Assembly: GCA_009780015.1 (NCBI GenBank)
Contig: WRAW01000001.1
Location: 78,012-119,202 of the forward strand
Length of the DNA stretch: 41,191 bases
Direction: 5' to 3'
Source: Defluviitaleaceae bacterium
Lineage (GTDB): Bacteria; Bacillota; Clostridia; Lachnospirales; WRAA01
The stretch's first letter is position 1. The number at the start of each line of letters is the position of its first letter. The position numbers and the translations under genes were made by a program. This document shows positions 1-41,191 of the stretch, one piece after another. Under the pieces are notes generated by a model. It was not told where the DNA came from, did no database searches, and worked only from the letters and a program-made list of their open reading frames with translations.

Positions 1-2
1 CC

Positions 3-1190
3 GTAACCGGAGCTGACGGAGCTCCGCTGAGTATCGCCGGTTTGTCCAAGGGTATTGCGCAAATTCTTGAGAGCGGGGACGCTCCGTCGCCGAACGTCGG
101 CACGATGACCGCCGCACCGCGTGAAGACGCCGCAAAACTATACCAGCGCCTGTGCGGCCTGGACGCCCGCAATTCCGAGAATTTTGGCCTGATTAACAAG
201 GCGCTGTTCGCGCTGTGCATAGACCATGCGGGCGAGCGCAGCCTCGACAAGTCCACCTTCGACAAGCTGTACGGCTACGGGAAGAACCGCTGGTTCGACA
301 AGTGCTTCCAGTTGATCGTGGGCACGGACTACACCGTCGGCTTCAACAACGAGCACACGGCCTATGACGCGGCCGTCTGGATGAGCATTTTGCAGAACGC
401 GTACGGCAATTTGGCAGGCGAGGACGACGGAGCAGGCGCTGCCGCCGAACCTGCCGCGCTCCGCATTGAATGGACGACCGATCAGGCCGTTCTTGACGCC
501 ATACAAAACATGGAAGAGATCGATATGGCGCGCGGAAAGACCATCCTCCTCCGCACGTCCATATTCGACAGCTTCGGCTCGAGCGGCATCAAGGAGCTCA
601 AGTCAAGCCCGGACGCCTTCTTCCACTTGGCCCTGCAGATGGCGTGGTTCAGACAAAACGGTCGCCTGGACAGCACATACGAGGCAGTTTCAATGCGCCA
701 GTACCACCAAGGGCGCACAGAATGTATGCGCCCGTCAACGACCGCCGTGCTGGACTTCGTGCTGGCGTACAGGGACGGATTGGCTCAGGAAGACCTGGAA
801 CGGCTGGCCAGGGCTGCATTTGACCTGCACGTCGGCATGATTGGACAGTGTCAGGCCGGCAACGGGCCGGAGCGTCACTTGACAGGGCTCCAGGCAATGG
901 CGGCAATGAACGGCGTCACCCTGAACAGTGACGAGGATATCTTTGCCGACAGCGCCTATGTGCGTCTCAAGCACGACACGATATCTTCCAGCGGCCTTGG
1001 CGCGAAAGGTCTGGAACTGTTCGCCTTCGGCCCGGTCGTGGACGATGGCTTTGGGGTAGGCTACGTTATCGACTCCGACAGCATACGCCTGTGTATTTCA
1101 TGCATGGAGCAGAGCAAGGATAAGCTGGAGCCCTTCGTACAGGATATCGGAACCGCGCTGCGTGATCTCCGTGGCCTTTTGCAAAAATAA
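3..1190 (+). CDS. Choline/carnitine O-acyltransferase family protein, C-terminal portion (5' end lies beyond the window)
   Basis: Frame is open to the left edge (VTGADGAPLSIAGLSKG...). Family-like motifs: NSENFGLINKALFALCID, NNEHTAYDAAVW (catalytic-His region), YEAVSMRQYHQGRTECMRPST, and ISSSGLGAKGLELFAFGPVVDDGFGVGYVI (STS/FGPVV region). Confidence 0.85.
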   Translation, partial: VTGADGAPLSIAGLSKGIAQILESGDAPSPNVGTMTAAPREDAAKLYQRLCGLDARNSENFGLINKALFALCIDHAGERSLDKSTFDKLYGYGKNRWFDKCFQLIVGTDYTVGFNNEHTAYDAAVWMSILQNAYGNLAGEDDGAGAAAEPAALRIEWTTDQAVLDAIQNMEEIDMARGKTILLRTSIFDSFGSSGIKELKSSPDAFFHLALQMAWFRQNGRLDSTYEAVSMRQYHQGRTECMRPSTTAVLDFVLAYRDGLAQEDLERLARAAFDLHVGMIGQCQAGNGPERHLTGLQAMAAMNGVTLNSDEDIFADSAYVRLKHDTISSSGLGAKGLELFAFGPVVDDGFGVGYVIDSDSIRLCISCMEQSKDKLEPFVQDIGTALRDLRGLLQK

Positions 1191-1260
1191 CTGATCTAAT
1201 AGCTTGTTTAGTACCGTTCAGTATTGACAAGGAAGGTTGATTTTTCACCGCTTAGTCATC

Positions 1261-1302
1261 AAAAAACCCCCACAAAGCCACAATGGCTTCTTGGGGGTTT
1301 TC
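1261..1302. terminator. Bidirectional intrinsic terminator
   Basis: AAAAAACCCCCacaAAGCCAcaaTGGCTTcttGGGGGTTTT hairpin between convergent genes. Confidence 0.8.
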
Positions 1303-1330
1303 AGACTCCGCTTAGCATTACCGTAGAATG

Positions 1331-2638
1331 TTAGTCATTGCCAAATATCGCAAGATAATGCTTAAATTCAAACTCGTGTGTCAAATCATGTTGCTTTTCT
1401 GCAGAAATAAGTGCAATACTACCATTTGTTAAAATATTTCCGATTCTAAATCCATCCTCCATATCTATTGTGATCTCTCGCAAATCACCTGTGTAGGTAT
1501 CAAATAGAACGATCTGTTCAGATAGCCTCTTAAAAAACAACCGGGTACGATCTTGAGCGTTTACATTACGCGTACTATGTCTGAATAATCCTTGCTGGGA
1601 GGAATATACGCCATCCGGGATTACAACCGGTGTTCTTGCAAATACAGGCACTCCCATATGAATTGGAGAAATATTCCCATCACTATCTACGCTACCTATA
1701 AAGCTTGATGATGAAAAATTGTCCATAAAGATATATCTTCCATTACCGAAAAAATCAATATGCCTTGGCCGCGAGTCAAATACAAAATTATCTGCATCAA
1801 TATTAATATCACGGATATGATTAATATTCTCGTCATATACACCAATTACTGCCGTAAAATCATCATTTTCTTCATTTGGATGAGTTATATGAAGAACATA
1901 TATATAATAATCATCAGTTGTATGGATAAAATTCATCACGCCTACCCCAACATCTGTATTTATCTCAGCTTCAAGTGCAATTGTTGATTCGTTTGTATCA
2001 AGATTATAAACTTCCAAAAAGCTAGTCTGTATATTTCCTTCCCAAATACTTTTTAATGAGATTAAATTGCCTCTAAGGTAGAATACATTAATTATCGCCG
2101 GATTTGATAAGTACTCTTCATTCAGTCTAAACAATTTATTGTTTTCAAAATCAATTGCGTATAGTATATTTTGAAAATCCCCATTAATATTGGGGTCATC
2201 GTTTTCAATTGATATATAAAAATACATTATTCCGTTCGAGATTTCTCTTTGACCTGTTGAAAACACAAAATCGTTCTCGATTGTGCCAATCACATCAATA
2301 TCTCCAGTAGAAATATAGTACCTGTAAAACCTCAGACCTTCAAACGGCTCTGAATCGAATTCAGGCATAATTAATTCTCTAGTCATACCGTCACGTATCG
2401 GACTAGCAGAAATAATTATACTGTCCTCTAACAATGCCTCAAAGTGCCAATTACCAGTAAAAGGCAGATCTAATCTAATCAGTTCAAGATGACCTGCTGA
2501 ATCCAGTAGCGTAATATCAAAAAAGTTATCGCGTTGAGTCGCTGCTTCTTGTGAAAGCACACTTTCGCAACCGCTCAAAGTCCAAGCGATTATTATTAAC
2601 TGACAAACTAACAAACAATTTCGCAAATATTTCATCAT
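1331..2638 (-). CDS. Putative lipoprotein of unknown function, possibly beta-propeller-like
   Basis: 435-aa ORF; N-terminus MMKYLRNCLLVCQLIIIAWTLSGCES has a lipobox (LSGC); the body is rich in repeated beta-strand-like segments. Confidence 0.75.
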   Translation of the reverse strand: MMKYLRNCLLVCQLIIIAWTLSGCESVLSQEAATQRDNFFDITLLDSAGHLELIRLDLPFTGNWHFEALLEDSIIISASPIRDGMTRELIMPEFDSEPFEGLRFYRYYISTGDIDVIGTIENDFVFSTGQREISNGIMYFYISIENDDPNINGDFQNILYAIDFENNKLFRLNEEYLSNPAIINVFYLRGNLISLKSIWEGNIQTSFLEVYNLDTNESTIALEAEINTDVGVGVMNFIHTTDDYYIYVLHITHPNEENDDFTAVIGVYDENINHIRDINIDADNFVFDSRPRHIDFFGNGRYIFMDNFSSSSFIGSVDSDGNISPIHMGVPVFARTPVVIPDGVYSSQQGLFRHSTRNVNAQDRTRLFFKRLSEQIVLFDTYTGDLREITIDMEDGFRIGNILTNGSIALISAEKQHDLTHEFEFKHYLAIFGND

Positions 2639-2766
2639 CGAACCAACTCCGGTTTCATATGAGTATTCACACCACTTGTATTTAGATCAGTTAGATAGTA
2701 AGCTACAGTCAAAGCGAACCGTTAGTGTCGTTTTGACTGTAGCTTACCATCATAATTTAGATTTTG

Positions 2767-3702
2767 CTACCAAAGGAACCCTGTGTTGAGACCATTAAAT
2801 GTAAATGCCCTCCATAGGTCATCCCTCGTTACGTCATACCTCGACCACCTATTGTCACCTATAAAGCCACCCCAAGGGTCATGTACTGTAAATGCAACTT
2901 CTTGAAAATTGCCGCTCACAACAATATAGTGCCGTAGAGCGCGAGGTATACCAAGAGCACGACCATCTATACCTACAATCGAAGGCATATTCAATATCTG
3001 TACAACACCACGAATATCCCTTGCCATCCTGTCCATGTTAGTAGCGTTAGGGAATGTGACTACATAGCGGAAACCTGAAAAGTGTGCAATATAGTCGCGC
3101 AAGTCTTCTATGAGCGTCGTTCCGTACATAGGGGTAAGTGCATGTCCGTTTCGTCTATTTAAATCTCGAATCCAATTGTAGACTTGAGTTTCAGTAGGTA
3201 CAGACCCTGCACCAGATCTCCAGTGCATTACCATACGAACACTTGCTGGCCCGCAAGATTGGTTATGAAATTGTGCGTAATATGTAAATGGCCTTAATTC
3301 AAACCACGACATACGCGGCGCACGTTCCAGCAAAGCATCAATCTCATCCCGTCTTTCCATACGTTCCCTCAACAACTCATTGATCTCAGGATTCGACCAA
3401 TACTCTATAGATTCTTGCCGGCCATCTGCTGCACCGCCATCAAAATCATCAGGCAAGTCTAGTACAAAGCCACGAGGTCTGACTGGGCCAGGTTCAATCT
3501 GTATAAGCGGAGCTCTTTCTTGCGCCCCTTGCCAATCCGGTCCTGACGACAAAGAACTCAGTACATCTTCAATTGTCAGAGCATCTCCTTGGCAATCGGA
3601 ATCATATGGCTCTTGTGCAATTGCAACAAACACGCTAGTTAGAAACATAGCGCCTACGAGCAATGTCATAGGGATAATTTTTCTCAAAATTCTCTTATTC
3701 AT
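2767..3702 (-). CDS. Exported papain-like / C39-like cysteine peptidase
   Basis: Signal peptide MNKRILRKIIPMTLLVGAMFLTSVFVAIAQ; QSCGPASVRMVMHW (Cys block), LRHYIVVSG (His block), VHDPWGG (Asp/Asn block). Confidence 0.75.
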   Translation of the reverse strand: MNKRILRKIIPMTLLVGAMFLTSVFVAIAQEPYDSDCQGDALTIEDVLSSLSSGPDWQGAQERAPLIQIEPGPVRPRGFVLDLPDDFDGGAADGRQESIEYWSNPEINELLRERMERRDEIDALLERAPRMSWFELRPFTYYAQFHNQSCGPASVRMVMHWRSGAGSVPTETQVYNWIRDLNRRNGHALTPMYGTTLIEDLRDYIAHFSGFRYVVTFPNATNMDRMARDIRGVVQILNMPSIVGIDGRALGIPRALRHYIVVSGNFQEVAFTVHDPWGGFIGDNRWSRYDVTRDDLWRAFTFNGLNTGFLW

Positions 3703-3891
3703 CTCAAGTCTCCTCCATCAAGATCATACTAGTTCGCCCAGATTGTCCAATTTACACAGCACAGGAATTTAATCTCACAAAGACATCACTTATTAAGGTT
3801 TGGCGCAAAGGCATCACTCCTCTTTAAACTCTGCTTGAAACGACTCTCGACTCTCAATAGTCTAATAAATGTGTATATATAGAATATATAA

Positions 3892-3919
3892 ATTTTACAA
3901 TATATAACTTTTTTGTCAA
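3892..3919 (-). promoter_or_regulatory. Candidate sigma-A-type promoter upstream of the C39-like peptidase gene
   Basis: Reverse strand TTGACA - 16 nt - TAAAAT in an AT-rich leader. Confidence 0.4.
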
Positions 3920-4030
3920 TATACAAGTATACTATAATTATGTAGATATTATTGTTAATTTTTGATATTTTATGTAAAATTACGTCTAAAACACTTGATA
4001 ATAGGAAATATCTTAACAAATATTCGACTC

Positions 4031-4066
4031 AAAAAGTGCGCTATGATCTGCCATAGCGCACTTTTT
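4031..4066. terminator. Intrinsic terminator downstream of the MoxR/DUF58 operon
   Basis: AAAAAGTGCGCTATGatctgcCATAGCGCACTTTTT. Confidence 0.85.
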
Positions 4067-5246
4067 CGTATGCCTTTGTAAGCTCGTCGATATCTTCGCG
4101 GGATCGTATTTTTCCGGCTATGGCATCGGGGGTGTCGGAACGTGCGATTTGCAGCCCTTGTCCCTTACCATGCTTGATATGCCAGCGAACCTTACGGATG
4201 TAGGCTCTTCGTATCGGATGTTTGGCGAAACTGCTTGGGCGGGGAATTAAGCCGCGTATGTCGCTTAGCATGGATTTTGTTACATCCGAGACTTCATCCG
4301 CGCCGGAAGCATCGTCCACGTCTGCGGCATGGGCGCGGCGCTTGGCGCGAAAACCCTTGTAGAAGCCGCGCGTGAAGAACAGCGCTACAACCATCATTAA
4401 CAGCGCCAGCAAACTGTAATTGAGAACCGATCCGAGCATCTGCCATATAGTTGACGGGATATCTTCCGGGGTTCGCTCAAAATCGAGAAAAACTTCACCG
4501 GGCCCCGCCATTTCGTAGAACCCGGGGGCGGACATATTCTCGAATGCCTGCGGGAACATAGTTTGATTGATCCGACCTATCAGCAGGCCAAGAGAAAGCA
4601 GCACGCCTAACACTGCGCCGCTAACTGCGTTCGCTGGGAAAAATATCGTAAAAAAGCCGATCGCGGCCACAATGCCGACAAAAAGTACGATCAGCCTGTT
4701 GTTTTCCCGAAGTACGTCGCCGACAGGATGTTTACCTGTGCCTCTGAGCATAAGAAGCCGCGCGTCAAGGTTGTCGATATGTGTGTACAGCATGACGCAA
4801 GTCAGTATCACCAGCGAAATACCCGCGAAATACGGGACGCGCTCCAAGCCGAACTGCCCCGAGATATATGCCAATACCACGTTCAGCGCAATGATGCATG
4901 TGATATCTGTTTTTGTGCGCGGCATCAACTCACGGTTTGCCCTTGCGTAACATGAGTAAGCGGTCGAAACGGCGACAAACGCCGTAACCGAGGCCATGGC
5001 CGCCGCTCCGTCAGCCAGTTGGCGTACGGCCAGTACCGGCGCAAGGGCGGCGCACGCATGGAGCGCTATAAACACTGTCATGCTCCGCGCTTTTTTACGT
5101 ATCGGCAGCAGGCAGAAGAACGGCGCGGCAAGCAGCAGCGAAGCAGCCTCCACGCGCGGAGCGACAAATATATACAAGCTGAAAATCACTGAAAACACTG
5201 TGATATTCGAGAGTATATCCTTTAAAACGGTTCTTTTCGCGTTCAT
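4041..5246 (-). CDS. Multi-pass membrane protein with DUF4129-like C-terminus, partner of DUF58/MoxR
   Basis: Start reset to MNAKRTVLKD because it overlaps the DUF58 stop as ATGA; several TM segments; C-terminal RRAYIRKVRWHIKHG...DTPDAIAGKI. Confidence 0.75.
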   Translation of the reverse strand: MNAKRTVLKDILSNITVFSVIFSLYIFVAPRVEAASLLLAAPFFCLLPIRKKARSMTVFIALHACAALAPVLAVRQLADGAAAMASVTAFVAVSTAYSCYARANRELMPRTKTDITCIIALNVVLAYISGQFGLERVPYFAGISLVILTCVMLYTHIDNLDARLLMLRGTGKHPVGDVLRENNRLIVLFVGIVAAIGFFTIFFPANAVSGAVLGVLLSLGLLIGRINQTMFPQAFENMSAPGFYEMAGPGEVFLDFERTPEDIPSTIWQMLGSVLNYSLLALLMMVVALFFTRGFYKGFRAKRRAHAADVDDASGADEVSDVTKSMLSDIRGLIPRPSSFAKHPIRRAYIRKVRWHIKHGKGQGLQIARSDTPDAIAGKIRSREDIDELTKAYEKVRYGRS

Positions 5247-6352
5247 TCCGACGCCTCCCAGATTACGACGCGTTCGCTTTCTTCGGCGCTGACCTGTACG
5301 TCCTTGAATACCGGGATTATCAGCAGCGCGCTTATCCCGCGAGCCTCCAGGCCGTCCAGGGCGGCAAGCATATCCTCGCCGTGATAGGTTGAGATCACCG
5401 CGTATACGGCTTCGCTGCCGGCAATGTCGTCTAGATGCCGCGAAAGAGGCGGGCATACCACCGGCACGACGACGCGCGCCAGAGCCTCGTATATTTTGTA
5501 CAGATGCCCTCCGCTGCTTCCCGCCATTACCGCAACGGGCCGCATTGCGGAGACGTCAAGGCCGTTGGTCGTCAAGCCGACTTTTGCGCCTTCGCCGATA
5601 TAGCGCCTGGCCATTGTCGCGGCAAGCCGTATGGCCTGTTCGTACAATTCGTAATCCGCCCAGGCGGCGTATGGCTCGAGGTTTAAGACTATCTCCAGCC
5701 GCTTGGATGATGTTGGGGCGTGAATGTTTACCATGAGCTTCTGAGAAACCGCAGAGGCTTTGAAGTTCACAAAACGCAGCGAATCCGACGGCAGATAGTC
5801 ACGGATACCCTTGAACTCAAAGACATCGGGGTTTATGAGGCTGTTTGAGAGAATCATGCCGTCAATGCACTTGAAGGCGATGTCCACCTGGTTTGAGTCG
5901 TCAAGCGGCTTTGGGAATACAACAAGTTCACTCGGGCAATCCAGTTGCTTGGTGAACGTTGCGGTATGCAGAAGGTTGCCGCAGAGCATGTCAACGCGGC
6001 GTATTCTGTAAAATCCGCGCTTTTGGCACGTAAACGAATGCTTGCGCCGTATGCGCTTGTACATCATAACGCTGAACAGGTCGCATTGGAGGTAGTTTTC
6101 CGTGGCGTCGGGGGTTGTTTCGCCGGATAGCCTGAGCCCCCTGGGAATTTGAAATTTGACCAGAAGCCAGGGTAGCGGCAGGAACTTCCGGTTGACAAGC
6201 TCTTCGCTCAGATATAGCCTGTCACCCTCGAAAGCCTCGCGGACTGAAAACGCAAAGTCAAGCGTAAGCCCCTTGCTCCAGAGTTTTTCGTAGACATAGT
6301 TTTGCAGCAGCACAGCGCCCAGGACGAACAGCGCCATAAACAATATGGTCAT
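5243..6352 (-). CDS. DUF58 domain-containing protein
   Basis: Two N-terminal TM segments; SFTCQKRGFYRI, FKGIRDYLPSDSLRFVNFKASAVSQKLMVNIHAPTSS (DUF58 signature); ATGA overlaps on both sides. Confidence 0.85.
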   Translation of the reverse strand: MTILFMALFVLGAVLLQNYVYEKLWSKGLTLDFAFSVREAFEGDRLYLSEELVNRKFLPLPWLLVKFQIPRGLRLSGETTPDATENYLQCDLFSVMMYKRIRRKHSFTCQKRGFYRIRRVDMLCGNLLHTATFTKQLDCPSELVVFPKPLDDSNQVDIAFKCIDGMILSNSLINPDVFEFKGIRDYLPSDSLRFVNFKASAVSQKLMVNIHAPTSSKRLEIVLNLEPYAAWADYELYEQAIRLAATMARRYIGEGAKVGLTTNGLDVSAMRPVAVMAGSSGGHLYKIYEALARVVVPVVCPPLSRHLDDIAGSEAVYAVISTYHGEDMLAALDGLEARGISALLIIPVFKDVQVSAEESERVVIWEASE

Positions 6353-7311
6353 GCCAGTCCCTTCCAGTCTTCAACGGGAGCTTTCGTGGCGGCCACGGCC
6401 TCTTCCAGCACCGAGCCGACGGCGGACGCGCGGCTTCTGACGCCTCCTTTGAGGATGATCCTGTGCGCGAAGACATGCGGCAGAAGGCGCAGTACGTCGC
6501 CCGGCGAGACGAAGTCCTTGCCGCTGATTGCACAGTAGGCTTGAGCCGCTTTTGCCAGACCGATCGCGCCTCTTGTGCTGACGCCGAGTGACACGGCCTC
6601 GTGAGTGCGGGTAGCTTCGGCCAGGTTTACTATGTACTTGTAAATATCGTCATGAATGTGGACGGTCTTTACGGCGGCTTGCATGGCTTGCAGGTTCTCA
6701 AGGCCGCATACGGGGCGAAGCTGTTCCAGCGCGGCCTCCGTTACTGAGTTCTTGAGAATTTCTGCGCTTTCCGCCGCAGTTGGGTATCCCAGGCCGGTTT
6801 GGATCATGAAACGGTCAAGCTGAGCCTCGGGCAGAGGGAAAGTTCCCTGCGTCTCTATTGGGTTTTGCGTGGCAATGACGAAGTATGGGCTGGGGAGCGG
6901 ATAGGTTGTGCCGTCGACGCTTACCTGGCGTTCCTCCATGGATTCGAGAAGGCCGGACTGCGTTCTGGGCGTCGCCCGGTTTATTTCGTCCGCGAGTACT
7001 ATGTTGGCGAAAAGGCTTCCCTTTCGGAATTCAAACTCGCCGGTCTTGGGGTTGTAAAAGTTGATTCCGACAAGCTCCGACGGCAGCAAGTCCGGGGTGA
7101 ACTGCACGCGCCCAAAGCTTACGCCCATGGAGCGCGCCAAGCTCTTCGCAAGCACCGTCTTGCCGGTTCCCGGGACGTCTTCAAGCAATACGTGGCCCCC
7201 GGCCAGATATACCGCGAGTATCAGCCTTATCTTGTCGGTATTGCCAAGGATGATTTTTTCGATGTTGGCGCATATGGCGCTGACGCCTTCCTGTACGATT
7301 GAAATACTCAT
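6349..7311 (-). CDS. MoxR-family AAA ATPase
   Basis: Walker A EDVPGTGKTVLAKSLA, Walker B VLADEINRATPRTQSGLLESMEERQVSVDG, PFFVIATQNPIE-type sensor. Start placed at MSISIVQEG. Confidence 0.9.
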   Translation of the reverse strand: MSISIVQEGVSAICANIEKIILGNTDKIRLILAVYLAGGHVLLEDVPGTGKTVLAKSLARSMGVSFGRVQFTPDLLPSELVGINFYNPKTGEFEFRKGSLFANIVLADEINRATPRTQSGLLESMEERQVSVDGTTYPLPSPYFVIATQNPIETQGTFPLPEAQLDRFMIQTGLGYPTAAESAEILKNSVTEAALEQLRPVCGLENLQAMQAAVKTVHIHDDIYKYIVNLAEATRTHEAVSLGVSTRGAIGLAKAAQAYCAISGKDFVSPGDVLRLLPHVFAHRIILKGGVRSRASAVGSVLEEAVAATKAPVEDWKGLA

Positions 7312-7324
7312 GCAAGCCTCCGTA

Positions 7325-7413
7325 TATAGCAATACCAAATTTTTCGTAACTTCGGCGGCTTTAGGCCGGGGCTTCCGAAAAATTTGGGTTCCTTCTCAAC
7401 CGGAATTGCTATA
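7325..7413. repeat. 89-bp inverted-repeat (foldback) element
   Basis: Ends TATAGCAATaCC / GGaATTGCTATA with internal CCAAATTTTTCG / CGAAAAATTTGG arms. Confidence 0.6.
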
Positions 7414-7448
7414 AAAAGCCATAGACGACGGGATCATCTACGGCTTGT
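7414..7448 (-). terminator. Intrinsic terminator downstream of csrA
   Basis: Reverse strand AAGCCGTAGAtgatcccgtcgTCTATGGCTTTTT. Confidence 0.7.
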
Positions 7449-7451
7449 TGG

Positions 7452-7712
7452 TCATTTGCTTCCTTGCTCCTGCCGGAGTATGGGAAGGTTCTCACTTTTT
7501 AGCATGTTGGCGATCTGTCCTATGTCGAGCTTTGTAACGGCTTCCTTGTTGGAGTTGACGATCTGCTCAAATATCTCCTTACGGTGGACGGGAACGCTGC
7601 GAGGCGCGTTGATCCCCAGCCGGACATGGTCGCCGCGGCAAGATATAACGGTGACCTCGATGTCGTCGCCGATCATGATGGATTCGCCTTTTTTTCTTGT
7701 GAGTGCCAGCAC
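7452..7712 (-). CDS. csrA: Carbon storage regulator CsrA
   Basis: MLALTRKKGESIMIGDDIEVTVISCRGDHVRLGINAPRSVPVHRKEIFEQI. Confidence 0.97.
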   Translation of the reverse strand: MLALTRKKGESIMIGDDIEVTVISCRGDHVRLGINAPRSVPVHRKEIFEQIVNSNKEAVTKLDIGQIANMLKSENLPILRQEQGSK

Positions 7713-7733
7713 GCGCTGCCTCCTTGCTGATAC

Positions 7734-8219
7734 CTACATCGCTTCCCGAGCTTCCTGGATGATGCGGTGTCTGACGTGGTATTCCTTGTTGGTCACCATG
7801 ACCTGCTTTCCCTTTAGAGTGGCCGCGTTGATAACGACAGGGGCGCAGAGGTTGACTGTCATATTTTCGAGTTTGTCGGGAATTACGGCGATATTGCGGA
7901 TTATCAGGTCGTCAGGGTCACATTCGCCAATGGAATCCAGCGCGCCCTCCTCGAGGTTTGGATTGTAGTTCGGCATGAACAGGAATGTGTTCAGCAGTAC
8001 GAATGCTGTCTCGCCGTCGTCAATCGATTGCAGCCACAGGAACACACCTCCGGCGCTTATCTCCTGAGCGTCAGAGTCTTCGGGGTTCCTGGCCTCGCTC
8101 TCGTCGTGGAACAGCGCGAATCTCGTAAGGTCTTCAAAACCCGGAAGCCCCTCTTCAAATACGACTATCTTACTCTCGTCGATATTGATCTCACCGAAGT
8201 GCCGTGTATTGAGCTTCAT
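7734..8219 (-). CDS. fliW: Flagellar assembly factor FliW
   Basis: MKLNTRHFGEINIDESKIVVFEEGLPGFEDLTRFALF; adjacent to csrA. Confidence 0.96.
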   Translation of the reverse strand: MKLNTRHFGEINIDESKIVVFEEGLPGFEDLTRFALFHDESEARNPEDSDAQEISAGGVFLWLQSIDDGETAFVLLNTFLFMPNYNPNLEEGALDSIGECDPDDLIIRNIAVIPDKLENMTVNLCAPVVINAATLKGKQVMVTNKEYHVRHRIIQEAREAM

Positions 8220-8243
8220 ACTATCCTTATCCTCCTAGTATAA

Positions 8244-9959
8244 CTATCGTATGAAATCAGCAAGCGTAAGCTGGAGTATACGTGCGCCTGTGCTCAGCGA
8301 AGCTTCGTGAGCGACTCGGGCCATTGCCCAGAACGCGGCGGCCTCATGATATTCGATGTCTTCGTTTTCCGAGATAAGTTCGCGGAAGTTGAGCCTGTCA
8401 TAGACAAGCCTCTGGCGGATCATGTCAAGGCGCTGCATACGGCTGCCGAGATCGGCGTCCTGGCGCGATATACCCTGATTGTGTACGTCTATGCGGCCCA
8501 GCATACTGTTGAAGCGGTTTTGCATCGCCAGGTCTATCGCCGAGTGCTCGGCTGCAATCTGGTCGCTCACTTTTTGCTGTATCTGTTCTTCGGTCATGGG
8601 TCCAAGAGCGCCGGACGCTATTTGAGCCCTGATGTCGTTCGCAAGAGCCAAAGGATCGGACAGCATCTCTTCAAGTCCGTTGATAAAGCGGATAAGTTCA
8701 CGAAGATCAGCGTGGAGCTTGTCGGTGAGTACATCCCTCGCCAGCGTATTGATCGGTATACGGGTGTTGAAGCTGAACTCGAACTCGAGGCGCTGGTCGG
8801 TAAGGTCACCCGGCCTGTTGTTGAAGTGGTTGATACCCATGGCGCGCTGTTCCGTTAAAGATATGCTGATGTCAGGATCTGCCGTGCCGCCTACCGTGAA
8901 CGTCGGAGTCTTTAAGAAGCTAAGGAACTCGTTTTGAAAATCTGTCCTAAGACCTTCATCAGTTGGGTCAGCCGCCCAGGCGCCGAACGCGTTCTCGAGA
9001 GCAGTCCACTGATCGGTAGTTCGTATCGGATGTCCTGTTGGGAACGCGGCATACAGCGCGGCAGCTACATCGGTGACGTTATTACCCATGACCGGGCTGT
9101 TGGTTATGTCGAAGCTGTTGAAGTAAATCATGGGGTTGAGCTCGCCCTCTGAAAAGCCGTTGCGGACGTAGCTGGCCGTCATGGTTCCGTTTCGCAGCGC
9201 TTCAACCACGTTTGACCCAAGTATCAACTGACCGGTTTCACGTATGAAGTGTATGTCGTCCGGGCCGGGGTTGTATGCGTCCTCGTTACTTATGTGGTCG
9301 CTGGGATCGTCAAAAGTGGTAATTGTTCCGTTCCAGCCGGGAGTCCCGGAGATTGTGATTTGAAGATTTTCGATATTGCCGGCATAGGCCAGTTTCAGCA
9401 TGTTTACGCCTAACTTTGGGGTCACCCTGTCGTTAATCCTTTGCACGACCGTCGTATTTTCGATGTCGGAGAAGCGGAAGGTCTGGGTCAGCGCGAAACT
9501 GAGATCAGGCTGGTTTGTTTCAAAGATGGGCGGGTGGTTTGTGCGAAAGCCCGAGAACACGTAGCGCCCCGCGTAAGAAGTATTCATAGACGAGCCAAGC
9601 TGAGCCTTCATCTCGTTTATCACGTTTATGATAGCCTGACGTTCCGGGAGGCGGTTTTCGGCGCTTATGGCGCGCTGGAACTCGAGACGCAGACCGGCTA
9701 TACCTTCCCTTACGCCGACAAAGGCCGCGTCGGTGGATTCCATCCACGAAATCCCCTGATTGACGTTGCGCTGCCACTGCTCGGTTTCGCGCAGGCTTGT
9801 GCGGAACTTGAGGACACGCGCCGCCAGGATAGGGTCGTCTGAGGGGAAGCTGATGCGCTTGCCGGTGGCCATCTGGTTGCCCAGGATGTTCAGGCGCGCC
9901 ATATTGCGGTTTACATTAAGCATCATTCGGTTGGACATCATTTGGTTTGTTACTCGCAT
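8244..9959 (-). CDS. flgL: Flagellar hook-associated protein 3 (FlgL)
   Basis: MRVTNQMMSNRMMLNVNRNMARLNILGNQMATGKRISFPSDDPILAARVLKFRTSLRETEQWQRNV; order flgK-flgL-fliW-csrA. Confidence 0.95.
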   Translation of the reverse strand: MRVTNQMMSNRMMLNVNRNMARLNILGNQMATGKRISFPSDDPILAARVLKFRTSLRETEQWQRNVNQGISWMESTDAAFVGVREGIAGLRLEFQRAISAENRLPERQAIINVINEMKAQLGSSMNTSYAGRYVFSGFRTNHPPIFETNQPDLSFALTQTFRFSDIENTTVVQRINDRVTPKLGVNMLKLAYAGNIENLQITISGTPGWNGTITTFDDPSDHISNEDAYNPGPDDIHFIRETGQLILGSNVVEALRNGTMTASYVRNGFSEGELNPMIYFNSFDITNSPVMGNNVTDVAAALYAAFPTGHPIRTTDQWTALENAFGAWAADPTDEGLRTDFQNEFLSFLKTPTFTVGGTADPDISISLTEQRAMGINHFNNRPGDLTDQRLEFEFSFNTRIPINTLARDVLTDKLHADLRELIRFINGLEEMLSDPLALANDIRAQIASGALGPMTEEQIQQKVSDQIAAEHSAIDLAMQNRFNSMLGRIDVHNQGISRQDADLGSRMQRLDMIRQRLVYDRLNFRELISENEDIEYHEAAAFWAMARVAHEASLSTGARILQLTLADFIR

Positions 9960-9970
9960 TGTTATCCCCC

Positions 9971-11953
9971 TTAGAAGTTGCCCAGCCTGTTGATAGTCAT
10001 GTCGTAGAGCTGGTCAATTACGTTTATCAGTTGGCCGGCGGCCTGGAATATGTGCTGGAAGCGTATCATGTCCGCGGTTTCCTCGCCGATGTCTACGCCC
10101 GAGACGGATATTCTCTGGATTTCAACGGACTGGACGATGTCGATGTAGTTCTCTTCGAAGCGCATGGCCTGGCGCACGTCTACGCCGAGTTCGCCGGATA
10201 CGGCTATCAGGAAGTCATTAAGGCGGCCTTCGGCAAAGAGCCCGCTGAAATTGTTAACCTGCAGGAAGCCCAGTATCACGTCGTTGTGGCTTTCGCCCTC
10301 GTTGTTGTTGGACGACACGGCAAGATCACCGGGGTTTTGGGCAAGGTGCTGGTTGACGGTAAAGTTGAGGAAGGCTTGGGAGCGCCAATTGACGCTGGCG
10401 TAGATAGGACGCCCGTCGGAGTGATAGCCCGACCTTGCCCCCAGGAAGAACATGTCATACACCGTGCCGCTGTCCGTATGTGACGCGTCGCGGTCATCGC
10501 GCAGAACAGTGCCGGGAATCGGCTGACCGTTCCTGTTAAGCCCCTCGTTCATGGCTGTGGCGAATGTGCGCACCAACTGGTTAAATTGATTCTTATAGTG
10601 CGGTATGCCCTTGAAGTCGGATGTGCGCCCGATCTCTACGCGGCCGACGCTGGCCGGGAAAGCTCCCCAGTCAAAGTCCGCCGGGAAGCCGGGGTCGTTG
10701 TCGTGGATGACCAGGGTGTAGTACCATAAATCTCTGTCCAAAGGATTGTCAGGGTCATAGTTAAGAACCAGACTGTCGTAGCCGACCTCTATTATACGCC
10801 CGTTAACGAAGAGCGAAATACGTCCGTCTTGGTTCAGGTCATCACGGACGGGGCTATTTATTGTCACTTGGAAAGCATCCGTTATTGTGGGGTGTGTAAT
10901 TATGTTAAACTCGTTCCTTGCCCCTGATGGGAATGTCGCGCCCCCCGGCGGCCTTGTAGCGAAAACATGAGCGCCGTTGTTTCCGTCGCGTATATCCAGG
11001 ATGCCGCGGAGCTGGCCGCGGAGCATGGGGCTGTACATGTCGAACGTCCGGCCGCCGCGGAACTGTATGTCAAAAAGCCCCGGAACGTCGGTTGGGTTGC
11101 GCTCAGAACCGGGCGGACGAGCCACGGTCTCAAGCAGATGAACATCCCGGCCGCTGACAAACTCCTGACCGTTTATCATGACCCTGAAATGCGGCTGGCT
11201 AAGGTTGCGCTGTTCGGGCTCGGGGAACATTCCGGCGGCAAAATCGGCGTTGCGTTCGGTTTCAAATACGCTGACGTTGACGTAGCGCGAAAGCTGGTTA
11301 ATCAAGTTTGTGCGCGAATCGCGCAGGTCGTTTGCGCGCGACCCCGTGAGCTCTGTGCGCGTAATCTGTTCGTTGAGGCTTGCTATCTGGTTGCCCAGAC
11401 TGTTGATGCGGCCTACTATTATCGAAACCTCGTTGTTGGCGTCGATCTGCTGGCGGCGCAGGGTCTGGGACATATTGTTTATGAAGGATGTAAGGGTGTT
11501 TGCGGACTGTATTACGCTTGTGCGAAGCGTATTGTCGCTTGCGTGAGTGCTGAGAGTCGACATCGCAGTGAAGAACTGGCCGAAGCCCGAGACCGTGCTT
11601 ACACCGCCGTTCGGAGCGTCGGCGCCCCGCAGCTCGTTCAGCCCCATCTCAAGCACGCGAAGCTGCTGTGACTGCATGTGGAAGCGGCCAAGCGTCGAGT
11701 TCTCATTCCAGAACTTGTTGTCAAGAAACACGTTGCGGTGCTGACCGATACCGAAAACATGCACGCCCGTACCGATCATGCCGCGGCCGTCGCGCAGGTT
11801 CATCGGCGTTGCGGCGCGCTGTTCTATGAACTGGCGCGAGAAGCTCGAGTCTTCTCTCGCGTTGGCTATATTATGGTTGACAATGTCGAGCCCGCCGCGA
11901 GCCAAAAAGATCGCCGAGCGCGCCACGTTAAATTCAAAAAATGCTGAACGCAT
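9971..11953 (-). CDS. flgK: Flagellar hook-associated protein 1 (FlgK), downstream paralog
   Basis: MRSAFFEFNVARSAIFLARGGLDIVNHNIANAREDSSFSRQFIEQ; C-terminal SGVDIGEETADMIRFQHIFQAAGQLINVIDQLYDMTINRLGNF. Confidence 0.9.
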   Translation of the reverse strand: MRSAFFEFNVARSAIFLARGGLDIVNHNIANAREDSSFSRQFIEQRAATPMNLRDGRGMIGTGVHVFGIGQHRNVFLDNKFWNENSTLGRFHMQSQQLRVLEMGLNELRGADAPNGGVSTVSGFGQFFTAMSTLSTHASDNTLRTSVIQSANTLTSFINNMSQTLRRQQIDANNEVSIIVGRINSLGNQIASLNEQITRTELTGSRANDLRDSRTNLINQLSRYVNVSVFETERNADFAAGMFPEPEQRNLSQPHFRVMINGQEFVSGRDVHLLETVARPPGSERNPTDVPGLFDIQFRGGRTFDMYSPMLRGQLRGILDIRDGNNGAHVFATRPPGGATFPSGARNEFNIITHPTITDAFQVTINSPVRDDLNQDGRISLFVNGRIIEVGYDSLVLNYDPDNPLDRDLWYYTLVIHDNDPGFPADFDWGAFPASVGRVEIGRTSDFKGIPHYKNQFNQLVRTFATAMNEGLNRNGQPIPGTVLRDDRDASHTDSGTVYDMFFLGARSGYHSDGRPIYASVNWRSQAFLNFTVNQHLAQNPGDLAVSSNNNEGESHNDVILGFLQVNNFSGLFAEGRLNDFLIAVSGELGVDVRQAMRFEENYIDIVQSVEIQRISVSGVDIGEETADMIRFQHIFQAAGQLINVIDQLYDMTINRLGNF

Positions 11954-11956
11954 TGT

Positions 11957-12106
11957 TTAGCCTCCCTGTTGTTCGTCAAAAGGCTCAAGTACTACACCTT
12001 CTGCATTTGCCATCTTAGCAAGCGTATCATAGATTTCTCTTTTGCTCTCAGATTTTTTTACAATTTCGGCAATAGCGATCAATAACACTTTTGTGTCATA
12101 TGCCAT
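11957..12106 (-). CDS. 49-aa microprotein, tandem paralog B, unknown function
   Basis: Not in the ORF track. MAYDTKVLLIAIAEIVKKSESKREIYDTLAKMANAEGVVLEPFDEQQGG*; preceded by GGAGG; its own terminal GGAGGC is placed as SD for flgK at 11953. Confidence 0.85.
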   Translation of the reverse strand: MAYDTKVLLIAIAEIVKKSESKREIYDTLAKMANAEGVVLEPFDEQQGG

Positions 12107-12111
12107 AATAT

Positions 12112-12261
12112 TTAGCCTCCATGCCGTTCATCCAAAGGCTCCAGTACAACGCCTTCGGCGTTTGCCATTTTAGCAAGCTTCTGATGAGCCTCGCTCAAAC
12201 TTTGAGAGCTCTTCATGATTTCCGAGATTGCGATTAATATTACCTTTGTCTCATATGCCAT
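12112..12261 (-). CDS. 49-aa microprotein, tandem paralog A, unknown function
   Basis: Not in the ORF track. MAYETKVILIAIAEIMKSSQSLSEAHQKLAKMANAEGVVLEPLDERHGG*; same length as B; preceded by AAAGGTGG. Confidence 0.85.
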   Translation of the reverse strand: MAYETKVILIAISEIMKSSQSLSEAHQKLAKMANAEGVVLEPLDERHGG

Positions 12262-12280
12262 ATTCTACCACCTTTCAGAA

Positions 12281-14296
12281 CTATCTGGGACGAAGGCCGT
12301 TTATAATGGTATCAAGCATTGAGTCCAGCATGTTGACCATGCGGGCGTTAGCGTTGTACGAATGCTGGAAAATAAGCATGAGCGACAGTTCTTCGTCCAT
12401 CGAGACGCCCTTGATCGACTGGCGTTTGTTATCGATAAAGCTCACGAGGGTCGTCTGTTCGCGCACGAATCCCGTAGCCTCGCTGGTGGTGTCGGCGTTG
12501 ACGGTAACCATATGCCCGTATGCGGCGGAGATCGTCATGGGGCTGTTCTCGAAGCCGGGGAATACGACAGTCGCGTCGGCCCAGTCTTCAAGCAGTTGAT
12601 TCACAAGAGTTGTGTCACTGGGAGCGTTAGGGTCGAGCGACAAGGCCAGGTCGGCCAATCCGTCGGTACTGAGAAATACAGGGTTGACGGTGACGTTGCC
12701 CAGTGTATAGAGCGAACCCGCGTTGAGCCAGTCGTGCGGGTCTTCCACATCCAGTCTGTCCCGGTAAGTTCCGTTGCTGTAATTCCTGACGAACACCGCA
12801 TAAAAGTTGCGTACGTTGTCAGGATAAGGCCTGTTGTTAAAAGGCGTGTTGTCAACGTCGTGTTCCCATTCTCCGGTACCGGAGTTCCATACCCTTGGCG
12901 ATATGGCATCGTTTATAAGTTCGACCGCGTGTCTGAAAAGAGTGTCGAGCTTCATCATCGTACGGGGGATCATGGCTTGATTGATGTTGAAATTTATGCG
13001 GTCGCGCTGGCTCACAAGCGCGCTGTGCTCAGACATGGCGTCAGTGAACGCGGCTGGGAGAGTTCCGCCCCCTCCAACGAAAGAGTTTGCGTCATTTTGA
13101 AGGGCCCTGGCCAAATTGGCCTGAGCCTGGGTAAGGTTCGGGTCGTCGGGAGCCATTGCCAAAAGAGCGTTGAGCGCGGCTGTGGCAGCCGCAGTCACGC
13201 CACCGGCGCCGGAAAGGGCTGTGTACGCGGCGTTGAGCTGCGTGGTTATACCCGCCGTAACATGAGCCAGCCTCTCAGGCGAATACGAGTCTTCCGTGGA
13301 AAGCCCGCGCGCCATGAGCAGCCCCAGCAATCTGCCTGAGTCGTTGCCATTGTCCGCCGATATTATCTCGTTAAGGTTAAAGAGCTGTCTGTAATGTGAG
13401 GATGGTGTGCTGTAGGGAAGAATTTCGCGGCTGTTTGTTATAACCGGCATCACCAGGTTAGAGCCCGGCGCTGCCTGCTTTAGCCCGATGCGGTTGATTT
13501 CTGATCCGCCGCTTAGCAACACGCTGTTTCCGCTTCTGATTTCAATATTGCCGCGCGCGTCCTCGCGGAAAGTTATGTTGAGCAGGGTCGCGAGTTCATC
13601 CAGAGCAAGATTCCGGCGGTCGCGGAGGTCGTTGGCGTTATCCCCCAGGAACATGCGGTCTTCCTGGCGGGAGTGGCCTTCCTCGCCCACGATTACGCGG
13701 TTAAGCTGCGCAACCTGCTCAAGAAGCTGGTTTATTCTGGTCACGGCGCTGTGCACCTGGGCGTTTAGATTCTGCTGGTACATGCGCAGATGGGAATGAA
13801 TTGAGTTCATCTTGGTAATAAACGTAACCGCCGTGGAGATGAAGTTGTTGCGCACTTCTATGGCGGGCTGGTTAACGCTGAGTTCATTCAGCACGTCCCT
13901 CAAGTCGTCGAAAAGCAACTGGCCAGGCATGGCTCCGTGGAGCTCGGCCAGCAACAGTTCTATCTCCAGACCGGTGTCGGCCATGGGGGTGTGAAAGCCT
14001 AGGCGGCCTATCTCGCGGCGGTAGGATATGTCAATAAACATGTCACGAACCTGGATTATCGACGAAACGTCGGTTCCAAGGCCGCGCTGCATCATATTGG
14101 TTCCCCCGCGCAGCGAGGTAAGGTTGGCGCGGGACGCCCCGGTGCCGTTGATGTATGAGAAATTGTGCTGGAGCACCCGCTGGCGCGAATATCCCGGCGC
14201 TGTAGAGTTTCCTATGTTGTGGCCGACTACGTTAAGGCCCGTGCGCGCGGCGTTCATACCGCTTACAGCAACGCTCATTGTTCCAAAACTGCTCAT
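12281..14296 (-). CDS. flgK: Flagellar hook-associated protein 1 (FlgK), upstream paralog
   Basis: MSSFGTMSVAVSGMNAARTGLNVVGHNIGNSTAPGYSRQRV; C-terminal GVSMDEELSLMLIFQHSYNANARMVNMLDSMLDTIINGL. Confidence 0.95.
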   Translation of the reverse strand: MSSFGTMSVAVSGMNAARTGLNVVGHNIGNSTAPGYSRQRVLQHNFSYINGTGASRANLTSLRGGTNMMQRGLGTDVSSIIQVRDMFIDISYRREIGRLGFHTPMADTGLEIELLLAELHGAMPGQLLFDDLRDVLNELSVNQPAIEVRNNFISTAVTFITKMNSIHSHLRMYQQNLNAQVHSAVTRINQLLEQVAQLNRVIVGEEGHSRQEDRMFLGDNANDLRDRRNLALDELATLLNITFREDARGNIEIRSGNSVLLSGGSEINRIGLKQAAPGSNLVMPVITNSREILPYSTPSSHYRQLFNLNEIISADNGNDSGRLLGLLMARGLSTEDSYSPERLAHVTAGITTQLNAAYTALSGAGGVTAAATAALNALLAMAPDDPNLTQAQANLARALQNDANSFVGGGGTLPAAFTDAMSEHSALVSQRDRINFNINQAMIPRTMMKLDTLFRHAVELINDAISPRVWNSGTGEWEHDVDNTPFNNRPYPDNVRNFYAVFVRNYSNGTYRDRLDVEDPHDWLNAGSLYTLGNVTVNPVFLSTDGLADLALSLDPNAPSDTTLVNQLLEDWADATVVFPGFENSPMTISAAYGHMVTVNADTTSEATGFVREQTTLVSFIDNKRQSIKGVSMDEELSLMLIFQHSYNANARMVNMLDSMLDTIINGLRPR

Positions 14297-14324
14297 GCGT
14301 ACCTCCTATGTCATTACCGCTTCA

Positions 14325-14828
14325 TTACTGCTTTGCCTGGAACAGGGTCGAACGGCCGTCGTCCGGCTGATTGGACGCGTCGTAATTATCCGTTATTCCC
14401 TCCGACATGGAACTGCGGATAAGATTCATCGAAAAATCGATGTAATCCAGCGAAAATTCCAGCAGAGTCTTATTTCTTTCGTTGATTTCCTTCAGGTCTT
14501 CGACGGTTGCGCGCAGACGCTTCGTTACCTCCACAAGCGCGGGATGCTCGTCCTGCCGCTCTATCAGACCGGCGAGCACGGTCAGGGTCATGTCGGATTC
14601 CTTCTTCCCAAGCACCGTGGATATGTCGGAGACGATTTTCATTCGCTTCTTTTCGAGCCGCTGATTGTTTCCGACGATTATGTTCTCGACGTTGGTTATC
14701 TTCTGGAGAGATTTGACATCGTTTTGTACCAATACTTGGTGCTTTTCATGCGAAAGAGCAAGCAGATTTTCATAGTTCTCCGCCTGCTCGTTCAGCACGG
14801 TCAGTAATTCGTTTATCAATCCGGTCAT
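14325..14828 (-). CDS. flgN: FlgN-family flagellar chaperone
   Basis: Helical 167-aa protein MTGLINELLTVLNEQAENYENLLALSHEKHQVLVQNDVKSLQKITNVEN, between flgM and flgK. Confidence 0.85.
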   Translation of the reverse strand: MTGLINELLTVLNEQAENYENLLALSHEKHQVLVQNDVKSLQKITNVENIIVGNNQRLEKKRMKIVSDISTVLGKKESDMTLTVLAGLIERQDEHPALVEVTKRLRATVEDLKEINERNKTLLEFSLDYIDFSMNLIRSSMSEGITDNYDASNQPDDGRSTLFQAKQ

Positions 14829-14847
14829 CTCAATGCTCCGTTCTGGT

Positions 14848-15117
14848 CTAGCCTAGGATGCTGTCGGCAATTCTGGAAGCATCCAGAGGATACGTCCCGC
14901 TTTCAATCTGTGAACGGATGACCGAGACTCGCTCTTCCCGGATATCCGGCGCGTTGCTGATCGCCTGCAAAGCCGCCGTGAAGCTTCGCGCGGAAGGTGA
15001 CACGTCCAGGGAGTCCCGCCGGGAGTCCCCGCTATTATTGCCGCCGCGGTTGACGCGCGTATTAGATTGTTGTATCGCATAAGTTTCGTATATGTTCGTA
15101 ATATTTCCTATTCTCAT
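14848..15117 (-). CDS. flgM: Anti-sigma-28 factor FlgM
   Basis: MRIGNITNIYETYAIQ...DSLDVSPSARSFTAALQAISNAPDIREERVSVIRSQIESGTYPLDASRIADSIL. Confidence 0.9.
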   Translation of the reverse strand: MRIGNITNIYETYAIQQSNTRVNRGGNNSGDSRRDSLDVSPSARSFTAALQAISNAPDIREERVSVIRSQIESGTYPLDASRIADSILG

Positions 15118-15163
15118 GATTTCACCTCATTATCTGATTTCGCTATTATTACTCTTGATGTTA

Positions 15164-15883
15164 TTATCGGAACAATTTGTCGTTTATATTAGCGTTTTTA
15201 GAAAGTTTTAAAATTTTCTCATAATTGCGGGAGTCTTCGAGGGTCGCTTTCGAGAAAGCATACGAAAAAACGCGGTTCGCTCCCGCGCGCAGCAGGACTG
15301 ACGTACAGGCGGATACTGTGCTGCCGGTCGTGTAGATATCGTCAATCAGCAGGACGGTCTTGCCGCCTACCAAGCCGGTATCCCGCACCGCGAAAGCGTT
15401 CTCCATGTTCTCTCGCCGCTCGGAGGCGCTGAGCCTCGCCTGATGTTCTGTACTGCGTACTCTGGTCAGCGCCGACGCGTCAAGCGCAAGACCAAGACGC
15501 TCGCATACGGCCTCCGCCAGTATTTCGGCCTGGTTGAAGCCGCGTTCCCTCAGCTTGTCCGCGTGAAGCGGAACTGGTACGACGACGTCGACCGCCGACC
15601 CTCGCGGCAAAACTTCGCTTGCGTGCTCCGCCATCAGCGCGCCAAGATATTTCCCGTAATCACGGCGCAAGCCGTACTTAAAACGGTGGATCGCGTGCCG
15701 CACCGTATCGTTATACTCGTACAGCGAAAAGCTTTGGCCGGAGGCGTCGTTGCCGCAGCGCTCAAGAAGCCCGTGACAGTCGCCGCACATCCGATCAAGA
15801 TAGTTTATCGGCAAAACCTCGGCGCAGGATATACAGCGCGGCGGGAAGACATAACTCAGAACAGCGTCGATAAAATTCATCAT
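15164..15883 (-). CDS. comF: ComF-family phosphoribosyltransferase-like protein
   Basis: N-terminal CISC...CGDC zinc-ribbon; PRPP-binding VLLIDDIYTTGSTVSAC; LRERGFNQAEILAEAV. Confidence 0.9.
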   Translation of the reverse strand: MMNFIDAVLSYVFPPRCISCAEVLPINYLDRMCGDCHGLLERCGNDASGQSFSLYEYNDTVRHAIHRFKYGLRRDYGKYLGALMAEHASEVLPRGSAVDVVVPVPLHADKLRERGFNQAEILAEAVCERLGLALDASALTRVRSTEHQARLSASERRENMENAFAVRDTGLVGGKTVLLIDDIYTTGSTVSACTSVLLRAGANRVFSYAFSKATLEDSRNYEKILKLSKNANINDKLFR

Positions 15884-16047
15884 TCGCGTTTGTCCGACAT
15901 ATTATCAAGCGCGTATTCGCAGCATTGTATTACCAAATTGTTCACGGAAACATTATTTGCCTGTGCGACGGTACTCAGCTTTTCAACCAGCTCGACAGGC
16001 ATACGAAAGGTTTTATTGGTAAACTCCGGCTTCTTTACATCAAACAT
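15880..16047 (-). CDS. 55-aa Arc/RHH-like small protein
   Basis: Not in the ORF track. MFDVKKPEFTNKTFRMPVELVEKLSTVAQANNVSVNNLVIQCCEYALDNMSDKRE*; stop overlaps the comF start as ATGA. Confidence 0.8.
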   Translation of the reverse strand: MFDVKKPEFTNKTFRMPVELVEKLSTVAQANNVSVNNLVIQCCEYALDNMSDKRE

Positions 16048-16225
16048 AGCAATCACCTCTCACACAAAATTATACATGTCTGCAAATTTGCTATAAACAC
16101 CAAGAAATTTCGCATATTATAGCCACTTATATTAATGAGTATTTAATCCGGTTGCAATAAATTAGCACGTATAAATAACGTGGAAAGCTTTGCATATGAT
16201 ATGATACAATAAGTATAAAATGCTA

Positions 16226-16442
16226 AGAACCTGTATTCAGTACCGCTCAACGCCGCCCAGAAGGTCAGTTTTCCACCACTCGTCTCAGCTCCTCCGCCTA
16301 CGCTGGCGCTTCGGATGCTAAACGTGTGCCACCGGCACACAGCATCCTAGCGTACCGCTACGGGTACGCGTCGTCGTTGCTTCCTAAATTGGCGGAAAAC
16401 CGCCGCTTCTAGTCGACATTTCGGGTACTAAATACAGGTTCT
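16226..16442. repeat. Foldback element 1 (217 bp)
   Basis: Termini AGAACCTGTATTcAGTAC / GTACTaAATACAGGTTCT; 20-nt core GCGTACCGCTACGGGTACGC at 16350-16369; extra hairpin arm GGATGCT..GTGTGCCaccGGCACAC..AGCATCC at 16313-16347. Confidence 0.85.
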
Positions 16443-16461
16443 AAAAGTTCGAGGGGCGCCT

Positions 16462-17532
16462 ATGAAAAACAAAAAGTTTATGGCGGTGTTGTTCGCTATT
16501 ATTGCAGTTTTAGGATTTGGCCTATTATTCAATCTAAGACCTGAAACTATCCTAAGCCTCTACAACTTCAGAGGCACGGTTCTTATTGAGCAAAACGGGG
16601 AAACTGTACTGCGCGCAGCTCGTGGCATGGCTTGTGATGCGCAAAATATTGAACACACAGTGTACTCATCTTTTCATGTAGCTTCGATTACTAAACAAAT
16701 TACCGGGGCGGCTATATTGCTGCTGGAGCTAGACGGTAAGCTTAATACATCGGATACTCTCGATAATTTTTTTGAGGGACACGAATATTTGAGTGAGGTA
16801 ACAGTAGCACACCTGCTGGCCATGAAAGGAGGTTTTCGCAGTTTTACACAGTGGTTAATGGGTTTACTTGATGATGAAGAGGAATTTGAAAAGATACTCT
16901 CGTTAACATATGCGGATATAGAGGACTTTATTTTTGTTAATTGGCTAGGTGCACCGCAAACTCAGCCAATCTATTGTAATTCGGATTACTGGCTTTTGGG
17001 GCGGATTATTGAGCAGGTGTCCGGTACGACCTATGCCGAATTTGTAACAAGCCGAATATTTGAACCTATTGGCATGGCAAACTCGGGCTTTCATGGAATA
17101 CATACATCAACCGCTCCTCATGGTAACCCCGATATTTACTTTAGAGGTATAAATATGGTGGACGCACACAATTGGCCGCCGTCTATACCTTATTCTACCG
17201 GTGGAATTATTTCTACAATCGATGACCTCAATCTTTGGCTGGACGCTTACTTTGGCGGCAAGCTGTTTCCTGTGTATCTGCTGGACGATATCGTTTTAGC
17301 CGGCAACTACAATTATGGCTGGTCATTTACAAGCGACCCCGTATGGATGCACCCAGGGGAGATGTTTGGTTTTAACACGCATATTTTGTACGACCGTGCT
17401 AGCAGCACACGTATTATAATTTTGTCTAACCAACGCAGAGGTGCGCCTATAGGCATGGTTCGGGCATTATCGTTATTGACTCTCGGCGGATTGTATGGGG
17501 GTCTTCATTGGGCGCCAGGGCTTGGGATGTAG
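16462..17532 (+). CDS. Beta-lactamase-fold serine hydrolase (class C beta-lactamase / PBP-like)
   Basis: SITK (SxxK) in FHVASITKQITGAAILLLELDGKL; YCN motif in PIYCNSDYWLLG; N-terminal signal anchor. Confidence 0.88.
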   Translation: MKNKKFMAVLFAIIAVLGFGLLFNLRPETILSLYNFRGTVLIEQNGETVLRAARGMACDAQNIEHTVYSSFHVASITKQITGAAILLLELDGKLNTSDTLDNFFEGHEYLSEVTVAHLLAMKGGFRSFTQWLMGLLDDEEEFEKILSLTYADIEDFIFVNWLGAPQTQPIYCNSDYWLLGRIIEQVSGTTYAEFVTSRIFEPIGMANSGFHGIHTSTAPHGNPDIYFRGINMVDAHNWPPSIPYSTGGIISTIDDLNLWLDAYFGGKLFPVYLLDDIVLAGNYNYGWSFTSDPVWMHPGEMFGFNTHILYDRASSTRIIILSNQRRGAPIGMVRALSLLTLGGLYGGLHWAPGLGM

Positions 17533-17693
17533 AGATGTGCTGCATTATTTATATAGACGTTCTTTTATTTTGATGAAGATAGAGGATTCGCCCATGACGG
17601 TAAGTACGAATCCTTTACATCCGCCTATGTGCTTGACGAATTGGCACACGCACCAGCAGGATAGGCTTGCCGGCACAATATAACAGTACAAAA

Positions 17694-17737
17694 TAAAAAA
17701 TGCCGATCCGCTTGGAAACGGGCCGGCAGCATTTTTT
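17694..17737. terminator. Bidirectional terminator between the hydrolase and sigE
   Basis: AAAAAATGCcg...ggccggcaGCATTTTTT hairpin. Confidence 0.65.
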
Positions 17738-17775
17738 AATATTTGCAATATACAACATACAATAAGCTGTACCTA

Positions 17776-18513
17776 TCACAGCATCTTCGAGATATCCTTC
17801 TTGAGCCTTGATATAATTTTCTTTTCCAAGCGCGAGATATAGGACTGGCTTATTCCCATCGTATCCGCGACTTCTTTTTGTGTCATTTGCACGTCGCTGC
17901 TTCCGATCCCGAAGCGCATTTCGACGATTTGGCGCTCACGTTCCGACAGGCGCGATATTGCGTCGGTCAGGAGGGTTTTGTCGACCTCATCCTCCAGGTC
18001 TTTGTAGATCACATCGACATCTGTTCCTAATATGTCGGAAAGTAGCAGCTCGTTGCCCTCCCAGTCGACATTCAGGGGTTCGTCGATGGATACCTCTCCC
18101 TTTGTTCGCGTGTTGCGGCGCAGGTACATCAGTATTTCGTTCTCGATGCAGCGTGACGCGTACGTGGCCAGCTTTATCTTCTTGTCCGGCTTGAATGTGT
18201 TGATAGCCTTGATTAGACCGATAGTCCCTATCGAGATTAGGTCTTCGACGTTTACGCCGGTATTCTCGAACTTGCGGGCAATATACACCACCAGCCGGAG
18301 ATTGCGCTCGATAAGCACGGACTTGACGTGCAGATCGTCGGCCGTTCCGAGCCGCTCCAGCAGGACGGCCTCTTCTTCGGAACCGAGCGGCGTGGGCAGC
18401 ACTTCGCTGCCGCCTATGTAATATATCGTATCTTCCTGACCGCCCTTAATCCTTATCAGCAAGCCAATCAGCTTCTTCTGTATAGTTACGCAGGCTAATT
18501 TTAACGCGTACAA
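17776..18513 (-). CDS. sigE: RNA polymerase sporulation sigma factor SigE (pro-sigma-E)
   Basis: [64 protein letters not shown]-terminal pro-sequence; adjacent to spoIIGA. Confidence 0.95.
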
Positions 18514-18532
18514 TGCTGACCCTCCTTACAGG

Positions 18533-19435
18533 TTAAATATTCAAAATCTCAGGGTTAAGCAACCCTTGGTAGACTCCCTTACCCGACAGCTTGCTGTTGT
18601 AGATTCCAACAATTATTTCGCGCAGGCTGGCCTGCTCGTCGTCGCCGCGCCGGATTTCTACGCGGTCGCTGCGAAACCCGATCAACATTCCATTGCGCTT
18701 GCCAAGCGCCGAAAACGGTATCATTCGTATTCGCCCGACGAAGCCGCTGTCCAGGCTGCCGTCGGTGACGGCGTTCAGGTCGTCTTCGCGGTTCTCGTAG
18801 AAGATGAGCTTTATCGGATCGGGCAGAAACGGCTTAACCACGGCAAACTCGGCAATTATCACCGGCGTGTTGCTTATCGGATCAAGCAGGCTGTGCCCGG
18901 TGTCCAGCAGCGCCTTGAAGCACTGGCGTTCACCTCCGACAAAGACTTCGACGTCGTACAGGACTTGCCTTCGCACCACGCGCCTAGAGTACCAGCCTCC
19001 AAGCAGCTTGACGGCGATGTAGAACACAGCGGTCGAGGCAAGCAGCATGTTTAGTGAGAAGCTTTGCGGAACCTGGCCGGCGGCAATCAGCAGCGTATCA
19101 AAGTTTGTGAAGCTGAACAGCGCCAATACCATCCCGCCCAGCGCGAAAGCAAATATGTATGAGAAACCCACCAACTGCGCAAGCTCACGCGCGCGCTTAG
19201 GCCGAAACGCGATGTACGCGCCCAAGCTTATAATAAGCACAGAAGCAAGCACTCCCGTCAATGTGGTGTGCGGAACGAACACTATAAACAGTACGTACAG
19301 TAGCGCCATCACAAACGCTCCGGCTCCAAGCCTGAGCCACCGCAGCTTCCTGCCGGCGAACTGCCCGGCGCCCCACAGGATGAATAAATCCATGAAGAAG
19401 TTGACCGCAAACACAACGTCGGCATATATTTCCAA
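18533..19435 (-). CDS. spoIIGA: Sigma-E processing peptidase SpoIIGA
   Basis: Five-TM N-terminus; aspartic-protease-like LLDTGHSLLDPISNTPVIIAE; immediately upstream of sigE. Confidence 0.93.
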   Translation of the reverse strand: MEIYADVVFAVNFFMDLFILWGAGQFAGRKLRWLRLGAGAFVMALLYVLFIVFVPHTTLTGVLASVLIISLGAYIAFRPKRARELAQLVGFSYIFAFALGGMVLALFSFTNFDTLLIAAGQVPQSFSLNMLLASTAVFYIAVKLLGGWYSRRVVRRQVLYDVEVFVGGERQCFKALLDTGHSLLDPISNTPVIIAEFAVVKPFLPDPIKLIFYENREDDLNAVTDGSLDSGFVGRIRMIPFSALGKRNGMLIGFRSDRVEIRRGDDEQASLREIIVGIYNSKLSGKGVYQGLLNPEILNI

Positions 19436-19455
19436 GGGAGCACCTCCTACACATT

Positions 19456-19523
19456 ATTATACATAACGTTATTGTACAATTATGTCAATTTGTAGGATGA
19501 GTGTAACAAAAAATTCGATAAAA
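19456..19523 (-). promoter_or_regulatory. Candidate spoIIG-type promoter with upstream Spo0A box
   Basis: Reverse strand: TTTTATCGAAT (19513-19523; one mismatch to TTTTGTCGAAT), TTGACA (19483-19488), 21-nt spacer, TATAAT (19456-19461), GGAGG upstream of spoIIGA. Confidence 0.6.
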
Positions 19524-19692
19524 TTCGCGCTTTCAAGTCGTTTAAAACTTTCACGATTTAAAAGTTTGTACAGTCTAAGTAGTTTTAGACAACGAAACGC
19601 GAACAAATTCGTGTTTTCAAGTTGTCTAAAACTTTGCGAATGTAAAAGTTGGTACAATACTAAGTAGTTTTAGACAACGAAACGCGAACAAA
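19524..19692. repeat. Tandem array of two ~84-bp foldback units
   Basis: Units 19524-19607 and 19608-19692; each runs TTCGyGyTTTCAAGTyGTyTAAAAC...GTTTTAGACAACGAAACGCGAA; the same unit recurs at 41069-41191. Confidence 0.85.
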
Positions 19693-19723
19693 GACGCCAA
19701 TGCAGCATCGCATGGCGTCTTTC
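19690..19723 (-). terminator. Terminator downstream of the DUF1540 gene
   Basis: Reverse strand AAAGACGCCAtgcgatgctgcaTTGGCGTCTTT. Confidence 0.75.
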
Positions 19724-19732
19724 CGGCAAGGA

Positions 19733-19885
19733 CTATTCGCTCTTAAAGCTTGCGCACTCCGTCTGATGCATATTCTGCGCATTAGGTATGGTGTTTCCGA
19801 CTTCGATGCTTGAAAGTGAGCACATCCTAGAATCGGAGTTGTACTTGCAGGAGCTAACATTACACATGATCTGCTGGGAAGCCAT
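19733..19885 (-). CDS. DUF1540-family small Cys-rich protein (50 aa)
   Basis: Not in the ORF track in this frame. MASQQIMCNVSSCKYNSDSRMCSLSSIEVGNTIPNAQNMHQTECASFKSE* with GGAGGTGT SD upstream. Confidence 0.85.
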   Translation of the reverse strand: MASQQIMCNVSSCKYNSDSRMCSLSSIEVGNTIPNAQNMHQTECASFKSE

Positions 19886-20035
19886 GTTGACACCTCCTTT
19901 CGGGAGTTTTCAACATAGTTTACTCATATGCCCGGCAATTATGCAGAAGCAGGACGTCGTTCTAATTTGCATACGTATATCTCAGGCTGGAAATACTGAA
20001 TCGAAAAATTAACGACGCAAGATCTAAGAGGTGAC

Positions 20036-20752
20036 ATGATGTTGGACAAGGCGTTTCAAACCGCAACAGCTTCGGTAATATCTATAATAACGCTGTTTAT
20101 ACTTACCCGCGTAATGGGTAAGAAACAGATGGCGCAGCTCAATTTCTTCGACTATGTGATAGGAATTTCAATCGGCTCAATAGCGGCTGAATATGCCATT
20201 GTCAGAGCGGTTCATCTGGTGGAGGGGCTTACCGCGTTGACGGTATTCACTTTGTTTTCTCTCGTAATTTCGCATATAACCGTGAAAAGCTACAAGGGCA
20301 GAAAAATACTGGACGGCACCCCTGTCATACTAATTGAGAACGGAAAAATTATCGAGGGGAATCTGCAAAAAACAAAGCTTAATATCAATGATCTTTTGGA
20401 GGAATGTAGACAGAAGAATATTTTCGATATAGCCGAAATTGAGTTTGCAATACTGGAAACCAGCGGCAGACTAAGTGTTCAGCCTACGTCGCAAAATCGT
20501 CCGCTGACGCCGAAGGACATGAAAATACATACCACGTATGAAGGATTATGCGCAAATGTGGTGATTGACGGAAAGATTATAGATGAACATCTGACGGCCA
20601 TACACTTGGATACCGATTGGCTGCATGTAGAGTTGTCAAAGCAAGGCGTAACGGACTGTAACGCCGTGCTGCTGGCCTATGTCGACACTTCAGGAGCTCT
20701 GCACATTCACACGAAGAATAACGATGCGCCAAGCAGCAACTTTTTATTGTAG
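20036..20752 (+). CDS. DUF421-family (YetF/YdfS-like) membrane protein
   Basis: TRVMGKKQMAQLNFFDYVIGISIGSIAAEYAI; LDGTPVILIENGKIIEGNLQKTKLNINDLLEECRQKNIFDIAEIEFAILETSGRLSV. Confidence 0.92.
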   Translation: MMLDKAFQTATASVISIITLFILTRVMGKKQMAQLNFFDYVIGISIGSIAAEYAIVRAVHLVEGLTALTVFTLFSLVISHITVKSYKGRKILDGTPVILIENGKIIEGNLQKTKLNINDLLEECRQKNIFDIAEIEFAILETSGRLSVQPTSQNRPLTPKDMKIHTTYEGLCANVVIDGKIIDEHLTAIHLDTDWLHVELSKQGVTDCNAVLLAYVDTSGALHIHTKNNDAPSSNFLL

Positions 20753-20832
20753 CCGGGTAAGCGCCAAACATTTGACGTTTACCCGGCTCCGATGTCGTAC
20801 ATATTTAAGTTAAGCGTATAAAATTGCTCTTG

Positions 20833-20861
20833 ACATACATTCTCAAAAGGTATAAAATCAA
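20833..20861 (+). promoter_or_regulatory. Candidate sigma-A promoter for rny
   Basis: TTGACA - 17 nt - TAAAAT (ctcTTGACAtacattctcaaaaggTATAAAATc). Confidence 0.55.
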
Positions 20862-20955
20862 AAAGGGGGCATTTATACAAAAATGCACACGCTCAACACC
20901 ATGTCACTAAAATTTGCACAGAATTTCTGAACATTGAAAACTAAATACCCAGGAG

Positions 20956-22515
20956 GTGTTTTCTATCACTCCCATTGAAATTGGCGCGGCTGTTGCTGTA
21001 TGTGTCTTTCTCGCCGTTATATTCTTCTTTGTCGGCGTTTTATATAGAAAGAGGTTTGCGGAGACGGCAATAGGTTCGGCTGAAATAGAGGCTGAAAATA
21101 TTATCTCTGAAGCAAAGCGCAGCGCGGAAGCCGCAAAGAAGGAAATATTGCTTGAAGCAAAGGAAGAAAGCATCAAGACCAAGAACGAAGCCGAAAAGGA
21201 AGTAAAGGAACGGCGCGGCGAAGTAGGCCGCGTGGAGCGGCGTCTTGCCCAGAAGGAGGAAGCTCTCGACAAGAAGAGCGAATCCTACGAGAAAAAGGAA
21301 GAGCAGCTTGCAAAGAAGATCGAAGCGGCTGAAAAGAGAAAGTCCGAAGTCGATCAGGTACTGGAAAAACAAATGCTCGAACTCGAGCGCATATCGTCGC
21401 TTACGCACGAACAGGCAAAGGCTTACATGCTGTCCATGATAGAAGATGAGGTCAAGGTGGAGGCTTCGTTAATGATTAAGGACATCGAGCAAAAGGCCAA
21501 GACCGAAGGCGAAAAACGCGCCAAGGATATTTTGGCCAGCGCTATCCAGCGTTGTGCTGTCGACCACGTGACGGAGACCACCGTTTCGGTTGTATCCCTT
21601 CCCAACGATGAAATGAAGGGGCGCATCATTGGGCGCGAGGGGCGCAACATACGCGCGCTGGAATCGCTTACGGGCATCGACCTGATTATCGACGATACCC
21701 CAGAGGCCGTTATACTTTCGGGATTTGATCCGATGCGGCGCGAAGTGGCCAGAATTGCCCTTGAAAAACTAATTATCGACGGTCGTGTACATCCCGCGAG
21801 AATCGAAGAAATGGTTGAAAAGGCGCGGAAGGAAGTCGAAGTCCAGATCCGCGAAGAAGGAGAGGCCGCCACCTTTGAGGTCGGCGTGCATGGCATTCAT
21901 CCCGAACTTGTCCGTCTTCTTGGCAAAATGAAATTCAGAACCAGTTATGGGCAAAATGTTTTGAAACACTCGATAGAAGTTTCCAGGCTTTGCGGCCTTA
22001 TGGCCGGCGAACTTGGCGTCGATGTCGCTCTTGCGAAGCGGGCCGGGTTGCTTCATGACATTGGAAAATCGGTGGATCATGATATGGAAGGGTCGCATGT
22101 TTCCATAGGCGCTTCCATCTGCAAGAAATATCGTGAGTCTGATATAATCATAAATGCCGTAGAGTCCCATCACGGCGACGTAGAGCCCACCAATATAATC
22201 TCGATCATCACCGCCGCGGCCGACGCCATTTCGGCGGCGCGTCCGGGGGCAAGGCGCGAGACGCTTGAGTCATATATCAAGCGCTTGCAGAAACTCGAGA
22301 GCATTGCCGATACATTTAACGGTGTGGAAAAATCATTCGCGATACAGGCAGGACGTGAGCTGCGTATCATCATCGTACCGGAAGACGTCGAAGACAAGGC
22401 GCTTCCGATGCTGGCACGCGAGATCGCTAAGAAAATCGAGGAAGAAATCGAGTATCCCGGACAGATAAAGGTTAACCTAATTAGGGAAACTCGGGCGATA
22501 GAATATGCGAAATAG
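20956..22515 (+). CDS. rny: Ribonuclease Y (start codon uncertain: GTG 20956 or ATC 20965)
   Basis: N-terminal TM, long coiled coil, KH domain [40 protein letters not shown] domain [19 protein letters not shown]. Confidence 0.96.
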
Positions 22516-22589
22516 TAATGGTTAGGAATTAGTAAACCAAATTGTTCGGACAATAGAAAAACCTCTCCGGCAGGGGAAGAGATTAAGCA

Positions 22590-22632
22590 GGCTGGCGACG
22601 CAACTCAAGCGGCGCCAGTTTTGTTTTTCATA
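22590..22632 (+). terminator. rny terminator
   Basis: CTGGCGaCGCaactcaaGCGgCGCCAG followed by TTTTGTTTTT. Confidence 0.75.
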
Positions 22633-22633
22633 C

Positions 22634-22664
22634 AAAAAGCCCGCAGGCACGCGGGCTTTTTGTT
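22634..22664. terminator. Second hairpin terminator (likely for the FliD-like gene on the minus strand)
   Basis: AAAAAGCCCGCaggcacGCGGGCTTTTT. Confidence 0.85.
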
Positions 22665-22705
22665 ACTGTTTCGAGGTCATGTTACTATACTGATCGACGT
22701 TAAGT

Positions 22706-23992
22706 TTAGAACCACGAGTTGAATAACATTCCTGTATTCATTAGCTGATTCATTTGGCGCATGTGGCGGTTGTTAAATTGATTGTTGTTCTGGGGGTTGT
22801 TTATCTGGCCGGCCGGATTTCTTATAGCGTTGTCGACCGTGCGCGCGAGGCGGTTAACGAAGCCGAAGTTGCCGCCTCTGCCGCCGTCTGCAACGAAACG
22901 CTCAAGCGCCCCGCTTTCGGCGGCCGATCTCATTCTGTCCTGGTCGATCTGCATAAAGCCGTCTCTGTTCATCGAGATGCCGATTCTGGAGAGCGACGCC
23001 GAATTGGCTGTTACCAGTCCGGTTAGCTGCTGTTCCAGACGGCTCATACCGCGGCCTGTCGAACTGTCCTGAGCCGATTGCATCAAGGCGTTAAAGTTGT
23101 TTACCATGTCGCGCATACTGTTGATCTGGGCCGTTTCGTCCCTCGTCATGTTCACCGCCACGGTTCCGGTCTCACGCAACTGCGCGTTTATGCCGAAACC
23201 CAGGCTGACATCATTAGACCTGGACGTTTGCAGAGCTCCGGTGAATCCGCGGTTAACGCGGAAAGCGGCGTTTTGAGCTTCCTGGGTTATGCCGCCCACC
23301 CCTGTCATGGCCAAGGCGTTGCCCCCGCTTACCGTGAAGTTAGGCTGTCCGGCTCTGTCCACACCGGTTTCCGAAGACTGCAGCACGAGGGCGCTTGTCC
23401 CCGCGGCCGAGTCCAAGGAAACGCTGGCGGTAACGCCTGCGTTTCGGCTGTTTATCGCGCTGGCGATCCTTTGCTGAACATCCCTGTTTGTATCGGTAGC
23501 TGAAACATTGAAGTTAATGTCAAAGTTTCGCCCACCGACATTCAGGGTCATCTGATGGCTGCCTACGGTGAAACCCGTATCCGACGCCAGAGCGGCGGCG
23601 TTCAGGTTGGCGCCCTCATTCCTTTGCGCCTGGGCCACTTGAACAACTTCCACGCTAAAATTGGAGACATTCGCATTTCTCAGCCTGTTCGCGTCGAATC
23701 CGGTTATTTCCATCCGGTCGTTATTGGCGGAAACCGGCCTGCTGTTAACAAAGGGAGACGTTGTGTTCCTGCCCGTCCCAAGTATGTTGTTCAGAGATGT
23801 TCTTAGATTTTCGGCGTTGTTTCTGACATTCAAGATGGACGCCTGAAAATTTGAAGACGTGTTAGCCATATTTGTACCGCGCGGCGGCATCATAAGCCCG
23901 CCAAGCATCGTATTGGAGTTGTTGGCAAAGCCTGAATTCATGCTCCACCAGTTGTTGCCGCCGATTGGATTAAAATTCATGCCGGAAATCAT
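22706..23992 (-). CDS. FliD-like (hook-associated protein 2 / filament cap) protein, atypical and orphan
   Basis: FliD-N-like NVSNFSVEVVQVAQAQRNE...NVGGRNFDINFNVSATDTNRDVQQRIASAINSRNAGVTASVS; FliD-C-like INSMRDMVNNFNALMQSAQ...LSRIGISMNRDGFMQIDQDRM; Asn/Met-rich termini. Confidence 0.7.
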   Translation of the reverse strand: MISGMNFNPIGGNNWWSMNSGFANNSNTMLGGLMMPPRGTNMANTSSNFQASILNVRNNAENLRTSLNNILGTGRNTTSPFVNSRPVSANNDRMEITGFDANRLRNANVSNFSVEVVQVAQAQRNEGANLNAAALASDTGFTVGSHQMTLNVGGRNFDINFNVSATDTNRDVQQRIASAINSRNAGVTASVSLDSAAGTSALVLQSSETGVDRAGQPNFTVSGGNALAMTGVGGITQEAQNAAFRVNRGFTGALQTSRSNDVSLGFGINAQLRETGTVAVNMTRDETAQINSMRDMVNNFNALMQSAQDSSTGRGMSRLEQQLTGLVTANSASLSRIGISMNRDGFMQIDQDRMRSAAESGALERFVADGGRGGNFGFVNRLARTVDNAIRNPAGQINNPQNNNQFNNRHMRQMNQLMNTGMLFNSWF

Positions 23993-24067
23993 ATCTATCC
24001 CTCCCCTGCATTAATGTCCTTATTATGTTTATCGGCAAGATCGATCCAAGAATTCAGCCCTTTTTTA

Positions 24068-25192
24068 CTATAGCTTCAACGCCGCTATTTCTGTCAGTTT
24101 TGCCGGAATCTGGATGCTTTGCGGGCAGAGCGACACGCACTTTTCACAGTCGATACACGCGGCGGCTCCCTGTACGGCGTCGTGAATTGTCGACGTCGTC
24201 TTCCCGAATTGCTGCAGAGTTTTCGTCTCCAGATATGTGTTGTACGTTTTCAATATTTCGTCGATAGGAATGTTCTGAGGGCACGACGGGCAGCAGTACT
24301 TGCACCCCGTACATGGGATCTGTTCGATCTGCGCAAGAGCTTCGGCTGCCTTTTCGGTAACCTGCGTCTCGGACGCGCTCAGGGGGGTGAAGCTCTTCAT
24401 GTACGACATATTGTCCTGCATTTGCCCGATTGACGACATACCGCTCAAAACGGTTACGATCCCCGGAAGAGAGGCGCACCAGCGCACCGCCCACGACGCA
24501 AGACTTGCGGATGAATCCGCGTCCGTAAGTATTTTGGCCACGGACGGGGGAAGCTTCGCAAGCGTGCCGCCCAGCACCGGCTCCATAATGATGATAGGCT
24601 TGCCGAACTCGCGCGCTATGTCGTACACCGCCTTTCCCTCGCGGGCGTGCCAGTCGAAATAATTTATCTGCAACTGCACGAACTTGTGTTCAGGGTGGTT
24701 GGTCAGTATGTTACGCAGGTCTTCCAGCGTGCCGTGGAACGAGAAGCCAAAGTGCCTGATCTTGCCTTCGTCCTTCATGCGCTTAAAAAATTCGTAAGCC
24801 TTCATCTCGACGTTGTGGGCATTGTTCTTGCCGTTCAGCGCATGAAGCATGTAGAAGTCGAAATACTCGACGCCGCATTTTTGCAGTTGTTCGTTAAATA
24901 TTTTCTCTACGTCTTCCGGCTTCTTGGCATACCATCCCGGAAACTTGTCCGCCAGGAAGAAAGAATCGCGCGGGAACCTCTCGACCACTGCCTGCCTCGC
25001 GGCAATCTCGGATTGACCGTCGTGGTATCCGTACGCGGTGTCGAAATAATTCATCCCGTGTTCCATATAGTAGTCGGCCATGCGCTTGAAATGCTCGATG
25101 TCAATCTTGTCATACGTGCCAAAGTTGGGCAGGCGCATCAAGCCAAAACCCAGCTTGGGTATCTTATCCATGTATTCCTGTGTTAGCGCCAT
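24068..25192 (-). CDS. Aldo/keto reductase with C-terminal 4Fe-4S ferredoxin-like domain
   Basis: LGFGLMRLPNFGT, YFDTAYGYHDGQSE, CTGCKYCCPSCPQNIPI, CIDCEKCVSLCPQSIQIPAKL. Confidence 0.93.
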   Translation of the reverse strand: MALTQEYMDKIPKLGFGLMRLPNFGTYDKIDIEHFKRMADYYMEHGMNYFDTAYGYHDGQSEIAARQAVVERFPRDSFFLADKFPGWYAKKPEDVEKIFNEQLQKCGVEYFDFYMLHALNGKNNAHNVEMKAYEFFKRMKDEGKIRHFGFSFHGTLEDLRNILTNHPEHKFVQLQINYFDWHAREGKAVYDIAREFGKPIIIMEPVLGGTLAKLPPSVAKILTDADSSASLASWAVRWCASLPGIVTVLSGMSSIGQMQDNMSYMKSFTPLSASETQVTEKAAEALAQIEQIPCTGCKYCCPSCPQNIPIDEILKTYNTYLETKTLQQFGKTTSTIHDAVQGAAACIDCEKCVSLCPQSIQIPAKLTEIAALKL

Positions 25193-25258
25193 ATCGCTAA
25201 CCCCCTCCGTTGATATATTTTGTTCAGTATACCATTTTTTGCATCATGAAGCAAGCAT

Positions 25259-25435
25259 TTAATCATTATCCGATAAATCAATTTTCCCTTGCTCTTCCTC
25301 GAATTCTCGTATGCATTGGTGAATTAAATACATAATCTGACCGCTTGCGGATCGACTATCGTATTTGGCAACATACCGAAGTTTTTTAAGCGTATCCACA
25401 TGAATACGCATGGTAAAGTTTGTTTGGCCTTCCAT
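25259..25435 (-). CDS. 58-aa Arc/RHH-like small DNA-binding protein
   Basis: Not in the ORF track. MEGQTNFTMRIHVDTLKKLRYVAKYDSRSASGQIMYLIHQCIREFEEEQGKIDLSDND*. Confidence 0.8.
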   Translation of the reverse strand: MEGQTNFTMRIHVDTLKKLRYVAKYDSRSASGQIMYLIHQCIREFEEEQGKIDLSDND

Positions 25436-25567
25436 CTTTAAACCCTCTTTAGCAAAAAAATGATACTTGCATGTTCATTTTAAATCAAATCTGTGATACA
25501 ATGTCGATATGCACATATTTTGCACATGCAATTTTGTGCAACTAATTACATACTGGAGGATGAAAAG

Positions 25568-25747
25568 ATGGAATGTGATTTTGTTTACTGCATTTACAAC
25601 AAGCAATTTAACTGCACACTTGACAAGAACAAAATGAACTACTTAGCCATGTGCGATGATTTCGTTGCCATCTCTATTGATGTGGCCCTCATTGATGCCG
25701 AAAAAGAGCGTCTAATACGTTATTTGGATAAACCTCGAAATACTTGA
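25568..25747 (+). CDS. 59-aa Cys-rich small protein
   Basis: Start reset to ATG after ACTGGAGGATGAAAAG; MECDFVYCIYNKQFNCTLDKNKMNYLAMCDDFVAISIDVALIDAEKERLIRYLDKPRNT; CxxxxC / C / C spacing. Confidence 0.75.
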   Translation: MECDFVYCIYNKQFNCTLDKNKMNYLAMCDDFVAISIDVALIDAEKERLIRYLDKPRNT

Positions 25748-25804
25748 TAAACTGTGGAGGCCGTGGTACAATATTGGAAAATAACTCTACTTAGGAGGGA
25801 ACAC

Positions 25805-26980
25805 ATGCTCTACATAAGGAACGCGAGGATCAAGCCGATTATCGGCAAGGACATCGAAAACGGAAGCATACTTGTCGAAAACGGCAAGATCAAGGCCGTT
25901 TCGGAAGGCGAGCAGTCCGGGACTGACGGGGCCGAGGTAATTGACGCCGGCGGCAAGCTTGTCACGCCGGGACTTGTCGACGCGCACACGCACCTTGGGC
26001 TGTTCGGAACAGGCGTCCGCTGGGAAGGTATGGACGTAAACGAGATGACCGACCCCATCACGCCGCATCTTCGCGCGTTTGACGCGATCAATCCGATGGA
26101 TCAGGCGTTCGAGCTGGCGCGCAACGCCGGTATCACGGCCGTGGGCACGGGCCCCGGCAGCGCCAACGTAATCTGCGGGACGTTCGCCGCCATAAAGACA
26201 TACGGCAAGCGCATCGACGACATGGTTCTCAAGCGCGACATGGCAATGAAGATAGCCTTCGGCGAAAACGCCAAGCAGGTCTATGGCGAATCCGCCAAAA
26301 AAGCGCCCATGACCAGGATGGCCATAGCCGCCATGATCCGCGAGACGCTTATAAAGGCGCAGCGCTACATGCAAGACCTTGAAGAATATGAGGCGTCCGA
26401 CAAACCGGACAAAAAGCGTCCGGCCTTCGACATGAAGCTCGAGGCGCTGCTGCCCGTACTTCGCCGCGAAATCCCATTCAAAGCCCACGCGCACCGCGCC
26501 GACGACATTTTTACGGCGTGCCGCATCGCCAACGATTTCAACGTGCGTATCTCCCTCGACCACTGCAGCGAAGGCCATCTGATCGCCGATGAACTCGAGA
26601 AAGAAGGCAAGCCCTGCATCGTCGGCCCCACGTTCGTACACCCCGGCAAACCCGAGGTTCGCAACAAGTCCTTCGAGACGGTGAAAATTCTCATCGAGAA
26701 GGGGCTTGTGGTCGCCATCACCACCGACTCGCCGGTAATCCCCCTGGAGGGCCTTCCGCTTTGCGTAGGGCTTGCAATAAAGGCCGGTACGCCCGAAGCC
26801 AAAGCATGGGAGTGCATCACCATCAATCCCGCCAAAATAATGGGCGTCGAAGACCGCATCGGCAGCCTGGAACCCGGCAAGGACGCCGATATCGTGATAC
26901 ACAGCGGAAACCCCCTGCTTGACATCTGGTCCGCGCCGCTATACACAATCATCGACGGCAAAATCGTATACCGCGCATAA
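25805..26980 (+). CDS. Amidohydrolase family protein (imidazolonepropionase-like)
   Basis: SD AGGAGGGAACAC; GGKLVTPGLVDAHTHLGLFG, FKAHAHRADDI, SLDHCSEGH, AITTDSPVIPLEG, SLEPGKDADIVIHSGNPL. Confidence 0.93.
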   Translation: MLYIRNARIKPIIGKDIENGSILVENGKIKAVSEGEQSGTDGAEVIDAGGKLVTPGLVDAHTHLGLFGTGVRWEGMDVNEMTDPITPHLRAFDAINPMDQAFELARNAGITAVGTGPGSANVICGTFAAIKTYGKRIDDMVLKRDMAMKIAFGENAKQVYGESAKKAPMTRMAIAAMIRETLIKAQRYMQDLEEYEASDKPDKKRPAFDMKLEALLPVLRREIPFKAHAHRADDIFTACRIANDFNVRISLDHCSEGHLIADELEKEGKPCIVGPTFVHPGKPEVRNKSFETVKILIEKGLVVAITTDSPVIPLEGLPLCVGLAIKAGTPEAKAWECITINPAKIMGVEDRIGSLEPGKDADIVIHSGNPLLDIWSAPLYTIIDGKIVYRA

Positions 26981-26993
26981 GTAATATCAACTC

Positions 26994-27028
26994 AAAAAGG
27001 CCTGCAGTCTAATTTTGTAGGCCTTTTA
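26994..27028 (+). terminator. Terminator of the amidohydrolase gene
   Basis: AAAAAGGCCTgcagtctaattttgtAGGCCTTTT. Confidence 0.75.
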
Positions 27029-27055
27029 ATCTGACATTATGGATACAGGTTCTAG

Positions 27056-27217
27056 GGCGTGTTCACACTAACGATTGCGCAGATTTTCGAGCCTGAAATT
27101 TCGCCAATCGAGGAAGGAATAGCGCCGCGTACCCGTAGCGGTACGCAAGCTCTTCCTGACGAAGAGAGGCGGAATTTCAAGCCGAAAAGATGCAATATCC
27201 GTTAGTGTGAACACGCC
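27056..27217. repeat. Foldback element 2 (162 bp)
   Basis: Perfect 18-bp termini GGCGTGTTCACACTAACG / CGTTAGTGTGAACACGCC; core GCGTACCCGTAGCGGTACGC at 27127-27146, the exact reverse complement of element 1's core. Confidence 0.88.
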
Positions 27218-27249
27218 TTAACATCTAAAATTAGCTCAGCTTCACACCA

Positions 27250-27277
27250 AACAAAAACCCCACGATGTGGGGTTTTC
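27250..27277 (-). terminator. Terminator downstream of tRNA-Arg
   Basis: AAAAACCCCACgatGTGGGGTTTT. Confidence 0.75.
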
Positions 27278-27282
27278 ATAAC

Positions 27283-27356
<74 letters not shown>

Positions 27357-27697
27357 AAAGGACTATAGCAGGAAACATTAAGAGTATACACGAAAACATA
27401 GAGATAGTCAAGCATAATTTTCTGGACGTCATGCCAGTCTAATTTATAGCCGAGCAGGAAAAAAATAGTACAGATAAACCTTATCCCAACTAAAAAACAT
27501 CTGCTCTTTCTTTGTCCATTTGTAAAATTTATAAGCACATTCTTGTATACTTGCATCCAGGCATAGTATAATATTGTGAGAATCTTTTCTGCACGAATTT
27601 GACGACTTCTTTATTTAGTCCACTTGAATCGATCTGACATTCGACACTTAGAACCTGTGTTCATAGGTTCTTATTATCTTAATAGTGAGTATGGATC

Positions 27698-28897
27698 ATG
27701 AAAAACTACATTGACAAAAATGCAACGCGGATAGTGCATGTAGACATGGACGCCTTTTACGCCGCGGTGGAAGTGCGTGATAATCCCGGTCTGGCCGGGA
27801 AGCCGCTTATAATCGGCGCGCTGCCAAGTGAGCGGGGCGTTGTTGCTACGTGCAGCTACGAAGCCCGGGTATTCGGCGTTCGCTCGGCTATGAGCATCAA
27901 GGAGGCCTACCGGCGCTGTCCTGACGGAATCTATATGCGTCCAAATTTTCAAAAATATATGGACGCATCCCGGCAAGTCCACAAGATTTGGGACGATTAT
28001 ACCGATATATGTGAGCACATATCCCTGGACGAAGGTTTTCTTGACGTTACCGGATCAGCGCATCTGTTCGGCGGCGCGGACGCCGTCGGCTATGATATCA
28101 AGAGCCGAACCAGGAATGAAGTGGGTCTAACGTGTTCTGTAGGCATAGGCTATTCTATGATGTCTGCAAAGCTGGCCAGCGAAGAAAAGAAGCCGGACGG
28201 ATTCTTTGAGATACTTACCCCAGCGGATTTGCGCGATCTCATCATTGACCGAAGCGTCAGAATAATTTATGGAGTTGGAGCAAAAACCGCTGAAGAATTG
28301 CAAAAAAAAGGTATCACAACTGTGCGCCATATACTCGAAAATCGCCAGAAAATAATCGACTTGCTCGGAAAGCAGGGTCGGCAAATCCTTGATCTGGCGG
28401 ACGGGGTCGACAATCGCAAGGTAACGCCTTATTCCGATCCCAAATCTATCGGCAGCGAACATACATTTCAGCAAGACATACGGGATTTTTGCTATCTGCA
28501 AGACGTCCTCCTGCTGATTGCCCAGAAACTCAGCTTCGACATACGTTTAAAGGGGCTTTTCTGCCGCACCGTTACGCTCAAAACAACATATGCGGACATG
28601 AAGCAAATTACCCGCTCCAAAAGCGGAGATTCCACGGACAAAGCGCGGGATATATACAAAACCGCGTCGGCAATGCTTGACAAAATCGAGAAGCATCCTG
28701 TGCGTCTTATCGGCATAAGCTTGAGCGGGCTTACCACAGAGCCTAATCTTCAACTGACTATGTTTGAAACGGGCAATGGCGAACAGCAACGCAAGCTTGA
28801 TGATGCTATGATGAGGCTGCAATTGAAGTATGGCCATGGCATCGTCAAAACAGTGAACGAGCTTCGGGCAGAGAAAAGGATTAGCGAAGATAGTTGA
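27698..28897 (+). CDS. dinB: DNA polymerase IV (Y-family)
   Basis: IVHVDMDAFYAAVEVRDNPGLAGKPLIIG, ATCSYEARVFGVRSAMSIKEAYRRCP, YTDICEHISLDEGFLDVTGS. Confidence 0.97.
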   Translation: MKNYIDKNATRIVHVDMDAFYAAVEVRDNPGLAGKPLIIGALPSERGVVATCSYEARVFGVRSAMSIKEAYRRCPDGIYMRPNFQKYMDASRQVHKIWDDYTDICEHISLDEGFLDVTGSAHLFGGADAVGYDIKSRTRNEVGLTCSVGIGYSMMSAKLASEEKKPDGFFEILTPADLRDLIIDRSVRIIYGVGAKTAEELQKKGITTVRHILENRQKIIDLLGKQGRQILDLADGVDNRKVTPYSDPKSIGSEHTFQQDIRDFCYLQDVLLLIAQKLSFDIRLKGLFCRTVTLKTTYADMKQITRSKSGDSTDKARDIYKTASAMLDKIEKHPVRLIGISLSGLTTEPNLQLTMFETGNGEQQRKLDDAMMRLQLKYGHGIVKTVNELRAEKRISEDS

Positions 28898-28943
28898 TAA
28901 ATAGGCTGTTAAATAGACTCTTTGGCCTGTTCTTACACGCAAG

Positions 28944-29495
28944 TTATCTCTCCATAACTGCCTTTTTAAGAATCGGCAGAACTATCAAAGCGATTCCTCC
29001 GCCAATCAGCGCCGTAACAAGCTGAGGAACGGAAAATATGGTCGATATTACAGTAGCTTGAGGCTCTGGAAGCTCCAATATAATCGGCACTGCGATTTCC
29101 GCTACCCCGACGTGGAGAACAAGGAACTTCGCAGCCGCCCCAAGCACCAGCGCCGCAATATATGCAAGCCTCCTCCCAAAATCCTGATTACCTATAAAAT
29201 GCCAAACCAGTACAAGGGCTAGATTTCCAAGCATAATAAAAGGAACTATGACCCAAAAAGGCCCTATACCAAAGAATCTGGCCAGAACCGGCGACAGCAG
29301 CGATACGGCGGCGCCCGACCATAATCCCCCAAGCATCACCGATATCACCAGCATCATGTTGACTAAGGAGCCGGTAATCAAGGTGTTGCCCAGAGGAGCG
29401 GTCGCAGCCTGCATCACTATCAGCAGTGCAATAAATATTGCTGTCCTTGTGATCCATAGTATTCTGCTTCGGTTATTAATAACCTTGCCGCTCAT
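28944..29495 (-). CDS. ECF transporter S component (substrate unknown)
   Basis: Six-TM 183-aa protein; TAIFIALLIVMQAATAPLGNTLITGSLVNMMLVISVMLGGLWSGAAVSLLSPVLARFFGI. Confidence 0.8.
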   Translation of the reverse strand: MSGKVINNRSRILWITRTAIFIALLIVMQAATAPLGNTLITGSLVNMMLVISVMLGGLWSGAAVSLLSPVLARFFGIGPFWVIVPFIMLGNLALVLVWHFIGNQDFGRRLAYIAALVLGAAAKFLVLHVGVAEIAVPIILELPEPQATVISTIFSVPQLVTALIGGGIALIVLPILKKAVMER

Positions 29496-29594
29496 GATGG
29501 CTATCTCCTATTCACGATTTTAAGATCGACATCAACTCTAAATCCATTATACCACAATTATATCATAAAAGACAGAGCTATTGTCAAAATACGT

Positions 29595-29629
29595 TATAGT
29601 GAATTGACTTTAATTCACTATCTAGTAAC
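29595..29629. repeat. Short palindrome resembling the left end of the 33990-34107 element
   Basis: TATAGTGAATTGACTTTAATTCACTATCTAGTAAC versus TATAGTAAAACAACTTTAATTCAGTAAC (19 of the first 24 positions identical). Confidence 0.5.
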
Positions 29630-29942
29630 CCTAGCGTTGCCGTGAAAGATGCTCCAAACAGAGCCTTCGTCCACGGGAGAGGCGTAGTCCTCAAGAACAG
29701 TCGTGGCAAGAGCGCCGGAAGCCCCGGCGAACTGAGTCGCCTTCTCAGGCTCCATTCCGGTCAGGATGCAAGCCCCCTGATACTCAGCGAAGACGAAACG
29801 TTAACGGCGTTCGACTCCGCGCTGGTCGCCTGCATGTAGTAAAAATTGCTGTATGTACCGGCGCTCCGTTCGGCGGGCTTATTCTTACCCCCATGCTTGT
29901 CGGTACGGCTATTCCGTACTTACTGCTCTCTCGTAGTTTCAT
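29618..29942 (-). pseudogene. Internally deleted PfkB-family carbohydrate kinase (N- and C-terminal pieces fused, middle missing)
   Basis: N-terminal MKLRESSKYGIAVPTSMGVRISPPNGAPVHTA then (frame change) YMQATSAESNAVNVSSSLSI; C-terminal EYQGACILTGMEPEKATQFAGASGALATTVLEDYASPVDEGSVWSIFHGNARVTR*. Confidence 0.7.
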
Positions 29943-29974
29943 TGTTTTGTTCCTTCATAATAGTTTGAGATCTA

Positions 29975-31237
29975 TCATAACGACCCCTCGAGCGCCCAAA
30001 GACCCAGCGCAGGATTTTCTATGAAGTAGATTTCTTCTCCATCAGACATTGTGTTATATCCCGGTCGCAGACTGCCGGGATTGTATTTCTCTATGGCCTC
30101 CTCAAACGGCATGTATCCGAATGCCACGCCCTCAACCTCGTCTTTTCGCAGCTTTCCGGCGGCATAGGTCACAGAGAAGCGTCCGTCGGACGAGCCGTGT
30201 ATCAGATGTGCCGCCGCGGAAAGGTTGTTTTTGAGTTCGGGTTCGGTTTTGCAGAGTTTAAGAATGTTTTCCCGGCCTATATAGCCGTATTTGCGTATCA
30301 AGCGGTCATTTTCCCCGTCTTCGCCGAACGCTTGCACCCCAGGAGCCAAAATGATGAGCCTACCGCCGTCGGCCATAGCCATACGGGTGCGGTAGATCGC
30401 CTTGTTACCCAGCCACGTGGAATGGAATTCCTGCTCATCCAGCCATACCACACAGGTCTTTATCGGCGACGTCAGGTAGTTCAGATTATGTTTCCGACTG
30501 AGAGCCACGCCGCGGGTGAAGCCATCCCTATCTTTGCCGATATATAATCCGATGATGTTGGTTTTTTTGCCTTCTGTAACTGTAACTGTTAAGACATATT
30601 CTATTGGAAGTTTGGAAAGGTAGTTTTCTTCGGCATAGTCGAAGACTTTGCGCACAGGCGAATAATCCCTTCCCATAATGCGCTCCATTCCATAAAACGC
30701 TCCAAGCATATGAGACTGATTTATAAACCGGCTTCCGCCGCAACCCACCACGATATTCTTGGTATAGTTAGCCATTCCCACAACCTCGTGCGGAACAACC
30801 TGCCCTATCGACAGGATAAGATCATAAGACTTGTCCAACAGATAGTCGGAAATTTCGACCTCCATAGGTTCATCCATAAGGCCATCGGATACCATTTGTA
30901 CAAAGCCTATGGGGACTTCACCGATCTTGGTTACACCGTCGCGCCATCTATGAACAAGGAAGCGCTCTTCGGGGATTTTTTCGCCGAAAAAAGAGACCTG
31001 CTCCTCCCTTGTCATAGGTGTGTGAGTCCCGAGAGCCGGCAATATGTCTACGTGCACACCTTCCAGTAAATCATAGTAAAGCGAGGTAAGCAGCCCTGCG
31101 CCGGAATTCAGCCGGGTTATGTCAGGTGGAATTAACAGCACCTTTTTAAGATTTCTGTTTTGAATCGAACCGGCAAGGATGTCCTTTACTTGCTCTGTGC
31201 TAAGGCCGCCTTCATTTTCCACAAATACGCAACTCAT
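29975..31237 (-). CDS. LarA-like / DUF2088 family protein (nickel-dependent racemase superfamily)
   Basis: LLIPPDITRLNSGAG, ALGTHTPMTREEQ, GQVVPHEVVGMANYTKNIVVGCGGSRFINQSHMLGA. Confidence 0.85.
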   Translation of the reverse strand: MSCVFVENEGGLSTEQVKDILAGSIQNRNLKKVLLIPPDITRLNSGAGLLTSLYYDLLEGVHVDILPALGTHTPMTREEQVSFFGEKIPEERFLVHRWRDGVTKIGEVPIGFVQMVSDGLMDEPMEVEISDYLLDKSYDLILSIGQVVPHEVVGMANYTKNIVVGCGGSRFINQSHMLGAFYGMERIMGRDYSPVRKVFDYAEENYLSKLPIEYVLTVTVTEGKKTNIIGLYIGKDRDGFTRGVALSRKHNLNYLTSPIKTCVVWLDEQEFHSTWLGNKAIYRTRMAMADGGRLIILAPGVQAFGEDGENDRLIRKYGYIGRENILKLCKTEPELKNNLSAAAHLIHGSSDGRFSVTYAAGKLRKDEVEGVAFGYMPFEEAIEKYNPGSLRPGYNTMSDGEEIYFIENPALGLWALEGSL

Positions 31238-31254
31238 TTCATCAATCCTTTCTA

Positions 31255-31463
31255 AGAACCAGCGGTCAATAACCGAAATGCTGGCTAGAAGCGGCGATTT
31301 TTCGCCAATCTAGGAAGCGGCGACGCACCGTCCCCGCGAAGCCCGGTTTTGGCTTCGTGGGGTGGACTGAGCGTACCCATAGCGGTACGCAAGGAGCCGC
31401 TGACGACGAGTGGCGGATAATCGACCTTCTAGACGGCGTTGGGCGTTATTGACCGCTGGTTCT
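31255..31463. repeat. Foldback element 3 (209 bp)
   Basis: Termini AGAACCAGCGGTCAATAAC / GTTATTGACCGCTGGTTCT; core GCGTACCCATAGCGGTACGC at 31371-31390; extra arm CCCCGCGAAGCC..GGCTTCGTGGGG at 31332-31362. Confidence 0.88.
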
Positions 31464-31628
31464 TAAATATCAGCGTAGCTTCCGGGCTGATACGCAGCTC
31501 GGAGCTAGACCGGAAACTTTTGCATAGGCTTTAAGTCGTTTATGGCTATTTGTATAAATCTCACTCTATATCATCGCCGGATATATGTCAACACTTCTTG
31601 TAAATTGTAAAAAATTCTTAAAAATATA

Positions 31629-31657
31629 TTGACATGGCAAAATATATGATGTAATAT
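31629..31657 (+). promoter_or_regulatory. Sigma-A-type promoter of the lacI-like gene
   Basis: TTGACA - 17 nt - TAATAT. Confidence 0.75.
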
Positions 31658-31665
31658 GTTTTTAG

Positions 31666-31677
31666 GTAAACGTTTGC
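31666..31677. promoter_or_regulatory. Candidate LacI-family operator O1
   Basis: GTAAACGTTTGC, overlapping the predicted transcription start. Confidence 0.65.
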
Positions 31678-31749
31678 TTAATGTAGTTAATGTTTATAAT
31701 TACATATCACTTGCTGCTGCGTCAAATATATATAAGCTTAATTACATAA

Positions 31750-31761
31750 GTAATCGTTTGC
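31750..31761. promoter_or_regulatory. Candidate LacI-family operator O2
   Basis: GTAATCGTTTGC, 84 bp centre-to-centre from O1. Confidence 0.6.
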
Positions 31762-31782
31762 ATATATCTTTGTTAATGAGAG

Positions 31783-32829
31783 ATGGTAGTGAGATCAGTG
31801 GATAAAGCGAAACGTACAACGATCAAGGATGTCGCTCTGCGTGCGGGAACATCTATCGCGACGGTTTCATACGTTCTTAACAACTCAAAGGATCGCTACA
31901 TAACAGCACAGATGAGAACGTCCGTAGAAGAAGCCGCGCGTGAACTTGGATATGTGAAGTCCTCTATCGCGAGCGGCCTAAAAGGCAAGGAGATGGGCGT
32001 AATAGCATTTTTGACCCCTCAGTTTGACAATCACTTCTTTCTGGAAATTTTCTTCACTATCGAGAAGATAGCAAATAAAAAAGGTTACGTACTTTCGGTA
32101 TGCAACACTCTTGATGACCCCGTATACGAGAGAACGGTCATTGAACGGATGAATCAGCTTTGGGTAGACGCCTACGTCATTATTCCGACGCATAGAGGAA
32201 CCGAAAATACAGCCTATCTGAGAACGCACGGGATACCGGTTGTGTCGGTTGAGCGTCCGCTTGACGGTATAACCGACTATGATTTCATATCCAGCGACAA
32301 CTTCGGCGCGACTTATGAAATGACGGCACACTTAGTCGGAAAAGGACATACTCGCATAGCTCTTGCGTACTGGGATTCGCCGATTGTAAACCTGAAGGAG
32401 CGTCTGGCAGGATACAGACAGGCTCTGGAAGACGGCGGCCTGCGCTTTGATGAAGGCCTTGTCAAACGGACCGGAGAACTAACCCCTGCAGAAGGTTCGA
32501 GAATCACACGGGAAGTTCTCAGCGATTCTTCCATTACGGCCGTATTCTATGCCCAATACGTTCTTGCCGAAGGCGGTATCAAGTTCTTGCGAAAATCTAA
32601 GGTCCAAATTCCCGAGAGAATATCCGTTTGTGTTCTAGGAGGCCCCAAGTGGATAGAAATGTCGGAAACACGCTTTGCGCATGTCTTGCAGCCCGGCGCG
32701 TCCATAGGGCAGAGGGCCGCAGAGCTCATCTTCGAGAAATTAGAAAAAAAATCAACAAATAATGTTCAGGAAAAAATTGCTTGTGAACTTCATGTCGGCG
32801 ACTCTATCAAAGACCTGACAGTAATATAA
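31783..32829 (+). CDS. LacI-family transcriptional regulator
   Basis: TTIKDVALRAGTSIATVSYVLNNSKDRYITAQMRTSVEEAARELGY plus periplasmic-binding-like domain. Start could be the GTG/ATG at 31783 or slightly downstream. Confidence 0.95.
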   Translation: MVVRSVDKAKRTTIKDVALRAGTSIATVSYVLNNSKDRYITAQMRTSVEEAARELGYVKSSIASGLKGKEMGVIAFLTPQFDNHFFLEIFFTIEKIANKKGYVLSVCNTLDDPVYERTVIERMNQLWVDAYVIIPTHRGTENTAYLRTHGIPVVSVERPLDGITDYDFISSDNFGATYEMTAHLVGKGHTRIALAYWDSPIVNLKERLAGYRQALEDGGLRFDEGLVKRTGELTPAEGSRITREVLSDSSITAVFYAQYVLAEGGIKFLRKSKVQIPERISVCVLGGPKWIEMSETRFAHVLQPGASIGQRAAELIFEKLEKKSTNNVQEKIACELHVGDSIKDLTVI

Positions 32830-32850
32830 ATATTTTAGGAGGTTTATCTT

Positions 32851-33975
32851 ATGAAGTCTAATTTCAAAAAGGCGATGGCAATGACAGCGGCGGTTGCCGC
32901 GTCGGCAGTTCTTATGGCGGCCTGCGCGCAGCCCGCTCCGTCGGCGCCGGCCTCTGCCGCCCCCGCCGAAGCTCCCGCCGCTCCTGCCGAAGCCCCTGCG
33001 GACCCCGAGCCGTCTGGAGCAGAGGTTGAATTCCCGACCCGGGACATCAGCGTTGTTGTTCCTTGGGGCCCTGGTGGTGAAACCGACCTGACCGTAAGAA
33101 CGCTTACAAACGAAATGGCTAACTTCTGGGGCATTACAATGCCTATCACGAACATGGCGGGTGCCGGCGGCTCTGTTGGCCTGGCGGAAGTACATAACCA
33201 GACCCCGGACGGCTATACGATTTTGGGAACAAGCGCCGCGGCGCTGGCCAACGCCCAAGTACTGGGGCTTGTAGATGTAAGCTACCGTGAATGGCACGGC
33301 TGGGCCGCGACATTCTCACCGAACGTTGTTGTGGTCAGAGCCGATTCTCCTTTCCAAACCATTGACGACCTTGTTGATGCAATGACAGCGAATCCGGGAA
33401 GCATTACCGGCGCAAGCGCCGGCCCGGGCTCCAGCGGACACCTTGGCGCAGTTGTTTTTGCCGAAGGCGTAGGCGCGGAATTCCTGCACATACCGTATGA
33501 AGGCGGAGCAGCCGCGATTATAGGAACGCTTGCGGGTGAAGTTGATTTCAACGCGCAGCTTTCGTCCGAAATGATCGACTACCTTCGCTCCGGCGACCTC
33601 CGCGGCCTGGCGGCGTTGACCGAGGAAGACCTCGTAATCACCGGCGGCATTGACGGCGACGTCATAATCCCGTCTATCCTGAACTATGCTCCGGGCATGA
33701 CCAATGTCGTTCCGTTTGGCGGGGTTTTTGGCCTTTACGTGCATGAAGACACTCACCCGGACGTATTGGCAAGCATTGACGAAGCCTATCAGTTTGCTCT
33801 CACAACAGATTCCATGGCCGCTTATATACAGGAAAGAGGATTGGTCTTGTTCGGCTTTGACCGCGAACAAACAGCCGCATATCTTGAAACAACCGCGTCT
33901 ATCGTAAACTGGACGCTGTACGACATCGGCAGCGCGCATGTTTCACCGGAATATCTCGGAATACCGCGGCCATAG
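32851..33975 (+). CDS. tctC: Tripartite tricarboxylate transporter (TTT) substrate-binding lipoprotein
   Basis: Lipobox LMAAC; DISVVVPWGPGGETDLTVRTLTNEM, TNMAGAGGSVGLAEV, FNAQLSSEMIDYLRSGDLRGLAALTEE; SD AGGAGG. Confidence 0.93.
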   Translation: MKSNFKKAMAMTAAVAASAVLMAACAQPAPSAPASAAPAEAPAAPAEAPADPEPSGAEVEFPTRDISVVVPWGPGGETDLTVRTLTNEMANFWGITMPITNMAGAGGSVGLAEVHNQTPDGYTILGTSAAALANAQVLGLVDVSYREWHGWAATFSPNVVVVRADSPFQTIDDLVDAMTANPGSITGASAGPGSSGHLGAVVFAEGVGAEFLHIPYEGGAAAIIGTLAGEVDFNAQLSSEMIDYLRSGDLRGLAALTEEDLVITGGIDGDVIIPSILNYAPGMTNVVPFGGVFGLYVHEDTHPDVLASIDEAYQFALTTDSMAAYIQERGLVLFGFDREQTAAYLETTASIVNWTLYDIGSAHVSPEYLGIPRP

Positions 33976-33989
33976 ATTTAAATGTTATT

Positions 33990-34107
33990 TATAGTAAAAC
34001 AACTTTAATTCAGTAACAAAATATTTTCCAAGCGATAGCGTGTCCGCGCGGCTTCACGCGCGGATCTGAAAAACATTTTGTTACTACTATCAAGTTGTTT
34101 TACTATA
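33990..34107. repeat. 118-bp inverted-repeat element between tctC and tctB
   Basis: TATAGTAAAACAACTT..AGTAACAAAAT / ATTTTGTTACT..AAGTTGTTTTACTATA with central TCCGCGCGgcttcaCGCGCGGA. Confidence 0.88.
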
Positions 34108-34114
34108 CCAGTCG

Positions 34115-34142
34115 GAAAACCGTGCATAAACGCACGGTTTTC
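34115..34142. repeat. Stand-alone 11-bp-stem hairpin upstream of tctB
   Basis: GAAAACCGTGCataaacGCACGGTTTTC. Confidence 0.75.
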
Positions 34143-34165
34143 TGATAAAGAAAGGAGCGGTCGAT

Positions 34166-34657
34166 TTGAAAGAGCAAAAACACGTGAACTTTGTCAGTGC
34201 GGTTATTTTCATAATATTAGCTATTTACGTTCTGGTAAACAGCGTATTATACTCGCAAGACGCAGCCGATAGATTCAACCTTGCATTTCACAATTCGCCG
34301 GGACTTTTCCCGCTAATGGTAGGGACAGGGCTGCTCATAGCCTCGGTAATACTCTTGATACAAAGCCTCAGGGACGCTTCTGTAAAAGAACATATTTCAA
34401 AAGCCGTGGAAGGAGGGGTGTCTTTTGTAAAGTCGCCGACCTCCAAAAGGGCTGCGATAGGCATTGCTTGGATGGCTGTCTATGTTTTTGCGCTGCTTCC
34501 TCAACTTAGCTTTGTTGTTGGTACTATAATATACCTGATTGTGTTCATGCTGTACTTACGCGCGACAAGCCTGATAAATATTGTTTTAATATCATGTGTG
34601 ACGGTTGGTGTAACATATCTCGTATTTCAGGGGCTTTTCAGCGTTATACTGCCATAA
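34166..34657 (+). CDS. tctB: TTT transporter small permease (TctB family)
   Basis: Four-TM 163-aa protein between tctC and tctA. Confidence 0.88.
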   Translation: MKEQKHVNFVSAVIFIILAIYVLVNSVLYSQDAADRFNLAFHNSPGLFPLMVGTGLLIASVILLIQSLRDASVKEHISKAVEGGVSFVKSPTSKRAAIGIAWMAVYVFALLPQLSFVVGTIIYLIVFMLYLRATSLINIVLISCVTVGVTYLVFQGLFSVILP

Positions 34658-34678
34658 TTTGCTCATCACAGAAAGGTC

Positions 34679-36193
34679 GTGGTTTTGTTGCTTGGTTATT
34701 TGATAGATGCCGTTCAAGTAGCTTTTATGCCGGTTCACCTGCTGACATTAGTCCTTTCGGTGTTTTTCGGGCTTGCTGTTGGAATCATACCCGGTTTGAC
34801 AGCAACTATGTCCGTTGCCCTGCTAACCGGGCTTACATTTGGCTTTCCCAGAGAAATTGCCGTTATATCGCTTATCGGTGTGTATGTGGGGGCACTGTCC
34901 GGCGGAGGTCAGGCCGGAATTCTGCTGAACATCCCAGGCACACCGTCCTCAGCCGCAACGGTGTTGGACGGTTATCCCATGAACAAACAGGGTAAGGCGG
35001 GACTTGCTATATTTTTAGCCACGGCAGCTTCCGCCCTTGGTACGATTATTTCCGTGTTTTTTGTTTTATTTCTAACGCCGCCGCTTAGCCGGCTTGGGCT
35101 TGAGTTCCTGTCGTTCGAGTTTTTCCTGCTTGCGCTTTTTGGTATAGTTATATGCGGGAACCTCTCGTCAGGCGGTACCGCCGTAAAAGGCTGGATAGCC
35201 GGATTTTTCGGTCTGGCAATATCAACGGTCGGCCTTGACACTATTGTGGCTTATCCGCGCTTTTCGTTCGGCAACACAAATCTTATGGCCGGGCTTCAGC
35301 TTATCCCGCTGATGATTGCCATCTTCGGAATACCTGAAATCCTCAAAGTGTTTGTAAAGACCAACGAACAGAGGCTGGAAGAAATAAAGTTCAAAATCAA
35401 GGACGGTATTTCAGTGCTGCGCAAAAACATAAAAGTTATCGGGCGCGGCGGCCTTATCGGCACGTTTATCGGAATAATCCCCGGGGTTGGCGAGGATATA
35501 GGCGGATGGCTGTCGTACTGGTCTACAAAGTCCAGCAGCAAAACCCCCGAAAACTTCGGTAAAGGTGAACCTGCCGGGGTTATCGCCGTTGAATCCGGCA
35601 GCAATGCGTGTATAGGAGGCGCGCTTATACCCCTTTTATCTCTTGGCGTACCCGGCTCTACATCCGCAGCGGTTATGCTTGCTGCGTTTATAATGCACGG
35701 CTACCGCCCCGGGCCGCTTCTGATGAGCGATACACCGGAATTATTGTACCAGGTGGCAATATTCCTGTTGCTTGCTTCTATCTCCATGTTCCTGATAGCC
35801 CGTCTGATCACGCGCTTTTCCGTCAAAATACTGGTCGTGAAAAAAGAAATATTGATGCCTATAGTTTTCGTATTCTGTATCTTGGGCGCGTTCCTTGTGC
35901 GGGGCAGTTTCTTTGACGCTCAGCTTGTGCTTATAGCAGGGTTTGTCGGCTTTCTGCTGTCGTACGCCAAGTTTCCGCCGGCTCCGCTTCTGCTTGGGCT
36001 TGTGCTTGGAAGAATGGCGGAATCCAACATGCTTCGCGGGCTTTTGTTAAGCGGAGGCAGCTTCATGCCGATTTTCCAAAGGCCGATAGCTACGTTTTTC
36101 TTTATAGTCATATTATTCCTGATCGTCACACAAATCCCGTTCGTCAAAAATTGGTTTTCAAATTTAAGAAAGAAGAAAAATAAAGAAGCATAG
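34679..36193 (+). CDS. tctA: TTT transporter large permease (TctA family)
   Basis: FGLAVGIIPGLTATMSVALLTGLTF, GGGQAGILLNIPGTPSSAATVLDGYPM, GVPGSTSAAVMLAAFIMHGYRPGP; GTG start. Confidence 0.96.
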   Translation: MVLLLGYLIDAVQVAFMPVHLLTLVLSVFFGLAVGIIPGLTATMSVALLTGLTFGFPREIAVISLIGVYVGALSGGGQAGILLNIPGTPSSAATVLDGYPMNKQGKAGLAIFLATAASALGTIISVFFVLFLTPPLSRLGLEFLSFEFFLLALFGIVICGNLSSGGTAVKGWIAGFFGLAISTVGLDTIVAYPRFSFGNTNLMAGLQLIPLMIAIFGIPEILKVFVKTNEQRLEEIKFKIKDGISVLRKNIKVIGRGGLIGTFIGIIPGVGEDIGGWLSYWSTKSSSKTPENFGKGEPAGVIAVESGSNACIGGALIPLLSLGVPGSTSAAVMLAAFIMHGYRPGPLLMSDTPELLYQVAIFLLLASISMFLIARLITRFSVKILVVKKEILMPIVFVFCILGAFLVRGSFFDAQLVLIAGFVGFLLSYAKFPPAPLLLGLVLGRMAESNMLRGLLLSGGSFMPIFQRPIATFFFIVILFLIVTQIPFVKNWFSNLRKKKNKEA

Positions 36194-36211
36194 CAGAGAG
36201 GGGATTTTAGT

Positions 36212-37390
36212 GTGAAAAGGGTAGTTGTTGGCCTGATAGGTTCAGGTTTTATTTCAAGAGTCCATATGGAGAGCTATAAGAAAGTGTATGGACTGGACGT
36301 ATGGGTCAAAGCCCTTGCGGCCAGAACCAAGTCGACAAGGGATGCCTTTGCGGCCGCATACGGAATTCAGGACGTATATGAGGACTACACGGATATGCTG
36401 AAGGATAGTGAGATCGATGTGGTCGACATCTGCACCCCTCCGTTTTTGCACGAAGAAATGATAGTAACGGCGATGAAGTCCGGCAAGCATGTTATATGTG
36501 AAAAGCCTCTGACCGGTTTTTTCGACGACGGCGGAGAAGACGCGGGAAATGTCGGTCATACCGTACCTAAAGCCGAAATGTACAAAAAAGTACTCTCCAG
36601 GCTTGACAATATCAAAAAAGTGATTGATGATTCAAGCAGCATTTTCATGTACGCCGAAAACTGGATATACGCGCCGACCGTACAAAAATCAATGCGTCTT
36701 ATTGAGGCTAAAAAAAGCAAAATTCTACTCATGCACGCTGAGGAAAGTCACTGCGGTTCACATGCCTCACACGCCGCAAACTGGAAGTACACAGGCGGCG
36801 GGGTATTGATAAGGCAGGGCTGTCACCCGCTTTCAGCGGTTCTTTACCTGAAGCAGGCAGAGGCGAAGGCAAGAGGCGAAAAAATAGACCCTGTATCCGT
36901 TATCGCGGATTGCGGAGTCTGTTCAGCCGCCGTCAGGGGAGATGAGCGCAAACACCTTGACCTGAACCCAATTGACGTCGAAGACGTCGCAAGCGTCGCC
37001 ATAACCTTCTCAGACGGCACAAAGGCTCATATACTGTCGGGTGATATGGTAGTCGGAGGTATACGCAATATAATCGATGTCTACACAAACGACTCCGCAT
37101 TCCACTGCAGAATAAATCCCAACGATACAATGACGGCTTACCACGGCAGCGAGGCCGGGCTTGAAAACGTCCACTTCACCGAAAAGCTTGGTACAAAGCA
37201 AGGCTGGCAATATCTTTCCATAGACGAAGAGGCGGCAAGGGGCTATGTCGGCGAATTTCAGGACTTCATGGAGTGCGTAGCCAGCGGCAGGCAACCTATG
37301 TCTGATTTTAAAATAGCTTACGACACGGCCAATATTGTCTACGCAGCTTACCAGTCCGCGCAGGAGGACAGAAGGGTACATCTGAAATAA
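36212..37390 (+). CDS. Gfo/Idh/MocA-family oxidoreductase
   Basis: VVGLIGSGFISRVHMESY, VDICTPPFLHEEMIVTAMKSGKHVICEKPLTG. Confidence 0.94.
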   Translation: MKRVVVGLIGSGFISRVHMESYKKVYGLDVWVKALAARTKSTRDAFAAAYGIQDVYEDYTDMLKDSEIDVVDICTPPFLHEEMIVTAMKSGKHVICEKPLTGFFDDGGEDAGNVGHTVPKAEMYKKVLSRLDNIKKVIDDSSSIFMYAENWIYAPTVQKSMRLIEAKKSKILLMHAEESHCGSHASHAANWKYTGGGVLIRQGCHPLSAVLYLKQAEAKARGEKIDPVSVIADCGVCSAAVRGDERKHLDLNPIDVEDVASVAITFSDGTKAHILSGDMVVGGIRNIIDVYTNDSAFHCRINPNDTMTAYHGSEAGLENVHFTEKLGTKQGWQYLSIDEEAARGYVGEFQDFMECVASGRQPMSDFKIAYDTANIVYAAYQSAQEDRRVHLK

Positions 37391-38476
37391 ATGGGGGATA
37401 AATATATGCAAGCGAAAGCAGACGGGCAAAACTACGCGCCTAAGGGCAAGTCGGAGCCGGTGGTTGGCCCCGGCGAGTTCAAGGTGGCCGCCGTAGGCCT
37501 TGACCATGGTCATATATACGGCATGTGTAACGGCCTTAGTGAAGCCGGCGCAGATATCGTAATGGTCTATGATCAGGATCCGGCTAAGGTCGAAGAATTT
37601 CAGAAGAAATTTCCAAGCGCCGTGGCTGCGCGTTCCGAGCAGGAGGTAATGGAGTCCGATGTAAAACTGGTCGCCGGAGCCGCTGTTCCCGCCGAGCGCT
37701 GCGCCATCGGACTTAGGGCAATGGCACACGGCAAGGACTACTTCGCGGATAAACCGCCGCTTACCACGCGTGAACAGCTCCGGCAAGCCCGCGACGCCGT
37801 GCAGTCCACCGGACGCAAGTTCGGAGTATATTATAGTGAGCGTTTGCACGTGGAGGCCGCGGTCTACGCCGAGCAAATTATTGCCCAGGGAGCAATCGGG
37901 CGGGTCGTAAGCGTCTCCGGCTTCGGGCCGCACAGACTTAACGCAGGCAGCCGCCCGGCGTGGTTCTTTGAACCCGAACGCTACGGCGGGATACTAGTGG
38001 ACATCGGTTGTCACCAGATCGAGCAGATACTCTTCTTTTCCGGCGCACAGGATGCTGAGATCGTGAGCAGCCGCGCAGCAAACTACAATCTTAAAAGCTA
38101 TGCGGCCTTCCAAGACTATGGCGATGCTACACTCACATGCGATAACGGCGTTGCCGGGTATTTTCGCGTAGACTGGTTCACCCCAAGCGGCCTTGGCGCA
38201 TGGGGCGACGGCCGCACAACAATAATCGGTACAGACGGATACATCGAATTGCGCAAATACTTAGACATAGCCAACGATCCCGACGGCGACCACGTATACA
38301 TGGTCAACCACGAAGGTGAGCACCACTTCAGGGCATCCGGCCAGTGCGGCTTTCCATTCTTTGGACGATTTATCCGAGATTGCCTGGATCGCACTGAAAT
38401 AGCCATGAGCCAACGCCACGCTTTCCGTGTAATGGAATTAGCATTAGATGCACATGAAAAAGCAATAAAGCTATAG
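37391..38476 (+). CDS. Gfo/Idh/MocA-family oxidoreductase
   Basis: FKVAAVGLDHGHIYGMCNGL, MAHGKDYFADKPPLTTREQL, GGILVDIGCHQIEQILFFSG; starts directly after the upstream stop. Confidence 0.92.
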   Translation: MGDKYMQAKADGQNYAPKGKSEPVVGPGEFKVAAVGLDHGHIYGMCNGLSEAGADIVMVYDQDPAKVEEFQKKFPSAVAARSEQEVMESDVKLVAGAAVPAERCAIGLRAMAHGKDYFADKPPLTTREQLRQARDAVQSTGRKFGVYYSERLHVEAAVYAEQIIAQGAIGRVVSVSGFGPHRLNAGSRPAWFFEPERYGGILVDIGCHQIEQILFFSGAQDAEIVSSRAANYNLKSYAAFQDYGDATLTCDNGVAGYFRVDWFTPSGLGAWGDGRTTIIGTDGYIELRKYLDIANDPDGDHVYMVNHEGEHHFRASGQCGFPFFGRFIRDCLDRTEIAMSQRHAFRVMELALDAHEKAIKL

Positions 38477-38483
38477 CTCAGGC

Positions 38484-38533
38484 GGTCGACAAAGACCCAT
38501 TGAATCGAAAAGAATCAATGGGTCTTTGTTGAC
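38484..38533. terminator. Bidirectional terminator between convergent operons
   Basis: GTCgACAAAGACCCATTGA...TCAATGGGTCTTTGTTGAC. Confidence 0.85.
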
Positions 38534-38576
38534 CGGCGCTCTACTAAAAAAGGATACGAGAACAAAACACCTACGC

Positions 38577-39200
38577 TTATTGTAACCTTTGTATCAGTTC
38601 GTCAGATGTCATTACCATGCCGTATTTGTGCGCAGTGTTTTCTTCCACTGCTTTCTGCTGCAATAAATCCCAAGTAGACGCGCAGTCTGAAGCCAATATT
38701 ACCTTGAAGCCTTCCTCGAAGCCGCCGCGTATCGTGTCATAGACACAAAGGTGCGTGACGGTGCCTGTTACAATTATTGTATCGGCGCCTTCGCTTCGCA
38801 GTATGTCGACCAAGCTGGTATTATGGAACGAAGAGTAATGATATTTTTCGATGACATAGTCTTCCGGCATAATCGGTTTTAATTCGTCTATTACGTCGGC
38901 GCATTGTTCGGTTTTGTCAATATCGGCGTAATAACGCTCATGATTGCGCGAGCATGATTGCTGAGCAGGGATTTCCGGGCTCCAGTTCCACAGCAAGCTG
39001 GGCGTTTTACCGGAAACAAACTTCGTAAATATTACGGGAATACCGTTTTCACGTGCAAATGTAATCAGTTTTTGGTTTGCGGGAATGGTTGCAAGAGCTT
39101 CATTAACGACCATAGGCGCGCCCGGGCGGACAAAATCGTTCTGCAAATCCACAATGACGAGCGCTGTTTTGTTCTTGGTAAATTCAAACGTTCTCGGCAT
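38577..39200 (-). CDS. Isochorismatase-family cysteine hydrolase
   Basis: KTALVIVDLQNDFVRPGAPM, YVIEKYHYSSFHNTSLVDILRSEGADTIIVTGTVTHLCVYDTIRGGFEEGFKVILASDC. Confidence 0.93.
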   Translation of the reverse strand: MPRTFEFTKNKTALVIVDLQNDFVRPGAPMVVNEALATIPANQKLITFARENGIPVIFTKFVSGKTPSLLWNWSPEIPAQQSCSRNHERYYADIDKTEQCADVIDELKPIMPEDYVIEKYHYSSFHNTSLVDILRSEGADTIIVTGTVTHLCVYDTIRGGFEEGFKVILASDCASTWDLLQQKAVEENTAHKYGMVMTSDELIQRLQ

Positions 39201-39229
39201 ATGTATTCTCTCCTTTTAAATTAAGTAAG

Positions 39230-40486
39230 TTAACGAACAAGCACCAGCGACAGCCATGGCACATACGTTATGACCATTAGAGCGGCTATCATCACCGCTA
39301 CAAACGGCAAACATCCTTTAACAACATCAATCATACTCAGCTTGCTTATACCCACGGCTACAAAGAGGTTAAGCCCGGCAGGCGGCGTCAGGAAACCGAT
39401 GCCAAGGTTGACGACCATGATAATACCGAAATGAATCGGATCCACGCCGAGGCTCGTAACAACAGGCAGCAGCAGAGGCGTAAGGACGAGCACGGCCGCG
39501 CTTGGGTCTATAACCATCCCGATAAGCAGCAGCAATGCGTTGACAAGCAGCAGGATCATTATCGGATTGTCGGATAGCTGCAGAATGGCGTTGGCAAGCG
39601 TTATCGGAATTTGCTGGAATGTCATATACCAGCTTAGTATTGATGTCGCGGCCATGACGAACATAATCATTGAAGTTATGATGACGGACTTTCTAGCAGT
39701 CGGAAAAATGTCTTCAGGTTTGAGTTCCTTGTAAATAAAGAAGCCTGTCACGAAGCTGTACATAATTGCCAGGGATGCGGCTTCCGTAACTGTGGTTACG
39801 CCCGTGTAGATAGAACCAAGCACAAGCAGCGGCATTAGAAGGCTTATCAGAGCTTCCCCGAATGATTTCACAACATCCTTAAGCGCCGGGCGCTTATTGG
39901 TCGGAAATTTATGTATCTTGGAATAGATCACCGCAACCGCGATAAGCACAAAGCCTATGAATAAGCCGGGAATGATCGCCGCTATGAAGAGCGCGCCTAT
40001 AGACTGCTCCGCTACGACTCCGTAAACAAGTATTATTATGCTGGGCGGCAGTATGATCCCAAGCGAACCGGCGGCGCACAAAATTCCAACCGCGAACTTA
40101 GGAGGGTACTTGTTTTCAATCAGATTCGGAATCATGATTTTTCCGACTCCGGCCACGGTCGCCGTACTGGAGCCAGAAAGCGCCGAAAACAGCATACACG
40201 ACGCCACGGCAGTCACAGACGCCCCGCCCGTTATCCAGCCGAAAGCGACGTTTGCGAAGTTAATCAGCCGCTTAGACGTTCCGCCCTTTAGCATCAGATC
40301 GCCGGCAAATATGAAAAACGGTATCGACATAAGAGTAAAGGAATCCACGCCGGAATACATGCGCTGCGCGGCAAGCTGCAAGTTTATACCGCTGTCCATA
40401 AGGCCGATTACGGCGGTCAAGCCTATTACGATAGCTATAGGTACTCCTAGTATAAGAAGTCCAAGAAATGCAAGCACTAGCAACAT
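39230..40486 (-). CDS. dctM: TRAP transporter large permease (DctM family)
   Basis: GVPIAIVIGLTAVIGL, SGSSTATVAGVGKIMIPNLIENKYPPKFAVGILCAAGSLGIILPPSIIILVYGVV, HFGIIMVVNLGIGFLTPPAGLNLFVA. Confidence 0.95.
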   Translation of the reverse strand: MLLVLAFLGLLILGVPIAIVIGLTAVIGLMDSGINLQLAAQRMYSGVDSFTLMSIPFFIFAGDLMLKGGTSKRLINFANVAFGWITGGASVTAVASCMLFSALSGSSTATVAGVGKIMIPNLIENKYPPKFAVGILCAAGSLGIILPPSIIILVYGVVAEQSIGALFIAAIIPGLFIGFVLIAVAVIYSKIHKFPTNKRPALKDVVKSFGEALISLLMPLLVLGSIYTGVTTVTEAASLAIMYSFVTGFFIYKELKPEDIFPTARKSVIITSMIMFVMAATSILSWYMTFQQIPITLANAILQLSDNPIMILLLVNALLLLIGMVIDPSAAVLVLTPLLLPVVTSLGVDPIHFGIIMVVNLGIGFLTPPAGLNLFVAVGISKLSMIDVVKGCLPFVAVMIAALMVITYVPWLSLVLVR

Positions 40487-40989
40487 TATGACGCATCCGC
40501 TCCTTTTGCTTCATTTTTAAACATGCCCACAATCAGGTCCTTGAGCTGGACGGCGTATCTGATAAACATAAGGGTAAGGCCGACGGGAACAGCCAGATAT
40601 GGGATGAACAGAGGCATTTGCAGAGCGGGGGAGGTCGAACCCATGCCGTACGCGCTGATAACAACGTTCATACCGGATCGGATTACAATAACACAGAATA
40701 TCATACAAATTACAACAACAATCATACGGAATATCGGCTTTAAAAATCCGGGAAGAGCCTGCTGAAGCGTGTCCATACTGGGATGCGCGTTTTCGCGCAC
40801 ACCAATACTTGCCCCCAGGAACACAAACCACACTATCATGTACCTGGCCGATTCCTCTACCCACGGCAGCGTAAAATTAAACCCATACCTCAAAATAACC
40901 TGCATAAACACAATCAATGACGTAATGATAAGTAAGCTTGAAGCTATTATTTCCTCCAACCTGTTGAGTTTGTCCACAAACTGTTTCAT
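40486..40989 (-). CDS. dctQ: TRAP transporter small permease (DctQ family)
   Basis: FTLPWVEESARYMIVWFVFLGASIGVRENAHPSMD; overlaps dctM. Confidence 0.93.
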   Translation of the reverse strand: MKQFVDKLNRLEEIIASSLLIITSLIVFMQVILRYGFNFTLPWVEESARYMIVWFVFLGASIGVRENAHPSMDTLQQALPGFLKPIFRMIVVVICMIFCVIVIRSGMNVVISAYGMGSTSPALQMPLFIPYLAVPVGLTLMFIRYAVQLKDLIVGMFKNEAKGADAS

Positions 40990-41068
40990 AATACCCCCTT
41001 TTATACAGGTTCTTGCATCTGGGTTCAGATTTTTCGACTTTTAGAACTTGTGTTCAATAACGCTCAAA

Positions 41069-41191
41069 TTCGTGCTTTCATGTTGTCTAAAACTCTTGCA
41101 ATGTAAAATCGGTACGATACTAAGTGGTTTTAGACAACGAAACGCGAACAATTTCGTGCTTTCATGTTGTCTAAAACTCTTGCAATGTAAA
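41069..41191. repeat. Second locus of the tandem ~84-bp foldback unit, truncated by the window
   Basis: TTCGTGCTTTCATGTTGTCTAAAACTCTTGCAATGTAAAATCGGTACGATACTAAGTGGTTTTAGACAACGAAACGCGAACAA followed by a second identical start at 41153. Confidence 0.85.

Follow-up and report, generated by a model that had tools for sequence, protein, structure and literature searches.

Why does the short intergenic space between spoIIGA and a DUF1540 gene of a Defluviitaleaceae bacterium hold two tandem foldback units, which recur at the far end of the same stretch of DNA? The original prediction, made from the letters of the window (the whole stretch of 41,191 nucleotides analysed, from contig C1), regarded the two places as arrays that could switch between hairpins within and across units. 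A genome-wide search shows a dispersed repeat family of the mobile type instead of a pair of regulatory arrays, and here it is proposed, with a probability of about 0.75, that the 84-bp unit is a non-autonomous mobile foldback element (MITE/REPIN-like) that would be acted on in trans and would also amplify in tandem.

The foldback unit and its arrays

The predicted tandem arrangement of ~84-bp foldback units was borne out, with two units at 19521-19689 and one and a half at 41066-41191 (Table 1). The 23-mer GTTTTAGACAACGAAACGCGAAC has three exact occurrences in the window, against none expected from shuffles. Array 1 begins at the T-tract of a terminator-like hairpin downstream of the DUF1540 gene, and the AA after its last unit is the same dinucleotide as the opening AA of unit 1. 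Contig C136 begins with the same unit type as the one in which array 2 is cut. The spoIIGA and sigma-factor genes beside array 1 also place sporulation genes in this host.

Table 1. Positions of the array features and flanking genes within the window
Feature	Position	Strand	Remarks and basis
spoIIGA and sigma-factor gene	17776-19435		flank array 1
Array 1, unit 1	19521..19604	+	84 bp, upstream of spoIIGA; aligned with 29 other units
Inter-unit junction palindrome GTTTTAGACAACGAAACGCGAACAAATTCGTGTTTTCAAGTTGTCTAAAAC	19582..19632	+	51 nt; DNA fold -16.3 kcal/mol, z -6.0
Array 1, unit 2	19605..19689	+	85 bp, loop longer by one A; alignment of units
AA after last unit of array 1	19690..19691	+	comparison of flanks at all loci and of empty sites
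Intrinsic-terminator-like hairpin downstream of DUF1540 gene	19693..19719	-	sequence
DUF1540 protein gene	19733-19885		50 aa; flanks array 1
Host MITE (MITE2), left terminal inverted repeat TTAGAACTTGTGTTCAATAACGCTC	41041..41065	+	array 2 inserted into MITE2
Array 2, unit 1	41066..41149	+	sequence repeats and flank comparison
Array 2, start of unit 2	41150..41191	+	cut by the end of contig C1

The consensus unit is AAATTCGTGCTTTCATGTTGTCTAAAACTTTCACAATGTAAAAGTTGGTACAGTCTAAGTGGTTTTAGACAACGAAACGCGAAC. Its stem comprises 22 pairs with two small bulges, both in the left arm (C; AT or AA), around a loop of 33 nt, and the conserved arm reads TTCGYG.TTTC..GTTGTCTAAAAC together with its partner. Variable columns make up 14 of the 47 in the arms and 23 of the 33 in the loop (P = 6e-4); recognition ends around a free spacer would give such a pattern. 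Substitutions in the stem, read on the + strand, gave G-U in about seven events and A-C in three, a bias that hints at a structured single strand and is statistically not significant. No double compensatory changes were found among the stem pairs of the units, and a covariation proof of RNA fails because the divergence is too small to have produced them.

The statement that no coding explanation exists held, but not through stops in every frame: a unit length of 84, or 3 x 28, leaves two reading frames open in most units. Synonymous counts through the arrays (16 against 14.2 expected, and 13 against 14.3) show no excess, and a coding role was rejected despite the two open frames.

Single units fold more strongly than their shuffles (RNA z -3.0, -4.7 and -5.3), as claimed for a foldback, and the pairing predicted across the unit boundary is real, forming a 22-bp stem with small bulges and a 4-nt closing loop; the palindrome at the junction of array 1 likewise outfolds its shuffles. 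The partition function favours, for two or more units, a nested topology: the outermost arms, left in the first unit and right in the last, pair with each other, and a separate hairpin forms at every junction. For locus L002 (+ strand) the outer arms with the junction hairpin reach a probability of 0.98 as RNA and 0.92 as DNA, with similar values at L004, and the junction hairpin of the divergent window array reaches 0.81 (RNA) and 0.75 (DNA). Alternative pairing within and across units is thus possible on paper, but the predicted ensemble holds no balanced switch; modelled as isolated strands, the arrays have one dominant folded state. Since outer arms and junction hairpins dominate, an array is predicted to fold like one larger element.

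A dispersed family with empty insertion sites

Searches by BLAST and a covariance model of the draft genome of the organism (2.77 Mb, 183 contigs, 83.6% complete) found 30 full units at 16 loci and four further degenerate loci, so that the unit is far from confined to the two places in the window, a restriction that was named among the grounds for refuting the original prediction. For the count of loci, contig ends of one unit type were treated as a single locus (C1 with C136, and C119 with C89). The end of C1 and the start of C136, as well as the ends of C119 and C89, share locus-specific unit types, and these pairs are suggested by their sequences to be chromosomal neighbours. The count of units per locus that had been proposed gave one, two, three or at least four, showing that copy number varies between loci, and six contig ends lie within arrays.

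MITE2, a larger palindromic element with ends TTAGAACCTGTATTCAATAACGCTC, is host to several arrays. In eight or more of its copies the insertion point is empty and has the sequence GCTCAACGCC or a near variant, whereas filled sites read GCTC[AAATTCG..CGAAC]nAACGCC; an insertion therefore adds precisely n x 84 bp and has an AA at either side. The flanking AA fits a 2-bp target-site duplication, with the full right AA missing at L010, L017, L018 and L022, and it could be a duplicated target or be partly derived from the element. In the sister genome, spoIIGA and the DUF1540 gene are adjacent and the array is absent; other orthologous places there are also free of units, and some hold different MITEs. 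A target preference for small palindromes, suggestive at L005, L018 and L003, was rejected as not significant (permutation P 0.09).

An abundant, larger palindromic MITE, with ends TTAGAACCTGTATTCAATAAC and several hairpin modules, lies at about 31252-31395 of the window (C1:109263-109406) and also at L043, L034, L036, L040 and L045; most of its copies are without 84-bp units and some have them. The inner hairpin modules of the MITEs are common to this species and that of the sister genome (G001: L155-L164, L169, L171), where the terminal inverted repeats around them are of several kinds, among them ATAGCCATTCAACTTGAAAACACTCCAA, GAGCCTGTTCAGTATC and TAGACCTCTTTCGAAACTAG. Judging from these comparisons, a single MITE core seems to have acquired different ends, as though it were served by different transposases.

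Relatives of the unit were found neither in the one other genome that the genus has nor in 37 more distant relatives, nor in 391 genomes of the class and 392 of the order (overlapping draws), nor in phage and plasmid records. An exact-pattern scan of viral contigs and genome contigs found no unit, and against Rfam the units had no match at the gathering score and only weak chance matches. The 84-bp family thus appears to be species-specific. The closest named homologues of the RNase Y of this host are from MAGs of Clostridiales, Anaerotignum and Defluviitaleaceae, which makes it probably an uncultured bacterium of that group.

A proposed mobile foldback element and the alternatives

In its 84-bp length, its 22-pair stem between the ends, its occurrence at about 20 loci and its freedom from coding selection, the unit matches a MITE in the general sense of a short, dispersed, non-coding element with inverted-repeat ends. 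Here it is proposed that the conserved arms serve both recognition, probably as a single strand, and folding, the 33-nt loop being free to drift, and that a recombinase supplied in trans would insert the unit exactly at the dinucleotide AA, with larger MITEs and the A/T tracts next to terminators as frequent targets.

Units of one array are more alike (identity 0.948) than in label shuffles (0.895; reached by 0 of 2000), and neighbouring units are identical in L002 and L009, a likeness best read as local duplication or homogenisation. Neighbours of mixed subfamilies occur in L003, L005 and L007, with the order in L005 opposite to that in L007, which fits either the insertion of separate units where two units meet or an exchange among loci. 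The mixed arrays and the identical neighbours together point to two routes of array growth: a further unit would be inserted at the unit boundary, or neighbours would be duplicated by slippage or unequal recombination. Because the outer arms are the same at any copy number, an array would form one enlarged element, folding and perhaps moving as a body.

No long element carrying the unit ends, as expected of an autonomous partner, was found among the matches at E<=10 in the 83.6% complete genome. Searches of the same genome gave no match for a Y1 (RAYT-type) transposase (PF01797), with positive results in 6 of 14 control genomes, and none for a Y2 transposase, for which the controls were likewise without match. 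The recombinase gene could lie in the missing 16% of the genome. The IS110 element of contig C121 was rejected as a parent, as its gene, the only IS110 gene of the genome, has no unit-like ends. This gene (L166) encodes an IS110-family transposase of 428 aa at a contig end, unlinked to units, and the sequence after it resembles part of a group II intron.

An unlikely extension of this proposal is that the foldback targets itself: the boundary CGAAC^AA^ATTCG would be the preferred site for the next unit, used by a non-Y1 recombinase that recognises single strands, and arrays would be a regular product of transposition that moves as one folded body.

It is more doubtful still that the arrays act as a regulatory RNA or DNA switch, in which hairpins within and between units alternate to tune neighbouring genes and the TACAAT of the loop is an active promoter. 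The folds are strong on both strands, and array 1 lies ~86 bp upstream of spoIIGA and adjoins the terminator-like hairpin. However, the genes beside the loci are unrelated (flagellin, FabH, PP-loop ATPase, DUF3795, spoIIGA), the orientation of the arrays relative to genes is not fixed, the family is species-restricted and a single topology dominates the predicted ensemble. The promoter part of the original prediction fails because TACAAT, the -10-like motif, occurs in a single unit out of 30, namely unit 2 of array 1; a conserved -10 promoter in the loop was therefore rejected.

Slightly less probable than the switch is passive carriage, in which the units, like boxB in BOX elements, are spread only by larger MITEs and solo arrays are remnants. 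Two MITE types that differ in their ends (one at L004, L006, L013, L017 and L023, the second at L003) do carry units in the same place, immediately internal to the terminal repeat, but at the remaining loci, about ten by inspection, units occur without any MITE end, and the array at the spoIIGA site is extra sequence relative to the sister genome with no MITE ends flanking it.

A plain minisatellite, made by local slippage duplication of an immobile unit, is very unlikely. It would account for the identical neighbours of L002 and L009 and for the locus-specific unit types. Against it, single units and arrays are scattered over some 20 unrelated places with the same sharp boundaries, and empty sites were found as well; the dispersed single units refute it as the sole explanation. 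An assembly artefact of the metagenome bin is barely credible, since the six contig ends within arrays of this 183-contig draft are just such places as real repeats break short-read assemblies, many arrays lie within contigs between unique flanks, and the units of different loci are not the same. The non-autonomous mobile foldback element remains the preferred reading.

Relation to known repeat elements

BOX elements, BrickBuilt and REPIN clusters, taken together as analogues, cover most features of the family one by one, and none of them fits fully because no RAYT was found, fixed terminal modules are absent and the unit is a complete foldback. BOX elements of streptococci are intergenic mosaic mini-elements of the form boxA-boxBn-boxC with a variable number of boxB, have open frames running through them and, in S. 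suis, combine one and the same boxB with different terminal modules (PMC3049150). The present arrays are likewise intergenic mini-elements of a Firmicute with a variable module number, strong folds, open frames and different terminal contexts; unlike BOX, the 84-bp module is itself a complete foldback and also inserts alone without terminal modules, and several loci have no common terminal modules that would be the counterpart of boxA and boxC.

A REPIN is a small hairpin in which a variable spacer separates two conserved ends in inverted orientation, occurring as singlets and in tandem clusters, and in SBW25 the tandem units of the clusters include flanking sequence (PMC3116915). The 84-bp family shares the inverted conserved ends and variable spacer, the singlets and head-to-tail clusters of near-identical units, and the intergenic, non-autonomous character. 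In contrast to REPINs, no Y1/RAYT gene was detected in this incomplete draft, the stem foot has no GTAG/CGTC tag (the feet here are AAATTCG and CGAACAA) and, unlike in the SBW25 clusters, the units abut exactly. BrickBuilt of Porphyromonas gingivalis, a minisatellite in a MITE, has 19 copies and is species-specific (PMC4596501). It resembles the present family in being species-restricted, with about 20 intergenic copies, and in having tandem repeats within a mini-element that is presumed mobile in trans, but its 23-bp units lie between a fixed leader and tail, whereas here 84-bp foldbacks occur without either.

Two other classes were rejected. The 33-nt loops of all loci are homologous to one another, unlike the unrelated spacers of a CRISPR array, and the unit ends CGCGAAC and AAATTCG, by inspection, do not match the RYYYAAC ... 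GTTRRRY of an integron attC site.

The family provides a clean example of a mini-element from an uncultured relative of the Lachnospiraceae, in which the mobile unit, its tandem growth and the precision of its insertion, n x 84 bp at AA, are directly visible from the empty sites. Arrays of this kind also break assemblies, as at the six contig ends here. The recombinase, if found, would explain the formation of tandem hairpin arrays where no RAYT takes part.
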